DNA of 64,000 bases, taken from Phormidium tanganyikae FI6-MK23 (GTDB lineage Bacteria > Cyanobacteriota > Cyanobacteriia > Leptolyngbyales > Leptolyngbyaceae). The first letter of the stretch is position 1; the number at the start of each line of letters is the position of its first letter. Of the stretch, positions 1 through 64,000 are shown in pieces. The notes below the pieces were generated by a model that saw only the letters and a program-made list of their open reading frames with translations, ran no database searches and was not told the origin of the DNA. Where the stretch lies: NCBI GenBank assembly GCA_019359175.1, contig JAHHHU010000002.1:62001-126000 (forward strand). The letters are read 5' to 3'. A program made the translations under genes and the position numbers.

Positions 1-813
1 TCGGTCGGTGATTTGTTTGTTGGGTCGGTGATTCCGGGTCTGATGATGGCAGGAGCGTTTGCGCTGCACGTTTTGATCTCAGCTTGGATTCGACCGGATA
101 TTGCGCCTGCACTGCCGGAAGCGGTGCGAAAAGAGTTTGGTGGAAAAGGATTTCTCAAGCGCGTGTTTAATGCGATCGTGCCTCCTTTGAGTCTAATTCT
201 GCTTGTTCTCGGCAGTATCTTTTTCGGATATGCTACACCGACCGAAGCGGGCGCAGTCGGAAGCTTAGGTGCGATCGTCTTAGCGCTTTTAAATCGTCAA
301 CTGAGTTGGAAATCACTCAAAACCGTGTGTGATGTGACCTTGCGAAATACCAGCATGGTCGTGTTTATTTTGTTTGGCTCAACGGCGTTTAGTTTGGTGT
401 TTCGGGGATTGGATGGCGATCGCTTTGTGTTCGATGTGTTGACAAACTTACCCGGTGAAGAATTTGGATTTTTGCTTGTCAGTATGTTGGTCGTGTTTTT
501 GTTGGGATTTTTTATTGATTTCTTCGAGATTTGTTTTATTGTGATTCCCTTATTTGTGCCTGTAGCACGACAGTTAAATCTCGATTTAGTTTGGTATGGG
601 GTCGTTTTGGGCGCGAATTTACAGACTTCTTTTCTCACGCCTCCGTTTGGATTTGCGCTGTTTTATCTCCGCAGTGTGGCTCCCGAAAGTGTCACGACTG
701 CCGACATTTACAAAGGCGTAATTCCGTTTATTTTGCTGCAATTGTTAGTGTTGATTTTGATTATTCTGTTTCCGGGAATTGTGGGATTTTTGCCGTCGAT
801 AGCGAAAACATAA
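1..813 (+). CDS. TRAP transporter large permease subunit (DctM-like), 3' part
   Basis: This is the C-terminal part (about 270 residues of a usual 430-450) of the large membrane subunit of a tripartite ATP-independent periplasmic transporter, which imports organic acids or related solutes using a sodium gradient. The frame is open from base 1, so the true start lies outside the window; the TTG at 13 is not a start. Several long hydrophobic segments alternate with short loops. Family signatures visible are the GYATPTEAGAVG loop, the membrane motif FFIDFFEICFIVIP and the late SFLTPPFGFALFYLRS motif, which resemble the mannitol/chloroaromatic branch of DctM. The small DctQ and periplasmic DctP subunits are not in the window and presumably lie upstream. 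The substrate cannot be told from this subunit. Confidence 0.93.
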   Translation, partial: SVGDLFVGSVIPGLMMAGAFALHVLISAWIRPDIAPALPEAVRKEFGGKGFLKRVFNAIVPPLSLILLVLGSIFFGYATPTEAGAVGSLGAIVLALLNRQLSWKSLKTVCDVTLRNTSMVVFILFGSTAFSLVFRGLDGDRFVFDVLTNLPGEEFGFLLVSMLVVFLLGFFIDFFEICFIVIPLFVPVARQLNLDLVWYGVVLGANLQTSFLTPPFGFALFYLRSVAPESVTTADIYKGVIPFILLQLLVLILIILFPGIVGFLPSIAKT

Positions 814-828
814 GCAAGAATCCCAAAC

Positions 829-1617
829 TTAGATTTCTTCTGGATCAATTCCCATTTCTCTCAATTTGGCAGCTAAACGATCGGCTCGTTGCTTTTCCTG
901 TTCGGCTCGTTCATCTCCGGTTGGCAAAAGGTTTCCATCTAGATCCCACCAGCGCAACCAAGGTAGATCCTGATTGGCTTCACGTCCCTGCCAAATTCCT
1001 AACTCAACCCCGATCGCTGAAATGGGATAATGCCCACGCCGATTCGGAGCAAGCTTGCAGTAATGGTTGCCCACGAGTTCGTAAACTTCGACCGCTGCCT
1101 TCTCGACCTCGTAAATAGCATAAAAGGGAATCCGAATCGCCTGTTCGTACACCCAAAATTTACCCGCTTTTGAGTCATCTCCGGTAAATGGAGAAGTCGC
1201 ATCGCGTTCCTCAGAGCCATCACCTGAGACGAACTCGATCGCAATTAATGGCGCGACGATTTCCTTCCACATCACATACGATCGCCGCATTTTCCCATTC
1301 AGCAACGCCGGGACATTCGGCACATAGAACCAGTCGGGCGCTTCTGCACCCCGTTCAGGCGGATCAATCAATCGCCAGTAAATGCCGCAATCTTGACCGA
1401 TACAGTACTGCCCATCTGGATGAATGCGATCGAGCATCGGGCGAATCGAATTGGTTAGTAACAGGCTCTGCGGATGTTCCTGGAAATTTTTCACGAATGT
1501 CCCATCCGACTCCGGTAACTGAGTATGATCTGGCAAAGTTAAGCCAGAAGACTGTGCGGGCGCGTGGGTCGAAGGCATCGTCATCGGCTTCTCCGATCGA
1601 GAGAACATTTGCTTCAT
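829..1617 (-). CDS. Uma2 family (DUF820) putative endonuclease
   Basis: Member of the Uma2/DUF820 family, a PD-(D/E)XK-fold group greatly expanded in cyanobacteria with no firmly established role. The core is seen as APDWFYVPNV, then IEFVSGD, then KFWVYEQAIRIPFYAIYEV, giving the Asp, Glu and Lys expected of the fold. The C-terminus is a charged, probably helical segment (ERAEQEKQRADRLAAKLREM), common in the longer Uma2 forms. The frame can be extended to a TTG at 1650 that overlaps the stop of the upstream CPBP gene, but the ATG at 1617 is preferred; a start at 1608 is also possible. It is probably co-transcribed with the CPBP protease gene. One of three Uma2 proteins in this window; they are not close copies of each other. 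Confidence 0.88.
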   Translation of the reverse strand: MKQMFSRSEKPMTMPSTHAPAQSSGLTLPDHTQLPESDGTFVKNFQEHPQSLLLTNSIRPMLDRIHPDGQYCIGQDCGIYWRLIDPPERGAEAPDWFYVPNVPALLNGKMRRSYVMWKEIVAPLIAIEFVSGDGSEERDATSPFTGDDSKAGKFWVYEQAIRIPFYAIYEVEKAAVEVYELVGNHYCKLAPNRRGHYPISAIGVELGIWQGREANQDLPWLRWWDLDGNLLPTGDERAEQEKQRADRLAAKLREMGIDPEEI

Positions 1618-1646
1618 TTTAAGCGGTCTCCAGTCGGTCGAACGAC

Positions 1647-2498
1647 TCAAAGCGATCTCATAATTACAAATCCCGTTGCTAGCAGAAATAATAATCCCAA
1701 CAGTCCAGCTAAGGGCTTACGATCGACTCCCGTTAACCATTCCGGGGCAGCTTCTTCATACCTGACAATCTCCGCTGCATCCAAACTCGAAATCATCCAA
1801 ATCCAGCCCGCGTGAAGACCCCAAGCAAGTCCAATACTGTTTTGATCTTGCACAAATGCCAAACACAGAACAACGCCCATCAGCGTTAATCCAGGTAATT
1901 GTGGAATATTTTCTTTGCCTTCCCAAATCAGATGAAGCGCTGCAAAAATCACGCTGGATACGATCGCACCAACCCAAAAATCAGAAGCCAACTGACCAAA
2001 AAAGAATCCTCGAAACACCAATTCCTCAGTGAATCCAATCCAGAGTCCGAGTAACAGCGTGGGTAAACTTGCCGCGAACCATTTGCCCCAATTTTCGGTT
2101 CTCCAATGAATCCAACCGAACGTCGTTTGCACCCCGAATAAAATTAGAATTCCGATCGTACCAATTCCCAATCCGATCCCTGCCGAAACGAAAAGATCAG
2201 TATCCAAACTGATACCAAACGTCGAAAAAGGAACTTGCTTTAGAACAGCACTGCCCCACAAAATCAGCGGGGAGATCGCATAAAGTGAAGCGACGAGCGG
2301 CAGTTTTTGTTGCAGTTCTAGGGGAGCGAAAGGTTTCCACTTTACCGCGATCGAGATTGGAATTGCGATCGGCAACCAAGCCAATCCCCAAATTAAAAAA
2401 AAGAATCCTATCTGAACCCATGAGGACGTTTGTGCGAAAGCGTTAACAAACGTGGCTGCATCGATCGAGATAGGAAACAAATTCATGATCAAATTCAA
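1647..2498 (-). CDS. CPBP family intramembrane glutamic protease
   Basis: A 283-residue polytopic membrane protein of the CPBP (Abi/CAAX protease and bacteriocin-processing) family. It has about seven hydrophobic segments. The catalytic motifs are present: E158-E159 with R163 in TEELVFRGFF, His189 in AALHLIWE and His229 in GLHAGWIW. Family members cleave substrates within the membrane; in bacteria they often act in bacteriocin immunity or on unknown substrates, and many copies are typical for cyanobacteria. The gene lies 14 bp downstream of the cyAbrB1 gene and directly upstream of a Uma2 gene on the same strand, so the three may form one transcript. The substrate is unknown. Confidence 0.9.
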   Translation of the reverse strand: MNLIMNLFPISIDAATFVNAFAQTSSWVQIGFFFLIWGLAWLPIAIPISIAVKWKPFAPLELQQKLPLVASLYAISPLILWGSAVLKQVPFSTFGISLDTDLFVSAGIGLGIGTIGILILFGVQTTFGWIHWRTENWGKWFAASLPTLLLGLWIGFTEELVFRGFFFGQLASDFWVGAIVSSVIFAALHLIWEGKENIPQLPGLTLMGVVLCLAFVQDQNSIGLAWGLHAGWIWMISSLDAAEIVRYEEAAPEWLTGVDRKPLAGLLGLLFLLATGFVIMRSL

Positions 2499-2512
2499 TA
2501 GAAGAAGAGCGA

Positions 2513-2926
2513 TTACTTTGTCTCTTCTACGACCACTGTGCTATTTTTGCTGGCTTTATCGCCATCAAGCTGAATCAAATGAATGTGCTTATAGCCGAGT
2601 TTAATTTCAAACTCATCGCCGGGCTTTAAACCCATTGCTTTTGTATAAGCGGCTCCAATGACAATTTGCCCATTTTGATGGACACTCACTCGATAAGTCG
2701 GTTCGCGTCCTCGACCATCTTTTGTGCCTTCTGGGTCGAGAGGAAGACCTTTCGCCACCAGCAAAGCATCATAAAAATCGGTCAAATTGACGCGCGTTTG
2801 GTTGTTCTTCGTGACGGTGTAATAGCCACATCGCTTTGCCGTTTCTCGACGGGGCAGATGTGACAGTTCTTTTACTTTTTGAAGTAATGCCTTTCCCGTT
2901 AACGGGGTGGTTGCAGGTTCAGTCAT
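2513..2926 (-). CDS. cyanobacterial AbrB-like transcription regulator (cyAbrB1 type)
   Basis: A 137-residue protein with the cyanobacteria-specific arrangement: an N-terminal region (GKALLQKVKELSHLPRRE, CGYY, FYDALLVAKG) followed by an AbrB-type swapped-hairpin DNA-binding domain near the C-terminus (YRVSVHQNGQIVIGAAYT, GLKPGDEFEI). These are DNA-binding global regulators linked in model cyanobacteria to carbon/nitrogen balance and cell division. The KVKELSHLPRRE and CGYYTV text matches the cyAbrB1 clade (Synechocystis sll0359, Anabaena CalA) better than cyAbrB2; this is from memory of the families. It is the first gene of a leftward run with a CPBP protease and a Uma2 protein. The ATG at 2926 is well placed and gives the full family length. 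Confidence 0.92.
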   Translation of the reverse strand: MTEPATTPLTGKALLQKVKELSHLPRRETAKRCGYYTVTKNNQTRVNLTDFYDALLVAKGLPLDPEGTKDGRGREPTYRVSVHQNGQIVIGAAYTKAMGLKPGDEFEIKLGYKHIHLIQLDGDKASKNSTVVVEETK

Positions 2927-3347
2927 CTGCTACAGAATATCCCTACAATTTCTGAAATGGGTATTAGCGTCAATCTTAAATGTTTGACTTAGTAAAATAT
3001 ATCCCTAAACGCTTGTTTTTGCACAGTGACTTAGAATTATTCGCCTTAGTATTAATCTTTTTAATTAAATCTTGCGGTTATCTGAGGTGTGCTTCTCGAT
3101 CGCAATTTATTGAAGCAATCGGTTTTCTAAAGAGAGAACAATCCTTTCTCCTCAATGTCAGAAAACAACCAGAGTTATGAAGCAGAAACTCATCGGGTGC
3201 GTAGAAGTTTTAAACAGAAATTCGGCTCGCAATGGTTGCGTAATGCGATCGCTCACCCTTACAGTGGCAATGTTAAACTATGTCTGAATCAGCCGGATGT
3301 AAGCTTCCTGATTTGTATGCTCTTTTTTGGTTTTTGAGGTTGGCAGA
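2927..3347. other. intergenic region without a supported gene
   Basis: 421 bp between the divergent cyAbrB1 and sdhB genes. Two short open frames (2980-3180 and 3155-3337, both +) have no recognisable domain, no good ribosome binding site and atypical composition, so I do not call them. The region is AT-rich and must hold the promoters for both flanking genes. The sdhB ribosome binding site (GAGG at 3336-3339) sits at its right edge. Confidence 0.6.
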
Positions 3348-4337
3348 ATGCAAGTCGTGTTTAAGATTGTGCGGCAAACTGAAAATGCCGCGCCGCGAGT
3401 CGAATCGTACTCGCTAGAGGTAGAACCTGGAAATACGATTCTCGATTGTCTGAACCGGATTAAATGGGAGCAAGACGGAACGCTGGCTTATCGGAAAAAC
3501 TGCCGCAATACGATCTGTGGAAGCTGTTCGATGCGGATCAATGGTCGATCGGCGCTGGCGTGTAAAGAGAATGTCGGGAGCGAGGTAGCTCGATTTGCCC
3601 CCGATGCAGAAGTTCCAGAAATGATGATCGCGCCGCTTGGAAATATGCCTGTGATCAAAGATTTGGTCGTGGATATGTCGAGCTTTTGGGCAAATTTGAA
3701 GGCGGTTGATCCGTATGTGAGTACGGCAGCGCGTCAAGTGCCAGAACGCGAGTTTCTCCAGTCTCCAGCCGAGCGCGACAAGCTGAATCAGACCGGAAAT
3801 TGCATCATGTGTGGCGCGTGCTATTCGGAATGCAATGCGCGCGAAGTCAACCCGAATTTTGTCGGGCCTCATGCGCTGGCGAAAGCGTATCGCATGGTGG
3901 CGGATTCGCGGGATGATTCTACGATCGATCGATTAGAGAAATACAACGAAGGAACAAGCGGCGTATGGGGCTGTACTCGCTGTTATTACTGTAATTCCGT
4001 GTGTCCGATGGAAGTCGCTCCGATGGATCAAATCGGCAAAATTAAGAATGAGATTTTGGATAGCGAAACGGTGGATGAAAGTCGATCGATTCGTCACCGC
4101 AGAGCGCTGATTAATTTGGTCAAACAAGGCGGCTGGATTGATGAACGGCAGTTTGGCTTAAAAGTGGTCGCCAACAACTTCAGAGACTTGCAGGGTTTAA
4201 GCAGTCTTGTCCCGTTGGGATTACGAATGATTGGGCGGCGGAAGTTCCCATTTGGATTTGAGAAATCTGAAGGAACGAAAACGGTACGATCGCTGATTGA
4301 ATCAGTACAAGCATTTGAAGCACAATCAAAAAGCTGA
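3348..4337 (+). CDS. sdhB: succinate dehydrogenase/fumarate reductase iron-sulfur subunit
   Basis: Iron-sulfur subunit of the succinate:quinone oxidoreductase, which passes electrons from the flavoprotein SdhA to quinone at the thylakoid or plasma membrane. The plant-ferredoxin-like N-domain binds [2Fe-2S] through C52, C57, C60 and C72. The C-terminal domain has C152-x2-C155-x2-C158-x3-C162 and C209-x2-C212-x2-C215-x3-C219-P. The second set carries an extra cysteine (C212) compared with the classical enzyme, so the usual [3Fe-4S] centre may be a [4Fe-4S]. The start at 3348 is chosen because GAGG lies 8 bases upstream; a TTG at 3327 is in frame but has no support. At 329 residues it is longer than the roughly 240 of E. 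coli SdhB, mostly through the C-terminal extension. An HLIP gene follows after 10 bp. Confidence 0.93.
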   Translation: MQVVFKIVRQTENAAPRVESYSLEVEPGNTILDCLNRIKWEQDGTLAYRKNCRNTICGSCSMRINGRSALACKENVGSEVARFAPDAEVPEMMIAPLGNMPVIKDLVVDMSSFWANLKAVDPYVSTAARQVPEREFLQSPAERDKLNQTGNCIMCGACYSECNAREVNPNFVGPHALAKAYRMVADSRDDSTIDRLEKYNEGTSGVWGCTRCYYCNSVCPMEVAPMDQIGKIKNEILDSETVDESRSIRHRRALINLVKQGGWIDERQFGLKVVANNFRDLQGLSSLVPLGLRMIGRRKFPFGFEKSEGTKTVRSLIESVQAFEAQSKS

Positions 4338-4347
4338 GTGAACAACT

Positions 4348-4521
4348 ATGACTTCTGAATCTCCCAAACCCGAAACTCAAGAAACTGAGAACAAACCTGC
4401 TTTTGGATGGACAGCTTACGCTGAAGTTATCAACGGACGCTTTGCCATGATCGGCTTTGTCGCCCTGCTAATTTTGCAGTTTGTCACCCGCCAGGATTTC
4501 TTCACTTGGCTTGGATTTTAG
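4348..4521 (+). CDS. high-light-inducible protein (one-helix CAB-like)
   Basis: A 57-residue protein with one membrane helix. It carries the chlorophyll-binding signature of the light-harvesting-like family, AEVINGRFAMIGFVALLI, with the Glu and Asn-Gly-Arg ligand residues intact. HLIPs (also called SCPs) bind chlorophyll and carotenoid, protect photosystem II during assembly and repair, and associate with chlorophyll synthase. The N-terminal 18 residues are polar and Pro/Glu-rich. The ATG at 4348 follows the sdhB stop by only 10 bp, so co-transcription with sdhB is likely. A strong hairpin follows at 4531-4551. Confidence 0.93.
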   Translation: MTSESPKPETQETENKPAFGWTAYAEVINGRFAMIGFVALLILQFVTRQDFFTWLGF

Positions 4522-4525
4522 CCAT

Positions 4526-4556
4526 AAAAAAGAGCGCTGAGATAGCGCTCTCTGTT
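4526..4556. terminator. bidirectional intrinsic terminator between HLIP and ycf66
   Basis: A perfect 8-bp stem, AGAGCGCT (4531-4538) and AGCGCTCT (4544-4551), with a 5-base loop. Read leftward, the stem is followed by six U residues (the A run at 4526-4531), which is a classic terminator for ycf66. Read rightward it is followed by CTGTTTCT, a weaker tail for the sdhB-HLIP transcript. It sits exactly between two convergent genes. Confidence 0.85.
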
Positions 4557-4571
4557 TCTAATTCAGTTCAG

Positions 4572-5276
4572 TTACTCGCCCCAGCCGTCTTTTCGGTTTG
4601 AATCGATCGGGCGATAATCGACATATCCCGCATCGTCGGGCTGGTTGATATCTTCGATCGCATTACTTCGGCGCGGACGAGAGGCATTTTTAGAAGGGTT
4701 GCGACGAGGCGGACGGCTACCGAGATCTTCACGCGGTTCATCGAACGAGGAATCCTCACGACGAGGGCGGGGATTGCGTTGCTGTGCCGGGCCTAAACGG
4801 GGTTCATCAGAGCGAGTCGATCGCGATCGTACTGGGCGATCCTCAAAATCATCTTCACGAGCAGATCGCTTGTTGCGGCTTTCCCGAAGCGGTGTACGAT
4901 TCTCCCGTTCTGCAAAACTGACGCGATAATCGTCCTCAAACTCAGCCTGATAATTTTGGCTGACTGGACGGTCGTTATCCACGATCGGAGTTGTGCGTTT
5001 CGCTTGCTCGGTTGAAATCTGCCGCAGTCTCAAATTCTCAAACACAAAATACACAGAAGCTCCCGTTAGAAGCACCTGTCCAAACTGCATGATCGGGTCA
5101 AAGCGCCAGCCGTAAAAGATCAAAATCAACCCGCAGAGCAACCCGACTGCCGAGAAGAAAATATCGGTATCACGAGCAATTTGCGGACGAAACGATCTCA
5201 CAGCGTAAAGGGAAGCCCCGCCTACAGCTAGGATCATCCCAGAGATGCTTGCTAAATTGAACTGAAAATTAACCAT
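4572..5276 (-). CDS. ycf66: Ycf66 family protein
   Basis: A 234-residue thylakoid-type membrane protein. The N-terminal 85 residues form the conserved Ycf66 domain with three hydrophobic segments (ISGMILAVGGASLYAVRS, IFFSAVGLLCGLILIFYGW, FGQVLLTGASVYFVFENLRL). The rest is a low-complexity tail rich in Arg, Asp, Glu and Ser, which is usual for cyanobacterial Ycf66 and varies in length. The function is unknown; it is found in cyanobacteria and some plastids, so a role linked to photosynthetic membranes is inferred. It lies downstream of psbX on the same strand (194 bp gap) and ends in the terminator at 4531-4551. Confidence 0.92.
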   Translation of the reverse strand: MVNFQFNLASISGMILAVGGASLYAVRSFRPQIARDTDIFFSAVGLLCGLILIFYGWRFDPIMQFGQVLLTGASVYFVFENLRLRQISTEQAKRTTPIVDNDRPVSQNYQAEFEDDYRVSFAERENRTPLRESRNKRSAREDDFEDRPVRSRSTRSDEPRLGPAQQRNPRPRREDSSFDEPREDLGSRPPRRNPSKNASRPRRSNAIEDINQPDDAGYVDYRPIDSNRKDGWGE

Positions 5277-5470
5277 GTCTGGTCTCCAAGGATAAGTCCT
5301 ATGTTAGCGGCTTCTTTCCAATTTCTCCACGAAAATCCCACTTTTGGATAAGCAGAAACCACGAAAACCTCACAGTCTGATCGGCAAGCGCCCAGGCTCT
5401 GAGGTTTAGTTCCAATATAACGGGTCGAATCGAATTGACCAGATTTCTAGTCAAGATTTTGATCGAATCC

Positions 5471-5590
5471 CTAAGAACGCTGAATTTTATCTTTTTGGCT
5501 AACAAAGATGAGAAATGCGGTCGCAGGAATCACAATGATCACAACGCCTGCAAGCAGGCTCAACATAAAATTCATCAAAGAAGGAGTCAT
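5471..5590 (-). CDS. psbX: photosystem II reaction centre protein X
   Basis: A 39-residue single-helix protein. It begins MTPSLMNFMLSLLAG, continues with a hydrophobic helix (VVIIVIPATAFLIF) and ends VSQKDKIQRS, which is the typical cyanobacterial PsbX pattern (MTPSL..NF, IPAT, ISQKDK). PsbX sits at the edge of photosystem II near cytochrome b559 and affects quinone exchange at the QB site. The ATG at 5590 gives exactly the family length. It is divergent from the YggT gene at 5755 and upstream of ycf66. Nothing unusual is seen in the sequence. Confidence 0.95.
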   Translation of the reverse strand: MTPSLMNFMLSLLAGVVIIVIPATAFLIFVSQKDKIQRS

Positions 5591-5754
5591 AGCGGCTCTG
5601 CCTTTATTCACAACGTGCAAGTTATCGTAATTTTAATGGTTTGTTATGTATTTGTATAGCGCAATGGTAGGGGGATTTGTCTAAAGCGAGATGGGGTCGA
5701 TTATCGATAGAATGAAAGGCAGTTACAAAGCTTAAGAATCGACGGTAAAAGTTT

Positions 5755-6039
5755 ATGGATGTTACAACGATCGCGCTTGCCTCTCTCAGTATTCTGCTCG
5801 GTGCGATGACGTTTTTGTTTATCTTTAGAATTGTGCTGACTTGGTATCCCCAAGTGGAGTTGCAGAAGTTTCCGTTTAACTTGGTGCTGATTCCGACGGA
5901 GCCGTTTTTGGCGGTGACTCGGAAATTTATTCAGCCATTGGGCGGCGTGGATATTACGCCGATTGTGTGGGTGGGAGTTTTTAGCTTGCTGCGTGAACTG
6001 TTGTTGGGTCAGCAAGGGATTCTGACGATGATGTTTTAA
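5755..6039 (+). CDS. YggT family protein (Ycf19-like)
   Basis: A 94-residue membrane protein with two long hydrophobic segments, the first at residues 5-28 and the second around 66-85. It has the YggT signatures RIVLTWYPQ and PTEPFLAVTRKFIQPLGGVDITPIVW broken across the middle. Cyanobacterial and plastid members (Ycf19/CCB3 group) are linked to cytochrome b6f maturation or nucleoid distribution, but the role is not settled. The ATG at 5755 is the first in frame. It is transcribed away from psbX and converges on accC with only 1 bp between the two stops. Confidence 0.9.
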   Translation: MDVTTIALASLSILLGAMTFLFIFRIVLTWYPQVELQKFPFNLVLIPTEPFLAVTRKFIQPLGGVDITPIVWVGVFSLLRELLLGQQGILTMMF

Positions 6040-6040
6040 G

Positions 6041-7396
6041 CTATTTGTGATCCGGCATCATCACCTTATCGACGAAGTTCGTATAAATATCGCCTCTCTG
6101 AAATTCTGGTGTTTCGAGAATGCGCTGATGGAAATTGATCGTTGTGGGTAATCCTGTCACGGCACATTCTCTTAAGGCGCGTTTCATTCGCAGAATTGCA
6201 GAAGGTCGATCGTGTCCCCAGACAATTAATTTACCGATTAGCGAATCGTAGTAGGGCGGGATCTCGTAATCGGTGTAGACGTGGGAATCCATCCGCACAC
6301 CGGGGCCGCTTGGAGGCAAGTAGCCGCTGATGCGTCCGGGACTGGGGCGGAAATTGTGATCGGGATCTTCAGCATTGATCCGACATTCGATCGCGTGTCC
6401 CCGCAGTTCGATTTCGTCTTGGGCAAATCGCAGTTGTTCGCCTTGGGCGATGCGAATTTGTTCAGCAATCAAATCGATGCCTGTGATCATTTCGGTGACC
6501 GGATGTTCGACTTGAATCCGGGTATTCATTTCCATGAAATAGAATTCACCCGATTGATCGAGCAAAAATTCCACTGTACCCGCACCAACGTAATCGATCG
6601 ACTTTGCAGCCGCGATCGCAGCGTCTCCCATCCGCTGACGCAACTCAGGTGTGATTGCCGAACTCGGTGCTTCTTCTAAAAGTTTTTGGTGTCGTCGCTG
6701 AATCGAACATTCTCGCTCACCCAAATGCACGACGTTGCCGTAACTATCTGCGAGAATCTGAAACTCAATGTGTCGCGGATTCTGCACAAACTTTTCAACG
6801 TACACACCCGGATTCCCAAACGCCGCTTCAGCTTCTCCTTGTGCCGCGTGAAACAGTTTGCCGAGTTCATCATCGGTTGGAACGAACCGCATTCCTCGAC
6901 CGCCACCGCCCGCCGTTGCTTTGACAATCACGGGATACCCGATCTCTCTTGCAATCTCTCTTGCTTCTTCTTCGCTCTGGACTAATCCCTTACTTCCGGG
7001 AACGGTCGGCACTCCGACTCGCTGCATCGTTTTTTTCGCAGTCGATTTGTCGCCCATCGCTCGAATCGCTTCTGGAGTTGGTCCGATGAATGAAATTTGG
7101 TGATCCGCGCAGATTTCCGCGAACCGAGCGTTTTCCGCCAAAAATCCGTAGCCTGGGTGAATTGCAGTGGCGTTGCGGGTTAGAGCAGCGGCGATAATGT
7201 TGGGAATGTTGAGATAGCTTTTACTGCTGGCAGGTTCGCCAATGCAAACGGCTTCGTCAGCTAACTGAACGTGAAGTGAATTTTTGTCGATCGTGGAATG
7301 CACCGCAACAGTTGCAATTCCTAACTCTTCACAGGTGCGAATGATTCTTAGGGCAATTTCCCCCCGATTTGCAATCAGAATTTTTGAAAAACGCAT
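6041..7396 (-). CDS. accC: acetyl-CoA carboxylase biotin carboxylase subunit
   Basis: The 451-residue biotin carboxylase that uses ATP and bicarbonate to carboxylate the biotin on AccB, the first step of fatty acid synthesis. It starts with [19 protein letters not shown]. The ATP-grasp glycine loop [14 protein letters not shown] is present, as is the active-site block [18 protein letters not shown] and the C-terminal biotin carboxylase domain. Length matches the family (about 450). It is a single gene here; AccB is not adjacent, as is usual in cyanobacteria. Confidence 0.97.
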
Positions 7397-7461
7397 ATCA
7401 GTAGCCTAGTTCCGTACATTGTAGGATAAAGCGAATGGGGGTGCATTGCGTAGATTTTTGC

Positions 7462-8151
7462 TCAAGGACAAGAACAGGTTGGAATTTGTCGCATCACCGC
7501 AGGCGCGATCGCACTCCACAAGGGCGTATTGATTCTTGCTGCATCGAGCGCCTCGGCTGACCAAGTATTACAGGTTCGTAATGCAGAGTAATTTCCGGTC
7601 GCAGCATAAAATCCGTCAGTCGTGGCGGCTCCGGGTTTTATGTAAGCTAATTTGCCCTGAGCATCTCGTGCAAAAGACTTCTGAAGAAATCGCACAAAAT
7701 TGAGATATTGTTCTCGATCGAGTCCCACACATTTCACGTCATCAGGTTTTGAACTATAGCCCTGAACATACATCACCGTAGTATTTCCAGGCTTAAATAA
7801 CACTCTGCCAATGTCTAGGGCGTTCATCTGTGACCAGTCTGCAACTTCGGTGTACCAAATACGATCGCCCCATCCCATTTTGAGATAACTGTAGTTCTCA
7901 TTCGTATCGCTGCCGATTTGTTTGAGGTCTATGAACTGTCGCCAGTCGTAAATGCCGTTATCAACAGGCATCAGCAAATTAACGTGCATCGCATCGCCTT
8001 GAACATAGATGCGATACGGCTGATTTTTGCAAGTGGCAGACTGAAACCAGCGGCGCGGGGTAAAAAAGCCGATCGTCAAACTGCTAGCAAGTAACAAAAC
8101 TCCACACAATGCGCCCTTACTGAGACGAGCAAACGCAGTACGATACTTCAT
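7462..8151 (-). CDS. DUF2459 / TIGR02117 family protein, exported or membrane-anchored
   Basis: A 229-residue protein with one N-terminal hydrophobic segment (about residues 14-30), which is either a signal peptide or an anchor. It matches the TIGR02117/DUF2459 family by the pattern HVNLLMPV, YLKMGWGDRIWYTEV and the late RTCNTWSAEALDAA. The conserved Cys-Asn-Thr and the early His recall a papain-like/NlpC-type arrangement, but catalysis has not been shown to my knowledge. The C-terminus is unusually Cys-containing (PTCSCP). It is divergent from the Uma2 gene at 8172, the two starts being only 20 bp apart, so their promoters must overlap the coding ends. Confidence 0.82.
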   Translation of the reverse strand: MKYRTAFARLSKGALCGVLLLASSLTIGFFTPRRWFQSATCKNQPYRIYVQGDAMHVNLLMPVDNGIYDWRQFIDLKQIGSDTNENYSYLKMGWGDRIWYTEVADWSQMNALDIGRVLFKPGNTTVMYVQGYSSKPDDVKCVGLDREQYLNFVRFLQKSFARDAQGKLAYIKPGAATTDGFYAATGNYSALRTCNTWSAEALDAARINTPLWSAIAPAVMRQIPTCSCP

Positions 8152-8171
8152 GAGACTTGAGGATAAACATT

Positions 8172-8822
8172 ATGGGCAGAAAACCAACTCCCACTGAAAA
8201 AAGAGTGACGCTATCGGGGGTGAGTTGGCAATCGTTTGGGGAATTGCTGAACGAATTGGGTCAGGCTCGAACAGCGCGTTTAACTTACGAACGCGGCAGG
8301 TTAGAAATGATGACACCGCTCGAAGAACACGATCGCTGTTTGCGATTGATCGAGTCTTTGATTTTGGTGTTAGCAGATGAACTGTATCTGAAAATTTATT
8401 CGATCGGGTCGGTTTTGCTGACACTTTCAGATCTGGGACGCGCGATACAACCGGATGCAGCCTATTCGCTGGAAGAAGTCCGGCTTCAGAAACGCGCAGA
8501 ATTGGATATGAATCAAGCGGCTCCACCGGATTTGACGATCGAAGTTGCGATCGGGAAAGGAGCTATCGATCGGGAGTCAATTTACGCTTCGATGGGCGTA
8601 CCGGAAATCTGGCGCTACACCACGACAGTCGGGGATGATGTGCTGAAAGGAGATTTGCAGATTTATCAGCTTCAGGGAGAGCGATATCTCGCAACCGCAA
8701 ACAGTAAGTTATTTCCCGCATTGCCTGGAAAGCGAGTGCTGGAGTTTTTGGAGCAGAGTGATACGATCGGGTTAGCGCAAGCACTGATTGTATTGCGGGA
8801 ATGGTGTAAAGAGCAGTCTTGA
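8172..8822 (+). CDS. Uma2 family (DUF820) putative endonuclease
   Basis: A 216-residue Uma2/DUF820 protein. The early motif YERGRLEMMTPLEEHD, the central QPDAAYSLEEV and PDLTIEVAIGKG, and the late IYASMGVPEIWRY are the family landmarks and provide the Asp and Glu of the PD-(D/E)XK core; the usual catalytic Lys position is not obvious. The start is set at the ATG at 8172, with GAGG 9 bases upstream, rather than the in-frame TTG at 8157. The gene stands alone on its strand. Role unknown; fold assignment is from the family. Confidence 0.87.
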   Translation: MGRKPTPTEKRVTLSGVSWQSFGELLNELGQARTARLTYERGRLEMMTPLEEHDRCLRLIESLILVLADELYLKIYSIGSVLLTLSDLGRAIQPDAAYSLEEVRLQKRAELDMNQAAPPDLTIEVAIGKGAIDRESIYASMGVPEIWRYTTTVGDDVLKGDLQIYQLQGERYLATANSKLFPALPGKRVLEFLEQSDTIGLAQALIVLREWCKEQS

Positions 8823-8911
8823 CCTATGCGAACAATCCTTCACCCGGAATTAGAGATCGTTTGATGCTTCTAATCGGGGTCTGTCCCATTTCACCAGCGT
8901 TTTTCAGGCAG

Positions 8912-9826
8912 CTATGCGATCGCTTCCGTCACATCTTTCACTCGATACAAACTTTCTTCAGACACCGTTTCAAAGTCTTGATTCAACCAAATTAGAGAAG
9001 CTTCGGTGACGATGCCGTTTTCGAGCGTAACGATCGAGAAATTCCGCAAGCGATCGCCGTTTTGCTCGATAATTCTCGGCACTCTAGCCGCGTTAAGATG
9101 AACGGTTCCGGCAGCATCGATATGAATCGGGCGACGCAGTTCGGCTTTTGTGTGTCTCAGACTATGGTGCATATGTCCAAAAACCGCTAATGGAATAGTT
9201 TTTCCAAGTTCACGAGTCTGTACGATCGCTTCTGCAAAATCTGGATCGCCGTGATCGCCTCCAATCGGTTGCCAATCTTTGCCGCAGGGATCTTCAGGCT
9301 TATCACCCATTCCTTTCGCACCATTGTGTCCGATGAAGATAATCGTATCGTTTTTAGTGCGATCGACGGCGTTCATAATGCGATCAACGGATTCATCATA
9401 GTTATGAACTCCGTAGCGTTCTCGATAAAATCGCTCATTTTTCCAACTAGAGCCACCCCAGCTAAACGGGCGACTTCCCACTACGCTTAAATTTAAGTTC
9501 GGAAAATCTAGTTTGCCATAGCCAACGTGCGTCTTACCGAGTAGATTTAACTGTTGCTGTACACGATCTTCTTTTGTGCGATCGTAAGGACATTTACTAA
9601 TTCCCCAATCGGTTGCACTATACCAAGCATCATGATTTCCCAGGATTGCCGCTTTGGGTATCTGCATCTCTGTGATTTGTTTAACAAGATTCACCGATTC
9701 GTTGCCGAAGTCGCCCACGAACAGCGCGAGATCGACACCGAGAAATTCTAGTGCTGCTTCGTCTTCAGCCTCCCATCGATCGTGAATATCACCGATAACG
9801 GCTAATGTAATTGTTTGGTTCGCCAC
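8912..9826 (-). CDS. calcineurin-like metallophosphoesterase (TIGR04168 family)
   Basis: A 304-residue cytosolic metallophosphoesterase. All five metal/catalytic blocks are present: GDIHDRW, FVGDFGNE, LGNHDAW, FIGHNGAKG and FGHMHHSLRH. The length and the CGKDWQPIGGDHGDPDF insertion suit the cyanobacterial TIGR04168 group, conserved in oxygenic phototrophs (plants have a plastid homologue). The substrate is unknown. The start is a GTG at 9826 with GAGGG about 8 bases upstream. It lies 71 bp downstream of the unknown gene at 9898 on the same strand, so it may be the last gene of the cobB transcript. Confidence 0.88.
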   Translation of the reverse strand: MANQTITLAVIGDIHDRWEAEDEAALEFLGVDLALFVGDFGNESVNLVKQITEMQIPKAAILGNHDAWYSATDWGISKCPYDRTKEDRVQQQLNLLGKTHVGYGKLDFPNLNLSVVGSRPFSWGGSSWKNERFYRERYGVHNYDESVDRIMNAVDRTKNDTIIFIGHNGAKGMGDKPEDPCGKDWQPIGGDHGDPDFAEAIVQTRELGKTIPLAVFGHMHHSLRHTKAELRRPIHIDAAGTVHLNAARVPRIIEQNGDRLRNFSIVTLENGIVTEASLIWLNQDFETVSEESLYRVKDVTEAIA

Positions 9827-9897
9827 CTTGCGTTCCCTCTTGTTCTGTCTGTTTCTAGGATAGGCGGGGTGGGCAAATTTGGCATAGATCCAAAGAA

Positions 9898-10737
9898 TCA
9901 GGCTTCGTCTTTTGTCCAGGTAGATTTCCAGGCGAGCTGTGCTTCTGCGATCGATTGTTCGCGCCGTTTCTTTTGGTAGTCCCGCGCGAGTGTCTGAAAT
10001 TGCTGTTTGAGTTCGCGCAGTTTGCCGCGCCAGGTTGAGACGGCGGGATCGTTGAATTCGATTTCTGAAAGACGTAGATTGACAGCGACGATGTGCATCA
10101 AGGCAGTGAGCGCGGGGGGTGGCGATTCACTGTCCGAGGATCTTTCACTGGCACTGACCAGCACGTTGAGCAAGTTAGATGCACCCGAATCGCTGCTTTC
10201 TTTTGCAGCAGCATCAAGTACCGCTTGGGGGATGCGTTTGGGTAAGATTTCGGCTTCTTGTAGTAGGCGATTGGCGTTGCTTGAGGCGGATTTGAGCGTT
10301 TTGAAAATTGATCGCTCAATCTGTTCTTGCCAAATCGTTAAAGCTTCGAGCGGGGTCAGTGTGGGTTCGTCGGGTAGCTCAGGTTCGGTTCCCGCAAGCA
10401 GCGCTTCGAGTTCGTCAGGGAGGTCTTCGGGTTCGGGATCAATTTTAGTTTGCTCGATCGGGTAAAGCACATCGCTAAGATCGATTTCGGTCTGGCGCGC
10501 TAGAGATTGTAAGTCTTCTTGGAGTTTTTGGCGCTGGCTGAGAGAAAGCGCCAAAAACCGTTTGGGATAGTTCTCAGTGCAAATTCGGTAGCAGGACAGG
10601 ATGATCTGCTGCCTCACGGTTTGCCCAAGTTGTTTGAGATAGCCGCGATACGTCTCGGTGAAGGTATCGCCCATTGTTTCGATCTGTTGATCGAGTGCGG
10701 CGAGGCGTTGAGAAATTTGGTCAGTCGATCCAGCCAT
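9898..10737 (-). CDS. conserved-type protein of unknown function, helical
   Basis: A 279-residue protein I do not recognise by domain. It looks cytosolic and mostly helical: residues 1-90 contain amphipathic helices with one Cys-containing segment (IILSCYRICTENYPKRFL), a Pro/Glu/Asp-rich linker follows at about 98-125, and the C-terminal 60 residues are charged and coiled-coil-like (LRELKQQFQTLARDYQKKRREQ). There is no signal peptide or membrane span. The ATG is only 2 bp after the cobB stop, so it is surely translated from the same message as cobB. That tight coupling downstream of the pentose phosphate genes is the only clue to its role. Confidence 0.75.
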   Translation of the reverse strand: MAGSTDQISQRLAALDQQIETMGDTFTETYRGYLKQLGQTVRQQIILSCYRICTENYPKRFLALSLSQRQKLQEDLQSLARQTEIDLSDVLYPIEQTKIDPEPEDLPDELEALLAGTEPELPDEPTLTPLEALTIWQEQIERSIFKTLKSASSNANRLLQEAEILPKRIPQAVLDAAAKESSDSGASNLLNVLVSASERSSDSESPPPALTALMHIVAVNLRLSEIEFNDPAVSTWRGKLRELKQQFQTLARDYQKKRREQSIAEAQLAWKSTWTKDEA

Positions 10738-10739
10738 GT

Positions 10740-12215
10740 CTATTCTTTGAAGTTCTCTTCTTTTTTAGGATAGCGATCGCAGTTGAATTTGGCGCACTGT
10801 TGGACAAAGCGATCGGGAATTTCTGGCGATGCGCCCCAGTGTAAGTGCAGATAAGAAGCGTGTAAATTTGGCGATCGCCAACCGTCAAATTGTTCCGTTT
10901 CAGTAAATTGAAATAAAGGTTGATCGGGTGCGATTGTGGGAGTTGATCGATGAAATTCGTGCCCATGTACGATCGCGTTTTGGGTCACGATCGGACTGCT
11001 TTGCAGAGCGATCCCGCGACGATAGCCTAATGTTAATCGCGATCGCATTACCGTTGTAGTTGGGATTGCTCCGATCATTGGAAATGTATCACCAGCGAAA
11101 TCAACAATGCTTTCAGCGAGATACATTAATCCACCACATTCTGCATAGGTTGGCATTCCCGATTGAATTGCAGCTTGAATTGCTTTTCGTGTAGTTTGGT
11201 TTTCGCTTAACGTTGCTGCAAACATTTCAGGAAAGCCACCACCGAAATACAAACCGTCGATGTCATCGGGAAAATCGTCCTTTAGAGGACTCCATTCGAT
11301 CAGATCTGCGCCCGATCGTTTGAGTAATTCTAGGTTGTCTTCGTAATAGAAATTGAAGGCGGCATCGCGAGCGATCGCGATTCGGACAAGATGAGGTTTT
11401 TCGCTTCGTTGGGAGCGGCTTCTGCCCCCTAAATCCCCCAGAATGGGGGACTTTGAGGTCGCGAGGGTTGGCTCAAAGTCCCCCCATTTTGGGAGATTTA
11501 GGGGGCTTGCCGGATTCTCAATCGAAGCGAACTCCTTCTGGCGTACCGACGATAATATCGGCATTAATGCCGACCAATCGAAACAGGTTTCACCTAACTC
11601 CGCTAATCGATCGATTAATTCATTTAATCCGGGTAGTTCATCGGTCGGCACTAATCCTAAATGCCGATCGGGAATCTCGATCGCATCCTGCCGCCGTAAT
11701 ACGCCTAAAATCGGAATTTCTAACGGTTCTAATGCAGCCTTGAGCAATTCTAAATGTCGATCGCTTCCGACTCGATTGAGAACAACGCCTGCGAACTTTA
11801 AGCGCGGATCTAACGATCGATAACCATGCACGATCGCCGCCACCGAATTCGACAACCGACTACAATCAACCACGAATAAAATCGGCAAATCGAGCAATCG
11901 GGCAATGTGTGCGGTGCTGGCGAAATCCTTCTGCCCCGCTGCACCATCGAACAATCCCATCACGCCTTCAACGATCGCGATTTGTCCCGCCCGCTCTAAA
12001 AAACACTGCTGCACATACGCTTCAGAAGTCAGCATCGGGTCGAGATTGTAGCAAGCCTGCCCCGTGACGTGCCGATGAAACATTGGATCAATATAATCAG
12101 GCCCGACCTTAAACGATCGAACCTGCAAATTTCGCCGTCTGAGAGCCGCCAACAGCGCCAGCGTCGCCGTTGTTTTGCCCGCTCCACTCCGTTCCCCTGC
12201 AATCACAAAAGCCAT
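10740..12215 (-). CDS. cobB: cobyrinate a,c-diamide synthase, with an in-frame repeat insertion
   Basis: Glutamine- and ATP-dependent amidase (CobB/CbiA) that amidates carboxylates a and c of cobyrinate in cobalamin synthesis. The N-terminal dethiobiotin-synthetase-like domain starts with the P-loop GERSGAGKTTAT. The C-terminal class I glutaminase domain has the nucleophile in YAECGGLMYL and a late HASYLHLHWG histidine block. At 491 residues it is about 30-40 longer than usual, and the excess maps to one place: between the two domains lies a stretch encoded entirely by a palindromic repeat element (11401-11506). Both flanking domains look intact. The gene is 26 bp after opcA and 2 bp before the unknown gene at 9898. 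The symbol cbiA is equally valid. Confidence 0.93.
   Translation of the reverse strand: MAFVIAGERSGAGKTTATLALLAALRRRNLQVRSFKVGPDYIDPMFHRHVTGQACYNLDPMLTSEAYVQQCFLERAGQIAIVEGVMGLFDGAAGQKDFASTAHIARLLDLPILFVVDCSRLSNSVAAIVHGYRSLDPRLKFAGVVLNRVGSDRHLELLKAALEPLEIPILGVLRRQDAIEIPDRHLGLVPTDELPGLNELIDRLAELGETCFDWSALMPILSSVRQKEFASIENPASPLNLPKWGDFEPTLATSKSPILGDLGGRSRSQRSEKPHLVRIAIARDAAFNFYYEDNLELLKRSGADLIEWSPLKDDFPDDIDGLYFGGGFPEMFAATLSENQTTRKAIQAAIQSGMPTYAECGGLMYLAESIVDFAGDTFPMIGAIPTTTVMRSRLTLGYRRGIALQSSPIVTQNAIVHGHEFHRSTPTIAPDQPLFQFTETEQFDGWRSPNLHASYLHLHWGASPEIPDRFVQQCAKFNCDRYPKKEENFKE
11401..11506. repeat. palindromic repeat element, copy 1 (inside cobB)
   Basis: The core at 11424-11506 begins GCCCCCTAAATCCCCCA and ends GGGAGATTTAGGGGGC, an imperfect terminal inverted repeat, with a second inner pair (GGGGGACTTTGAG / CTCAAAGTCCCCC). 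The left flank TCGCTTCGTTG..GGCTTCTG is shared with copy 2 at 15252 onward and, in inverted orientation, with copy 3. Read on the minus strand it has no stop codon and is part of the cobB reading frame. Confidence 0.9.
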
Positions 12216-12241
12216 AAACTGCGATCGGACAAAACTCCAAC

Positions 12242-13603
12242 CTACAGCTTAATGATTTTTGCGGTGACTGCCATGCTTTCTTCGTACAGAACATCTTGAC
12301 CAACTCGCTGAAGTTGCTCACTCAGCAGCGTTTCCGCCTTTTGATCGTTCAGCAGCGGTGTTACTTGATTGATCTGACAAGACTGCGCGCCGCCGCCTGC
12401 TTCCATTCGCATACAGCCCGTCGTTTCAGAACACAACACCGTGCAGCAATCTGCCTTTAAGTTCGTTGAAGTCAGCTTTAGGCTCACCATATCGCCTTTG
12501 ACTTCGCCAATTTCTGCGGTCGGAATTCCCGCCAGTTCTGCCTCGATCTCGCGCCCATCCGCTGCTGTGAAATACACTCGTTGCAGATCGTAAATGTCTC
12601 CTTCGTGTTCGCGCTTTGTCGGCTCCCAACCCAACCGACTCGCCAGCCAGCCGAGATACATCAACGCCTGTGCCGGGTTGCCTTTTTCGTAGTCAATTAC
12701 CACTCGATCGACTTCCCAAATCGCTTCCCGTCGTCCCGGTGCGTCAAACGTTTCCGCCGCGAGTTCTTGCCAAGCTGCTAATCGTCGCCAGTTCAAATCG
12801 GTTACAAGTACGCTATCTTCAATCAGCGCTGCCAGTTTCAGCAAATCACCTTCAGTATCAGCGGTAAAGCGACTTGAATCAAAGATCACTTGATTAGAAA
12901 GCTTTGACAATCGTTGAAATAGGTTTTGCTCAAGATTCGGTGTGCCTTTCCACCACAGCAACCGAGGAAGTTCGCTAATCAGTAGGGAAGAAGCTAACTC
13001 GCCAACCCGATCAAGCGCGGGTTCCGTTCCCTTTAGCGTGATGTATTCGCAACACACAAGCGCCGCCTGGCTTGCTTTGTTAATCGGACAGTAAGCGGAA
13101 ACTTGAGCAGAAACGCCTTCATCTTCACCTGCGATCGGAAACAGCGAAATAATCCGACAAGGATTCTGACTTGCAATCGCATCCGCAATTCCGCTTCCTG
13201 CCGCATCCGACGCATACCGAGGTGCATCAGCACCCTCAACGGGTTCACCTTTGCGTTTGGCTAAATCTTCGCGCAGTTTTGTTAAAAGTTCTGGGCTAGA
13301 CTTACCATCGATCGGTAATTTGTAAGCAGATTGAGCCGCTTGGATTGCAGCTTCGGTTCTTGGTCCGTCAATTCCATCGACAGGTCCGGTATAAAATCCC
13401 ATCATGGCAAGAAGCCGCTGGGTTTCTTCTGGCTCGTAGACAATCAGCGTGAAGGTCGTCGCGCGAGTTGCAGCCATCGCTGAACCATCATCATCTGTGG
13501 CGCTGTAGGATTGCCAGATTTGATTAAGTTCCTGTTCGATCTCATTGAGTGAGACATCTTTAGGAGCTTGGAGAGAAACAAGCGGAGCGGATTTGGTTGC
13601 CAT
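12242..13603 (-). CDS. opcA: glucose-6-phosphate dehydrogenase assembly protein OpcA
   Basis: A 453-residue allosteric effector of glucose-6-phosphate dehydrogenase, needed for full activity and redox control of the oxidative pentose phosphate pathway in cyanobacteria. It begins with a short helical region (VSLNEIEQELNQIWQSY), followed by a peptidoglycan-binding-like helical module (FYTGPVDGIDGPRTEAAIQ, residues about 71-110) and the conserved OpcA core (ELPRLLWWKGTP, DSSRF, RLAAWQELAAETFD). Cysteines in the C-terminal part (DCCTVLCSETTGC) are candidates for thioredoxin control, but that is inference. It follows zwf by 76 bp on the same strand. Confidence 0.95.
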   Translation of the reverse strand: MATKSAPLVSLQAPKDVSLNEIEQELNQIWQSYSATDDDGSAMAATRATTFTLIVYEPEETQRLLAMMGFYTGPVDGIDGPRTEAAIQAAQSAYKLPIDGKSSPELLTKLREDLAKRKGEPVEGADAPRYASDAAGSGIADAIASQNPCRIISLFPIAGEDEGVSAQVSAYCPINKASQAALVCCEYITLKGTEPALDRVGELASSLLISELPRLLWWKGTPNLEQNLFQRLSKLSNQVIFDSSRFTADTEGDLLKLAALIEDSVLVTDLNWRRLAAWQELAAETFDAPGRREAIWEVDRVVIDYEKGNPAQALMYLGWLASRLGWEPTKREHEGDIYDLQRVYFTAADGREIEAELAGIPTAEIGEVKGDMVSLKLTSTNLKADCCTVLCSETTGCMRMEAGGGAQSCQINQVTPLLNDQKAETLLSEQLQRVGQDVLYEESMAVTAKIIKL

Positions 13604-13679
13604 AAGAGAGTAGGATTTTAGATTTTAAGAGGAAGATCTTAGATTTTGAATTGAATCGTCAATCCAAAATCTAAAATTA

Positions 13680-15209
13680 CTAGAGTCTTCGCCAACGGCG
13701 ACCATCGCGGTTAATCATTTGTTCCGCTTCGGAAGGTTCCCAGGTTCCGGCTTCATATTGAGGCATCAGGCGCGGATTGGTGGGCGCTTCCCAAGCAGAA
13801 AGGGCAGGAGTAACCACGCGCCAAGCCGCTTCAACCTCGTCGGAACGGGTGAATAGAGTTTGATCGCCCATCATGCAGTCGAGCAATAAGCGATCGTATG
13901 CCTCTCCTCCAGTTACGCCGAAAGAACTGCCGTAGCTGAAGTCCATGTCCACCGATCTGGTGCTCAGATCTGCACCCGGCATTTTGACTTCAAACCGCAT
14001 TCCAATTCCTTCATTGGGCTGGAGCCGCATCACGAGAACGTTTGCATTAGCTTGTTTTGCCGCAGACTGGAAAATCAGATAAGGAACGTCACGGAATTGA
14101 ATCGCAATTTCGCTGACTTTTTTCGGCAAGCGCTTTCCGGTTCGTAGATAGAATGGAACACCTTGCCACCGCCAGTTGTCCACCACGAACTTCATTGCGA
14201 CGTAAGTTGGCACAAGTGAATTCGGATCGACTCCAGGTTCTTCTCGGTAGGCTTGTACCTGTTTGCCTTTCATCCAGCCAGCACCGTACTGCCCACGAAC
14301 TGCCGAATTTTCTAGACGATGAGTATCCGCGAGACGAGTTGACTGAATCACTTTTACTTTTTCAGTCCGAATACTATCGGCATCGAGTGAGTTCGGCGGT
14401 TCCATAGCGGTTAGACAGAACAGTTGCATCAAATGGTTTTGCACCATGTCGCGCAATGCTCCGGAAGATTCGTAATATCCTGCGCGGTCTTCAACGCCAA
14501 CCGTCTCAGCTACCGTAATCTGAACATGATCGATGAATTGCCGATTCCACAATGGTTCAAAGATGGCATTGCCAAATCGGAACACTAATAAGTTTTGAAC
14601 GGTTTCTTTACCTAGATAGTGATCAATCCGGTAAACCTGATTTTCTTTACAAACTTTGTTAACAATGCGGTTAAGGTTTTGAGCAGAACTCAAATCGCGC
14701 CCAAACGGTTTCTCGATCACAAGCCGCGTTTTTTGGGCATCTTTCAGCATTCCCGCCTCGCCCAACTGCCGAATTGCTTCGGGAAAGAACTTTGGTGCAA
14801 CTGATAGATAGAAAACGCGATTTCCTCTTGTGCCGCGTTTGCCATCGATTTCAGCGAGTCGATCTTTGAGTTTCTGATAGCTTTCGGGATTGTCGATGTC
14901 TCCGGGACAGTAGAACAATCCTTGGGCGAAGTCTTGCCACAGCGCTTCAGAGCCGACTCCATCGGAAAATTCTTCGACTCCTTCGCGCATTTGTTCACGA
15001 AAATAGTCGTCACTCCATTCGCGTCGGGCAACTCCAACGATCGTTAATTCAGGCGGAAGGCGACGTTCACGTTTGAGGTGATAGAGCGCGGGAACGAGCT
15101 TACGTTTAGTTAAGTCACCCGATGCGCCGAAGAACACAATGATATTGGGTTCGGGCATCCGTTGTTGTTGTAGTCCAACCCGGAGCGGATTTTGTAAGAG
15201 AGTGACCAT
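13680..15209 (-). CDS. zwf: glucose-6-phosphate 1-dehydrogenase
   Basis: The 509-residue NADP-dependent dehydrogenase opening the oxidative pentose phosphate pathway, the main source of NADPH in the dark. The nucleotide-binding start is [20 protein letters not shown], the active-site motif is RIDHYLGKE with the catalytic His, and the EKPFGRDL and GGEAYDRLL blocks are intact. The N-terminus [15 protein letters not shown] matches the usual cyanobacterial start, which supports the ATG at 15209 although no clear ribosome binding site is seen. It lies between tal and opcA; a large repeat hairpin occupies the tal-zwf gap. Confidence 0.97.
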
Positions 15210-15251
15210 AGTGAGGTGATGAAGGATAAAAAATCAATACATATCAGTGTT

Positions 15252-15374
15252 CTCGCTTCGTTGTTTGGGGCTTCTGCCCCCTAAATCCCCCATTCCGGGG
15301 ATTTTGAAAGTTAGCTACTCTCTTAGGTTGAAGTCCCCCACTCGTGGGAGATTTAGGGGGCAAGCCCCAAACAA
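15252..15374. repeat. palindromic repeat element, copy 2 (between tal and zwf)
   Basis: Core 15276-15361 begins GCCCCCTAAATCCCCCA and ends GTGGGAGATTTAGGGGGC. It is extended by perfect 13-base outer arms, TTGTTTGGGGCTT (15261-15273) and AAGCCCCAAACAA (15362-15374), making a 114-bp palindrome. TCGCTTCGTTG immediately to the left (from 15252) is shared with copy 1. It fills most of the 210-bp gap between tal and zwf and would fold into a long hairpin in a fbp-tal-zwf-opcA transcript. Confidence 0.92.
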
Positions 15375-15419
15375 TTAGAAGGTCAAAGAAATTCGGGTAT
15401 GCACGGTAGGTAACACTTC

Positions 15420-16568
15420 TTAGACTTTGGCGAGTCGATCGACCTTTTCTTGCATCGATTTCATCAGCGAGTTAAACGGCTGAACGAATTTATCGATGCC
15501 TTCTTCGAGCAGTTCGGTCATCACTTGCGCCAAGTTGATATCAATGTCGGGATCGTTGAGGCTTTTAATCAAGTTGTAAGCTTCATCCACATCGGTATCA
15601 ATCCGAGGAGCAACATCACAGTGATCCGCACAGGCTTCGATCGTATTCGGTGGCAAGGTATTCACCGTGTCTGCTCCGATCAATTCATCGACGTACATTA
15701 CATCGCTGTAGTCGGGGTTCTTGGTGCCGGTACTTGCCCAGAGGAGGCGTTGAACATTCGCACCTTTTTCTTTCAGCGCTAACCAACGGGGATCAGCGAT
15801 GATCTTTTTGTACTCTTGGTAGGCGATTTTCGCATTCGCGATCGCAACTTTTCCTTTAACGGCAGTCAGCTTCGCTTCTTCGGGCAAGCTATCAACTCCT
15901 TTGCTGAATTTCGCATCGATCATCTCATCGATTTTGATGTCGATCCGGCTGAGGAAGAAACTTGCAACCGAGGCAAGTTTGCTGATGTCTTCGCCTTTTT
16001 CAGCCCGTCTTTCAAGTCCGCGAATGTATGCCCAAGCGGTGTTGACGTAGCTTTGAACTGAGAAGAGTAAGGTTACGTTGACATTGATGCCATCTGCGAT
16101 CGCATCTTCCACCGCTGGTAAGCCTGCCGAAGTTCCAGGAATCTTGATCATCACGTTCGGGCGACCAATCTCTTTGTAGTAGCGACGGGCTTCGCTAATC
16201 GTTTTTTCCGTGTCGTTGGCAATGTTCGGTGGTACTTCGATGCTGATGTAGCCGTCTAATCCGCCCGATTCTTCGTAGATCGGAAAGAAGATGTCACACG
16301 CATTCCGAATGTCTTCAAAGATCAGCGATTCGTAGATCTCAAGCAGCGGTTTTCCAGCTTGAATGCCCGCATCAATGTCCGCGTCGTAAATTTTGTTTCC
16401 GTTAATCGCTTTCTCAAAAATGGCGGGGTTTGAAGTGAGTCCGCGCAATCCTCGATCGTCGATCATGCGCTTGAGTTCGCCGGATTGAATCAGATCACGG
16501 GTCAGATTATCCATCCAAATGCTTTGACCGTAATCTTTGATTTCTAGAAGATGATTTGCAACTGTCAT
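15420..16568 (-). CDS. tal: transaldolase
   Basis: A 382-residue transaldolase exchanging a three-carbon ketol unit between sedoheptulose-7-phosphate and glyceraldehyde-3-phosphate. The Schiff-base lysine is K142 in NVMIKIPGTSAG. Other family blocks are LRGLTSNPAIFEKA, VNVTLLFSVQSY and the late RLLWASTGTKNPDYSD. The length fits the longer, actinobacterial/cyanobacterial type rather than the E. coli TalB type (about 317). It lies directly after fbp (31 bp from the fbp stop to the tal ATG region, same strand), the order known from Nostoc-type fbp-tal-zwf-opcA operons. The ATG at 16568 is the first in frame. Confidence 0.96.
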   Translation of the reverse strand: MTVANHLLEIKDYGQSIWMDNLTRDLIQSGELKRMIDDRGLRGLTSNPAIFEKAINGNKIYDADIDAGIQAGKPLLEIYESLIFEDIRNACDIFFPIYEESGGLDGYISIEVPPNIANDTEKTISEARRYYKEIGRPNVMIKIPGTSAGLPAVEDAIADGINVNVTLLFSVQSYVNTAWAYIRGLERRAEKGEDISKLASVASFFLSRIDIKIDEMIDAKFSKGVDSLPEEAKLTAVKGKVAIANAKIAYQEYKKIIADPRWLALKEKGANVQRLLWASTGTKNPDYSDVMYVDELIGADTVNTLPPNTIEACADHCDVAPRIDTDVDEAYNLIKSLNDPDIDINLAQVMTELLEEGIDKFVQPFNSLMKSMQEKVDRLAKV

Positions 16569-16599
16569 CGGGGTCTGCTCCTATTTATATATGTCAGAA

Positions 16600-17664
16600 C
16601 TAAGCTTTAGGCTCTAAAACGATCTTTTCTCGAATGCGCTCTTGCACGAATGATTCAACAAGCGCCACATCATCCTTACTTCCAATAATCAGAGGGACTC
16701 TGGCATGAAGTTTGTCCGGCACAAAATCGAGAATTTCTTGCGTTCCGGTGCTGGCGCGTCCCCCTGCCTGCTCGATTAGAAATGCCAACGGTGAAGCTTC
16801 ATACAGCAATCTGAGTTTGCCTTCAGGCTGCTTTCCAGTGCCGGGATAAAGAAACACACCGCCCTGGTACAGAATGCGGTGAAAATCGCCAATCAACGCG
16901 CCGCCATAGCGTGCTGTGTAGCCTTCATGCCGATGCACATATCGAATAAAATCGCGATACGATTCTTTCCACTGCCAGAAGTTGCCTTCATTCACGCTGT
17001 AGATCGGCCCGTGATCAGGAATGCGAATGTTTTCGTCTGCCAAAATGAACTCCCCTAAGCTGGGATCAAGCACAAACGAATGAACGCCGTTCCCGATCGA
17101 GTAAACCAGCATCGTGCTAGGCCCGTACAGAATGTAGCCGGCTGCAAGCTGATTGCGCCCGTTCTGTAACAAATCGCGTGCTTTTCCGTCTGTATCTTCT
17201 CCTTCTTGCTGCCGAATCGCAAAGATCGATCCCACATTGATATTGATATCCACATTTGAGGAACCATCGATCGGGTCATACAGCAAGGTATAGCGCCCAA
17301 TCGGACAGTTTTCTGGGATGTAGTAGGGTTCGTCCATTTCTTCCGAAGCCAAACGGCACACGAGACCGCTCTGCTTAAACACAGAAATAAAGACTTCGTT
17401 GGCATAGACATCCATGCGTTTTACGGATTCGCCTTGGACATTGGTATCGCCCGTGAAGCCGAGAACGCCTTCCATTAATCCTGCACGGCTGAGACGACGA
17501 GCGATCAGTTTTCCGGCAAGGGCAATTCGCGTCATAATCGCGCTGAGATCTTGCGCCTCGGCTGAAAAGCTGTGTAGTTGTTCGAGAACATGGCGTGAGA
17601 GAGTCGTGCAGTCTCGATCGAGAACCGAATCGCGATCGAGGAGCAGCGGATGAGCATCGACCAT
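16600..17664 (-). CDS. fbp: class I fructose-1,6-bisphosphatase
   Basis: A 354-residue class I fructose-bisphosphatase, dephosphorylating fructose-1,6-bisphosphate in gluconeogenesis and the Calvin cycle. The metal-binding block [12 protein letters not shown] and the sugar-phosphate site [15 protein letters not shown] are intact, and the substrate/AMP region at the N-terminus ([15 protein letters not shown]) is present. The frame extends to 17724, but the ATG at 17664 is chosen because GGGAGGA lies 7 bases upstream (17672-17678) and the protein then starts [12 protein letters not shown]. First gene of the leftward fbp-tal-zwf-opcA-cobB cluster. Confidence 0.96.
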
Positions 17665-17837
17665 TCGAGTTTCCTCCCTGAGAGTCAGGGTTTTCACATT
17701 CACACTTCTGTAGACTAGCCACATTTGAAGTGTCCCTACTTCTATCTTAAGAAGGCATTTCTAGAACAGAGCGTTCTTTAAGACCAACTACAGAAAGTAA
17801 CGGTCAACAAGTGATCAATAATACAAAGCGAGGAAAA

Positions 17838-18470
17838 TTACGGTTTGTCAATCAACAAATGCAGTAATTCTTTGGGGTGATTGATCAAAAAATCAGGATG
17901 ATTTTCGTTTAAGATTTCAACTGAATTTAAGCCCCAGGTCGCCGCGATCGATTGCACGCCGCTTTTTCTTGCTGCTTCAATGTCGCGGGTTTCGTCACCG
18001 ACATAATAGATTTGATCAGGCTGCAATCTGCGCTGCCGAATAATTTTTTGAATTAGCCGACTTTTTCCGAATAGTGCATAGCTTGCAGAAATGAGATCAA
18101 ACGTTGAGGTGAGGTTTTGAACTCTGAGAAATTCTTGAATGTTTTTTACAGAATTTGTCGAAACAATTCCCAAAATATATCCTTGCTGTTTGAGTTCAAG
18201 CAATGTTTCTTTCATTCCAGGAAAAAGTTTTAGATCAGGGATTTCTCGATTGAGTTCTTGAGTAAAGCGACGGATGAGAAATGGTAATTTCCAGACCGGA
18301 ATCTTCGATCGCTTGAGGGCTTCTCTCGATCCTAATTGTTTCAGTTGATCTAATGTTTCTTGATCAAAAGGAGGAAATCCAAAAGTAGTGGCTAATCGAT
18401 TCGTAATGGTAATGCCTACATCAACACTATCTACGATCGTGCCGTCAAAATCGAACAAAATAACTTTCAC
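17838..18470 (-). CDS. HAD-family hydrolase, phosphoglycolate phosphatase-like
   Basis: A 210-residue haloacid dehalogenase superfamily phosphatase of the IA type. Motif I is LFDFDGTIVDS with the nucleophilic Asp, motif II is GIVSTNS, motif III the Lys in LFGKSRLIQK, and motif IV YVGDETRDIEAARKSG. An alpha-helical cap lies between motifs I and II. Phosphoglycolate phosphatase, needed for photorespiration, is a plausible role, but many IA phosphatases share this layout and the substrate cannot be fixed from the sequence. It stands 174 bp upstream of fbp on the same strand. Confidence 0.88.
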   Translation of the reverse strand: MKVILFDFDGTIVDSVDVGITITNRLATTFGFPPFDQETLDQLKQLGSREALKRSKIPVWKLPFLIRRFTQELNREIPDLKLFPGMKETLLELKQQGYILGIVSTNSVKNIQEFLRVQNLTSTFDLISASYALFGKSRLIQKIIRQRRLQPDQIYYVGDETRDIEAARKSGVQSIAATWGLNSVEILNENHPDFLINHPKELLHLLIDKP

Positions 18471-18636
18471 AGGTGAGGTTCAAAAATCGCAAAGATACAA
18501 TTAATACTTTGATACAGTCTAATCAATTTTGATGTCTGTCTGAGTCGAGATTCTCAGAATCTTCTAGGCTGAAGAGGTAGAGATTCTAGCGCTACGTTCT
18601 TCTCTAGCCGTCTCATTATTTGCGAGGAACTTTGTT

Positions 18637-18870
18637 ATGTCGCAAGACCACGCCGCTGCATTCTTCAAAGCGGTTCAAAAAGATCACGCGCTTCAAGTTC
18701 GGTTACAAGCAAACAGCGATCCGCAAGCATTAGTCAAGATTGCCAACGATCGCGGTTATCCCGTGACCGAATCGGAAATCGAGGAATGGCTCGATCACTT
18801 GCCCGAATCAGAACTTGCTGCCTTGTTTAATCCTGGAATTGGCGGACGGCAACGTTTGATTCCTCGGTAA
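18637..18870 (+). CDS. Nif11-domain small protein
   Basis: A 77-residue protein with a Nif11-like N-terminal domain: FFKAVQKDHALQVRLQAN, ALVKIANDRGYPVTESEIEEWL. This domain occurs in nitrogen-fixation regions and as the leader of ribosomally made peptides. Here the domain is followed by LFNPGIGGRQRLIPR: a Gly-Gly pair with a short basic tail and no Cys, Ser or Thr. It has a ribosome binding site (GAGGAA, 10 bases before the ATG). No lanthipeptide or other modification enzyme is near. It is either a stand-alone Nif11 protein or a minimal leader-like peptide; the first is more likely. Confidence 0.8.
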   Translation: MSQDHAAAFFKAVQKDHALQVRLQANSDPQALVKIANDRGYPVTESEIEEWLDHLPESELAALFNPGIGGRQRLIPR

Positions 18871-18876
18871 AGATAG

Positions 18877-18910
18877 CTCAGACATCTGGAGTAGATTCTG
18901 GATGTCTGAG
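18877..18910. terminator. hairpin after the Nif11-like gene
   Basis: CTCAGACATC (18877-18886) and GATGTCTGAG (18901-18910) form a perfect 10-bp stem with a 14-base loop, 7 bp after the stop codon. There is no T run after it, so it may be a terminator helped by other factors or an mRNA end-stabilising structure. Confidence 0.55.
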
Positions 18911-18979
18911 TACGATCGCTAAAATTTCAATCTTGCAAAAATGAGTTAAGCTAAATCCCGAATCTTTGCTCATTTTTCC

Positions 18980-20311
18980 ATGCGCTACTCTGCTTCTGTT
19001 TTGTTTGTGAGTTTTTTCCTGATTGTCGGATGCGGCAATCCAGAAGCCGCAAAAGCTCCAATTGCTGAAAGTCCCAAATCAGAAGCAGCAAGTCGCAGCG
19101 TCGTCATTCCTCCCGCTTTTCCAACGGCTCCGTTGGCGCTTGCACCCACAACTCCAGATCCCAACACAAACGCGGTCGTTCAACAATATCTATCTAAACT
19201 CGCTTCTCAAGGTTATCCCCAGTCCGCGCAAGGGATTTGGATTCAATCGGGCAATACGTTACTTGCTAAACATCAAGGCACAACTCCGCTTTCTGCTGCT
19301 TCACTCACCAAAGTTGCAACTTCTCTTGCAGCACTGCAAACTTATGGCGTTGATCACCGATATCAAACCATCATCGGAACGACTGGAACCCTTGAAAACG
19401 GTGTTGTGAAGGGTGATTTGATTGTTCAAGGTGGCGATGATCCATTCTTTGTGTGGGAAGAAGCGATCGTACTTGGAAATGCTCTATCTCAACAAGGCAT
19501 CAAACAAGTTACAGGCGATTTGATTGTGACAGGTCGCTTTTTTATGAACTTTGAGACTGATTTGGGTAAAGCAGGCACATTACTCAAACAAGGCTTGAAT
19601 GCAAAAACTTGGTCGAGTGAAGCGATCGAACAATATCAAACGCTCTCCGCTGGCACTCCGAAACCGCAAATCGCGATCGCAGGTTCCGTCAAAGTTGCTG
19701 CCAAGCCTCCAAACTTTACAACGATCACTAGACATCAATCTTTGCCACTTGCAGAACTATTAAAAAAGATGAACCGCTATAGCAATAACGCAATGGCGGA
19801 GATTATTGCAAGCTCGATCGGGGGCGCAAAAGTCGTCTCACTCAAAGCTGCTCAAGCCGCAGGCGTTCCGCAAACTGAAGTGATTTTAGTCAATGGCTCA
19901 GGTTTAGCGGTTGAAAATCGCATCTCTCCGCGTGCAGTGTGTTCGATGTTTTTAGCGATCGAGCAATTTCTCAAGCCTGCCAAGATGACGATCGGGGATA
20001 TTTTCGCGATCGTCGGAACTGATGAAGGCATTCTTGAAGGGCGCAAACTGCCAACTGGACTGGTCACAAAGTCCGGTAGCCTAAACGAAGTCAGTGCGTT
20101 AGCGGGTGCATTACCAACGAGCCAAAACGGAATTGTTTGGTTTGTCGTCATGAACGGTGGCGGCGCAAATCTGGAAGGCTTTCGGGCGGGACAAGAAGCG
20201 TTAGTAAATACCTTTGCAAATCAGTGGGGCAGAGTTCCGACAGCTCCGGCTGAACTGGCATCAAATCGCGATCGGGCTAACCTCAAATCCGTGATTGAAA
20301 AAGCAAACTAA
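18980..20311 (+). CDS. D-alanyl-D-alanine carboxypeptidase, S13/PBP4 family lipoprotein
   Basis: A 443-residue penicillin-binding protein of the S13 (PBP4/DacB) family, trimming or cutting peptidoglycan peptides in the periplasm. The N-terminus is a lipoprotein signal (SFFLIVGC, lipid-anchored Cys18) followed by a Pro/Ala-rich linker to about residue 65. Active-site motifs are S108-L-T-K111 (SxxK), the SNN in RYSNNAMAE, and KSG in VTKSGSL. The extra domain between SxxK and SNN is reduced compared with E. coli PBP4. The gene is followed by a ferredoxin gene 60 bp downstream on the same strand, with no obvious functional link. Confidence 0.9.
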   Translation: MRYSASVLFVSFFLIVGCGNPEAAKAPIAESPKSEAASRSVVIPPAFPTAPLALAPTTPDPNTNAVVQQYLSKLASQGYPQSAQGIWIQSGNTLLAKHQGTTPLSAASLTKVATSLAALQTYGVDHRYQTIIGTTGTLENGVVKGDLIVQGGDDPFFVWEEAIVLGNALSQQGIKQVTGDLIVTGRFFMNFETDLGKAGTLLKQGLNAKTWSSEAIEQYQTLSAGTPKPQIAIAGSVKVAAKPPNFTTITRHQSLPLAELLKKMNRYSNNAMAEIIASSIGGAKVVSLKAAQAAGVPQTEVILVNGSGLAVENRISPRAVCSMFLAIEQFLKPAKMTIGDIFAIVGTDEGILEGRKLPTGLVTKSGSLNEVSALAGALPTSQNGIVWFVVMNGGGANLEGFRAGQEALVNTFANQWGRVPTAPAELASNRDRANLKSVIEKAN

Positions 20312-20371
20312 ATGCGATATCGGCTTAAAGCTTTGTCGAAGAAGTCTTAAAGTGAATAAAGAAGATTCAAA

Positions 20372-20749
20372 ATGAGCATTATGTCTGAGTTCCACACTAT
20401 TCGCGTTTTTCATCGCCAAAAAAACGAGTTTTATACCTTTCAAGTGCCGAGCGATCGCTATATTCTCCAATCTGGTGAAACTCAAGGGGTCGAACTGCCA
20501 TTTTCTTGCCGCAATGGAGCCTGTACCAGTTGTGCAGTTCGAGTGCTTTCTGGGCATTTGGAGCAATCTGAAGCGATAGGATTGTCACCAGAGTTGAAGC
20601 GGCAAGGCTATGCGCTCTTGTGCGTGAGCTATGCGCGATCGGATATCGAAGTCGAAACCCAAGACGAAGATGAAGTCTATGAGCTTCAGTTTGGGCGATA
20701 TTTTGCGAAAGGTCGCGTCAAGCGTGGACTGCCATTAGATGAGGAATAA
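20372..20749 (+). CDS. plant-type [2Fe-2S] ferredoxin with C-terminal extension
   Basis: A 125-residue ferredoxin. The cluster ligands are C46, C51, C54 (in SCRNGACTSC) and C84 (LLCVSY). The spacing C-x4-C-x2-C-x29-C is that of photosynthetic-type ferredoxins. Unlike PetF (about 98 residues), it has a C-terminal tail of roughly 25 residues, VYELQFGRYFAKGRVKRGL, which resembles the plastid FdC2 group; this assignment is from memory and should be tested. Such ferredoxins are thought to serve special partners rather than bulk electron transport. A second ATG at 20384 would shorten it by four residues. The next gene (Uma2) starts on the base after its stop. Confidence 0.9.
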   Translation: MSIMSEFHTIRVFHRQKNEFYTFQVPSDRYILQSGETQGVELPFSCRNGACTSCAVRVLSGHLEQSEAIGLSPELKRQGYALLCVSYARSDIEVETQDEDEVYELQFGRYFAKGRVKRGLPLDEE

Positions 20750-21304
20750 ATGATGAGCGTGACGATCGCGAAATGGACGCTAGACGAATATCATCAGATG
20801 ATCGATGCGGGGATTTTAGACGATCGACGAGTGGAACTATTGCGAGGAGAAATTGTCGAAATGCCCCCGGAAGGAGAATCTCATGCTTATGGCACAACTG
20901 AAACACGGGATTATTTGATTGCTTTACTCGGAATACTTGCTAAAGTTCGGGACGCGAAACCGATTACGTTGCCGAACAACTCCGAACCAGAGCCAGACAT
21001 CGCGATCGTTCAACCATTAGGACGAGAATATCTCGCGCATCATCCTTATCCTGAGAACATTTTTTGGCTGATTGAATATTCCAATTCCAGCCTTAGAAAA
21101 GATCTTGAAATCAAGCGCAAAATCTATGCAGAGGCTGGAATTGCTGAATATTGGGTTGTGAACTTAAAAAAGTCAGAGTTAACCGTATTTCGTGATCCGC
21201 AGAATGGTGATTACTGTTCAGAAAGAACGTTAACCACTGGCACGATCGCATCGATCGCATTTCCAGAGATTTCAATCTCAGTCGATCGTATTCTCGACAG
21301 TTAA
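20750..21304 (+). CDS. Uma2 family (DUF820) putative endonuclease
   Basis: A 184-residue Uma2 protein in its most typical form: [36 protein letters not shown] (Asp), [15 protein letters not shown] (Glu) and [18 protein letters not shown] (Lys and the EYW signature). The PD-(D/E)XK core is complete. It begins ATGATG immediately after the ferredoxin stop (0 bp gap), so the two are translationally coupled. The end overlaps the convergent ABC ATPase gene by the four bases TTAA. Biological role unknown. Confidence 0.9.
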
Positions 21305-23187
21305 GCGGATTGTTGGCGTTCGCGAATGCGATCGATTGATCCGATCGGAATTGCAGAAATCAGTTGACGAGTGTAAGAAGTCTGCGGCTTGTTGTAGATC
21401 GTATCGGCAGTTCCGATTTCCTCGATTTTGCCGCGATTCATCACGATAATGCGATCGCTCATGAATTTGACAACGCTCAAGTCGTGCGAAATGAAAATGT
21501 AAGTTAGTCCAAATTCAGACTGCAATTCTTTCAGCAAATTTAATACCTGAGCTTGCACCGAAACATCGAGCGCTGAAACCGATTCGTCGCAGATGATGAA
21601 TTTGGGATTGAGGGCAAGCGATCGAGCAATACAAATCCGCTGCCGCTGTCCACCCGAAAACTCATGCGGATAGCGATTGATCCAGTTCGGATCAAGTCCA
21701 ACCCGCTGTAACAGATACTCGACTCGCTGCTTAAATTCCTTCCGATTTCCTCGCCCATAAATCAGCAGCGGTTCCATCACCGCATCGCCCACATTCATTC
21801 GCGGATCGAGCGAACTGTAAGGATTTTGGAAAATAATCTGGGCATCGCGGCGGAGTTGACGGACGCGATTTTTCGAGAGCTTGAGAATGTCCTCGTTTTC
21901 AAAAAAGATTTTCCCTTGCTTCGGCTCGATCAATCTCAGCAAGGTTCGCGCTAACGTCGATTTACCACAGCCCGATTCACCTACTAATCCAAGCGTTTCA
22001 CCCGGATAAACCTCGAATGAAACATCGTTTACCGCCATTGTGTAGCGCTTCGTTTGTCCAAATATGCCTCGGATGGGGAACGCAACTTGCAGGTTTTGAA
22101 CGGAAACGAGCGGCGGTTTTTGCTGGAGGGTCTTAAGTCGCTGGTCAAACTCTGCTTCGCTGACTTCTTCTGCTTCAGCGAGTGCCGTATTCACATCTCG
22201 ACGCTTCGCTTGAATGAGCTTTTCGCCCGTGGGCAGCATCGAAACTTCCATAAAATCCGAAACCGTTGGTAAGAAGCGTAAACGTCGATCGGGCTGTGGG
22301 CGGCAAGTCAGCAAACCTTTAGTGTAAGGATGTTTCGGATTCGAGAAGATGTCTAAAACAGAGCCGTACTCTACAATCTTGCCTTCGTACATCACTGCGA
22401 CATCATCCGCAATTTCTGCAATCAAACCGAGATCGTGAGTGATAAACATCATCGCCATGCCGCGTCGATCGCGCAATTCTCGCAGCAGATCCAAAATTGT
22501 TGCTTGTACCGTGACATCGAGCGCGGTGGTCGGTTCGTCTGCGATTAATAAAGTGGGATTACACGCGATCGCCATTGCAATCATAATCCGCTGCAACTGT
22601 CCGCCAGATAGTTCATGCGGATAGCGATCGAGCATTGATGTTTTGGCGCGATTGATTTCTTGATCGAGTTCCGGTTCACTCAGCGGTTTGTGATAGCGTT
22701 CTTCTAGCACTCGCTGTTTTAATTCTTCGTCCGGTGGCAACACTCGCACTTCTTGCAGCAGTGAAGCCGCGCGTCGTCGAGCTTCTGACTGTGAAATGTG
22801 CTGGTGCTGTCGAATGGCTTCAACCAATTGAAATCCGCAGGTATACACCGGATTCAGCGAACTCATCGGCTCTTGGAAAATCATCGAAATTCGTTCGCCG
22901 CGATAAGCCTGCATTTGCTTTTCGCTCAGTGTCAATAAGTTAATGGGTTCTTGGGCATCGTCCGCCTGAAACCAAATTTCGCCTCCGGTAATTCGTCCGG
23001 GCGGATTCGGAATCAGTCGCATTACAGCAAGCGATGTCACCGACTTTCCTGACCCCGATTCTCCGACAATGCCCAATGTCCGACCACGCCGCACTTGAAA
23101 CGAAATGCTGTCAACGGCTTTCACCACTCGTTCATCGGTTTTGAATTGAACTTGAAGGTTGCGGACGTTCAGGATGGTGTCGCTCAT
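21301..23187 (-). CDS. fused double-ATPase subunit of an oligopeptide/nickel-type ABC importer
   Basis: A 628-residue protein with two ABC ATPase domains in tandem, as in DppD-DppF or YejF fusions. The first has [18 protein letters not shown] and a [12 protein letters not shown] Walker B; the second has [18 protein letters not shown] and [11 protein letters not shown]. Each is followed by the oligopeptide-transporter C-terminal block that carries the YTKGLL / YTRQLI motifs. Permeases and binding protein are not in the window, which is normal for cyanobacteria with scattered Dpp/Opp genes. The ATG at 23187 is chosen over an in-frame TTG at 23226; it gives [15 protein letters not shown], the usual start. 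Confidence 0.94.
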
Positions 23188-23257
23188 AGGGTTCGGCAAG
23201 TCATGGAGAATGATTAATTCTAGCAACGCGATCGCGCTTTATAAGGTTCCCAGTTTA

Positions 23258-24214
23258 CTAAAGCATCGAAAGATCGCCTGCGACTTCTAAGCGCTTGTAG
23301 CGTCCGAGGGTGATGTAGGTTTCGGAAAGGTTTTCTGCGATCGACGGTGTAATCCAACCCATTTGGCGCAGGACGTGAATGGCGATCGCGTATTTCGCTC
23401 GTTTCGCTCCGTCCATGACTTTGATCGCAAGTCCCATCCCTTCCCCGACTCGCCCAATGCACTGAACGCCTTCTGCGCCGGATTTGCTGACTAATTCACC
23501 TTCACTCAGCCGCATCAGTTCTGAATCAAATTCACCCTCACCCGCGACCATATTCGGGTGGTGCGTCATGGCTCGAAGAATGCGCTCCATGTCCAAATTG
23601 CCGCCGGATGCAAGTTGAGCATATAGCCAAGCTAACTGACGAAGCTGCATAAAATAGGTCGGTGCGCCACAATCATCACGGGCTGGAATAAACTCTTCAG
23701 CCGGATTCTTCAACAGTTCGGCAAGCTTGCCGAGAATCAACTGCTGAACGGGGTGATTGTAGTGCAGATAGTTGCTGATCGGAAATCCTAGCTGCTGACA
23801 CACGGCTAACATTCCGGCGTGTTTACCAGAGCAGTTGTATTGCAGCTTGCTCTGTTTGCCGTCGGGAATGGGGCACTGTAGCGCCGTTGGTTCAACGTCA
23901 GAACGCCATAGAATGTTAAACACTTGGCGAACCTGTTCGATCGTGCCTTTGTGCGAACTGCAAATGATGGCTAAATCTCGATCGCTTAAATTAAATCGCT
24001 CTAGCGTGCCGGATGTGGTCACTGCGATCGCTTGAAAAGGTTTGAGTACCGATCGCGCAAACGTCGCGGTTTCGGGATTGCCCGCGCACAAGAGCAACCG
24101 TCCGCGATCGTCGCAAATGACCGCTTGAGCATGATGAACCGATTCTGTGATCCCTTCCCGCAGTAACCGGACTTCGAGTTCTGCGGTGGCTTGAATTTTT
24201 CTTCCCCTAGTCAT
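23258..24214 (-). CDS. L-asparaginase II family (Rhizobium-type) asparaginase
   Basis: A 318-residue member of the thermolabile, Rhizobium etli-like asparaginase family, which resembles serine beta-lactamase-fold and not the E. coli type. Visible blocks are VRSG-like start replaced here by LEVRLLREGI, ATFARSVLKPFQA (Ser-Val-Leu-Lys, candidate SxxK), the CSSHKGTIEQV segment, NCSGKHAGMLA, DDCGAPTY, and RAMTHHPNMVAGEG. The family hydrolyses asparagine to aspartate and ammonia. The ATG at 24214 is used; an in-frame upstream codon exists at 24223. It lies 59 bp after the RND permease gene (same strand) but the two are probably not functionally linked. Confidence 0.88.
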   Translation of the reverse strand: MTRGRKIQATAELEVRLLREGITESVHHAQAVICDDRGRLLLCAGNPETATFARSVLKPFQAIAVTTSGTLERFNLSDRDLAIICSSHKGTIEQVRQVFNILWRSDVEPTALQCPIPDGKQSKLQYNCSGKHAGMLAVCQQLGFPISNYLHYNHPVQQLILGKLAELLKNPAEEFIPARDDCGAPTYFMQLRQLAWLYAQLASGGNLDMERILRAMTHHPNMVAGEGEFDSELMRLSEGELVSKSGAEGVQCIGRVGEGMGLAIKVMDGAKRAKYAIAIHVLRQMGWITPSIAENLSETYITLGRYKRLEVAGDLSML

Positions 24215-24282
24215 GTGTAGCAATCTAACACACCCTGTTCGATGCGGTTCACCTGCGTTAAAAATCGAAATGCTTAGGCGGT

Positions 24283-27200
24283 TTAGTGCCCATCTCGATC
24301 GGAAGATTGACTCGCAGTTTCTCGATCGCCGGAATAGTTCCCGTGTCCATCGATCGTCTGATCGAGATCGATCGGATCAGGTCTTGCAGGTCGTCGAATC
24401 CGATCCTCGAAAGACTTGATCACAATGTACAGAACCGGGACAATAAACAAGCTGAGAAACGTAGCGACGACCATCCCACCGACGATCGCAGTTCCCAAAG
24501 ATTGTCGTGCGGCGGCTCCGGGGCCGGTTGCGATCACGAGCGGCAATGCACCGATCGCAGTTGAAATCGCCGTCATGAGGATCGGGCGTAATCGTTCTCG
24601 TCCTGCCGAAACCACCGCACTGGCGATTCCTTTTCCGCGATCGCGTTCTTCGTTCGCAAACTCTACGATCAAAATCGAGTTTTTGCTTGCCATCCCGATC
24701 AGCATCACAAATCCAATTTGCGTGTAGACATCATTCGCGGTTCCTCGCAGCAGAACGGCAAGCAATGCTCCTAAGATTGCTAACGGCACAGTCAGCATGA
24801 TGATAATCGGATCGATGTAGTTTTCATACTGAGCCGCCAAAGTGAGAAACACAAAGACGATCGCTAATCCAAAGATAAATACTGCCGCGCCGCCTGATTC
24901 AATTTCTTCAAGTGATAGTCCTGACCACTGGAACCCAAACCCGCGCGGTAGTGTTTCTCGTGCTACAGCTTCCATTGCCTGAATCGCCTGCCCTGAGCTT
25001 GATCCGGGTGCAGGTGCGCCGTTGATTTCCACAGAGCGGAAAAGATTGTAGTGCGTAATAATCGACGGGCCATTGGTTTGAGTCACTTTCACTAAGTTGC
25101 TCAACGGAATCATTCGCCCCGGTTCGCCATTGGCTCCAGTGCTGCGAACATACAGTCGTTTGATGTCATCAGGATTCGATCGAAACTGACTATCAGCCTG
25201 AACATAGACCCGATAGGCCCGATTGAACTGGTTGAAATCATTGATATAAGCAGAGCCGAGAAAGATTTGCAGCGTGCTGAAAATGTCTTGCAAGGAGACT
25301 TGAAGCTGCGAAGCGCGATCGCGATCGACTTCGATCGAAATCTGAGGCGTATTGCCGTTAAAGTTCGGGCGTAGTCCAGCGATTTGAGGACTTTGTGCTG
25401 AAGGGTAAGCGGATGCGCGAGTGATAAATTTGCCCAAAGTCTCACCCAGTGCGGGAAAGCCTAAACCCGTTCGATCTTGTAAGTGAAACTCAAATCCTCC
25501 AAAGTTCCCGATCCCCGGAACCGCAGGTAAGTTAAACGGTAATACTACCGCTTCTTGAATCGATGCCATTTTGGGAAACAGTCCGGATGGGCTAGGGAAG
25601 AATCCACCAATGATCGCCTGCAAGGATTGATTTGCTCCGGTTCGTTCTTCCCAAGGTTTGAGCGTGGTGAAGATTAAACCATTGTTCGGCGTTGCTCCAC
25701 TAAAGCTGAATCCTCCAACTGCAAAGATGTTAGAAACTTCGGGCTGTGCCTTGAGAATTGCCTCTGCTTTTTCTAATACTTTTTCGGTGTAGTCGAGTGA
25801 AACCCCTTCAGGCGCTTGCACCACGGTAATGAAAACGCCTTGGTCTTCATCGGGAATAAACGCTTGCGGCACAAAGTTATACACAAAATAGGTGAGAACT
25901 AATGCTCCTGCAAAAAACGAGAGAACTAATCCTTTACGGCGAATGGCTCGATCGAGGTTTCGAGAATAGCTATCGCGCGTTTTATCGATCGCCCAATTCA
26001 CCCGACGGAAAAACCAGTTATTGCTTACAGATTGTCCTGGTCGCAGCAATAATGCAGATAACATTGGCGTAAAGGTCAGCGCATTGAACGTCGAAACTGC
26101 AACTGAAAACGCGATCGTTAAGGCGAACTGTCGATAAAGCTGTCCGGTCGTTCCTGGAAAGAAAGCGACAGGCACGAACACCGTAATTAACACGAGCGAA
26201 GTCGCAATTACCACGCCGAATAAGGTATCCATCGATTCGATCGCTGCTTCAAGCGGTCGCTTTCCTTGCTCTTGAATCCGCCGAGTAATATCTTCAATAA
26301 TCACGATCGCATCATCGACCACTAGCCCCGTCGCCAAGGTCAATCCAAACAATGTGAGCGTGTTGATTGAAAATCCTAGCAGTTTTACAAAAATGAACGT
26401 GCCGAGAAACGCGATCGGAATTACGATCGAGGTAATAAAAGCAGCTCGCCAATCTTGTAAAAACAGAAACAGAATTAACACCACTAAAACAACTGCTTGA
26501 ATCAGTGATGAAACGACTTCTTTCGCCCCTGCATCAATAAACGTCGTCGTATCGAACGCGACATCATAGCGCAGTCCAGGCGGAAAGCTTGCAGAAAGAG
26601 ACTGTATTTCTTCTTTGACTGCTTTTGCAACATCGAGCGCATTACTGCCAAATTGTTGGTTTACCCCTAGCCCCACGCCTCGATGAGTCACCCGATCTTT
26701 CGTGGTAAACCTCAGCAACGAACCATAGTTTTCTGCTCCAAGCTGTGCCCGACCGACATCCCTCAAGCGCACTAAGCTTCCTGTTCCCGTAGTTCGGATG
26801 ACGACATTGTTAAACTCCTCAACATCTTTGAGTCGTCCTTGTGCCGTGACCGAATATTGATACTGCTGTCCTGGAACTGCGGGAGCTTGTCCGATCTGTC
26901 CTGCCCCGACTTGAATGTTTTGCTGTTGAAGTGCAGCAACAACATCTTGAGGCGTGAGCGTTCGACTCGCAAGCCGCTCTGGATCAAGCCATAAGCGCAT
27001 TGCGTAAGTTCGTTCTCCGAAGATCTGAACTTCGCCCACTCCTTTGATCCGTCGAATCGCATCCGCTAAATACAAATCTGCATAGTTACTCAGGTAAAGA
27101 TCATCATAGAGATCCTGATTTTTTGCTTCATCTCGCTCGGAATAAAGCCCGATCGCTAATAGAAAATTATTGTTCGCTTTTGCAACTTGAACCCCGGTTT

Positions 27201-27582
27201 GAGTCACAGGACCCGGTAATCGAGATTGCACTGAAGACACGCGATTTTGCACATCTACCGCTGCAAGGTCTTGATCTCGCCCTAAGTCAAACGTCAAATT
27301 GATGTTACTGACTCCGGTGTTGGCGCTGGTGGATTTGATGAATTTCACACCATTGATCCCGTTTAGCTGCCGCTCCAGAATGTTCGTGACGGTTGACTCG
27401 ACGACCTCAGCGTTTGCGCCCACATATGTAGAGGTCACAGTTACTTGAGGTGAAGCAATCTCTGGATATTGAGCCACGGGCAGAGTTGGAATACAAGCAA
27501 TTCCGAGCAGTGTGATCATGATCGAACACACCGTCGCAAACACGGGGCGCTTGATGAAAAAGGTAGAGATTGAAAAAATCAT
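24283..27582 (-). CDS. RND family efflux permease (HAE1 / AcrB type)
   Basis: A 1099-residue resistance-nodulation-division transporter of the hydrophobe/amphiphile efflux type, using the proton gradient to pump drugs or lipophilic compounds out. It starts SISTFFIKRPVFATV and PTLPVAQYPEIASPQV, as in AcrB, and has twelve predicted membrane helices and two large periplasmic loops. The proton-relay Asp pair is in TM4, GLVVDDAIVIIEDI. The tail is longer than in AcrB and rich in Asp/Arg. The membrane fusion partner is directly upstream (18 bp gap); no TolC-like outer membrane gene is in the window. Confidence 0.95.
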   Translation of the reverse strand: MIFSISTFFIKRPVFATVCSIMITLLGIACIPTLPVAQYPEIASPQVTVTSTYVGANAEVVESTVTNILERQLNGINGVKFIKSTSANTGVSNINLTFDLGRDQDLAAVDVQNRVSSVQSRLPGPVTQTGVQVAKANNNFLLAIGLYSERDEAKNQDLYDDLYLSNYADLYLADAIRRIKGVGEVQIFGERTYAMRLWLDPERLASRTLTPQDVVAALQQQNIQVGAGQIGQAPAVPGQQYQYSVTAQGRLKDVEEFNNVVIRTTGTGSLVRLRDVGRAQLGAENYGSLLRFTTKDRVTHRGVGLGVNQQFGSNALDVAKAVKEEIQSLSASFPPGLRYDVAFDTTTFIDAGAKEVVSSLIQAVVLVVLILFLFLQDWRAAFITSIVIPIAFLGTFIFVKLLGFSINTLTLFGLTLATGLVVDDAIVIIEDITRRIQEQGKRPLEAAIESMDTLFGVVIATSLVLITVFVPVAFFPGTTGQLYRQFALTIAFSVAVSTFNALTFTPMLSALLLRPGQSVSNNWFFRRVNWAIDKTRDSYSRNLDRAIRRKGLVLSFFAGALVLTYFVYNFVPQAFIPDEDQGVFITVVQAPEGVSLDYTEKVLEKAEAILKAQPEVSNIFAVGGFSFSGATPNNGLIFTTLKPWEERTGANQSLQAIIGGFFPSPSGLFPKMASIQEAVVLPFNLPAVPGIGNFGGFEFHLQDRTGLGFPALGETLGKFITRASAYPSAQSPQIAGLRPNFNGNTPQISIEVDRDRASQLQVSLQDIFSTLQIFLGSAYINDFNQFNRAYRVYVQADSQFRSNPDDIKRLYVRSTGANGEPGRMIPLSNLVKVTQTNGPSIITHYNLFRSVEINGAPAPGSSSGQAIQAMEAVARETLPRGFGFQWSGLSLEEIESGGAAVFIFGLAIVFVFLTLAAQYENYIDPIIIMLTVPLAILGALLAVLLRGTANDVYTQIGFVMLIGMASKNSILIVEFANEERDRGKGIASAVVSAGRERLRPILMTAISTAIGALPLVIATGPGAAARQSLGTAIVGGMVVATFLSLFIVPVLYIVIKSFEDRIRRPARPDPIDLDQTIDGHGNYSGDRETASQSSDRDGH

Positions 27583-27600
27583 AGAATCAGCGCCTTTAAC

Positions 27601-29040
27601 TTAGGGCGAAGGAGAAGACCGAAGCTGTGCCGCATCCGCGATCGGGGCGCAGTTTTGTAGTTGCAAAATTCCAGAAGTCACAATGCGATCGCTTGCTGTC
27701 ACTCCTTCTAAAACTTCCTGTTCGTTACCGACGATTTTGCCAAGCTGAATCGGCTTTTGAGCAGCAACGAGTTGATCTGGAGTCACTTCAACTTTTCCGC
27801 CCCCTTGAGAGGGCGCAGGGGCTTCACATCCTGAAGCGTTGAACGGAGCCGCGACAAACAGAAAATCTCTGCCCCCCAAGCGCGAAATTGCAGTCGTCGG
27901 GACTAACACACCCGGACGATTTGCCCAAATCACTCTAGCGCGAACAAACTGCGAAGTCCTCAGATTTCCTGTGTTGGAAAATCTCGCTTTTGCTTGTACC
28001 GATTGACTCGCCGGATCGACATTTGGCGCGATGAAGGAGATTTGCCCCGTTTGTACCGCTTCATTTTTATCATTCAGCAGTTTGACGGGTAAGCCTGTGC
28101 GTAAAGCCGAAGCACGTTCCAACGGAATTTGAATCTGAATTTCTAACTGTTCATTCTGAGTCACACTCAATAGCTGAGTGGTATTGCTCACGGTGTCTCC
28201 GACTTTGGCGGGAATGTCCCCGAGCGTGCCTGCAAACGGAGCCGTGATCGTATAGTCCTGCAATTGAGCAACGCCTTCGGCAGTGTTTGCTTGGGCTTGT
28301 TCGACTGCGCGTTGGTTTCGCGAGACGGTGGTTTCTGCCCGTTGAATCGCAGCGCGTTGAGCTTGCATATCTGCTTCTGCTTGTTTGAGAGCGGCTTGGG
28401 CAGTTTGTAAAGCGTTTAACCGCTGGTCTAGAACTTGCTGGCTGGTTGCGCCTTGTTTTTGAAGTTCGACAAAGCGATCGTATTCTCGCTGGTTTAACTG
28501 CACATTCGATTGTGCTGTAGTGCGTCTGGCTTCGAGCGATCGCAGAGTTTGACTTGCACTATCCACATCCGCCCGCGCGGTTTCTACTTCCGCTTGAGAG
28601 GTTTGGGTTGCGGACTGCCGACTGGCAACTTGGGCGCGTTGTTGAGCCGAATCGATTTGCATCAACGGCTGACCCGCTTCGACGCGCTGCCCCGGACGAA
28701 CATAAATCGCGCTAATCTGCCCCGAAACTTTTGGCTGTAATGTCACGGACTGCCGTGAATCTAAGCTTGCTGCATAGTCCGAGCTATCTTCGATCGTGGC
28801 AGCTTTCGGATTTGCGAGCGGTACGGGGGTCGGCTGTGCCTTCATCTGACTGGCAATCATCAGCGGCAAAATCAGCCGATTGAACAAGATCCAGCCCAGA
28901 CCTCCAACGATCGCAAGTCCAATCAGCGCAGGAACAAGAAATCGTCGCCAGCGGGGAGGTGGAGTTTTTCTTTCTGAAAGCGGTTCGAGGTCGGTAGAGG
29001 TCTGAAGCTTCAGGTTTCGATTGGTTTCTTCGCCGTTCAT
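27601..29040 (-). CDS. RND efflux membrane fusion (periplasmic adaptor) protein
   Basis: A 479-residue adaptor that links the RND permease to an outer membrane channel. The N-terminus is cytosolic and polar, followed by one membrane anchor (LVPALIGLAIVGGLGWILF, about 33-51). The first lipoyl half is SGQISAIYVRPGQRVEAGQPLM; then comes a long coiled-coil hairpin (about 135-250, rich in Gln/Ala/Glu), and the second half with YTITAPFAGTLGDIPAKVGD. The beta-barrel domain follows. A short Gly/Pro-rich insertion with one Cys (CEAPAPSQGGGK) lies near 405. It is first in the operon; the ATG at 29040 is divergent from the GH13 gene, 239 bp away. Confidence 0.93.
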   Translation of the reverse strand: MNGEETNRNLKLQTSTDLEPLSERKTPPPRWRRFLVPALIGLAIVGGLGWILFNRLILPLMIASQMKAQPTPVPLANPKAATIEDSSDYAASLDSRQSVTLQPKVSGQISAIYVRPGQRVEAGQPLMQIDSAQQRAQVASRQSATQTSQAEVETARADVDSASQTLRSLEARRTTAQSNVQLNQREYDRFVELQKQGATSQQVLDQRLNALQTAQAALKQAEADMQAQRAAIQRAETTVSRNQRAVEQAQANTAEGVAQLQDYTITAPFAGTLGDIPAKVGDTVSNTTQLLSVTQNEQLEIQIQIPLERASALRTGLPVKLLNDKNEAVQTGQISFIAPNVDPASQSVQAKARFSNTGNLRTSQFVRARVIWANRPGVLVPTTAISRLGGRDFLFVAAPFNASGCEAPAPSQGGGKVEVTPDQLVAAQKPIQLGKIVGNEQEVLEGVTASDRIVTSGILQLQNCAPIADAAQLRSSPSP

Positions 29041-29279
29041 GGAGTTGGCCGGTAAGGTCTAGACGGAGCACGAGATCGAGCGTAGAGACAAACTGAAAGG
29101 TAAACGGGTTCTTATATTACTATGGGCACGAACTATTTGATCTCTGCCTTTTGACAGACAAATCTATCCCAAGGGGGTTAGCAAAGCTTTGAAGATCTTT
29201 CAAGCGTCAGATGCACGAACAGTCAGAGTCGATCGATACTGCTCGAACAATACAGTTTTACCATTTATGAGCCATCTCT

Positions 29280-30926
29280 ATGAGTCACCCGATCGAATTT
29301 AACGTCTTCGCTCCCCGCAACGAAGCAGTTGAGCTAATCCTAGACGGGCAGACAAGCCCGATGCAAAAAGGCGAAGATGGGTTCTTTCGGGTACAAGTGG
29401 ATCTCGAAGATGGGCAGTATCAGTGCAAACTTCGGGTGAGATCAAACAGTCCTGCACTACAAGGCGAATGGGTTGAAACAAACGATCCGTACATGGCAGA
29501 GATGGATCGTAAAACAGAAAATGAAATCGTTCGGATTAAAGACGGGAGACGCATTTTAGACACATTCGTTTGGAAGAATGACGATCGACCACTTCCCGAA
29601 AATCGCGATCTAATTCTTTACGAAATGCACATTGCTGATTTTTGCGGTCAAGGAACTGATATTTCTGATCCAACCAAGTTCAAGCAAGTTCTAGAAAAAC
29701 TCGATTATTTAAGCGAATTGGGCATTAATGCGATCGCGCTAATGCCTGTCACAGAATACGATGGCGATTATCGTTGGGGCTATATGCCGCTTCACTTTTT
29801 CGCACTAGAAAGCAGCTATGGGAAGCCCGAAGACTTTAAGCATTTGATTGATGAATGTCATGCGCGTGGAATTCGTGTTTTAGTCGATTGCATTTTTAAT
29901 CACACGAACGAAGAAAGTTCGTTACTGAAGATCGATCGCGATTATTGGTACTACCACGATCGACACTATCCCGAAGACGATGCGAACTATTGGGGCCCTG
30001 AACTGAGCTATGAGACTGTTGATAGCGATCGTAGAATTCGCCCGACTTGGAACTTTGTGCGCGATGTGGTGCAGTTCTGGATTCGTGAATATCACATTGA
30101 TGGTATTCGGTATGATGCAGTGCGCCAAATTGCAAACTATGAATTTTTTGGCTGGCTATTCGAGCAAATCGAAGTCACAGGTAAGCCTTTTTATCAAATT
30201 GCAGAACATATTCCAGATTCGAGCGAAGTCTGCGCTCCGAAAGGTGTGTTTGATGCTTGCTGGCATGAAAGCTTCCGCTACTTTCTCAAAGATGCGCTGA
30301 CAGGCGAATCACTGAACTTAGATGAACTGAAAAAAGCGATCGACGCTCGGCAACAAGGTTATGCTGGATCAACTTCGGTGATTAACTATCTCGCAACGCA
30401 CGATCGCGAACATATGATCGTCGAGCTTGGCGATGTTGGCATCTTTGATCAACCTGCATTCGATCGCGTTAAATTTGGTGCAACTCTTCAACTCACTGCC
30501 CCCGGAATTCCGATGCTGTGGATGGGTGATGAATTCGGTCAAGCGACACACAAAACCGCAACGACAACCGAGCCAAATCAGTTGGATTGGTCATTGCTCG
30601 ATCAGAATCGCGATTTGTTTGAGTTTTACAAAAGAGCGATCGCCCTCCGTCACGAAAAATCATCACTACGAACCGATAATATCGAATTCTTTTTCGAGAA
30701 CGCAGAGGACAAAATTCTGGCGTATGTTCGCTGGAACGATGAGGGTGAAAGAGTTGTCGTTGTTGCGAACTTCTCGGATCAGTCTTATGAGAACTATGCG
30801 ATCGCGAATTTTCCAAACGATGGCGCTTGGCAAGATTGGAACGATCAAACCTCGATCGGAGTGAATGGGGGAAATTTGTCGATCGATCTTCCGAGCTTCA
30901 GCGCAAAGGTTTTGCTGTCGGAATAA
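29280..30926 (+). CDS. alpha-amylase family (GH13) glycosidase
   Basis: A 548-residue GH13 enzyme. An N-terminal beta-sandwich like those of branching/debranching enzymes ([15 protein letters not shown]) precedes the TIM barrel. The four conserved regions are seen: [24 protein letters not shown] (nucleophile Asp), [12 protein letters not shown] (acid/base Glu) and [11 protein letters not shown]. The C-terminal beta domain ends [10 protein letters not shown]. It is shorter than GlgB (about 730-770), and region II has Tyr instead of the usual Val/Leu, so I call it a general alpha-glucan-acting hydrolase or transglycosidase and not GlgB. It is likely involved in glycogen or maltodextrin turnover in the cytosol. 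Confidence 0.9.
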
Positions 30927-30997
30927 ATTCCCTTCCCTCGAACTGCTGTGATAGAATTGAAAACTGCCGTATTCATCGCAATTCAGGACAAATCTCA

Positions 30998-31267
30998 ATG
31001 GCACTGGTACAAGAGCGCAAGCAAGAAATCATTACTCAATATCAAGTCCACGAAACCGACACCGGATCGGCGGATGTCCAAGTGGCAATGCTCACCGAGC
31101 GAATCAACAAACTCAGCCTCCACCTCAGAAGCAACAAAAAAGACCACGCTTCTCGTACCGGACTGCTGAAAATGATTGGTCAGCGCAAACGCCTCCTCGC
31201 CTACATTCAAAAAGGCGATACGGCTCGTTATCGTGCCCTCATCACTCGCCTCGGAATCCGGGGTTAA
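30998..31267 (+). CDS. rpsO: 30S ribosomal protein S15
   Basis: The 89-residue small-subunit protein that binds 16S rRNA at the central domain early in assembly. It starts [15 protein letters not shown] and has the diagnostic [43 protein letters not shown] and the end ITRLGIRG. The open frame extends upstream, but the ATG at 30998 gives the exact family length. A Pam68-like gene follows after 4 bp, so the two are co-transcribed, an arrangement I recall from other cyanobacteria. Confidence 0.98.
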
Positions 31268-31271
31268 ACCG

Positions 31272-31802
31272 ATGCCTGCCAACGCCCCTGATCCCACCCC
31301 AGAGCGGCTTCCATTCGAGCCAGGACGCAAGAAAGCGAAATCATCCGCAAAACCCGCGCCCGAACCCACAAAAGCACCCGCGAAAGAAGCCAAACCTGCT
31401 TTCATCGAGAAGCGCCCAAAATCCTCCTCGAAAAAGCCCCAGGCTCAACCTCGATCGCGCGAATCGACCGCCATTCCTGAAATTGTCAGTCGGCGAATGG
31501 CACGACGGATGGCGTTTTTCTGCGGAATTCCGACGGTGTTGGGTATCGCTACATTTGTGGTCAGCTACTTTATCGTCAGCAAAGGCATCTACAAACTACC
31601 CAATTACGCAGTGGTGTTAGTGAGTATGCTCTTTCTGGGGATCGGGGTTGTTGGGTTGTCTTACGGGCTGCTCTCGGCATCCTGGGACGAAGAGCGAGTG
31701 GGTGGGCTGGTCGGAGCAAGCGAATTTTCGACCAATCTGGGACGACTGACCGGAGCTTGGAAAGAAGCCCGGCAGCAGAAGCAAAAAGGCACTGAAAATT
31801 AG
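31272..31802 (+). CDS. PAM68 family photosystem II assembly protein
   Basis: A 176-residue membrane protein. The N-terminal 75 residues are disordered and rich in Lys, Pro, Ala. Two hydrophobic helices follow (FFCGIPTVLGIATFVVSYFI and the segment around YAVVLVSMLFLGIGVVGLSY), then the conserved LLSASWDEERVGGLVG and EFSTNLGRLTGAWKEARQ. These match PAM68, which helps early photosystem II assembly (D1/CP47 modules) at the thylakoid membrane. The ATG at 31272 is 4 bp after the rpsO stop. This size and layout are typical for cyanobacteria. Confidence 0.92.
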   Translation: MPANAPDPTPERLPFEPGRKKAKSSAKPAPEPTKAPAKEAKPAFIEKRPKSSSKKPQAQPRSRESTAIPEIVSRRMARRMAFFCGIPTVLGIATFVVSYFIVSKGIYKLPNYAVVLVSMLFLGIGVVGLSYGLLSASWDEERVGGLVGASEFSTNLGRLTGAWKEARQQKQKGTEN

Positions 31803-31898
31803 AGTTCGATCGAGTACGGTACGATAGACAGGGCTGATCTGGGCAGCAAAATGCTCGATCGGCAGCGCGACACAACACCATTCAGCAGGATTTTTAAC

Positions 31899-32960
31899 AT
31901 GATTGTGGTTATGAAAGCTGGCTCCCCGGAAGCCGAGATTTCCCGCCTCACCGAAGAGTTTGTCAGTTGGGGACTCAGCCCCGAAAAGATCGTCGGAAAG
32001 CACAAAGTCGTCATCGGCTTGGTGGGTGAAACCGTCTCAATGGATCCGCTACAGATTCAGGAGTCCAGCGATTGGATTGAGCAAGTGTTAAGAGTTGAAC
32101 AACCTTTCAAACGCGCCAGCCGTGAGTATCGTCAAGGGGAAGCCAGCGAAGTTGCGATCCCAACGCCGAACGGTGTGATTTATATCGGCGAAAATCATCC
32201 GATCGTCACGGTAGCCGGCCCGTGTTCGGTTGAAAACGAAGAAATGATCATTGAAACTGCACATCGCGTTAAAGCTGCGGGCGCACAGTTTCTTAGAGGT
32301 GGCGCATACAAGCCTCGGACTTCTCCCTACGCATTCCAAGGACACGGAGAAAGCGCACTTGGCTTGCTTGCTGCTGCACGCGAAGCAACCGGATTGGGGA
32401 TCATCACAGAACTGATGGATGCTGCTGATCTTGAACCTTTAGCAGAAGTAGCTGACGTGATCCAAATTGGCGCACGCAATATGCAGAACTTCTCGCTGCT
32501 GAAAAAAGTTGGCGCACAGGATAAGCCGATTCTGCTCAAGCGCGGTATGGCAGCGACGATCGAAGATTGGTTAATGGCAGCCGAGTACATTTTGGCTGCT
32601 GGAAACCCGAATGTGATTCTCTGCGAACGCGGAATTCGGACATTCGATCGACAATATGCCCGCAACACTTTAGACCTGTCAGCGATCCCCGTTCTGAGAA
32701 CCTTGACTCACTTGCCGATCATGATTGATCCGAGTCACGGAACCGGACGTGCTGAGTACGTTCCCGCGATGGCAATGGCATCGATCGCTGCTGGAACTGA
32801 TTCGCTAATGATCGAAGTTCACCCGAATCCGAAGAAAGCGCTCTCTGATGGGCCGCAATCTCTGACACCGGATCTGTTTGATGAACTGATGAAGCAGCTT
32901 GCGATCGTCGGTAAACCACTCGGACGCTGGGTAGAACAACGTCAGCCTGTTACTGTCTAA
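31899..32960 (+). CDS. aroF: 3-deoxy-7-phosphoheptulonate synthase (DAHP synthase, AroG/F beta type)
   Basis: A 353-residue DAHP synthase, the first enzyme of the shikimate pathway, condensing phosphoenolpyruvate with erythrose-4-phosphate. The N-terminal ferredoxin-like regulatory domain (MIVVMKAGSPEAEI) is of the Thermotoga type. The TIM barrel contains IVTVAGPCSVEN, LRGGAYKPRTSPYAFQG, ILLKRGMAAT, CERGIRTF and MIDPSHGTGR. The start is set at 31899 with CAGCAGGA upstream; a longer frame from 31851 adds 16 unsupported residues. Symbols aroF/aroG are used loosely for this type. It ends in the strong terminator at 32979-33018. Erythrose-4-phosphate comes from the pentose phosphate genes also found in the window. 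Confidence 0.94.
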   Translation: MIVVMKAGSPEAEISRLTEEFVSWGLSPEKIVGKHKVVIGLVGETVSMDPLQIQESSDWIEQVLRVEQPFKRASREYRQGEASEVAIPTPNGVIYIGENHPIVTVAGPCSVENEEMIIETAHRVKAAGAQFLRGGAYKPRTSPYAFQGHGESALGLLAAAREATGLGIITELMDAADLEPLAEVADVIQIGARNMQNFSLLKKVGAQDKPILLKRGMAATIEDWLMAAEYILAAGNPNVILCERGIRTFDRQYARNTLDLSAIPVLRTLTHLPIMIDPSHGTGRAEYVPAMAMASIAAGTDSLMIEVHPNPKKALSDGPQSLTPDLFDELMKQLAIVGKPLGRWVEQRQPVTV

Positions 32961-32978
32961 AATCTAGCTTGAAACTTT

Positions 32979-33018
32979 GCGCCTCCTGAATGTAATTTTT
33001 CAGGAGGCGCTTGTTTTT
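32979..33018 (+). terminator. strong intrinsic terminator of the DAHP synthase gene
   Basis: A perfect 12-bp stem, GCGCCTCCTGAA (32979-32990) and TTCAGGAGGCGC (32999-33010), with an 8-base loop, followed by TTGTTTTTG. It lies 18 bp after the aroF stop. Confidence 0.93.
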
Positions 33019-33133
33019 GAAGCTCTATCGCTGTGGAGAGTCGATTTTGTCGATCGCTCAGTTAGAATCCTCGACTGGTTTAACTGTGATGTGAGTTCGA
33101 CAGAAGTAGCTGCTCCGATTTGAAATTCGGGAA

Positions 33134-33206
33134 GCCCCCTAAGTCCCCCAGAATGGGGGACTTTGAAGAACTCTTGAAATCCCCCAGAATGGGGGATTTA
33201 GGGGGC
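33134..33206. repeat. palindromic repeat element, copy 3 (upstream of the mechanosensitive channel gene)
   Basis: A 73-bp palindrome beginning GCCCCCTAAGTCCCCCA and ending TGGGGGATTTAGGGGGC, with the inner block CAGAATGGGGGA occurring in both halves. The right flank (CGCCTGCAACGAAACGA, 33212-33229) is the inverted form of the left flank of copies 1 and 2 (TCGCTTCGTTG), so copy 3 is in the opposite orientation. It sits 68 bp upstream of the next coding start, after the aroF terminator. Confidence 0.9.
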
Positions 33207-33274
33207 AGCTAGCGCCTGCAACGAAACGAAAAAGCGTGTCGAACTGACTTAACCTAGCAAAAAGGAGGTGTGAA

Positions 33275-34999
33275 TTGCGATCGCGAAGGTTTATCCTCAC
33301 TGTTGTCTTGAGCATCTTATTGCTTCTCGGTTCTTCTGCTTTCGCGCAGAATCCGATTTTACCGACTCCAAAACTGGAACTGCCGCAGATCAGCAATACT
33401 GAGGTTAGAACGGCTCCAGTGCGGTTAGATGGGCGAGAACTGTTTCGGATTGCAGTGCCAGCCGATGGAGAGTCAAATCAACCGAATCAACCGAATCAAA
33501 CGAGTGCGATCAAAGTTCGCGTGCAAGGGATCGAAGCGAATCTAAACCGGCTGGTAAATCAAACCAGTTCGGCTGTGCCTGAAGTCACTTCTGAGATCGA
33601 TTCCAGCAGCAATCTCCCGGTGATCACGGCAAATCGTCAGTATCTCATGACCGTGACGACGCTCGATGCTCAACTGCAAGGACAAGAACCCGCCACTTAT
33701 GCTCAAACTTTGACGCAGGTAATTCGAGATGCGTTGATCGCAGCAGGACGTGAACGGCGGCCAGAATTTATTACACAGCAGATTGGAAGAGCGATCGCGA
33801 TTATCGTAGGGATGTTTGTTTTGAGTTGGGCAGTGTCTCGGCTGCAATCCTATCTGCGAAAACAGCAGAAACGGCTTCAAGCTGAAACGCCAAATCTGTC
33901 AGAACTGCCGCCGAATGCGCCTGAAATGGCAAGTTCTCGCACTCAACTGATGGTGAAACAGCAGCTAGCAAATCGTCAGCAAAGAACAATGAAAGATGTT
34001 CAACGGCGATTTCTTCAGCTTGTTCAGTTGATCATTTGGGCGGCAGGTGGATTCATCATTTTGGGATTGTTTGCACAAACGCGATCGCTTCAACCCTTCG
34101 TGCTTTCGACACCGCTGAAGGTTCTGGGGATTATTGTTCTAACTTATCTAGTAATTCGATTTAGTGATTTGTTAATTGATCGTATTTTTAGCGCGCTAGA
34201 TATCTCACAGCAATCCGCGCCTGATGTTTCTCAACGGGTCGCGCTGCGTGTCTCTACGTTTTCCCGTGTTGTAAAAGGTTTGTCTACACTGGGTTGGATT
34301 AGCATTAGTTTAACTACAATTTTGTCAACCATCGGAATTCAAATTTTGCCATTACTAGCGGGTGCGGGAATTATTGGGATTGGTATCTCCTTAGCATCTC
34401 AGAACTTAATCAAAGACGTGATCAATGGATTTCTGATTCTATTAGAAGACCAGTACGCAGTTGGAGACGTGATCCAAGTTGGAACCATGAGCGGATTGGT
34501 TGAATCGATTAGTTTAAGAATCACGCAGATTCGGAATGCTGAAGGGCGATTGATCACGATTCCGAATAGCGCGATCGCAATCGTTGAGAATCTTTCTAAG
34601 GATTGGTCGCGGGTTGATTTGACGATCGCGATTGCCTACGATGCTGATATCGATCGAACAATTCATCTGATCGAAAAAGTTGGAGATGAAATCAGTCATG
34701 ATCTAGATTGGGAAACCAAAATACTAGAACCGCCGCAGGTTTTGGGAGTTGAAGATCTAAGTTATGAGGGTGTCACGTTACGGATTTGGATCAAAACTCA
34801 ACCTCTCCAACAGTGGCACGTTGGACGCGAGTTTCGGAAACGATTGAAGCAAGCGCTGGATACAGAAGGAATCTCGATCGGGATTCCGCAACAGTCTTTT
34901 TCAGTGCGTGGCAGGATCGATGATGAAATCTTTGACCATCACGAGGACAAAAATTCAGACCTTAATGTACGACCTTTACCTAAGCGATACCAAGAATGA
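33275..34999 (+). CDS. MscS family mechanosensitive ion channel with periplasmic domain
   Basis: A 574-residue membrane protein. A signal peptide (FILTVVLSILLLLGSSAFA) is followed by a periplasmic domain to about residue 165, then several membrane helices. The pore-lining MscS helix is LLAGAGIIGIGISLASQNL and the beta domain follows, FLILLEDQYAVGDVI and RLITIPNSAIAIVENL. It opens under membrane tension to release solutes. The start is TTG at 33275, decided by an almost perfect ribosome binding site, AAGGAGGTG (33262-33270). The next gene overlaps by 4 bp (ATGA). The Asn-Gln-Pro stretch near 70 is a short tandem repeat (NQPNQPNQ). Confidence 0.93.
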   Translation: MRSRRFILTVVLSILLLLGSSAFAQNPILPTPKLELPQISNTEVRTAPVRLDGRELFRIAVPADGESNQPNQPNQTSAIKVRVQGIEANLNRLVNQTSSAVPEVTSEIDSSSNLPVITANRQYLMTVTTLDAQLQGQEPATYAQTLTQVIRDALIAAGRERRPEFITQQIGRAIAIIVGMFVLSWAVSRLQSYLRKQQKRLQAETPNLSELPPNAPEMASSRTQLMVKQQLANRQQRTMKDVQRRFLQLVQLIIWAAGGFIILGLFAQTRSLQPFVLSTPLKVLGIIVLTYLVIRFSDLLIDRIFSALDISQQSAPDVSQRVALRVSTFSRVVKGLSTLGWISISLTTILSTIGIQILPLLAGAGIIGIGISLASQNLIKDVINGFLILLEDQYAVGDVIQVGTMSGLVESISLRITQIRNAEGRLITIPNSAIAIVENLSKDWSRVDLTIAIAYDADIDRTIHLIEKVGDEISHDLDWETKILEPPQVLGVEDLSYEGVTLRIWIKTQPLQQWHVGREFRKRLKQALDTEGISIGIPQQSFSVRGRIDDEIFDHHEDKNSDLNVRPLPKRYQE

Positions 35000-35844
35000 G
35001 ATTGATTTGTCGGCTTACTAAACAGATTTCGATCGCGCTCCTCGTTTCGACGACGGCTTGCAATGCAGCTTCTTCCGCTCCTCGATCGCGCAATTCTCCT
35101 CAAGAACCGCCGCGCACTTATGTCACACATCTTCCCAAAAATCGCCAACCGACTCAACCTGTTCCATTAGTTCTCGTCTTTCACGGCTATGGTTCTCAGG
35201 GGAAAGACTTAGCGAAACTGAGTGGATTTAATCAAATTGCCGATCGCGAAAATTTTATCGTTGTCTATCCTGATGGGTTGGATCGACGCTGGAATGTTGG
35301 TGGCAATGAAGATGTTGCGTTCACAAACTCACTCATTCAGCAATTTCAAAAGCGTTATAAAATCGATTCTCGTCGTATCTATGCAACGGGTATCTCAAAC
35401 GGTGGATTTCTCGTTCAGCGTCTTGCTTGCGAATCTTCTAGTCAAATCGCCGCTTTTGCCTCCATTGTTGCAACGTTACCAAATGGCTTGCAGTCTCAAT
35501 GTCGATCGAGCCGTCCCGTTTCGATGTTGATGATCAATGGAACTGACGATCGTAAAGTTCCTTGGAAGGGCGGAACGCTTCCTTACGGGCAAATTTTATC
35601 GGTTCCATCGTCGATCGACTTTTGGCGACAGCACAATCAATGTCCGAAACCTGCACAAGTACGATCAATCAATCCGCGTGTGCAACTTGATCAATACACC
35701 AACTGCAAAAACGGCTCAGAGGTCGAACTGGTTATGCTCAAGGGTGCGGGTCATGTGTTTCCGAGAGGAGGAGGCGGTGCGAACTCGCTGATCGATGCCA
35801 GTCGCGAGATTTGGAGCTTTTTTGGGCGACATCGATCGAGTTGA
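34996..35844 (+). CDS. PHB depolymerase/feruloyl-esterase-like alpha/beta hydrolase lipoprotein
   Basis: A 282-residue exported esterase of the LpqC/polyhydroxybutyrate-depolymerase-like group (COG3509). The N-terminal signal ends in LLVSTTAC, a probable lipobox. The oxyanion block is VLVFHGYGSQG, the nucleophile elbow is TGISNGGF, the acid is in MINGTDDRKVPW and the histidine in GAGHVFP. Real substrates vary (esters, feruloyl or acetyl groups). Its ATG overlaps the stop of the channel gene (ATGA), so it is translated from the same message. Confidence 0.88.
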   Translation: MRLICRLTKQISIALLVSTTACNAASSAPRSRNSPQEPPRTYVTHLPKNRQPTQPVPLVLVFHGYGSQGKDLAKLSGFNQIADRENFIVVYPDGLDRRWNVGGNEDVAFTNSLIQQFQKRYKIDSRRIYATGISNGGFLVQRLACESSSQIAAFASIVATLPNGLQSQCRSSRPVSMLMINGTDDRKVPWKGGTLPYGQILSVPSSIDFWRQHNQCPKPAQVRSINPRVQLDQYTNCKNGSEVELVMLKGAGHVFPRGGGGANSLIDASREIWSFFGRHRSS

Positions 35845-35873
35845 CATCAGTTCAGATTGCTGTCGAACTGGCG

Positions 35874-37997
35874 TTAATGCTTGAGTAGTTGACTGAGAAC
35901 TTCGAGTAGCTCGATCGGGGTTACAGGTTTCGTAATGTATGCCTGAAATCCTGCCCGAATCGCTTTCTGTTGGTCTTCCTGATAAGCAAATGCAGTTAGA
36001 GCAAGGGCAGGAATCGATCGAGCTTGAGGCAATGTTCTCACTCGCTGGATCAATTCGTAGCCATCTAGCTCTGGCATTCCAATGTCACTCACGATCAGAT
36101 CAAATTGCTGCGTCAGAATGAGTTCGATCGCTTTTAAGGGTGAATTGATTGCCGTTACGATCGCGCCATCTTGGTCAAGCAAAAAGCGCATCAGGTCTAA
36201 ATTATCTGGATCGTCATCAATTAGAAGAATGCGAGTTCTAGTCAGTGCAGTTGTAGTCTGAGGTAAATCAGTAGGCTGGATTGATTCAGATGAATTTAGA
36301 GTTGGCTCAACTGCACGATCGACGATTTTTTCAGTTTTGATCGGCAGCTTCACGATAAAAGTCGTCCCTTGCCCGATGCCAGCACTCTCAACCGTTACAG
36401 TTCCGCCGTGTAATTCAACTAAATGACGCACGATCGAGAGTCCCAAACCTAAGCCGCCATACTTGCGAGTGTTACCCCCATCGGCTTGTCGAAACCGATC
36501 AAAAACGTGCGGCAGAAACTCAGGCTCAACGCCAATTCCCGTATCTGTGACTCGAATTTGGGCGCAAGCATCCGTCGTTGATAGCTCGACTTCGACTCGT
36601 CCGCCGTTAGGTGTAAATTTAATCGCGTTTGAGAGCAGATTCCAGAAGACTTGCTGTAGACGATCTCTATCTCCCATCAAAGCGAGAGAGGATAAACCTT
36701 GAAGGTCGATCGTAATTCCTTTCGCTTGAGCGGCAAGCTGTACGGTTTCGATCGCGCTTTGAATCGTCTGTGCTAGATCAACGGGACAAAGTTCTAGACT
36801 GAGCTTGCCTTGAATCACCCGCGACACCTCTAACAAATCATCGATTAGCCTGATTTGCTGCCGGGCATTGCGTTCGATCGCGTCTAAGGCTTGAGCGGTC
36901 TTTGCGGGGTTGAGCTTCTGGGCTTTGAGCATCGTCGTCCAGCCCAGAATTGGATTGAGCGGTGTTCTGAGTTCGTGAGAGCGCGCGGCGAGAAATTCAT
37001 CTTTGAGACGATTGGTTTCTGTTAGTTTTTCTGCGGTTTGGCGTAAAGCAAATTCGGCTTGTTTGATCTCGGTAATGTCTGAGGTCGAGCCGATATGACC
37101 GAGAAATTGCCCCGCAGGACTGAACCTTGGCACACCGTAGGATTCGAGCCAGCGGTATTGTCCATCTTCGGCTTGAATTGCCCGGAACTGTCCCCGGAAG
37201 GGAGCGCGATCGCGGAATGCTTCTAGATAGGCAGAAACGTATTTTTCTTGGTCTTCGGGGTGTAGGCTCGGACTCCAGCCAAAGCCTTGCACTTCTTCTA
37301 GCGTTTTACCGAAAAAGTCGAGATACTTGCGATTCACAAATTCGCAACCGCCATCCGCTCCGTTCATCCAAATCAGCACGGGCGCACTGTCGGCTACAAC
37401 TCGGAACCGGATCTCACTTTCGCGCAGAGCTTGGACGGCTTTTGTTTGCTCGATGATCGACCAGAGACGCGCTACGGTTTCTTGTAGCAGTGCGACTTCA
37501 TCCGATCGCCAATTTCGCGCAGTTTTCGCATTAACGACCAGCATCGCTACCCAAGTTCCTTCGATCACACAGGGAACAGCAACATAAGCATGAAGCCCAT
37601 GAGGAATGTAATTTTCGACAAAAGGAGCAGTGTAAGGATTCGTCGTGACATCTGCCACCACAACCGTTTGACCCGCGTAGTAAAGATTGAGCAGATCAGA
37701 CTGAGCAAAATCAGAAAGTTGGTAAATCCCGACAACGCTTGGCAAATCAGTCTGCTGATACCAATCTTGTGTGACGATCGCTAATCCATCCGCGGCGTTA
37801 ATTTCGTTCCAAACACAGCGATCGACGTTCAAATATTCGCCCACGCTGCGAACCGTTTCCCATTCCATTGCTTTGGCATCCGAGAGTTGCCGCAACCGAA
37901 AATCGAGATCGTTGAGAAACTGATCGTTCAGTTGGGCTTGTTTGCGATCGCGCTCTACCTGATTGAGCATACCAGCACTTCGCCCAATCAGCCCCAC
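35874..37997 (-). CDS. hybrid sensor kinase, GAF-PAS-HisKA-HATPase-REC part (downstream piece of a split gene)
   Basis: A 707-residue frame carrying GAF (about 30-190), PAS (about 195-325), a HisKA domain with the phospho-His in SHELRTPLNPILGW, an ATPase domain (NLLSNAIKFTPNGGR, DTGIGVEP, GLGLGLSIVRHL) and a receiver with the acceptor Asp in DLIVSDIGMPELDGYEL. The frame opens at a GTG at 37997 that overlaps the preceding frame by 10 bp; MLNQVERDRKQ at 37970 is the first ATG. The upstream residues (A-V-G-L-I-G-R-S-A-G) continue the membrane sequence of the previous gene in another frame, so this is probably the second half of one membrane-anchored hybrid kinase. See the finding on the split. 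Confidence 0.85.
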   Translation of the reverse strand: MGLIGRSAGMLNQVERDRKQAQLNDQFLNDLDFRLRQLSDAKAMEWETVRSVGEYLNVDRCVWNEINAADGLAIVTQDWYQQTDLPSVVGIYQLSDFAQSDLLNLYYAGQTVVVADVTTNPYTAPFVENYIPHGLHAYVAVPCVIEGTWVAMLVVNAKTARNWRSDEVALLQETVARLWSIIEQTKAVQALRESEIRFRVVADSAPVLIWMNGADGGCEFVNRKYLDFFGKTLEEVQGFGWSPSLHPEDQEKYVSAYLEAFRDRAPFRGQFRAIQAEDGQYRWLESYGVPRFSPAGQFLGHIGSTSDITEIKQAEFALRQTAEKLTETNRLKDEFLAARSHELRTPLNPILGWTTMLKAQKLNPAKTAQALDAIERNARQQIRLIDDLLEVSRVIQGKLSLELCPVDLAQTIQSAIETVQLAAQAKGITIDLQGLSSLALMGDRDRLQQVFWNLLSNAIKFTPNGGRVEVELSTTDACAQIRVTDTGIGVEPEFLPHVFDRFRQADGGNTRKYGGLGLGLSIVRHLVELHGGTVTVESAGIGQGTTFIVKLPIKTEKIVDRAVEPTLNSSESIQPTDLPQTTTALTRTRILLIDDDPDNLDLMRFLLDQDGAIVTAINSPLKAIELILTQQFDLIVSDIGMPELDGYELIQRVRTLPQARSIPALALTAFAYQEDQQKAIRAGFQAYITKPVTPIELLEVLSQLLKH

Positions 37998-38869
37998 CGC
38001 AAAATCACTACCAGCGATACCGACATCAACGATAGTCCAAAGTTGGGGTCATACCAGCCTGCCTGTTGCCCCTGCAAAATCAGCCAACCCAATACCAATG
38101 GCACAACGATCGCCGCAGGCATGAACCTTCGTGCGACACTCCCCCCGATCAACTCACTGGTGATTGTTTGCATAAAGCCGCGATCTCTTTTTAATGCCAA
38201 CAGTCCAGCCCCTAAGATGACAAAGCTGATCGCCGTAAACAGCGCCATTGAGGTCGCGAACTCGCTGATTTTGTAGAACACTCGAACGTTATAGGCATAG
38301 CCCACGACCGCTTGTAGGACAATCAAACTTGCAATTGCTGTCAACCCTTGAGCGATCGCGATGCGGTCTACTTTTGTTCGTTGCGGCGATCGTTGATTGA
38401 ACAGCCAGAGAGCGGAACCGATGAAAGTAAAGTTGATGGCTGTATTCACGCCCATGCGACCGGGATAAGAAGTCGCTGGAGAAATCGGCTGATCACGAAA
38501 CAGAAGTTCATCAATGCCGAGATTCCAACCAAACAAATATTGACTCAGGGTAAGAAGTCCGATCGTACTTACCGCGATCGCGCATCCTTTAGCGATTCGA
38601 GCCGTGAGAGAATTTTGCCGTTTGCGAGTTTGCAGCCCAAGCGATACCCCAGCTAAGAGAAAAGATAGTCCGGTGTTGGCTTTCATCGTTGCCGCCCCTG
38701 GCACGACGCTTTTCAGAACCGAAAGATCGAGACTCCAGCCGATTAAGACAAGACAACCGACCAGAATGACAATGCCGCTCGAAATTCGCGCCACCCGTTG
38801 ACTGAAGCCATCGGTCGCAGAAAACCAGGTTTTTAAGCCTGTCCATGAGTTTCGCCGCAGAGGTGTCAT
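37988..38869 (-). CDS. membrane sensor domain (upstream piece of a split hybrid kinase)
   Basis: A 293-residue polytopic protein with about seven hydrophobic segments and no soluble domain. It has the look of a MASE-like sensor module: SSGIVILVGCLVLIGWSL, MKANTGLSFLLAGVSLGL, INFTFIGSALWLF, GFMQTITSELIGGSVARRF. It stops abruptly in the last membrane segment (SLVVILRWG). Adding one T to the TTTT run at minus-strand 38004-38001 would fuse it to the GAF-PAS-kinase frame, giving a protein of about 1000 residues. It starts 2 bp after the stop of the multi-PAS kinase on the other side (38872), so all belong to one leftward run. Confidence 0.8.
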   Translation of the reverse strand: MTPLRRNSWTGLKTWFSATDGFSQRVARISSGIVILVGCLVLIGWSLDLSVLKSVVPGAATMKANTGLSFLLAGVSLGLQTRKRQNSLTARIAKGCAIAVSTIGLLTLSQYLFGWNLGIDELLFRDQPISPATSYPGRMGVNTAINFTFIGSALWLFNQRSPQRTKVDRIAIAQGLTAIASLIVLQAVVGYAYNVRVFYKISEFATSMALFTAISFVILGAGLLALKRDRGFMQTITSELIGGSVARRFMPAAIVVPLVLGWLILQGQQAGWYDPNFGLSLMSVSLVVILRWG

Positions 38870-38871
38870 GT

Positions 38872-41520
38872 CTACTTTCTTTCTCTTACTAAACTGATAA
38901 TGGCAGCGACCAGCACTTCTGGTTCGACAGGTTTTGTTAGGTGTTGCTGAAAACCTGCCTGTAGCGATCGCTCTTCATACGTGGCACTCGAATAGGCAGT
39001 TAGTGCGATCGCAGGAATGTCTCGATCAGAACGCGCTTTCAATTGTTCTAGCAGTTCGTATCCATTCCCGTTGGGCATCGCAATATCGCTGATCAAAATA
39101 TCCGGTTTGAACTCAGGCAACCGTTCTAAAGTCGCCGCCGCACTCGAAGCAGATCGCACTTCGGCCCCATACTCCTCTAGAAAAAAGGTAATCAAATCAA
39201 GCATATCCAGCTCATCATCTACAACAAAGATACGAACTCCAGCCAAAGCAGCCTGATTGATCGTCCTCGCATCGTCTGAAGAAATAGTGAGATCGATTGC
39301 TTTTAGCACCGGAAATCTCACGATAAAGGTCGCGCTTTGTCCGACACCCAAACTTTCCGCTGCGATTGTACCATTGTGCAATTCGACTAATTTTTTGACG
39401 ATCGCAAGCCCCAACCCTAATCCATCCTTTGATCCTGTGTTTTGCTGCCCCTGCTTAAATCGCTCAAAGATAAACGGTAAGACCTCCGCCGCAATCCCTT
39501 TACCGCTATCCTGAATTCGCAGTTCGACTTGATCGTCGATTTGCATCAGAGACACCTCGACCCGTCCCGCTCCTTCTGTGAATTTAATCGCATTCGTCAG
39601 CAAGTTAATGACGATTTGCTGCAAGCGGTTGATGTCGCCTGAAAGCTGCGCCGTAAGGCTGAGTTGTGCTTCTAGCTGAATCTGTTTCGCCTCCGCTGCG
39701 GGTCGTATGATCTCTAATGACGCACGAACGACATCAACCAAATTCAGCGGCGTGGAATGAATCTGCAACGTTCCTTTCACCATGCGCGAAATATCCAGCA
39801 GATCCTCGACCAGTTGCACCTGCGTTTGAGTATTGCGATAAATCGTGTCGAGCGCTTTCGCCACCGTTGCTTCATCGAATTTGCGGGTCTGCAACAGTTT
39901 CGACCAGCCCGCGATCGAATTAAGTGGCGATCGCAGTTCATGCGCCACCATTGCGACAAACTCGTCTTTACTGCGGTTAGCGGCTTCGGCTTCTCTTAAC
40001 AGTTGAACCCGTTCCGCTTCGGCAGCTTTACGATCGCTAATATCACGCGCTTCCGCAACCAGCATCACCACTTGACCCGCTTCATCGAAAACAGGTTTAA
40101 GCGAAAAATCAGTGGTCATGATTTCGCCAGTCGCGCTCGGAAACTGCACTTCGTAGCGAATAAACTCTCCGGTTGTCGCTTGAGCGATCGCGTCTTTAAG
40201 TTGGTCTTGCAAGAACTCAGAATGTGTCCACCAAGGTGCTTCCCAGAATGGTTTACCGATAATATCGATCGATTGAGCCGCGATCGAGTCTAAAGCCGCC
40301 TGATTCGCATCTAACAGGATGCCCTCTAGACTGATCATCCCCATTAGCTCAAACGTTTGATCGAACACCGCTCTAAATCTGCGTTCACTCTCTCGCAGTG
40401 CTGCTTCTGTTTGTTTGCGTTCTGTAATCTCTTGCACCATGATGTTGATGCCTAACACCTGCCGATCCAGTGCCTTCAGGGGATAGTAGCTTACCAACCA
40501 GTGCCGTTGGATTCCAGGGTGTGCCGGAGTCGTTCCCTCCACTTCGAGATCCAAAATTGGCACCCCAGATTCCATCACTTGCTGAAAGAGCGGCGCTTGA
40601 ATTTCTCCTAACTCTGGCAAGACTTCTTGCACCGTATGCCCGATTTGCTCAACAATCGAAAGCCCATTAATTTCGGCAAGCTGCTCATTCATCCGCACGA
40701 ACCGGAGTTCCCTATCTAAAAAGCACAGTCCGATCGGAGCCGTATTGTAAATCACTTCAATTTCCGCAAGTTTTTGTTGAATGGTTTCTTCTGCTCGCTG
40801 GCGCTCGGCTTCGATGCGTTTGCGATCGCTAATATCCCGAAAATAAATTCCCAGCCCTGCCTGAGACGGATAAGCATGAATTTCAAACCAATTGCCGCTA
40901 GGGTTGTAGAGCAGTTCAAAATGCACTGGAATCTGTTCTGCTATCGCCCGCCGAAATTCTCGATCAAGCATTGTCCCAACCACCGAGGGAAACACCTCCC
41001 AATAGGATTGACCCAAAAACTCTGCTGGTTCTAAATTCGCCAACTGCCGAACGACTTCGGTTGCTGCTGAATTGGTACAAGTAATCCGCCATTTGCGATC
41101 GAGGGTGACATAGGCATCCGTCATGCTTTCCCAGATCGTCGTGATCCGCTGATTTGCTTCTTGCAGCGCAACTTCTGCTTGTTTACGAGCCGTCACATCC
41201 CGCCAAGATGCCACAAATCCATCGTCTAGCTTATTGGCACGAATATCATAGGCGCGAGTGAGATGTTGCGCTCCAAAGACATCTGAGTAAACTAAATTTT
41301 CCTTACTCAACGGTTCTCCCGTCTCCACCACGCGGCAATAGTCTTCAAGCAGTCCCGCTGTGTGATGAGCCGGAAACACCTCACACAGACGTTTGCTCAG
41401 GTCAGCCGGAGTCATTTCATTGCTTTCCATCGCGGCGGCATTGAGATAATCAAATCGAAAATCAATGATTTGCCCAGATTCATCTCGAATCGCTGAATAA
41501 ATCCCAAAGCAATCAAGCAT
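38872..41520 (-). CDS. multi-PAS hybrid histidine kinase/response regulator
   Basis: An 882-residue soluble hybrid kinase. Four PAS domains fill residues 1-495; each ends with a PAC-like motif (DVTARKQAE, DISDRKRIE, EITERKQTE, DISDRKAAE). The HisKA motif is AMVAHELRSPLNSIAGW, and the ATPase has NLLTNAIKFTEGAGR, DSGKGIAAE and GLGLGLAIVKKL. A receiver follows with acceptor Asp in DILISDIAMPNGNGYELL. No membrane segment. The ATG at 41520 overlaps the stop of the response regulator by 8 bp. The residues just upstream in frame (S-K-A-I-E-N) look like natural sequence, so the two may once have been one protein. Confidence 0.92.
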   Translation of the reverse strand: MLDCFGIYSAIRDESGQIIDFRFDYLNAAAMESNEMTPADLSKRLCEVFPAHHTAGLLEDYCRVVETGEPLSKENLVYSDVFGAQHLTRAYDIRANKLDDGFVASWRDVTARKQAEVALQEANQRITTIWESMTDAYVTLDRKWRITCTNSAATEVVRQLANLEPAEFLGQSYWEVFPSVVGTMLDREFRRAIAEQIPVHFELLYNPSGNWFEIHAYPSQAGLGIYFRDISDRKRIEAERQRAEETIQQKLAEIEVIYNTAPIGLCFLDRELRFVRMNEQLAEINGLSIVEQIGHTVQEVLPELGEIQAPLFQQVMESGVPILDLEVEGTTPAHPGIQRHWLVSYYPLKALDRQVLGINIMVQEITERKQTEAALRESERRFRAVFDQTFELMGMISLEGILLDANQAALDSIAAQSIDIIGKPFWEAPWWTHSEFLQDQLKDAIAQATTGEFIRYEVQFPSATGEIMTTDFSLKPVFDEAGQVVMLVAEARDISDRKAAEAERVQLLREAEAANRSKDEFVAMVAHELRSPLNSIAGWSKLLQTRKFDEATVAKALDTIYRNTQTQVQLVEDLLDISRMVKGTLQIHSTPLNLVDVVRASLEIIRPAAEAKQIQLEAQLSLTAQLSGDINRLQQIVINLLTNAIKFTEGAGRVEVSLMQIDDQVELRIQDSGKGIAAEVLPFIFERFKQGQQNTGSKDGLGLGLAIVKKLVELHNGTIAAESLGVGQSATFIVRFPVLKAIDLTISSDDARTINQAALAGVRIFVVDDELDMLDLITFFLEEYGAEVRSASSAAATLERLPEFKPDILISDIAMPNGNGYELLEQLKARSDRDIPAIALTAYSSATYEERSLQAGFQQHLTKPVEPEVLVAAIISLVRERK

Positions 41521-41905
41521 ATTCTCGATCGCTTTCGAGTGTCAACTGCAACAATTCTGGCGTGAGATGGCGTTTGCTCAAATAATCTTCTGCACCCAGT
41601 TTCATTGCCCGCACCGCGATTCTTTCGTCGCCTTCGCTTGACACCATGACGACGGGCAGATGGCTCCCCCGATTCTGAGTGTGGAGTGCTTCGAGAAATG
41701 CTAGCCCGTCTCGATCTGGCAGTGAGTAGTTGAGCAAAATAGCATCGATCGTCTGTGTCGCGCATAATGCCAATCCTGTCGCCGCCGACTCCGCTTCCAA
41801 CAGACGATAGGTGCAGCTTGAATCGGACATCAAGTAGCGTCGATACTGCTCTCGGTCTAGCAAACCGTCTTCAACGAGCAACAGGGTGTGAACTGGACGA
41901 ATCAT
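41513..41905 (-). CDS. receiver-only response regulator with Asn at the phospho-acceptor site
   Basis: A 130-residue single receiver domain: LLLVEDGLLDREQY (acidic pair Glu-Asp), VVMVSSEGD (Ser/Thr position) and GAEDYLSKRHL (conserved Lys). The acceptor position reads ILLNYSLPDRDG where family members have ILLDY, codon AAC. So it is probably not phosphorylated in the usual way, or works as a pseudo-receiver. It directly precedes and overlaps the multi-PAS kinase. Upstream (41906-42025) there is a 120-bp gap with no gene. Confidence 0.88.
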   Translation of the reverse strand: MIRPVHTLLLVEDGLLDREQYRRYLMSDSSCTYRLLEAESAATGLALCATQTIDAILLNYSLPDRDGLAFLEALHTQNRGSHLPVVMVSSEGDERIAVRAMKLGAEDYLSKRHLTPELLQLTLESDREYA

Positions 41906-42025
41906 AATGCGTCTGAGGTCAGCAACGACACAGGAATCTGAGGAACAATCATTATCTGATGATTGACTGAGACACGATCGACAAACTCTTTTCTATCCCA
42001 AGAGAATCGAGCCTTCAGCTTCCAT

Positions 42026-42370
42026 TCAGTGCTGTCGTATGCGTTCTGCCCAAACTTGGTTTTGATCCAAGGTCAATACAATTCTTTTATAAAACTCATT
42101 CTCAAGCTCTATCACTAGATACCGACCAGAGCGAGTAGCATACCAAAATTCTTTTCCGCGATCGGTGTAGTAAGTTCCTGCTTTAATTACACCTGGTAAG
42201 AACGTTCCTGGAAGTCTCGCATCTGTCCAACTGCTTGGCGGTTCTGCTGTTGTGACTTGGGTAATATGGCTCAACGGAATATGCAGATCAGCATTGAAAT
42301 AAAACGCCCAAAACCGTTCCCAACCATCGAGATCGATTTTTAGCTGATCATCTGAGATTGATAATTGCAT
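42026..42370 (-). CDS. small protein of unknown function, PH-like beta-rich
   Basis: A 114-residue protein with a beta-rich pattern and no signal peptide. The start is set at the ATG at 42370 (MQLSISDDQLKIDLDGWERFWAFYF broken here at 25); the frame can be opened to 42445 but that overlaps the next gene. Features are HIPLSHITQV, PGTFLPGVIKAGTYYTD, and EFWYATRSGRYLVIEL, which resemble bacterial PH-like proteins that sense or bind membranes (a sequence impression only). It follows the FAD-dependent oxidoreductase by 14 bp on the same strand, so they are co-transcribed. Confidence 0.65.
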   Translation of the reverse strand: MQLSISDDQLKIDLDGWERFWAFYFNADLHIPLSHITQVTTAEPPSSWTDARLPGTFLPGVIKAGTYYTDRGKEFWYATRSGRYLVIELENEFYKRIVLTLDQNQVWAERIRQH

Positions 42371-42384
42371 CGATTTAACCCAAG

Positions 42385-43419
42385 CTAATTTGAATACCGA
42401 AACTGATTCATAAAGGTTCGATCGATAGAATCTTTCATTCGCCACAACAACCGCGATCGTGCTCCCAACAGTCCATAAGATGCAACCGCCAAATGATCGC
42501 CCGTTCCAATCAAACTGAGGTAAGTCTTTTGCGGATGGTACGGCTTCAAAGGTTGATTGTTCAACGCTAAAGATAGATTCTGAAACAATGGCTTTCCTTG
42601 CCTCACCGCAAACACACCTGCTTTTGGACGATCGTGATTGATCATCGTGGCAATATCACCCGCTGCAAATACTTGAGGATGAGATATCGACTGCAACGCA
42701 TCATTCACTAAAATAAATCCTTCGTCATCTACCTTAAGTCCAGATTGCCTAATCCAATCGGGAGCGGAAGCTTGTGTGACCCAAACGATCGTATTAGGAT
42801 CAAATTCTATTGATTCAATTGCTTTACCCAAATGCAGAATGATTCCCCGCTGAACGAGCAACTGTTTGAACTTCCGGCGCACCCAAGCATTGTGTTTCGG
42901 CATGACTTCACGATCGCGCTGAAACAAATGAATCGCGGTATTCGGTAAACGATGCTGCATATTCAATGCAAGCTCAACGCCTCCCGTTCCGCCACCCACG
43001 ATCGCGAATTGCTCTGGATTACTTTTAGCAAACTCATCCCACCACTTGAGAAACTTTGAAATCGGTTTTGCTCCAATGCCTTTCGCCTGTGCGGGAATGT
43101 TCGGCGTACTGCCAATGTCGATCGAGACGAAATCAAACGCGATCGTATTCTGCTCACACACCACGCGATCACGCTCTAAACCAACCGCTCGATCGACAAT
43201 CAAACGCGCTTTTGCAAACTCACAGAGCGATCGCAAATTGATATGACAGTCTTCGTAAGAATAGAACCCTGCCACATGACCCGGTAGCATTCCCGAATAA
43301 GGCGTATCCTCTGCCTCAGTGATTAACGTAATCTGCACATCAGAAATCGGATTGAGTCCAAACTGTCGCAGCGCGATCGCGTGACTATGCCCACCCCCGA
43401 CTAAGACCAACTGCTTCAT
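42385..43419 (-). CDS. FAD-dependent pyridine nucleotide-disulfide oxidoreductase, TIGR03169 (SelD N-domain) type
   Basis: A 344-residue flavoprotein. The FAD site is QLVLVGGGHSHAIAL, the second nucleotide-binding motif is FAIVGGGTGGVELAL, and the FAD ring-side block is VFAAGDIATM. It matches the domain fused in front of selenide-water dikinase (SelD) in many cyanobacteria, with the linker-like end LLWRMKDSIDRTFMNQF, but here the protein stops there. It is related to type II NADH dehydrogenases and has no CxxC redox motif. Role unknown; quinone or small-molecule reduction is possible. First gene of a two-gene leftward run with the PH-like protein. Confidence 0.88.
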   Translation of the reverse strand: MKQLVLVGGGHSHAIALRQFGLNPISDVQITLITEAEDTPYSGMLPGHVAGFYSYEDCHINLRSLCEFAKARLIVDRAVGLERDRVVCEQNTIAFDFVSIDIGSTPNIPAQAKGIGAKPISKFLKWWDEFAKSNPEQFAIVGGGTGGVELALNMQHRLPNTAIHLFQRDREVMPKHNAWVRRKFKQLLVQRGIILHLGKAIESIEFDPNTIVWVTQASAPDWIRQSGLKVDDEGFILVNDALQSISHPQVFAAGDIATMINHDRPKAGVFAVRQGKPLFQNLSLALNNQPLKPYHPQKTYLSLIGTGDHLAVASYGLLGARSRLLWRMKDSIDRTFMNQFRYSN

Positions 43420-43618
43420 ATGAAATCGCGTGTTTTCTCCAGTTTAGCGATGCCTTTGGCACACGGGTACGTGACCGACAACCGCAAGAACGCCCACGTA
43501 TAAATACGATCAATGCCAAAAGTTCCGTCAAAACCGCTAGTCAAAACGGCTGAGAAACCCGTGCGTTCCGAAGAACCGTGACTATTCTGTATAAATGTAG
43601 CCACCCCGGAAAGCCTGT

Positions 43619-44323
43619 ATGAGAAAACGTCACTGGATCAATGCTGGAATCGCGGTTCTACTAGCAAGCTGCCAATCGAACCGCACCGCCCAAAAAGTTC
43701 AACCGTCTCCACAAGCGTTTGCCCAACCGATTGTGCCTGCTCAATCTGCCACACTGCCTGCAATCAAAGTTCCGGGCATGATTCCCACCTCAGATAGCAA
43801 AGTGTCCTTGATGCCCGTCGCCGTCTCCAGCACGCGCGATCCGTTTGCTGCAACCACCATTCCTACCGATCTCAAAGCGACAATTCAACCCGCCGCTCAA
43901 AAACCGAACGCGGAGCGCGGTGCAAGCATCGCTGCAAAATCCTCGATCGTGACTCCGCCCGTTGTTTCCCTACCCCAACCTGTTATTCGTTACGCCCCGA
44001 TCCCGCAACCTGAACCGCTGCTCGCCCCCGCTCTTCCGATAATGCCGCCTCCGATGCCGCCCGTCTCACGCACGAATTTCGCAGACGCGATCGCACTCAC
44101 AGGCGTGATCCAAACCGGAAGTCAATTAAGCGCGATCGTTCAGGATTCAGACGGCAGTTCACGATATGTCCGAGTGGGTGAAAGCCTCGCCAGTGGGCAA
44201 GTCACCGTAAAGAAAATCAATTTAAATAGAGCAGGTGATCCGTCGATCGTGCTTTTGCAAAACGGCGTTGAACTCATCAAAACGGTGGGTCGATCTGAAG
44301 GTTCGGTTGCTCAAACGCTTTAG
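43619..44323 (+). CDS. secreted lipoprotein of unknown function with a PilP/GspC-like C-terminus
   Basis: A 234-residue protein with a lipoprotein signal (GIAVLLASC, lipidated Cys18) followed by a long Pro/Ala/Gln-rich linker (about 20-150) that contains STRDPFAA. The C-terminal 80 residues (ALTGVIQTGSQLSAIVQD, YVRVGESLASGQVTVKKI) form a small beta domain of the kind found in PilP/GspC pilus-secretion proteins, in which a DPF motif is also typical. This is a pattern impression and not a firm family match. It is divergent from the flavoprotein gene at 43419 (199 bp apart). I do not see other pilus genes in the window. Confidence 0.6.
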   Translation: MRKRHWINAGIAVLLASCQSNRTAQKVQPSPQAFAQPIVPAQSATLPAIKVPGMIPTSDSKVSLMPVAVSSTRDPFAATTIPTDLKATIQPAAQKPNAERGASIAAKSSIVTPPVVSLPQPVIRYAPIPQPEPLLAPALPIMPPPMPPVSRTNFADAIALTGVIQTGSQLSAIVQDSDGSSRYVRVGESLASGQVTVKKINLNRAGDPSIVLLQNGVELIKTVGRSEGSVAQTL

Positions 44324-44452
44324 TGCGATCAAGACATCTGCAGATCAGTTTTCCGATCCTCGTCTTTTCCGCAGAATTGCTACATTGAAACTGTCTAGGG
44401 TTGAGTGCTGACCGTAGATTGAGAATGCCGCATTCATAACAAGGGATCAGAT

Positions 44453-45469
44453 ATGAAGCTTTCCAGGAAGACGCTCGAACAAAGGCTAGATCACGTCTAC
44501 GATGTCATCATTGTCGGTGGGGGAGCAGGTGGGCTATCCGCAGCGATCTACTTGCAACGCTATCGATTGTCGTGCCTTGTGATCGAAAAAGGTCGAGGTC
44601 GATCGTTTTGGATGCAGGAGCTTCAAAACTATCTCGGCTTACCGCCCGGAACTCCTGGACGCACGATGCTCCAGCAAGGTCAAAACCACTTTCTCTCAGT
44701 CGGTGGCGACTATCTCATGGGCTTTGTCGAAGAGGTCAAGGACGAAGGCGATACTTTTGCAGTCAAAGTCAAAGTCGGCAAACAAGAAAGCAGCTACCCA
44801 ATCTTTCGATCGAAATATGTCGTCGCTGCCAGCGGCATCATCGACCATCTGCCCAAACTCGACGATATGCAGAACGTATTCGACTACGCAGGGCATAACC
44901 TGCACGTTTGCATGATCTGTGATGGTTGGGAAATGGCGGATACGAAGTGCGGCTTATTTGCGGGAACCGAAGGCGCGATCAATACTGCCTTTGTGCTGAA
45001 CTGGTTTACGCCTTACATCACCGTTTTCACCCAAGGCTTATTCGAGGTCAGCGACGAGATGCGCGAGAAATTGAAATCGCACGGTTATCCCCTGATCGAA
45101 ATGCCGCTTAAACGCTTTGTCGGACATGACCACGAAATGACAGGCGTAGAACTCGCAGATGGAACTACGATCGAGCTTCAGACCGGACTCGTGGCAATGG
45201 GTTCGCATTTTTACAACGCTTACTTACAGGGGCTAAATCTTGACTGGAAAGGCGGAAATCTAGTCACCGACAATATGTGCCGGACATCGCATCCGAGAAT
45301 TTTTGCGATCGGAGACTTAAAAGAGGGGTTAAATCAAGTATCAATTGCGGTTGCAGATGGTACATTGGCGGCAACTGCAATCTGGCGAGAAATTCGTCGA
45401 TCGTCTCCTCCGCGATTGTGGGAGGAAAATCTCAACTTGATTACCCCAAAGGGAGTACCTGTCTCGTGA
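44453..45469 (+). CDS. thioredoxin reductase-like flavoprotein lacking the NADPH motif
   Basis: A 338-residue flavoprotein of the thioredoxin-reductase family. The FAD site is VIIVGGGAGGLSAAIYLQ and the C-terminal FAD block is RIFAIGDLKEGLNQ. The redox motif is HVCMICDGWE, a CxxC in the expected place. The second Rossmann motif is degenerate (LFAGTEGAINTA instead of GGGNTA), and the basic HRRxxxR loop that binds NADPH phosphate is replaced by FTQGLFE. Such enzymes include the cyanobacterial ferredoxin-dependent or diflavin-type thioredoxin reductases (DTR/DDOR groups). The neighbouring coiled-coil gene overlaps its stop (GTGA). Confidence 0.88.
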   Translation: MKLSRKTLEQRLDHVYDVIIVGGGAGGLSAAIYLQRYRLSCLVIEKGRGRSFWMQELQNYLGLPPGTPGRTMLQQGQNHFLSVGGDYLMGFVEEVKDEGDTFAVKVKVGKQESSYPIFRSKYVVAASGIIDHLPKLDDMQNVFDYAGHNLHVCMICDGWEMADTKCGLFAGTEGAINTAFVLNWFTPYITVFTQGLFEVSDEMREKLKSHGYPLIEMPLKRFVGHDHEMTGVELADGTTIELQTGLVAMGSHFYNAYLQGLNLDWKGGNLVTDNMCRTSHPRIFAIGDLKEGLNQVSIAVADGTLAATAIWREIRRSSPPRLWEENLNLITPKGVPVS

Positions 45470-46023
45470 TTCAACTTGACGCTTCTCAAGCACAGCAAAT
45501 TCATGCCGAAAATCTTCGCCTCCAAGAAGAACTGCAAATGCGCGATCAACTCGTGCAGCAGTTGTCTCAAGAGCTTTTCCGCCTAGTCAAAGGTAACGCC
45601 ACCGCACCCAGTCCAACTTCAGATGAACCGTCTGATCGACATCTCGCAGAAGTTCAATCCCTCCGCGATGAGCTGCACATAGTAGAACAGCAAGTGACGT
45701 TTTACCAAGAGCAGATCACGCAGCGCGATCAGGAGATTTACGAACTGCGGCAAACCACTCAGGAACTCATTGAGCGATCGAAGATGCTGGAACAAGTGGT
45801 GCAGGAGTTGCCAAAGGTCTATCGTCAAAAGTTCGCGGAACGAATGCAGCCTGTGCGGGAAAAAGTGGCAATGATCCAGCGCGAAAACCGTCAGCTTCAT
45901 GCCGAATTACAGAGCGTCAATTACCGTCTTGCGGTGAAAAATCGCCGAAATGGTCATCTGGATTTACCCAGCTTTCCGCGCGAAGAAGGTGAGATTTCGC
46001 TACCCAGTTTTGGGAATGCTTAA
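45466..46023 (+). CDS. coiled-coil protein of unknown function
   Basis: A 185-residue soluble protein, almost all coiled coil from residue 5 to 155 (for example IHAENLRLQEELQMRDQLV and REKVAMIQRENRQLHAEL), with a low-complexity break near 50 (TAPSPTSDEPSD) and a short conserved-looking end, LDLPSFPREEGEISLPSF. The frame is open far upstream inside the flavoprotein gene, but the GTG at 45466 fits: it overlaps the flavoprotein stop (GTGA) and follows GGGAG. It is therefore translationally coupled to the thioredoxin-reductase-like gene. It ends in the terminator at 46052-46086. Confidence 0.78.
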   Translation: MIQLDASQAQQIHAENLRLQEELQMRDQLVQQLSQELFRLVKGNATAPSPTSDEPSDRHLAEVQSLRDELHIVEQQVTFYQEQITQRDQEIYELRQTTQELIERSKMLEQVVQELPKVYRQKFAERMQPVREKVAMIQRENRQLHAELQSVNYRLAVKNRRNGHLDLPSFPREEGEISLPSFGNA

Positions 46024-46051
46024 GTCAGAGTCTCTAACGCAACAATGAATA

Positions 46052-46086
46052 AAGCCCCCACAGGTCAATTCTGTGAGGGCTTTTTG
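46052..46086 (+). terminator. intrinsic terminator of the flavoprotein/coiled-coil operon
   Basis: AGCCCCCACAG (46053-46063) pairs with CTGTGAGGGCT (46071-46081) with one mismatch and a 7-base loop, followed by TTTTGCTTTT. It lies between the coiled-coil gene and the convergent STAS gene (stop at 46099). In the opposite direction the AA just before the stem is too short to act as a tail. Confidence 0.88.
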
Positions 46087-46098
46087 CTTTTCTCAATA

Positions 46099-46455
46099 TC
46101 AAGCAGGTTGGAGAACTTCTTGAGCCCGACCAAAGGATCGCGCGATCGCGTCGTAGCTGTCAAAAATCGCAAATGCTCGATCGAGTTGTGTAATCTCAAA
46201 AATCAGTCGAGCCGAAGGACGCAACCCACAGAGTACCAATCTCGTCCCCGATTGCGTCGCTGCTTTCAGTCCCGCTACTAGCGCCACCAGACCTGAGCTA
46301 TCGATAAATTCAATTCTCGACAGATCGACAATCCAAACTTTATAGCGTCGTGGAGCCAGCGTCGCCCACTGTTGCTGCAACGACTCGCCGCCCGTGATAT
46401 CTAGCCGACCTTGGGGCTGTAGCACAATCTCTTCGTGCTGCTCAATTAACGCCAT
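46099..46455 (-). CDS. STAS-domain anti-anti-sigma-like protein
   Basis: A 118-residue STAS domain protein of the SpoIIAA/RsbV type. The phospho-Ser motif is RIEFIDSSGLVALV, with the Asp-Ser-Ser-Gly intact. Members bind anti-sigma kinases or act in signalling complexes. The start is set at the ATG at 46455 because GGGGAG precedes it with a 6-base spacer; the frame continues to 46488 without support. No cognate kinase or phosphatase is adjacent. It converges on the coiled-coil operon. Confidence 0.9.
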   Translation of the reverse strand: MALIEQHEEIVLQPQGRLDITGGESLQQQWATLAPRRYKVWIVDLSRIEFIDSSGLVALVAGLKAATQSGTRLVLCGLRPSARLIFEITQLDRAFAIFDSYDAIARSFGRAQEVLQPA

Positions 46456-46848
46456 CTTTTTCTCCCCACACATTTCGTTCACACTCACATCTCGAACGGT
46501 TTGTCTTAGAACCTTGACATTTTAACGTTCAACCAGAGTACCGCTTACTGGACGACTCAGCGATCGACATCGTTCCGCTGCTGAGTAGTTGTACGCATCC
46601 TTAGTACTCCAACTATAAGGATTCTATTTCCGGATGCCACTGACAATCAGATTCTTTTCATCGAAACTTCATGTATGCCGATATCGCAGCCTGATTTTAT
46701 AAAGACTTTTTGATTTGTATAGGAAAATACGGATAGTCGATCAGCTCAAATCCAATCGTTTTGATAAATTCCCTCTGATTTCCGTTGACACTTTGAGCGC
46801 AAGCGCGTCAAGATCAAGAGCATATGAAGCTTTGTAAAGGTTATCGTA
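46456..46848. other. intergenic region without a supported gene
   Basis: 393 bp between the leftward STAS gene and the rightward dedA-like gene. I see no ORF with a domain, no RNA fold I recognise, and only one weak promoter-like hexamer (TTGACA, 46513-46518, +) without a convincing -10. It must hold the two divergent promoters. Confidence 0.6.
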
Positions 46849-47517
46849 ATGTCACTAGACTTCATTTCGCCGGAAGCGATCGAGCAAATTGCTCAACAGT
46901 ATGGTTATTGGGCGATTTTCTTTGGGATTTTGTTAGAGAATTTGGGGCTGCCCATTCCTGGTGAAACGGTGACGCTTGCGGGCGGATTCTTGGCGGGCAG
47001 TGATCAGTTAAATTACTGGCTAGTGGTTGGCGATGCGGCTTTGGGAGCTACGATCGGCGGAAATATCGGTTATTGGATCGGTCGATATGGTGGCTGGGCG
47101 CTGTTGCTGAAGTTAGGCAAGCTGTTTCGGATTAAAGAGGCGCAGATCGAGGAACTGAAACGGCAGTTCAGCGAGAATGCAGGCAAAGCGGTGTTTCTCG
47201 GTCGATTTGTGGCGCTGCTGCGGATTTTTGCGAGTCCATTAGCGGGAATTGCAGAAATGCCGTATTGGAGGTTTACGCTGTATAACACCATCGGCGCGTT
47301 AACTTGGGCGACGGTGATGGTGTCGCTGTCGTATTTTGCAGGTCAGATTGTGCCGTTGGAAAAGCTGTTTACGCTGGCTTCTCAGTTTGGCATTGTGGCA
47401 TTTTTGCTCGTCGCTGCTTGGATTGTGGTTCCGTTTTGGCTGGAGTCGCGCAAGTCGAAGCAGTTGGTTTCTGAGAGTGCGGAGGGAAGTACGATCGAAG
47501 AAACTCCCCAAGACTGA
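46849..47517 (+). CDS. DedA family membrane protein
   Basis: A 222-residue DedA/SNARE-associated-type protein, a group involved in lipid scrambling or flippase activity (undecaprenyl phosphate, phosphatidylethanolamine) and membrane homeostasis. It has the family blocks FFGILLENLGLPIPGETV, GGNIGYWIGRYGG, FLGRFVALLRIFASPLAG (with the conserved Arg pair) and a C-terminal hydrophobic helix. The polar tail is short and Ser/Glu-rich. It stands alone between its own promoter region and the terminator at 47541-47565. Confidence 0.92.
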   Translation: MSLDFISPEAIEQIAQQYGYWAIFFGILLENLGLPIPGETVTLAGGFLAGSDQLNYWLVVGDAALGATIGGNIGYWIGRYGGWALLLKLGKLFRIKEAQIEELKRQFSENAGKAVFLGRFVALLRIFASPLAGIAEMPYWRFTLYNTIGALTWATVMVSLSYFAGQIVPLEKLFTLASQFGIVAFLLVAAWIVVPFWLESRKSKQLVSESAEGSTIEETPQD

Positions 47518-47540
47518 TCATTTTTTCATAATTTACACAG

Positions 47541-47565
47541 GGAGCCGAAACAGGCTCCTTTTTTT
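47541..47565 (+). terminator. intrinsic terminator of the dedA-like gene
   Basis: GGAGCC (47541-47546) pairs with GGCTCC (47553-47558), followed by seven T residues (47559-47565). It lies 23 bp after the stop codon. Confidence 0.92.
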
Positions 47566-47640
47566 GGTGCAATCCAGTTTGTTGAAGCTTTATCTTTTTC
47601 AATTCGATGCTGATAGTGAACTGGGCTAAATCATTGCTTG

Positions 47641-47844
47641 TTAAGTCTGAATCGCTAAGCTGGTTTCGCCAGGACGAATCAACTGTCGCTTTGAGGCGTT
47701 TAGAAACTCAACGCTCACAGGCTCTCCCACTTCGTCATAACTGACAATCACGCCACCGGGTTCTGCGATCGCATTCACTGGACGCGTTTCCTGCAAAATC
47801 AGAATCAAAATATCGGCATCAGGGCTATACTGCATTCTCATCAT
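47641..47844 (-). CDS. DUF2283 family protein
   Basis: A 67-residue protein of DUF2283, recognisable from the start MRMQYSPDADILILIL, then GGVIVSYDEVGEPVSVEFLNAS. DUF2283 proteins are usually encoded beside a DUF4258 protein in arrangements that look like toxin-antitoxin pairs, although activity is not established. Here the upstream neighbour is exactly such a DUF4258 frame, but broken (47846-48113). The start is probably ATG at 47844, one base after the DUF4258 stop, or the next ATG at 47841; the longer frame to 47865 overlaps the neighbour. Confidence 0.85.
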   Translation of the reverse strand: MMRMQYSPDADILILILQETRPVNAIAEPGGVIVSYDEVGEPVSVEFLNASKRQLIRPGETSLAIQT

Positions 47845-47845
47845 A

Positions 47846-48113
47846 TTATTGCCAGTATCGGTCAACTTGATTTGTCCAATAGAGCGTCAGAATTCGCTTA
47901 GTTGCTCCAATCTCGACATATGCAACTCGTAATAGTCCATTCTCTCTTCTAGCCATTCCCTCTTCTAGATTGTGCAACCAAAACGCCATCGTCGTCAGCT
48001 ACGATTTGTTCAGCATAGAGAACAACCGCTTCTACCTCTTCCCGCGTAATTCCACGCTGTCTTTCCCATTGCTGCTGTCTTTCCTCTGCATGAAGTGTCC
48101 AGACAATCTCCAT
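47846..48113 (-). pseudogene. DUF4258 protein, frameshifted by a 16-bp tandem duplication
   Basis: Read on the minus strand from ATG at 48113 it gives MEIVWTLHAEERQQQWERQ, then ITREEVEAVVLYAEQIV, a DUF4258-like start, but ends at TAG after QSRRGNG. In the next frame the family pattern resumes: RRENGLLRVAYVEIG, then TKRILTLYWTNQVDRYWQ and TAA at 47848-47846. The junction is a tandem repeat: 47937-47952 and 47953-47968 are the same 16 bases but for one. Removing one copy gives a continuous frame of about 83 residues (AQSRRENGLLRVAY). So a recent duplication inactivated it; the DUF2283 partner is intact. Confidence 0.85.
47937..47968. repeat. 16-bp tandem duplication in the DUF4258 frame
   Basis: Two adjacent copies, CCATTCTCTCTTCTAG and CCATTCCCTCTTCTAG (plus strand), differing at one base. 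Being 16 bp, the duplication shifts the reading frame by one. Confidence 0.95.
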
Positions 48114-48314
48114 TATTTAACCGCTGATGTTGATATGGGCAGTAGCTTAAAACAAAATAGGCGAAACATCCCAACCGCTTTCGTTCGGAAATTTCGATCA
48201 GATTCTTCTGAGGCAGAGAAGCAAGTTTGTTAGCCTAGAGAGACATGAAATCGGGCATTCTGCATTTAGGATGTCCATAGGGATAAACGCTATTTTTTTA
48301 TGAGGGATGAGCGA

Positions 48315-49313
48315 GTGGCTGCAACAAACTTCAAAGATTACTACCAAATTTTAGGGGTGAGCAAATCCGCGAGCGCTGATGATATCAAGAAAGCGTTTCG
48401 CAAACTCGCGCGTCAGTATCACCCCGATGTCAATCCCGACGACAAAGCCGCAGAAGCCAAATTCAAAGAAGTCAACGAAGCAAACGAGGTGCTGTCTGAC
48501 CCCGATAAGCGTAAAAAATACGATCAGTTCGGGCAATATTGGCGGCAAGCGGATCAAGCAAGCACCTCTCGATCGACATCCAGTTCTCGATCGCCATTTA
48601 ACACAGGCGGATTTGATGATGTCGAATTCGGTCGCTACGACAACTTCGAGGAATTCATCAATGATTTGCTGGGTCGATCGAACTACGGACGTACCGCTGA
48701 TCCGTTCGGCAATACGGGCTATCGCACTCCCGGTGGTTTTAGCACCGACGAACGCGCTGCAAAGGGCGAAAATCTTGATATCGAAGCTGCCATCAAACTC
48801 ACGTTTTCAGAAGCCTTTAATGGCACAGAAAAGCGGTTGAGCGTCAACGGCGAGGAAATTAATGTCCGCATTCCCGCAGGCGCAAAAGCGGGGAGTAAAG
48901 TCAGAGTTCGCGGCAAGGGTCGGAATAGTCGGTTCTACACTAGCCAGCGCGGAGATTTGTATCTCACGGTTGAGATGTTGCCGCATTCGTTCTTTCAGTT
49001 CGATTCAGATAGCAATCTGGTGTGTGAAGTGCCGATCGCACCGGATGAAGCAGTGTTAGGGACGCAAATCGATGTGCCGACTCCGGATGGAACGGTGAAG
49101 GTGAATGTCCCAGCGGGAGTGCGATCGGGACAATCGTTACGCTTACGGGGCAAAGGCTGGAAGAATCAAAAAGGAGAACGCGGCGATCAGATGGTAAAAA
49201 TCACGATCGCGCCTCCGAAAGACCTGAGTGAGATCGAACGTGAGGCATACGAAAAGATCCGCGACAATCGCAGCTATGATCCTCGCAGCGCGATCAAGTC
49301 CGTGGTGCTTTAG
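48315..49313 (+). CDS. DnaJ/CbpA-type co-chaperone without zinc finger
   Basis: A 332-residue type II J-domain protein. The J domain has the [20 protein letters not shown] start and the HPD motif in [10 protein letters not shown] Gly/Phe/Ser-rich linker (about 80-150) follows, then the two C-terminal substrate-binding domains ([43 protein letters not shown]). There is no CxxCxGxG zinc finger. The GTG at 48315 ([10 protein letters not shown]) is preferred as it matches the start of homologous cyanobacterial proteins and has GAGGGATG before it; the ATG at 48300 adds five residues. It stimulates a DnaK ATPase. Confidence 0.93.
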
Positions 49314-49858
49314 GAGAGTTGATCGATCGCATTCAGCAAAGTTTCAATACTGGCATTGTGATCGAGAAACGAAAAGAGATGTTTGTATCTCAAAATGCCT
49401 TGTCGATCGAGCAAAAATTGAGCGGGCAAAGGTGCGCCCAATGCTTGTCCGGTTTGATAGTTGCGAAAGCTCTTACAGCTTGAATCACTAAGCAGAGGGA
49501 ATTTCAGACCCAAATCTTCGACGACTTTTTGACTTTGCTGCTCGTTGGTGCTGGTGATCATTAAAAGCTCAACTTGTCGATCGACAAATTCTTGATACTG
49601 CTCATTTAATGCTTTGATGTGCGGGAAGCAAAACGGGCAGTACTGCTTTTCGGTGAAGATGCGAGTGAAGGCTAAAAGAACAGGACGATCGTTGCGGTAA
49701 TCTGAAAGCTTGACGCGGCGATCGTTTTTGATGTCTGGCAAATCAAACTCTGGTGTCGCTTGTCCCACCGCTAGGGAATTCGTCGCCGGAATCGGCATGA
49801 AATTGTTAAAGAACCGTTGATTAAGTAAGCCGCTGAAGTCGGTAGAGGTCAACATCAT
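49310..49858 (-). CDS. peroxiredoxin-like protein
   Basis: A 182-residue thioredoxin-fold protein of the AhpC/TSA type. After a variable start come [15 protein letters not shown] and [18 protein letters not shown] with a CxxC in place of the usual peroxidatic T-x3-T/S-x2-C motif; [30 protein letters not shown] is the C-terminal half, containing a further Cys (DSSCKSF). This is the cyanobacterial peroxiredoxin-like or thiol-disulfide type, so the exact peroxidase activity is uncertain. The stop overlaps that of the convergent DnaJ gene by four bases. It stands apart from the DOMON gene at 49901. Confidence 0.85.
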
Positions 49859-49900
49859 TTACTGAGGGTAGAGTTTGCTTTTTATTATGAATCGATCGGC

Positions 49901-50434
49901 TTAGAGTTTGAGCGCGAAACTTTCTCGGATATGAAAATCAGCTTCTTTGCCGCAATGTTTGAGTGCCCAATAAGTGATTTGATGATCAAATTGCTCAATA
50001 ACCGCAGTGATTCCAAGGTCGATCGATTGAGCGATTTGAATGAGAGTGAGATCGAGTTCGATCGTGAGTGAGGTTTGATGCGATCTCGTTTCGATTTCAA
50101 ATGGCAGTGATGAAAATGCGGTTTCTTCCTGCATTCCAGCGCGGTAATGATCAAAGCGATAAGCGTTCCAGTCTCCGCTTGGAGATAAATTAAATTCCCA
50201 ATATTGTCGATCGTCCTGCCCACTCAGAAAGAACTCGAAACAAGTTGTTTTCCATAAATCATGTTGGCGATTAGGCGACTTTGCAGCGGGAATGAGAACC
50301 TCAGAGAGATCGTCAAATAGATTGTATTGGAGAACCAATCGGTGATCAATTCGCTCAACGCTACCTGAAAAGTTTAAAGTTGCTGGCTCGAATACTGAGT
50401 CAAATGGAGAAAGCGAGAAAGATTGAACGCTCAT
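49901..50434 (-). CDS. DOMON-like domain protein
   Basis: A 177-residue beta-sandwich protein of the DOMON-like type, recognised by LVLQYNLFDDLSEVLIP, HDLWKTTCFEFFLSG, YWEFNLSPSGDWNAYRFD and the end YWALKHCGKEADFHIRESF. DOMON-related domains bind haem or sugars, but no function is known for this small bacterial group. No signal peptide, so it is cytosolic. The ATG at 50434 overlaps the stop of the kinase-like gene (ATGA), so the two are co-translated. The pair suggests a role in sugar or glycan recovery. Confidence 0.85.
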   Translation of the reverse strand: MSVQSFSLSPFDSVFEPATLNFSGSVERIDHRLVLQYNLFDDLSEVLIPAAKSPNRQHDLWKTTCFEFFLSGQDDRQYWEFNLSPSGDWNAYRFDHYRAGMQEETAFSSLPFEIETRSHQTSLTIELDLTLIQIAQSIDLGITAVIEQFDHQITYWALKHCGKEADFHIRESFALKL

Positions 50435-51522
50435 CGTAAATCTTCGATAATGCTGCGAATGGACAATTCTTGAGATTCAATGCTCTTGGTCAGCCCAAAT
50501 TGAACCAACGCACGCATCAAATTGTGTTCTGGATAAGTCGTTTTGAAGTAGATATTTCCAGCAAGATAATCGGTAAAAAATCTCAAGCCTAACTCAAACG
50601 TGATCAACCGAATGGCATCGAACAGATAGAGATAATCCGAATCCGTTAAAAACGCTTTTGCAACTGTAAGATAGCCGCGCAGAATTCCTTCACACAGATC
50701 AGGCTCGAATCGAACGGTTTCCCACTGCTCCGTTTCTTCTCCGATCGCATTACATCCCGATCGCAAACAATCCCCAATATCGTAATGAATTAATCCCGGT
50801 TTCACGGTATCGAGATCAATCACGCTCACTGCTTTCTCGGTTGCCGAATCTATTAAAATATTATTAACTTTCGGATCACCGTGCATTAACCGAAGCGATA
50901 GCTTTCCTGAGTGTTTTGCATTCTCCAAAACATGCGCCCACGATTGTCGATCGCGAATAAATTTCAAGCAGTAATTCACTTCAGGCGATGGCTTTACCGT
51001 TGTTTCTGAAAGAACGCGCTTGTACTGCTGCAAATAAATCGGCGTAATGTGAAATCCTTCAAGCGTGTCGGTCAATCGCTCCGGTGGCAAATCGCTGATC
51101 AAGCTGTGAAACGTCCCCAAAGCATAGCCAATTTCTTCAGCGTGATCGAGGTTTTGGATCGTATCGTGCGATCGAGAATTTTTAATAAAACTCAGCGCTC
51201 TCCAAAATAATCCATTCTCATCAATGTGGTGATCTTGATTCTCATGAGTGAAAATCACTTGTGGCGTTTCCCATCGTCGATCGAGCTTGAAGTTAGATAA
51301 GCGATCGTGAATGTGCTGCGTACAAAAATAGATATTTTTCATCACGTGCTCAGGCTGACGAAAAACCTGAGTATTGATCCGCTGTAATACAAATTGTGAT
51401 GCTTCTAGCGTTACTAAAAATGTGTCATTAATGTTACCACTACCGAATGGTTGAATATTTTTAATCGAACCTTGTGCGAACTGGTTAGCAATCGCATTCA
51501 AACTATCTTGAGATTGAGTCAT
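50431..51522 (-). CDS. aminoglycoside-phosphotransferase-fold (sugar/hexosamine) kinase
   Basis: A 363-residue kinase of the APH/choline-kinase fold, similar to N-acetylhexosamine 1-kinase (NahK). The ATP-binding loop is PFGSGNINDTFLV, followed by FVLQRINTQVF. The catalytic loop is LMHGDPKVNNILID, and the Mg-binding DFG-like motif reads VIDLDTVKPG. The C-terminal lobe is helical. It probably phosphorylates a sugar at the anomeric position. The DOMON-like gene overlaps its stop; together they form a two-gene unit. Confidence 0.88.
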   Translation of the reverse strand: MTQSQDSLNAIANQFAQGSIKNIQPFGSGNINDTFLVTLEASQFVLQRINTQVFRQPEHVMKNIYFCTQHIHDRLSNFKLDRRWETPQVIFTHENQDHHIDENGLFWRALSFIKNSRSHDTIQNLDHAEEIGYALGTFHSLISDLPPERLTDTLEGFHITPIYLQQYKRVLSETTVKPSPEVNYCLKFIRDRQSWAHVLENAKHSGKLSLRLMHGDPKVNNILIDSATEKAVSVIDLDTVKPGLIHYDIGDCLRSGCNAIGEETEQWETVRFEPDLCEGILRGYLTVAKAFLTDSDYLYLFDAIRLITFELGLRFFTDYLAGNIYFKTTYPEHNLMRALVQFGLTKSIESQELSIRSIIEDLR

Positions 51523-51717
51523 TGCATGATCTGATGCGTTGGAAATTATTATCCGATATTTTGTCGATCGAGTGGGAATATGTCGATTTCATAAATTTTC
51601 TGTTGACAAAAATCCGCGAATTCACCGATTTATAACGCCATATGCGTGTTCTAGAAGCCCGTGAGGGAAACCTACCGATTGAGCTAACTAGAACCCTCGT
51701 CCTATCTGGAGAAGTTT

Positions 51718-54700
51718 ATGGAATTCGCGGGATTACCCAATTGGAATCGCCCTCTCTCAACCGAAATCGACAGTATTCCTACGATCGCGATTCCACAGAA
51801 TTACTTAAACCAACCTCCATCGCTTCACAATCGAGCATCCTCCTTGATCGTGATCGATTCGTCTGTGCCAAATTATCAGCAATTAATCGCTGGAATTCAG
51901 CCCGACGCGAACGTATTGATTCTTGATCCGGCACAAGACGCGATCGCACAAATCACGCAGGCACTTTTGGGACAGAGTGGAATTTCTAGTGTGCATCTCG
52001 TCTCACATGGAAAGTCGGGAGCGATTCAACTCGGTGAAACTTGGCTCGATTGCGCTTCTCTCGATCGCTATCAGTCTGAATTCCAACAGTGGGCAAAGTC
52101 GCTCACAGATGATGCGGATATCTTAATTTATGGATGTGATGTCGCTCAGGGAGACGCGGGACAAGCTTTCATCAATCAATTAAGCCAGCCTACAGGCGCA
52201 GACATTGCAGCTTCAAGTGATTTAACCGGAAGTGCAACCCTCAATGGCGATTGGGCACTTGAAGTAAACACAGGCGAGATTGGCGCTTCGATCGCATTTA
52301 CCGCCGAAACCCGCGCTAACTATGCCGGAATTTTGCCTGTAGATTTGATCTCTGTGGGCAATCCGACTTTAGTAAAAGGGAGCGTCGGACTTGAGAACAT
52401 TGGGCGCAACTCAGTTAGCGGCAATGGAAGATATGTTGTTTTTACGAGCAAAGCGACTCTCTCAGCGAATGATGCGAACGGAACTACGGATGTCTTTTTG
52501 TACGATCGACAAACCGATGCCGTTACCATCATCAGCCGCAACGCCACCAACACCGGAAGCGCAAGCGGAACTTCGTTAAATCCAGTCATTAGCGATGACG
52601 GCAACTCTGTCGCATTTGTTAGCAATGCGAATGACTTGGTAGCTTCGATGACAGGCAACACGAGCCAAGTAGATAACATCTTTGTTTGGGAGCGATCGGG
52701 CGGTACGATTACGCTTGTGAGCCGCGATGCAGACGGAAAGAGCGGAACTCGTGGCTCAAGCGCGCCCAGCATCAGCGACAATGGCAACCGCATCGCTTTC
52801 CAAACCCAAGCGCAACTTTTGAGTACCGATGGAACGCTTGCTCGTGATGTGTATGTGTGGGATCGCGGGACGAATGATTTAACCCACGTTAGTAAGTCGC
52901 GCATTCAGTTAAGCAGTCGGGCGCAAGGAGCGGATTCTCCCGTGATCAGCGGCGATGGAAACTACGTCGCATTTGCTAGCCTGTATCGAAACCTGAGCTT
53001 TAACGATACCAATCTTGCTCAAGATATCTTTTTATGGCGGCAATCGGATGACTCGATCGTGAATTTGACGACTGCGGGCAATGCACCTTCGATGGCTCCA
53101 GTGATTAGTCAAGATGGAAGCCGCGTGGCGTTTGTGAGTCTCGCTAACAACTTTGCACCTGACACAAACGGCGTGCCTGATGTGTTCGTGTGGACGCGCT
53201 CCGGCTTCGATGGGTCAGGGCTACCAGAAGGTACAGTACAACTTGTCAGCGTCAACAGCACAGGAAATACTTCAGGTAATGGCGCAGGAGGCTTTGGCAG
53301 CAATTTGGGATCACAAAATCCTGTGATCAGCCGAAATGGAGAAGCGATCGCATTTACCAGTTCTTCGAGCGATCTCGTGGCTGGAGATACTAACGACAAA
53401 GTTGATGTATTTGTGCGAAATCTGGTCAGCAATCAAACGCTATTAGTCAGCCGCAACAGTGCAGGTGCGATCGGGAATGATGATTCAGGCAATCAGACCT
53501 TGAGCGCGGATGGAACTCGCGTTGCATTTACCAGTCTCGCGACGAACTTAGCAGCCGGAGATACAAACGCCCAGTATGATGTCTTCGTGCGCGATATTTC
53601 GGCGGGACAACCAGACTCGAACAAAACCTTTTTGATCAGCCGAACCTCAACAGGCGGAGTCGGTAACAATGTTTCGGGAATCATTCCGAATGCGATCGAA
53701 GGTTCGCTCTCGGTTCCGATCATCAGCAGCGATGGAACTACGGTCGCCTTCGTTAGTCTTGCAAACAATCTCAGCTTAGAAGATAACAATGCGCTATTTG
53801 ATGGCTTTCTCGTTCCGGTCACAAGCGGGGATGCAACGCTAATCAGTCGGCGCAGTGCTGATCCGAATCTTGTTTCTCGCACCGGAAGCGGAGCCTCTAC
53901 AGTTGGAACAAATTCGATCAGTGAGAATGGGCGATACATTGTTTTCACCAGCGCGGCTCCTGAGATTGTGGATGGTGACACGAATGGCGTTTCGGATGTA
54001 TTTTTGCGCGATCGACAAACTGGAACGACAACGCTAATCAGCCAAGGAACCGCGATCTCAAATGGAGCTTCTGGAAATGCCACGATCAGCGCCGATGGTC
54101 GATACATTGTGTTTACCAGTGCGGCAAGTAACTTGGTAACTGGTGATAACAACAATGAGGTTGATATTTTCTGGGTCGATCGTGAAACGCAACAGATTCG
54201 ATTGGTGAGCCGTGCGGTCGGCGGAGCAACGAGCGCGAATGCAGCATCATTCAATCCGGTCTTGAGTGCGAATGGATTGTTTGTTGCTTTTACCAGTACC
54301 GCATCGAATTTGGTGAGCAGCGACACGAACAATCAGCAAGATGTGTTCTTGTGGAATAGCCAAGATAATTCGATCGCGATCGTCAGTCGTGGCAGCACTG
54401 AAAGCGATGGAACCTCTGAACAACCTGTGATCAGTAGCAATGGTCGATATGTGGCGTTTGTGAGTGCTGCATCGAACTTGGTAAACGGTGACACCAATAC
54501 TCAACGCGACGTGTTTGTTTGGGATCGTCAAAGTGGGACATCAACACTCGTAAGCCGCGCGACCGGAGAAACCGGAGTCATTTCCGATGGTGATTCTTAC
54601 CAAGTGAGCATGAGCCTGGATGGAAAAACGATCGCATTTACCAGCACTGCAACGAACTTAGCTGGAACGGCGGACGGAGAGAATGACGAAGATGTATTTG

Positions 54701-57700
54701 TTCGCAACTTAGACACGAACACCACGTCTCATGTCAGTGTGAATCAATCGGGTGGTTACAGTGTCAGCCCTGACTTTACACCGCTCAAGGCATCGAATCC
54801 GATCGTCAGCGGCAATGGTAAATTTGTGGTGTTTGCCAGCGACTTTGGTGATCTCGTTGCGACAGATACCAATGGCGTGAGTGATGTTTTCCGACGAGAT
54901 TTGGAGACCGGCACAACGCAACTGATTAGCATTAACAAAGACGGAACGGATAGCGGCAATGGTACCCCAGGCGCGGATGGTGGAACCGGAAGCGGGTCTG
55001 GTACAGGCTCGTTCTATCCGATCGTCAGCAATGATGGGCGCTATGTCGTCTTTAATAGCTTCTCCAACAATCTTGCTGATGGAGACACAAACAATGCGCT
55101 AGATGTTTTTGTGCGCGATGCTGTTTCCGGGTTTACAACCTTAGTTAGCCGAATTCCCTCAGAGACAAATAGTGGTCGCGGCGGTTCGTTTAATGCCGTT
55201 ATCAGCGGTGATGGTCGTTATCTTGCCTTTAACAGTGTTGCAACGGATTTAATCCCGCGTGATCTCAATGGCAGCAGTGATGTATTCGGCTTAAATTTAG
55301 CAACAACGGTTGATTTATCAATCGATAAAGAGACGATCGCAGAAAATACTCCCGCTGGCTCTGTTCAATACAAGATTCGACGCAATCAAACGAACGGTGA
55401 ATTGACCGTAAAACTTGCGATCGATGCTTCTAGTACCGCTTCGATCGAGGATTACAATTTCACCGCTGACCCAAGCCTGAACTTTACGATCAATGGTTCA
55501 GAGCTAACTATCAGATTTGCAACCGGAGTGACAGAAGGGATCTTAACCTTGACTCCGATCGATGATATCGCGATCGAGACTGAGGAAGTCTTGAATCTCA
55601 GCTTAGTTGCAACCCCAGATTATGCAGTTTCAGAGAGTTTTGGCACAACTTCGCTCAAGATTACTGATAACGATATTCCGATTCTCGTTTCGATCTCCAA
55701 TGTCACAGAAGACAGCAAAGAAGGAAATACGGGCGAAAAAGCGTTTACGTTCCAGGTCAAGCTTTCGGCTCCTGCGACGACGGCTCCTGTAACAGTAAGC
55801 TATGCAACTCTAGTCGGTACTGCCGATAACAATGATTTCGTTGCAGCCACGGGCGACCTCAGGTTTGATATCGGCGACCCAGATACGAAGACTGTAACGG
55901 TCCTGGTGAAGGGCGACGCGCAGTTTGAACAAGATGAAACGTTTAGTGTGGTCTTACGTGATCCGAGTGCCAATGCAAGATTAGCGAATCAATCCGCGAT
56001 CGCAACGATCGAAAACGATGATACTGCGCCGACAATTACGATCGCGGGTGCAGACTCGATTACCGAAGGCGATACCGGAACACAGCCTTATACCTTTACC
56101 GTATCGCTGAGTGAGGCAAGCAGCACAGAAATCAAGGTCGATTATGTGGTTCGCGATCTAACCACAATAAGCGGTAGTGATTATGCTGCGATTCCTGCTG
56201 GAACCTTAACGTTTGCGCCTGGAGTCACGAATCAAACGATTACTGTTTTGATCAATGGCGATCGCTTATTTGAAGAAAACGAACAGTTCCAAATCGAGCT
56301 TTCTAATCCGACTGGGGCAATTCTTCCCGATGAGCAAAAGCTGAAAACTGGAACAATCACCGATAACGATACTGCACCCAGCATCACGATCGAAGCAGTT
56401 CCCCAACAATCCGAAGAGACGAGTCCCTACAATTTCGTGGTCAAACTCTCGGAAGCATCGGGTCGTCCTGTAACGGTGAAGTATGACACGATCGCAGTAA
56501 CAGCAACTGCAGGCGAAGACTTTACGACGATTTCTGATACGCTCACGTTTGCAGTAGGTGAAACCGAGAAAACGATCGCGATCTCAATCACCGATGATAC
56601 GAAGCGCGAACAAAACGAAACTTTCTCGGTTAAGTTAACCAATCCTACAAATGCGACGATCACGACCGATAGCGCAGCAGCCTCGATTGTCGATAACGAT
56701 CCGATTCCGACTGTTGCGATCGCAAACGTTTCTCAGCTAGAAGGCAATACTGGCGATACTCCGCTGCAATTTGAAGTCACGTTATCTAATGCAAGCGATC
56801 AAGAAATTGTATTGAACTATGCAACGAAAGATGGAACAGCTCAGGTTACAGACAATGATTATCAAGCCGCAACAGGAACGATCCGGTTTACACCTGGAAC
56901 AACGAGCCAAACAATTACGGTGAACGCGAAAGGTGATACGAAACGCGAACAGACTGAAGCCTTCTCGGTAGAGTTAAGTACCACGACACCGAACCTTGTA
57001 ACGATCCCAACAACTGCGATCGGGGTTGGCACGATTCAAAGCGACGATACAACGCCACCGACGATCAGCGTTTCGCCTGCTACGGTTTCAGAAGGAGGTG
57101 AGCTATCTTTTGTGGTCACGCTGTCGGATACGAGCAGCGAGGAAATTCGCGTAGATTTCCTAACTAGCGATGGAACTGCAACACTAAGCGACTCTGACTA
57201 CACGCAGCGCACAACCGAAACACTGATTTTTGCACCGAATGAGCGGACGAAAACGATCACGGTACAAACGACCACCGATAATAAGCTAGAAGAAGATGAA
57301 ACGATTAATCTAACGCTGAGAAATCCAATTGGAGCGACGCTTTCGGGAACGGGAACTGTAATCGGAACGATCAGAAACGATGATCAGCGTCCAACGATTG
57401 GGATCGCTAGCACACCATTGAGCGAAGACAATCCGCTGGCTGCCAACTATCCGTTTACGATTCGCCTTTCCAATTCCACGACGCAAACTGTAACGGTGAA
57501 ATATCGCACGATCGATGATACTGCAACCGTTGCCGATAGTGATTACGTCGCAACCCAAGGAACTGTTACCTTTAATCCTGGGGACATCGAGAAAACAATC
57601 ACTGTGCGGGCAAATGCCGATCGTAAATTTGAACCGACAGAACGCTTTATCGTTCGACTTGAAGATCCCGTCAATGCTGATCTTTCCGCTTCTGCGACTG

Positions 57701-60700
57701 ATGGATTTGGTGTTCTCAATAATGATGATGCCGAACCTCAACTCTCGATCGTCTCTCGCACCGGATCGCAAGCAGAAGGCAACACAGGTAAGACTCCGTT
57801 TGAATTTGTAGTGTCGCTCAACAATCCGAGCAGCCAAGAAATTCGAGTAAACTACACGACGATCGATGTCAATGCGACAACCTCAGATTACGATGCGGCA
57901 AGCGGTACACTCATCTTTGCCCCCGGAGAAGAACAAAAAACGATCACCGTTAATATAATCGGGGATACGCTGCTTGAACCCGAAGAAGCTTTCCTCGTTC
58001 GATTGACCAATCCGACAAACGCAACGATTTCCGGCAGCAACGAAGCGAGAGGCACAATTCTCAACGACGATCAGGCAGTTCGTCCAACCATTCAGATCGA
58101 AGATGTAATCGCAAGTGAAGGCAGCACCAACACGACTTACACCTTCAAAGTGAAGCTCTCACAAGCGACGACCAATCCGGTTACAGTGCAATACCGTACC
58201 GTTGACGGAACCGCGACGATCGCAGATGGCGATTATGTCGGATTGACCACACCTGGAACGTTAACGTTTGCAGCGGGTGAAGTAGAGAAAGAGTTCTCGA
58301 TCGTGGTTCGGGGCGATACGAAATTTGAGCCGAACGAAACCTTCTTTGCGGAGCTACTCAGTCCCACTAATGCAGACTTATCTTCGGTCAGTCGGGCGCG
58401 GGCTGTGATCAACAACGATGATGCTCGACCCACGATCAGCATCGGGAATGTCGTAGTTTCAGAAGGTAACGTCGATGGTGATTTCACGAATGCGACGTTT
58501 ACCGTTTCGCTCTCAAACTCCAGCAGTGAAGCGATTACTGTCGATTACACCACTGTTGATGGAACGGCACAAGCGATCGACAACGATTATGAAACGACTT
58601 CAGGAAAACTAACGTTTGCGCCGGGTGCAACCAGTCAGCAAATCACCGTCCGAGTCCGAGGCGATCGCAAATTTGAATTCGATGAATCCTTCTCGATTCG
58701 CCTCTCATCGCCCACAAATGCCGACCTATTCACAGCGGCAAATCAGGGGATTGGAACGATTCTGAGCGATGACTTCCGACCGACGATCTCGATCGACGAT
58801 CCGACCCCAGTCCTCGAAGGCAATACGGGCACAACCGCAATCCGTTTCACCGTCCGCCTTTCCAATCCGAGCAGCGAAGTGATCACAACAAAATTCATCA
58901 CGAGAAACGGGACGGCAAATGAAGCCGATTACGCTACGGTGACAACTCCGACCACACTCACCTTTGCCCCCGGACAAACCGAACAAACGATCACCATTCA
59001 AGCGATCGCAGATACCCGATTTGAACTCGATGAAACGTTCACCGTCGAACTCAGCGATCCCACCAATGCCCAGATCGCAGACGGTAGCGCAACGGCAACG
59101 ATTCGCAATGATGACGCTCTCCCGCAATTGTCGATCGTGGCTGTCCCAACGAGCAAACCCGAAGGCAACAGCGGCATCACTCCGTTTACTTTCGAGGTGA
59201 GTCTGAGTGAAGCAAGTCCGACTCCGATTACCGCCAGCTACAGTACGGCAGATGGAACAGCGACGATCACGAACAATGATTATGTCAGAACTTCGGACAC
59301 GCTCACGTTTGGAGCAGGTGAAACGAAGAAAACTATCACGGTGAACGTATTAGGAGATACACAATTTGAAGGAGACGAAACGTTCCAGGTAACGTTAAGC
59401 AATCCGACAAATGCCACAATTCAAACCAATTCAGCAACGGTCGCGATCGCAGAAGATGACACTCCTCCAGGCGGCGATACGAGCAACAGTCTGTATGACA
59501 TCCTCTGGCGCAATCGTCGCACAGGCGAGAATATGCTGTGGCAACCTTCGGGATCACTGCTCGATCGAGAACTGCCTTTCTTAACGATTCCTGATCCGGA
59601 CTGGCAGATCGTTGGAAACGCTGATTTCAATGGCGATGGCATCAGTGATTTGCTCTGGCATCATCGCGTTACAGGCGATACGGCACTCTGGCAGATGTCT
59701 TCAGATCTCTCGGTCAAAGGAACCTTCTTACCTTCAACGGGACGCACAAACTGGGAAGTTCAAGCGATCGCGGACTTTAGCCGAGACGGAAAATTTGATA
59801 TTCTCTGGCGCAACGCTCAGACAGGCGAAAATGCCATCTGGTTTATGCGCGGTACAACGTTCGATAGCGCGGCTTATCCTACCAGAGTCAGCGATCCAAG
59901 CTGGAAGATTGCAACAGTTGCCGACTTTGATAACGATGGTAACGCTGATATTTTCTGGTCAAACTCGCGCACCGGAGACACTGCACTTTGGTTGATGGAC
60001 GGAGCGGCAATCAAAGATAGCCGCTTCTTGCCGCAAGTTTCAGATTTAGCATGGCGACCTGTTGCATCGGGTGACTTGAACCGAGACGGATTTGTTGATA
60101 TTCTCTGGCGCAACGGGCGGAATGGGCAGAACGTAATCTGGCTGATGCGAAACGGGCAACTCGATCGAGATAGCTATCTCCCAGCAGTTCCGGCAACGGG
60201 TTGGCAAGTCGAAAACTTATTCGATTTCGATGGCGACCAAAGCCTAGACATTCTCTGGCGCAATTCGGTCACGCAAGAATCAGTGATCTGGTTCCTCAAT
60301 CGAGGACAGTTTGGCATCAATAGTTATTTACCAACTTTGCCCGATCGCAATTGGTCGATCGAAGGAGTCGGCAAGTTCAGCACACAAAGCAAAGGTGAAA
60401 TCCTGCTGCGAAATTCTCAAACTGGAGAAAATCGCGTCTGGCGGCTCAATCTCAATCCGTTTAATCGCGCCATGCTGATCGAGTCTCAGCCCGATCGCGA
60501 TTGGGAAATCCAAGGAACCGGAGACTTCGATCTCAATGGTTCTGCTGATATTGTCTGGCGCAATCTGCGAACCCGCGAACTTTCGATCTGGCTCACCCAG
60601 AAAGGTCAGGTGACGAGCAAAGTTTCAGTGCCGATCGCATTACAAGCCTCAACGGATTGGTCGATTCGAGCGATCGGAGATTTTAGCGGCGATGGCACTC

Positions 60701-61278
60701 CGGAGCTAGTTTGGAGCAACCGTCGCACCGGAGATGTCTCAATGTGGATATTCAACGGCACTCAATTCTCTTCTGGCTTCCTCTTGCCGAATCCGGGCTT
60801 GGATTGGCAGATCAACGGAGCCGCAGACATGAACGCCGATCGTAATCTCGATTTAGTTTGGCGCAATACGGTCACGGGTGAGATTGCCTACTGGCTATTC
60901 GATCGAACTCAACTACTGCGCGGCATTACTGCTCCCGCTATCAGTCTCAATTGGCAAATCAAAGGCTTTGGGGACTTTAACCGCGACGGGCAAACTGACC
61001 TGCTGTGGAACAATCTAGCGACAGGCGAAACTTCGCTCTGGCTGATGAACGGGACGCAGTTGAGTCGCGGCGTGGTGCTGCCGACTGTGCCGCTAGAGTG
61101 GGAAAGTGTCGGCATGGGTGACTACAACCAAGACGGACAGCTTGATTTGCTGTGGCGCAATCGTTTGAGCGGCTTGAATGTAGTGTGGTATCTCAACAAC
61201 GGAAACTTTGCTTTTGACTCGTATATTCCGGCATTGCTGGATCTCGGTTGGCAAGTGAAAGGAATCGATGACTTCTAG
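51718..61278 (+). CDS. giant DUF4347 / propeller-like / Calx-beta / VCBS repeat protein
   Basis: A 3186-residue protein (about 330 kDa). Residues 42-200 are a DUF4347 domain (HLVSHGKSGAIQLG, ILIYGCDVAQGD). Residues about 210-1195 hold sixteen PD40/TolB-like repeats, each with a pattern like VAFTSxASNLVxxDTNxxxDVF. Residues 1195-2585 hold twelve Calx-beta repeats (SEGNTG, FxVxLSxAS, TFAPGxTxKTI, IxNDD) likely to bind calcium. Residues 2588-3186 carry twelve VCBS/FG-GAP-like repeats (DILWRNxxTGENxxW, DFNGDG). There is no classical signal peptide or RTX nonapeptide repeat. The start at 51718 has GGAGAAG before it. It is very likely a surface or secreted adhesin; how it is exported is unclear. 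Confidence 0.93.
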   Translation: MEFAGLPNWNRPLSTEIDSIPTIAIPQNYLNQPPSLHNRASSLIVIDSSVPNYQQLIAGIQPDANVLILDPAQDAIAQITQALLGQSGISSVHLVSHGKSGAIQLGETWLDCASLDRYQSEFQQWAKSLTDDADILIYGCDVAQGDAGQAFINQLSQPTGADIAASSDLTGSATLNGDWALEVNTGEIGASIAFTAETRANYAGILPVDLISVGNPTLVKGSVGLENIGRNSVSGNGRYVVFTSKATLSANDANGTTDVFLYDRQTDAVTIISRNATNTGSASGTSLNPVISDDGNSVAFVSNANDLVASMTGNTSQVDNIFVWERSGGTITLVSRDADGKSGTRGSSAPSISDNGNRIAFQTQAQLLSTDGTLARDVYVWDRGTNDLTHVSKSRIQLSSRAQGADSPVISGDGNYVAFASLYRNLSFNDTNLAQDIFLWRQSDDSIVNLTTAGNAPSMAPVISQDGSRVAFVSLANNFAPDTNGVPDVFVWTRSGFDGSGLPEGTVQLVSVNSTGNTSGNGAGGFGSNLGSQNPVISRNGEAIAFTSSSSDLVAGDTNDKVDVFVRNLVSNQTLLVSRNSAGAIGNDDSGNQTLSADGTRVAFTSLATNLAAGDTNAQYDVFVRDISAGQPDSNKTFLISRTSTGGVGNNVSGIIPNAIEGSLSVPIISSDGTTVAFVSLANNLSLEDNNALFDGFLVPVTSGDATLISRRSADPNLVSRTGSGASTVGTNSISENGRYIVFTSAAPEIVDGDTNGVSDVFLRDRQTGTTTLISQGTAISNGASGNATISADGRYIVFTSAASNLVTGDNNNEVDIFWVDRETQQIRLVSRAVGGATSANAASFNPVLSANGLFVAFTSTASNLVSSDTNNQQDVFLWNSQDNSIAIVSRGSTESDGTSEQPVISSNGRYVAFVSAASNLVNGDTNTQRDVFVWDRQSGTSTLVSRATGETGVISDGDSYQVSMSLDGKTIAFTSTATNLAGTADGENDEDVFVRNLDTNTTSHVSVNQSGGYSVSPDFTPLKASNPIVSGNGKFVVFASDFGDLVATDTNGVSDVFRRDLETGTTQLISINKDGTDSGNGTPGADGGTGSGSGTGSFYPIVSNDGRYVVFNSFSNNLADGDTNNALDVFVRDAVSGFTTLVSRIPSETNSGRGGSFNAVISGDGRYLAFNSVATDLIPRDLNGSSDVFGLNLATTVDLSIDKETIAENTPAGSVQYKIRRNQTNGELTVKLAIDASSTASIEDYNFTADPSLNFTINGSELTIRFATGVTEGILTLTPIDDIAIETEEVLNLSLVATPDYAVSESFGTTSLKITDNDIPILVSISNVTEDSKEGNTGEKAFTFQVKLSAPATTAPVTVSYATLVGTADNNDFVAATGDLRFDIGDPDTKTVTVLVKGDAQFEQDETFSVVLRDPSANARLANQSAIATIENDDTAPTITIAGADSITEGDTGTQPYTFTVSLSEASSTEIKVDYVVRDLTTISGSDYAAIPAGTLTFAPGVTNQTITVLINGDRLFEENEQFQIELSNPTGAILPDEQKLKTGTITDNDTAPSITIEAVPQQSEETSPYNFVVKLSEASGRPVTVKYDTIAVTATAGEDFTTISDTLTFAVGETEKTIAISITDDTKREQNETFSVKLTNPTNATITTDSAAASIVDNDPIPTVAIANVSQLEGNTGDTPLQFEVTLSNASDQEIVLNYATKDGTAQVTDNDYQAATGTIRFTPGTTSQTITVNAKGDTKREQTEAFSVELSTTTPNLVTIPTTAIGVGTIQSDDTTPPTISVSPATVSEGGELSFVVTLSDTSSEEIRVDFLTSDGTATLSDSDYTQRTTETLIFAPNERTKTITVQTTTDNKLEEDETINLTLRNPIGATLSGTGTVIGTIRNDDQRPTIGIASTPLSEDNPLAANYPFTIRLSNSTTQTVTVKYRTIDDTATVADSDYVATQGTVTFNPGDIEKTITVRANADRKFEPTERFIVRLEDPVNADLSASATDGFGVLNNDDAEPQLSIVSRTGSQAEGNTGKTPFEFVVSLNNPSSQEIRVNYTTIDVNATTSDYDAASGTLIFAPGEEQKTITVNIIGDTLLEPEEAFLVRLTNPTNATISGSNEARGTILNDDQAVRPTIQIEDVIASEGSTNTTYTFKVKLSQATTNPVTVQYRTVDGTATIADGDYVGLTTPGTLTFAAGEVEKEFSIVVRGDTKFEPNETFFAELLSPTNADLSSVSRARAVINNDDARPTISIGNVVVSEGNVDGDFTNATFTVSLSNSSSEAITVDYTTVDGTAQAIDNDYETTSGKLTFAPGATSQQITVRVRGDRKFEFDESFSIRLSSPTNADLFTAANQGIGTILSDDFRPTISIDDPTPVLEGNTGTTAIRFTVRLSNPSSEVITTKFITRNGTANEADYATVTTPTTLTFAPGQTEQTITIQAIADTRFELDETFTVELSDPTNAQIADGSATATIRNDDALPQLSIVAVPTSKPEGNSGITPFTFEVSLSEASPTPITASYSTADGTATITNNDYVRTSDTLTFGAGETKKTITVNVLGDTQFEGDETFQVTLSNPTNATIQTNSATVAIAEDDTPPGGDTSNSLYDILWRNRRTGENMLWQPSGSLLDRELPFLTIPDPDWQIVGNADFNGDGISDLLWHHRVTGDTALWQMSSDLSVKGTFLPSTGRTNWEVQAIADFSRDGKFDILWRNAQTGENAIWFMRGTTFDSAAYPTRVSDPSWKIATVADFDNDGNADIFWSNSRTGDTALWLMDGAAIKDSRFLPQVSDLAWRPVASGDLNRDGFVDILWRNGRNGQNVIWLMRNGQLDRDSYLPAVPATGWQVENLFDFDGDQSLDILWRNSVTQESVIWFLNRGQFGINSYLPTLPDRNWSIEGVGKFSTQSKGEILLRNSQTGENRVWRLNLNPFNRAMLIESQPDRDWEIQGTGDFDLNGSADIVWRNLRTRELSIWLTQKGQVTSKVSVPIALQASTDWSIRAIGDFSGDGTPELVWSNRRTGDVSMWIFNGTQFSSGFLLPNPGLDWQINGAADMNADRNLDLVWRNTVTGEIAYWLFDRTQLLRGITAPAISLNWQIKGFGDFNRDGQTDLLWNNLATGETSLWLMNGTQLSRGVVLPTVPLEWESVGMGDYNQDGQLDLLWRNRLSGLNVVWYLNNGNFAFDSYIPALLDLGWQVKGIDDF

Positions 61279-61328
61279 TTTGTGCTTCTTATGGTAAGAT
61301 TTTCGCGTCTAATTGCGAGAATCAAACG

Positions 61329-61679
61329 ATGCGGGCAGATGTAGAGTTCGGCGGGACGACCGGGTTAATGGATGTGGATGCGGTACAGAAGACGCTCAAT
61401 CGATCGAGAGCCTCGGTGTACCGCTATGCCAATACTGATCTAGCGTTGTTGAATCCGCCATTCGATCCGAAGCGGCTCAATCCTGAGTTGCGTCAGTCGC
61501 CCAATGATCCGCTGATGTTTCACTCGAATGAAGTGGCGCGGTTTGCGAAAGATGTGCTGAAAATTAAGCAGGTGACGATCGAGATTCAGGAACCACAGCC
61601 CAACCGAACTCAAGAAGTACTTGAGGCGATTTTGGTAGAACTGCAAAGCATTCACGAATTGCTGAAAACGCGATCGTGA
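61329..61679 (+). CDS. small protein with HTH-like N-terminus, unknown function
   Basis: A 116-residue protein. The N-terminal part, MDVDAVQKTLNRSRASVYRYAN, looks like a helix-turn-helix segment of the kind that recognises DNA (a resemblance only). The middle is Pro-rich (NPPFDPKRLNPELRQSP) and the C-terminal half has an amphipathic helix (TQEVLEAILVELQSIHELL). It starts with ATG at 61329, 50 bp after the giant gene stop. I do not recognise a family. Confidence 0.65.
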   Translation: MRADVEFGGTTGLMDVDAVQKTLNRSRASVYRYANTDLALLNPPFDPKRLNPELRQSPNDPLMFHSNEVARFAKDVLKIKQVTIEIQEPQPNRTQEVLEAILVELQSIHELLKTRS

Positions 61680-61807
61680 GAGCGTGCAACCTTGATATCG
61701 CAGTCTAGCGATCGAAACGATTGATTTTTTCAATTCAGGTTAAGTTCAGTTCTTGCTCCGATCGCCATTCCTCGATTGAATGATTGTTAACGTTATTTTT
61801 TCTATGA

Positions 61808-62779
61808 ATGAACTTTAGCCTGGTCGTTTCTAACTTTCTCAATCCGCCTGTTTTATTCTTTTTTCTGGGAATGCTGGCGGTTTTGGTGAAATCTGATCTC
61901 GATATTCCCGCACCGATTCCGAAATTATTTTCGCTGTATTTACTGTTATCGATCGGGTTTAAAGGCGGGGTCGAACTGGCGCGGAGTGGCATTAGTCAAG
62001 CGGTGGTGATTACGCTTGCAGCGGCGATCGCGATGTCGATTCTGGTTCCGATCTATACGTTTTTCATTTTGCGATCGCGCTTAGATCCGTACAATTCAGC
62101 CGCGATCGCGGCAACTTACGGATCGATTAGTGCGGTGACGTTCATTACTGCTAGCTCCTTTCTCGATCAGCTTCAGATTCCTTACGACGGTTATATGGTT
62201 GCAGCATTAGCGCTAATGGAATCGCCTGCAATCATTATTGGATTGATTTTAGTGAATGTCTTTACCGATCGCTCTGGTGAATCTGAATCGATTCAATGGT
62301 CGGAAGTGTTGCAGGAAGCGTTTTTTAATGGTTCGGTTTTTCTGCTGATCGGCAGTGTTGCGATCGGGTTTCTCACAGGCGAACACGGATGGCAGACGTT
62401 GAAACCGTTTACGCAGGATATGTTTTATGGAGTGCTGACTTTCTTTCTGCTGGATATGGGATTGGTGGCGGCAAAGCGAATCAAGGAATTGCAAAAATCA
62501 GGAGCATTTTTAGTGTCGTTTGGCATCTTGATTCCGGTGCTGAATGCGACGATCGGGATATTTTTGGCAAAAGCGATCGCGCTTTCTTCGGGTGATGCGC
62601 TTCTGTTTGCGGTGCTGTGTGCGAGTGCATCTTATATTGCAGTTCCCGCAGCGATGCGCTTAACGGTTCCTGAAGCAAATCCCAGCTTTTATATTTCTGC
62701 TGCACTTGCGGTCACGTTTCCGTTTAATATCCTGATCGGAATTCCATTGTACGAATACGAAATTACTCTTCTTTGGTAA
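61808..62779 (+). CDS. SbtA-like sodium-dependent bicarbonate transporter family
   Basis: A 323-residue membrane protein of the SbtA/DUF897 family with about ten helices in two inverted halves. Landmarks are LLLSIGFKGGVELARSG, YGSISAVTFITASSFL, ALALMESPAIIIGLIL and LCASASYIAVPAAMRLTVPEANPS. It is shorter than Synechocystis SbtA (374), lacking most of the cytosolic loop between the halves, so it is a divergent member. A bicarbonate substrate is the family expectation; it is not proven for this branch. The PII-like gene follows after 4 bp. Confidence 0.88.
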   Translation: MNFSLVVSNFLNPPVLFFFLGMLAVLVKSDLDIPAPIPKLFSLYLLLSIGFKGGVELARSGISQAVVITLAAAIAMSILVPIYTFFILRSRLDPYNSAAIAATYGSISAVTFITASSFLDQLQIPYDGYMVAALALMESPAIIIGLILVNVFTDRSGESESIQWSEVLQEAFFNGSVFLLIGSVAIGFLTGEHGWQTLKPFTQDMFYGVLTFFLLDMGLVAAKRIKELQKSGAFLVSFGILIPVLNATIGIFLAKAIALSSGDALLFAVLCASASYIAVPAAMRLTVPEANPSFYISAALAVTFPFNILIGIPLYEYEITLLW

Positions 62780-62783
62780 AGTT

Positions 62784-63092
62784 ATGCACGCTGTTAAACG
62801 CATTGAAATTATTTCAGATTCAATCGAGCTTCCAAAACTTTTGCGGAGCTTAAAGCAATCCCAGATTAATCGCTATACTGTGATTCGTAATGTTGAGACT
62901 AGCGGTGTGGCTGGCACAGATGAAACTGATGTCACCATGATTGATATGGCGTACATCATCGCATTCTGTTCACCGGAGCAAGTGAAAGACGCGATCGAGA
63001 AAATTCGCCCGATTTTGAATCGCTTTGGTGGATCTTGCTATGTTTCGGACGCGATGGAAGTTCGATCGCTGAATTGCACTGCTTCGCTTTGA
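62784..63092 (+). CDS. PII-like protein (SbtB-type), partner of the SbtA-like transporter
   Basis: A 102-residue protein of PII-like fold: MHAVKRIEIISDSIELPKLL, then SQINRYTVIRNVETSGVAG with a short T-loop, then MAYIIAFCSPEQVKDAIEKIRPIL and FGGSCYVSDAMEVRS. These are the two ferredoxin-like halves of a PII protein. SbtB-type proteins bind adenine nucleotides and inhibit SbtA. The T-loop is shorter than in classical GlnB and lacks a Tyr to be uridylylated. It is coupled to the transporter gene by a 4-bp gap. Confidence 0.85.
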   Translation: MHAVKRIEIISDSIELPKLLRSLKQSQINRYTVIRNVETSGVAGTDETDVTMIDMAYIIAFCSPEQVKDAIEKIRPILNRFGGSCYVSDAMEVRSLNCTASL

Positions 63093-63135
63093 GTATAGTT
63101 TCTACCTCAAGAACGATTTACTACAGAAAAAACAT

Positions 63136-63441
63136 CTATGCCACGGCTGCGATCATGGGTGCGACAATTAGCGTAATTCCGTTTCGACCCACTACATAGA
63201 CTGTTTCTTGTGGATGACAAGCGATCGATTGCAGACTAATCGCATTCCACCACGTTCCTCGAAAGTAAATCCGCCATTTCTTTCCAGGAACAACCACTTC
63301 CTCAACTACTGCCTCACCTTCAAATCGCATTGGATCAAAAACATCATTTTCTATTCTGAAATTTTGCCAGCCCATTGACGATGAGCAATGTGAACTTAAT
63401 CGTTGTAAAAAGTGAAACATTTTCATTCCTCTCTGATTCAT
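63136..63441 (-). CDS. NfeD-like C-terminal domain protein
   Basis: A small soluble protein with an OB-fold domain of the NfeD-like family: GEAVVEEVVVPGKKWRIYF, RGTWWNAIS, and ETVYVVGRNGITLIV near the C-terminus. NfeD domains occur with stomatin-like membrane proteins or alone. There is no membrane span here. The start is uncertain (63441, 63426 or 63420); I give the longest. It converges with the PII gene (43-bp gap) and stands alone. Confidence 0.78.
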   Translation of the reverse strand: MNQRGMKMFHFLQRLSSHCSSSMGWQNFRIENDVFDPMRFEGEAVVEEVVVPGKKWRIYFRGTWWNAISLQSIACHPQETVYVVGRNGITLIVAPMIAAVA

Positions 63442-63523
63442 CCTTCTACTTATTAGTGATTCTTTTCTGACTTTGTGACCTGCTTTTTTCTGTTAATCTT
63501 CTTAATCCAGAGATACAAATCTA

Positions 63524-63564
63524 TAAAAATCCCGTTAGCTAGTTCGTGCAGTTTAGCTAACGGG
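63524..63564 (-). terminator. intrinsic terminator of the rightmost gene
   Basis: CCCGTTAGCT (63531-63540) and AGCTAACGGG (63555-63564) form a perfect 10-bp stem with a 14-base loop. On the minus strand the stem is followed by ATTTTTATAG, so it ends the leftward gene at 63629. Confidence 0.88.
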
Positions 63565-63628
63565 TAATACGGTGATTCAAATTGTTTAGGCTAAGAATTA
63601 AGTCAGCAGGAAAACTAGAGTGGTCTTC

Positions 63629-64000
63629 TTAGCAGTAACCGAACATTCTCAGATGCTCGATCGTTTGTGAAGATTGAATCGTTGAGTCATCGCAGATTTG
63701 CTGTGGAGTTTGCAATACTGCGGGCGATCGACTCGAAGATGGATCGAGATACTCTTGTAGTAGCGCATATTGATTCTGATAAGAAACACGATCGACAGAT
63801 TCCAACACCTCCAAATCATGACCCAGAATATGATCAATCTCAGCAATTAAAAAGCTCAATATCGGATCAGTCATGGCTTGCGTCAAGATCTCATCCAGAC
63901 GAGTCGCCTCAGATTCCGAGAGCGATGGGCGAGTACTTAGCTCACCATATTCCTGTGTGAGCTGTTCAGTGTCACTAGAAATCTCCAACGAAATATTGTC
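63629..64000 (-). CDS. small acidic protein of unknown function, N-terminus cut by window edge
   Basis: An open frame of at least 119 residues running to the window end. It is acidic and mostly helical: SESEATRLDEILTQAMTDPILSF, FLIAEIDHILGHD, then a Ser/Gln-rich tail ending HLRMFGYC. The TTG at 63988 could act as a start, but the frame stays open to base 64000 (D-N-I-S-L-E-I-S), so the real start is probably outside. No family recognised. The terminator at 63531-63564 follows it. Confidence 0.6.
   Translation of the reverse strand, partial: DNISLEISSDTEQLTQEYGELSTRPSLSESEATRLDEILTQAMTDPILSFLIAEIDHILGHDLEVLESVDRVSYQNQYALLQEYLDPSSSRSPAVLQTPQQICDDSTIQSSQTIEHLRMFGYC

Follow-up and report, generated by a model that had tools for sequence, protein, structure and literature searches.

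The cobB locus of Phormidium tanganyikae FI6-MK23 raises the question of how a dispersed palindromic repeat can come to lie within the reading frame of a conserved enzyme. The window (the whole stretch of 64,000 nucleotides that was analysed) contains a frame of 491 codons that crosses such a repeat without a stop. NCBIfam NF002204 identified its product as the vitamin B12 enzyme CobB (E=1e-165), and the architecture of CbiA (residues 3–185) and GATase_3 (residues 277–461; both Pfam) exceeded the curated cut-offs. The P-loop residues and the glutaminase ECGG fell in invariant alignment columns; for both we presume the roles usually given to them. A first-pass annotation of the sequence had placed a palindromic repeat in frame at 11401–11506, between the two domains. 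This was confirmed, and the stretch is the core of a dispersed element. Features are listed in Table 1.

Table 1. Coordinates of the cobB gene, its repeat-derived parts and related elements (window positions unless a locus is named)
Feature	Position	Strand	Basis or remark
cobB (cobyrinic acid a,c-diamide synthase), 491 aa, contains the element	10740..12215	-	ORF, Pfam and NCBIfam
MITE-derived segment in cobB, about residues 221–276; one terminal repeat still recognisable and one eroded	~11390..11553	-	Alignment to full MITE copies of the source genome
Palindromic core: two REP-like arms (11425–11457, 11472–11504) around a short loop	11424..11506		Arms 73% complementary; fold
MITE terminal inverted repeat remnant, 10/14 identical to AACGTCAGTTCGAC, read as coding	11540..11553	-	Alignment; identity counted by eye
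Intergenic element copy	15243..15366		Window repeat match
Intergenic element copy	33124..33233		Window repeat match
IS982-family IS, ~1 kb, open transposase frame, MITE-like ends and 5-bp duplication	L255:523-1535 (own C75)		
Internally deleted relative of the IS982-family IS, 683 bp	L249:528-1210		

The source genome comprises 5.74 Mb in 77 contigs. A 130-nt stretch of cobB gave 99 matches in it (both strands and arms counted), and the best non-self match was 86% identical over query positions 3–130 (E=6.7e-35). A search with the peptide gave at least 90 own-genome matches among those listed, counted in the same way, some of them outside the 45 places that were examined. These places were drawn from the genome matches and local BLAST, and more copies exist. 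Within the window, the repeat had been described as common to sites at 15252 and 33134, and matches were indeed found at 15276–15308, 33134–33166 and 33170–33202. The first copy lies between genes at 13680–15209 and 15420–16568, which we take to be zwf-like and tal-like; the second lies between a presumably DAHP-synthase-like gene ending at 32960 and a presumably MscS-like gene starting at 33275. Both of these gaps are short, and the copies may affect transcription there. No Rfam family reached the gathering threshold within positions 10500–34000 of the window. About 10 degenerate repeats, spaced roughly 150 nt apart, were also seen at 59496–61196; we take them to resemble an FG-GAP/VCBS-type repeat protein.

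As many CobB linkers are Pro/Ser-rich or tandem, a low-complexity linker might resemble the repeat by coincidence. At cobB this was refuted, because the homology to other copies extends beyond the palindrome and spans the element including its non-palindromic flanks, at the E value given above. The probability of such a coincidence is negligible.

Aligned full copies stretched past the equivalents of 11401–11506 on both sides and ended in AACGTCAGTTCGAC / GTCGAACTGACGTT. Both AACGTCAGTTCGAC terminal inverted repeats (≤4 mismatches) were present in 12 of the 30 full-core copies tested, with lengths of 164–184 bp. Target duplications of these 12 were perfect over 5 bp in five cases and matched at four of five positions in three. 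A search with the end sequences found an IS982-family IS in the same genome. Its transposase matches NF033520 (E=4.9e-78), its ends are AACGTGAGTTCGA with an AAATT duplication, and subterminal AGAAGTGGC is common to the IS and the MITE. The full copies are MITEs with ends shared with this resident IS. Judging from these shared sequences, the MITE was probably mobilised by the resident IS982-family transposase. Half-copies, consisting of one flank and one REP-like arm, were common, and these could spread by a route other than that of the full MITE.

Insertion of a full MITE would lengthen a gene by a multiple of three in 3 of the 12 cases, each of which has at least one open frame. Across 28 cores, 53 of the 168 frame-by-copy combinations were open anyway, and an open frame was dropped as a sign of selection. 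Further MITE copies were seen inside short ORFs of the source genome (L238, L234), with peptides containing PPFWGT.

The copy in cobB retains about 164 bp, i.e. the whole core and one recognisable end. In the alignment to full MITEs no target duplication was seen, and the second terminal repeat was not recognisable. Because both ends and the duplication are not present in the cobB copy itself, its segment is named MITE-derived, and its origin by transposition is drawn from the better-preserved copies. The first-pass annotation was right about the core, the open frame and the linker peptides that it quoted. Its boundaries were too narrow: the terminal repeat and both flanks are coding as well, and the coded segment comprises about 55 residues instead of the roughly 35 proposed.

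Both CobB domains stay under purifying selection, with dN/dS values of 0.05–0.15 between the source genome and five of seven congeners. An AlphaFold2 model (33-sequence alignment) had a mean pLDDT of 86, with residues 232–269 below 50. The model predicts two well-defined domains joined by a disordered linker, and translation of the insert probably yields a floppy spacer. Solved structures gave no usable match, and the linker was therefore assessed on this model alone: no CobB sequence match was found there at E 0.001, and the 50 Foldseek rows listed were all glutamine-amidotransferase chains, alone or in CTP synthases or other complexes.

The congeners (G001–G007) showed different states of the linker. 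Their CobBs, as delimited here, were 446–453 aa long in all seven cases, and the source CobB is longer by about the length of the insert, as had been claimed. G001, G003 and G004 have a short linker with no recognisable element, and G002, G005 and G007 have a half-element. The linker of G006 holds a different palindrome, with 43 matches in G006 (both strands), two in the source genome and none in G003. In a tree the source genome stands beside G005 and G007 (support 0.78). The genus may have acquired the insertion in cobB just once, in its ancestor. The half-elements of G002, G005 and G007 may all stem from one old insertion, so that the events within the genus are not exactly countable.

The differing states of the congeners, together with purifying selection on both sides of the insert, support the central claim of the first-pass annotation: a dispersed repeat has become coding sequence in cobB. 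Among the CobBs examined, the same linker peptide did not occur without the DNA repeat. The CobB linker of Phormidesmis priestleyi BC1401 belongs to the repeat family of the window, and its peptide comes with the DNA repeat; the CobB of P. priestleyi ULC007 is without it.

An assembly error or a decaying pseudogene would also place a repeat in this gene. The element is present in many copies, a typical source of mis-joins; moreover, the assembly is split into many contigs. However, the locus lies within a 407-kb contig, the frame is intact and dN/dS is low on both sides of the insert. The same repeat family is found in this linker in other assemblies, and other genes have the same in-frame pattern. 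Both possibilities were rejected on frame, dN/dS and recurrence, and we consider them very improbable.

A genome search for other coding regions with the repeat had been suggested, and it found further in-frame genes. Four of the 45 places in the source genome were inside conserved genes (at least 60 codons on both sides), and all were in frame: cobB, bioF, an egtB/senA-like gene and an ALDH-like gene. The four copies had the same polarity, although n is only 4. The cleanest insertion of the set is that of bioF (L017:1274-2593, own C13; TIGR00858 above cut-off), with a 162-nt in-frame copy of the MITE family. Its insertion site is empty in all seven congeners, and the gene gains 54 codons compared to G002, G005, G006 and G007.

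The egtB/senA-like gene did not reach the curated cut-offs for TIGR03440 and NF041186. A half-element was found inside its FGE domain in the source genome, G003 and G006; the element was absent from this site in G001, G004, G005 and G007, and G002 gave no gene match. In the egtB-like gene of G001, a full in-frame palindrome lies at a second site, the DinB-FGE linker (L333, ~919-1008). The ALDH-like gene (PF00171), which we presume to be similar to LuxC, contains a full element in the source genome and a half-like one in G001, G004 and G005. G003 and G006 lack it, and G002 and G007 gave no match. A NACHT gene of G002 (STAND-type, cut by the contig end) has an in-frame element between EAD4 and NACHT (L330, 1901-1999). 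The position is thus interdomain in cobB and in the G001 egtB-like and G002 NACHT genes. Three more places with long open frames (own C4, G003, G006) were discarded because the repeat proved to lie at the frame start or outside it, and not within a gene.

The CobB linker was then compared across cyanobacteria in 80 named loci. These are the best-scoring 80 of 578; Nostocales are strongly represented among them, and they are not independent of each other. Some CobBs occur both among the genome loci with G handles and among the 80; the repeat and matching statistics use the 80 only. The linker core was 42–246 nt long and widely divergent in sequence. With a threshold of an inverted-repeat stem ≥9 or a tandem run ≥12, a palindrome or tandem was found in 31/80 linkers, compared to 9/400 CobB-domain, 12/400 other coding and 55/400 intergenic windows. 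The remaining 49/80 linkers had neither. Stems ≥9 alone occurred in 14/80 linkers and 4/400 domain windows, and any of three repeat criteria applied to 46/80 and 47/400, respectively.

Matches (1e-3) to 1.33 Mb of flanking DNA were found for 36/80 linkers and 42/400 domain windows (odds ratio 7.0, Fisher p 8e-12, uncorrected for relatedness). The same pool was matched by 132/400 intergenic and 168/400 coding windows, the latter including syntenic orthologues.

Dispersed copies were found for three other linker repeats besides the family of the window. The cobB of Nostoc mirabile CHAB5784 (L115, 9369-10979) carries a 134-bp in-frame linker MITE with ends CAATACTG/CAGTATTG, flanked by 10-bp direct repeats (read by eye); together these make 144 nt, a multiple of three. 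The best other copy in its genome is 97% identical, and among the matches listed at least 23 other places, this copy included, cover nearly the whole length. The MITE is near-fresh, and it adjoins a GACGCGATTAATCGCGTC palindrome. The linker palindrome of G056, a Phormidium tenue and a Pseudanabaena record had at least 60–81 matches per genome (both strands counted). Other cyanobacterial CobB linkers consist of tandem repeats. The CobB search in G027 gave 444 first-look candidates, many rows of which matched the repeat-coded peptide only; the element family seems strongly expanded there.

Two proteins, CobQ and the E2 acyltransferase, served as the only controls in 30 genomes. The core of CobQ, whose domains are similar to those of CobB, had a length SD of 2.4 residues (30 genomes) versus 22.2 for CobB (28/30 measured, two missed the motif). 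One of the three repeat criteria applied to 2/29 of E2 linker 1 and 3/17 of E2 linker 2, which could be delimited in 29 and 17 of the 30 genomes (the rest missed the motif). The CobB value there was 22/30, which is inflated because these genomes were picked after the CobB linkers had been seen. By these controls, the flexibility of a linker is not in itself a predictor of repeats. The CobB linker is unusually permissive or unusually exposed, and it is a recurrent repeat sink in cyanobacteria, occupied by unrelated repeats.

Such recurrence could also mean that insertion is targeted, i.e. that the linker DNA is preferred by several transposases or by recombination between repeats. One narrow stretch is reused by unrelated repeats, and in Nostoc mirabile a MITE sits beside another palindrome. 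Against this, the repeats differ in kind (two MITE-like families, other palindromes and tandems), no shared target was noticed, and tolerance accounts for the same pattern. We regard targeting as quite improbable.

It is likewise improbable that the repeat is retained for a function, with an mRNA hairpin that delays the ribosome between the domains or a peptide that alters CobB activity. The cobB repeat as RNA has a stable predicted fold (-69.6 kcal/mol, z -7.35), and this hairpin sits exactly between the domains. Different palindromes occupy the same place by lineage, with the excess of stems given above, and the element is interdomain in two other genes. However, no element is recognisable in the short linkers of three congeners, many lineages carry tandem repeats in place of hairpins or are free of repeats there, and CobB linkers have no sequence in common.

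Our preferred reading, which we consider highly probable, is that a MITE inserted into the cobB linker, was tolerated and then eroded, and that this linker is a recurrent harbour for repeats. A non-autonomous IS982-type MITE, palindromic and REP-like in its core, would have entered the interdomain linker at random, through the machinery that mobilises the repeats, with selection removing frame-breaking events. The copy would have suited cobB both in its net length and in one of its reading frames, and the insertion would therefore have been tolerated. The insert, probably translated as a disordered spacer, would then have eroded in frame. We infer transposition by the resident IS982, translation and near-neutrality of the peptide. 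The cyanobacterial linker would be under almost no sequence constraint beyond joining the domains and would for this reason harbour whichever repeat families each lineage carries. A wider version is tentative and in our view rather doubtful: the linker as a phylum-wide harbour repeatedly rebuilt from mobile and repetitive DNA, where in each lineage much of the protein segment would be recent repeat DNA read in frame, with turnover that may be favoured, and not only tolerated, through an effect of hairpin or spacer on co-translational folding.

In-frame palindromes in genes are already known from Rickettsia palindromic elements (RPEs), intragenic REPs and ERIC-type fusions. RPEs were reportedly described by Ogata in 2000 and 2002. 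The sections of two later papers used here describe RPEs as palindromes of ~100–150 bp, in frame at tolerated positions of unrelated conserved protein genes (PMC10969869, PMC2229807). The cobB element resembles them as an in-frame coding palindrome in several unrelated conserved genes with a stable predicted hairpin. It differs in its cyanobacterial host, in being a MITE that has 5-bp duplications and is partnered by an IS982-family IS, and in a linker that is reused by unrelated repeats; the target-duplication status of RPEs is given as '?' in a table of PMC2229807. The cobB insert is best described as a MITE-derived, RPE-like coding palindrome, where the likeness is one of behaviour.

Intragenic REPs are palindromes in coding regions, often dimers coding 20–30 aa, and are suggested to be neutral in flexible linkers or loops, according to the excerpts of PMC3733652 considered here. 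The MITE core likewise consists of two REP-like units in inverted orientation, and half-copies occur too, but no GTAG/CGTC tag was noticed in it. Neither CobB nor a single linker reused by several repeat families is mentioned in the same excerpts. ERIC, YPAL and the short Correia element, as far as covered in the sections of PMC2229807 used here, have terminal repeats, open frames and in-frame fusions, some to conserved proteins. These three properties are shared by the MITE described here, which differs in its host, its IS982-family partner and the presence/absence states in congeners. Compared to the resident IS, the MITE has common ends and the 5-bp duplication but is only 164–184 bp long and has no transposase gene.

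Among the open-licence PMC papers listed, none reported repeats in the CobB linker or this linker as a recurrent site, and the repeated invasion of one linker by unrelated elements across a phylum seems to be new. As CobB linkers are often non-homologous between lineages, they should be masked in phylogeny. The repeated arrival of unrelated repeats in one linker makes CobB a natural replicate experiment on tolerated interdomain segments, and these replicates bear on how new protein segments arise. Compared to the known systems, the cobB element brings cyanobacteria into the range of protein-coding palindromes; the MITE anatomy and the empty sites make the step from selfish DNA to protein datable and testable, and one linker is a recurrent place where mobile DNA turns into protein.
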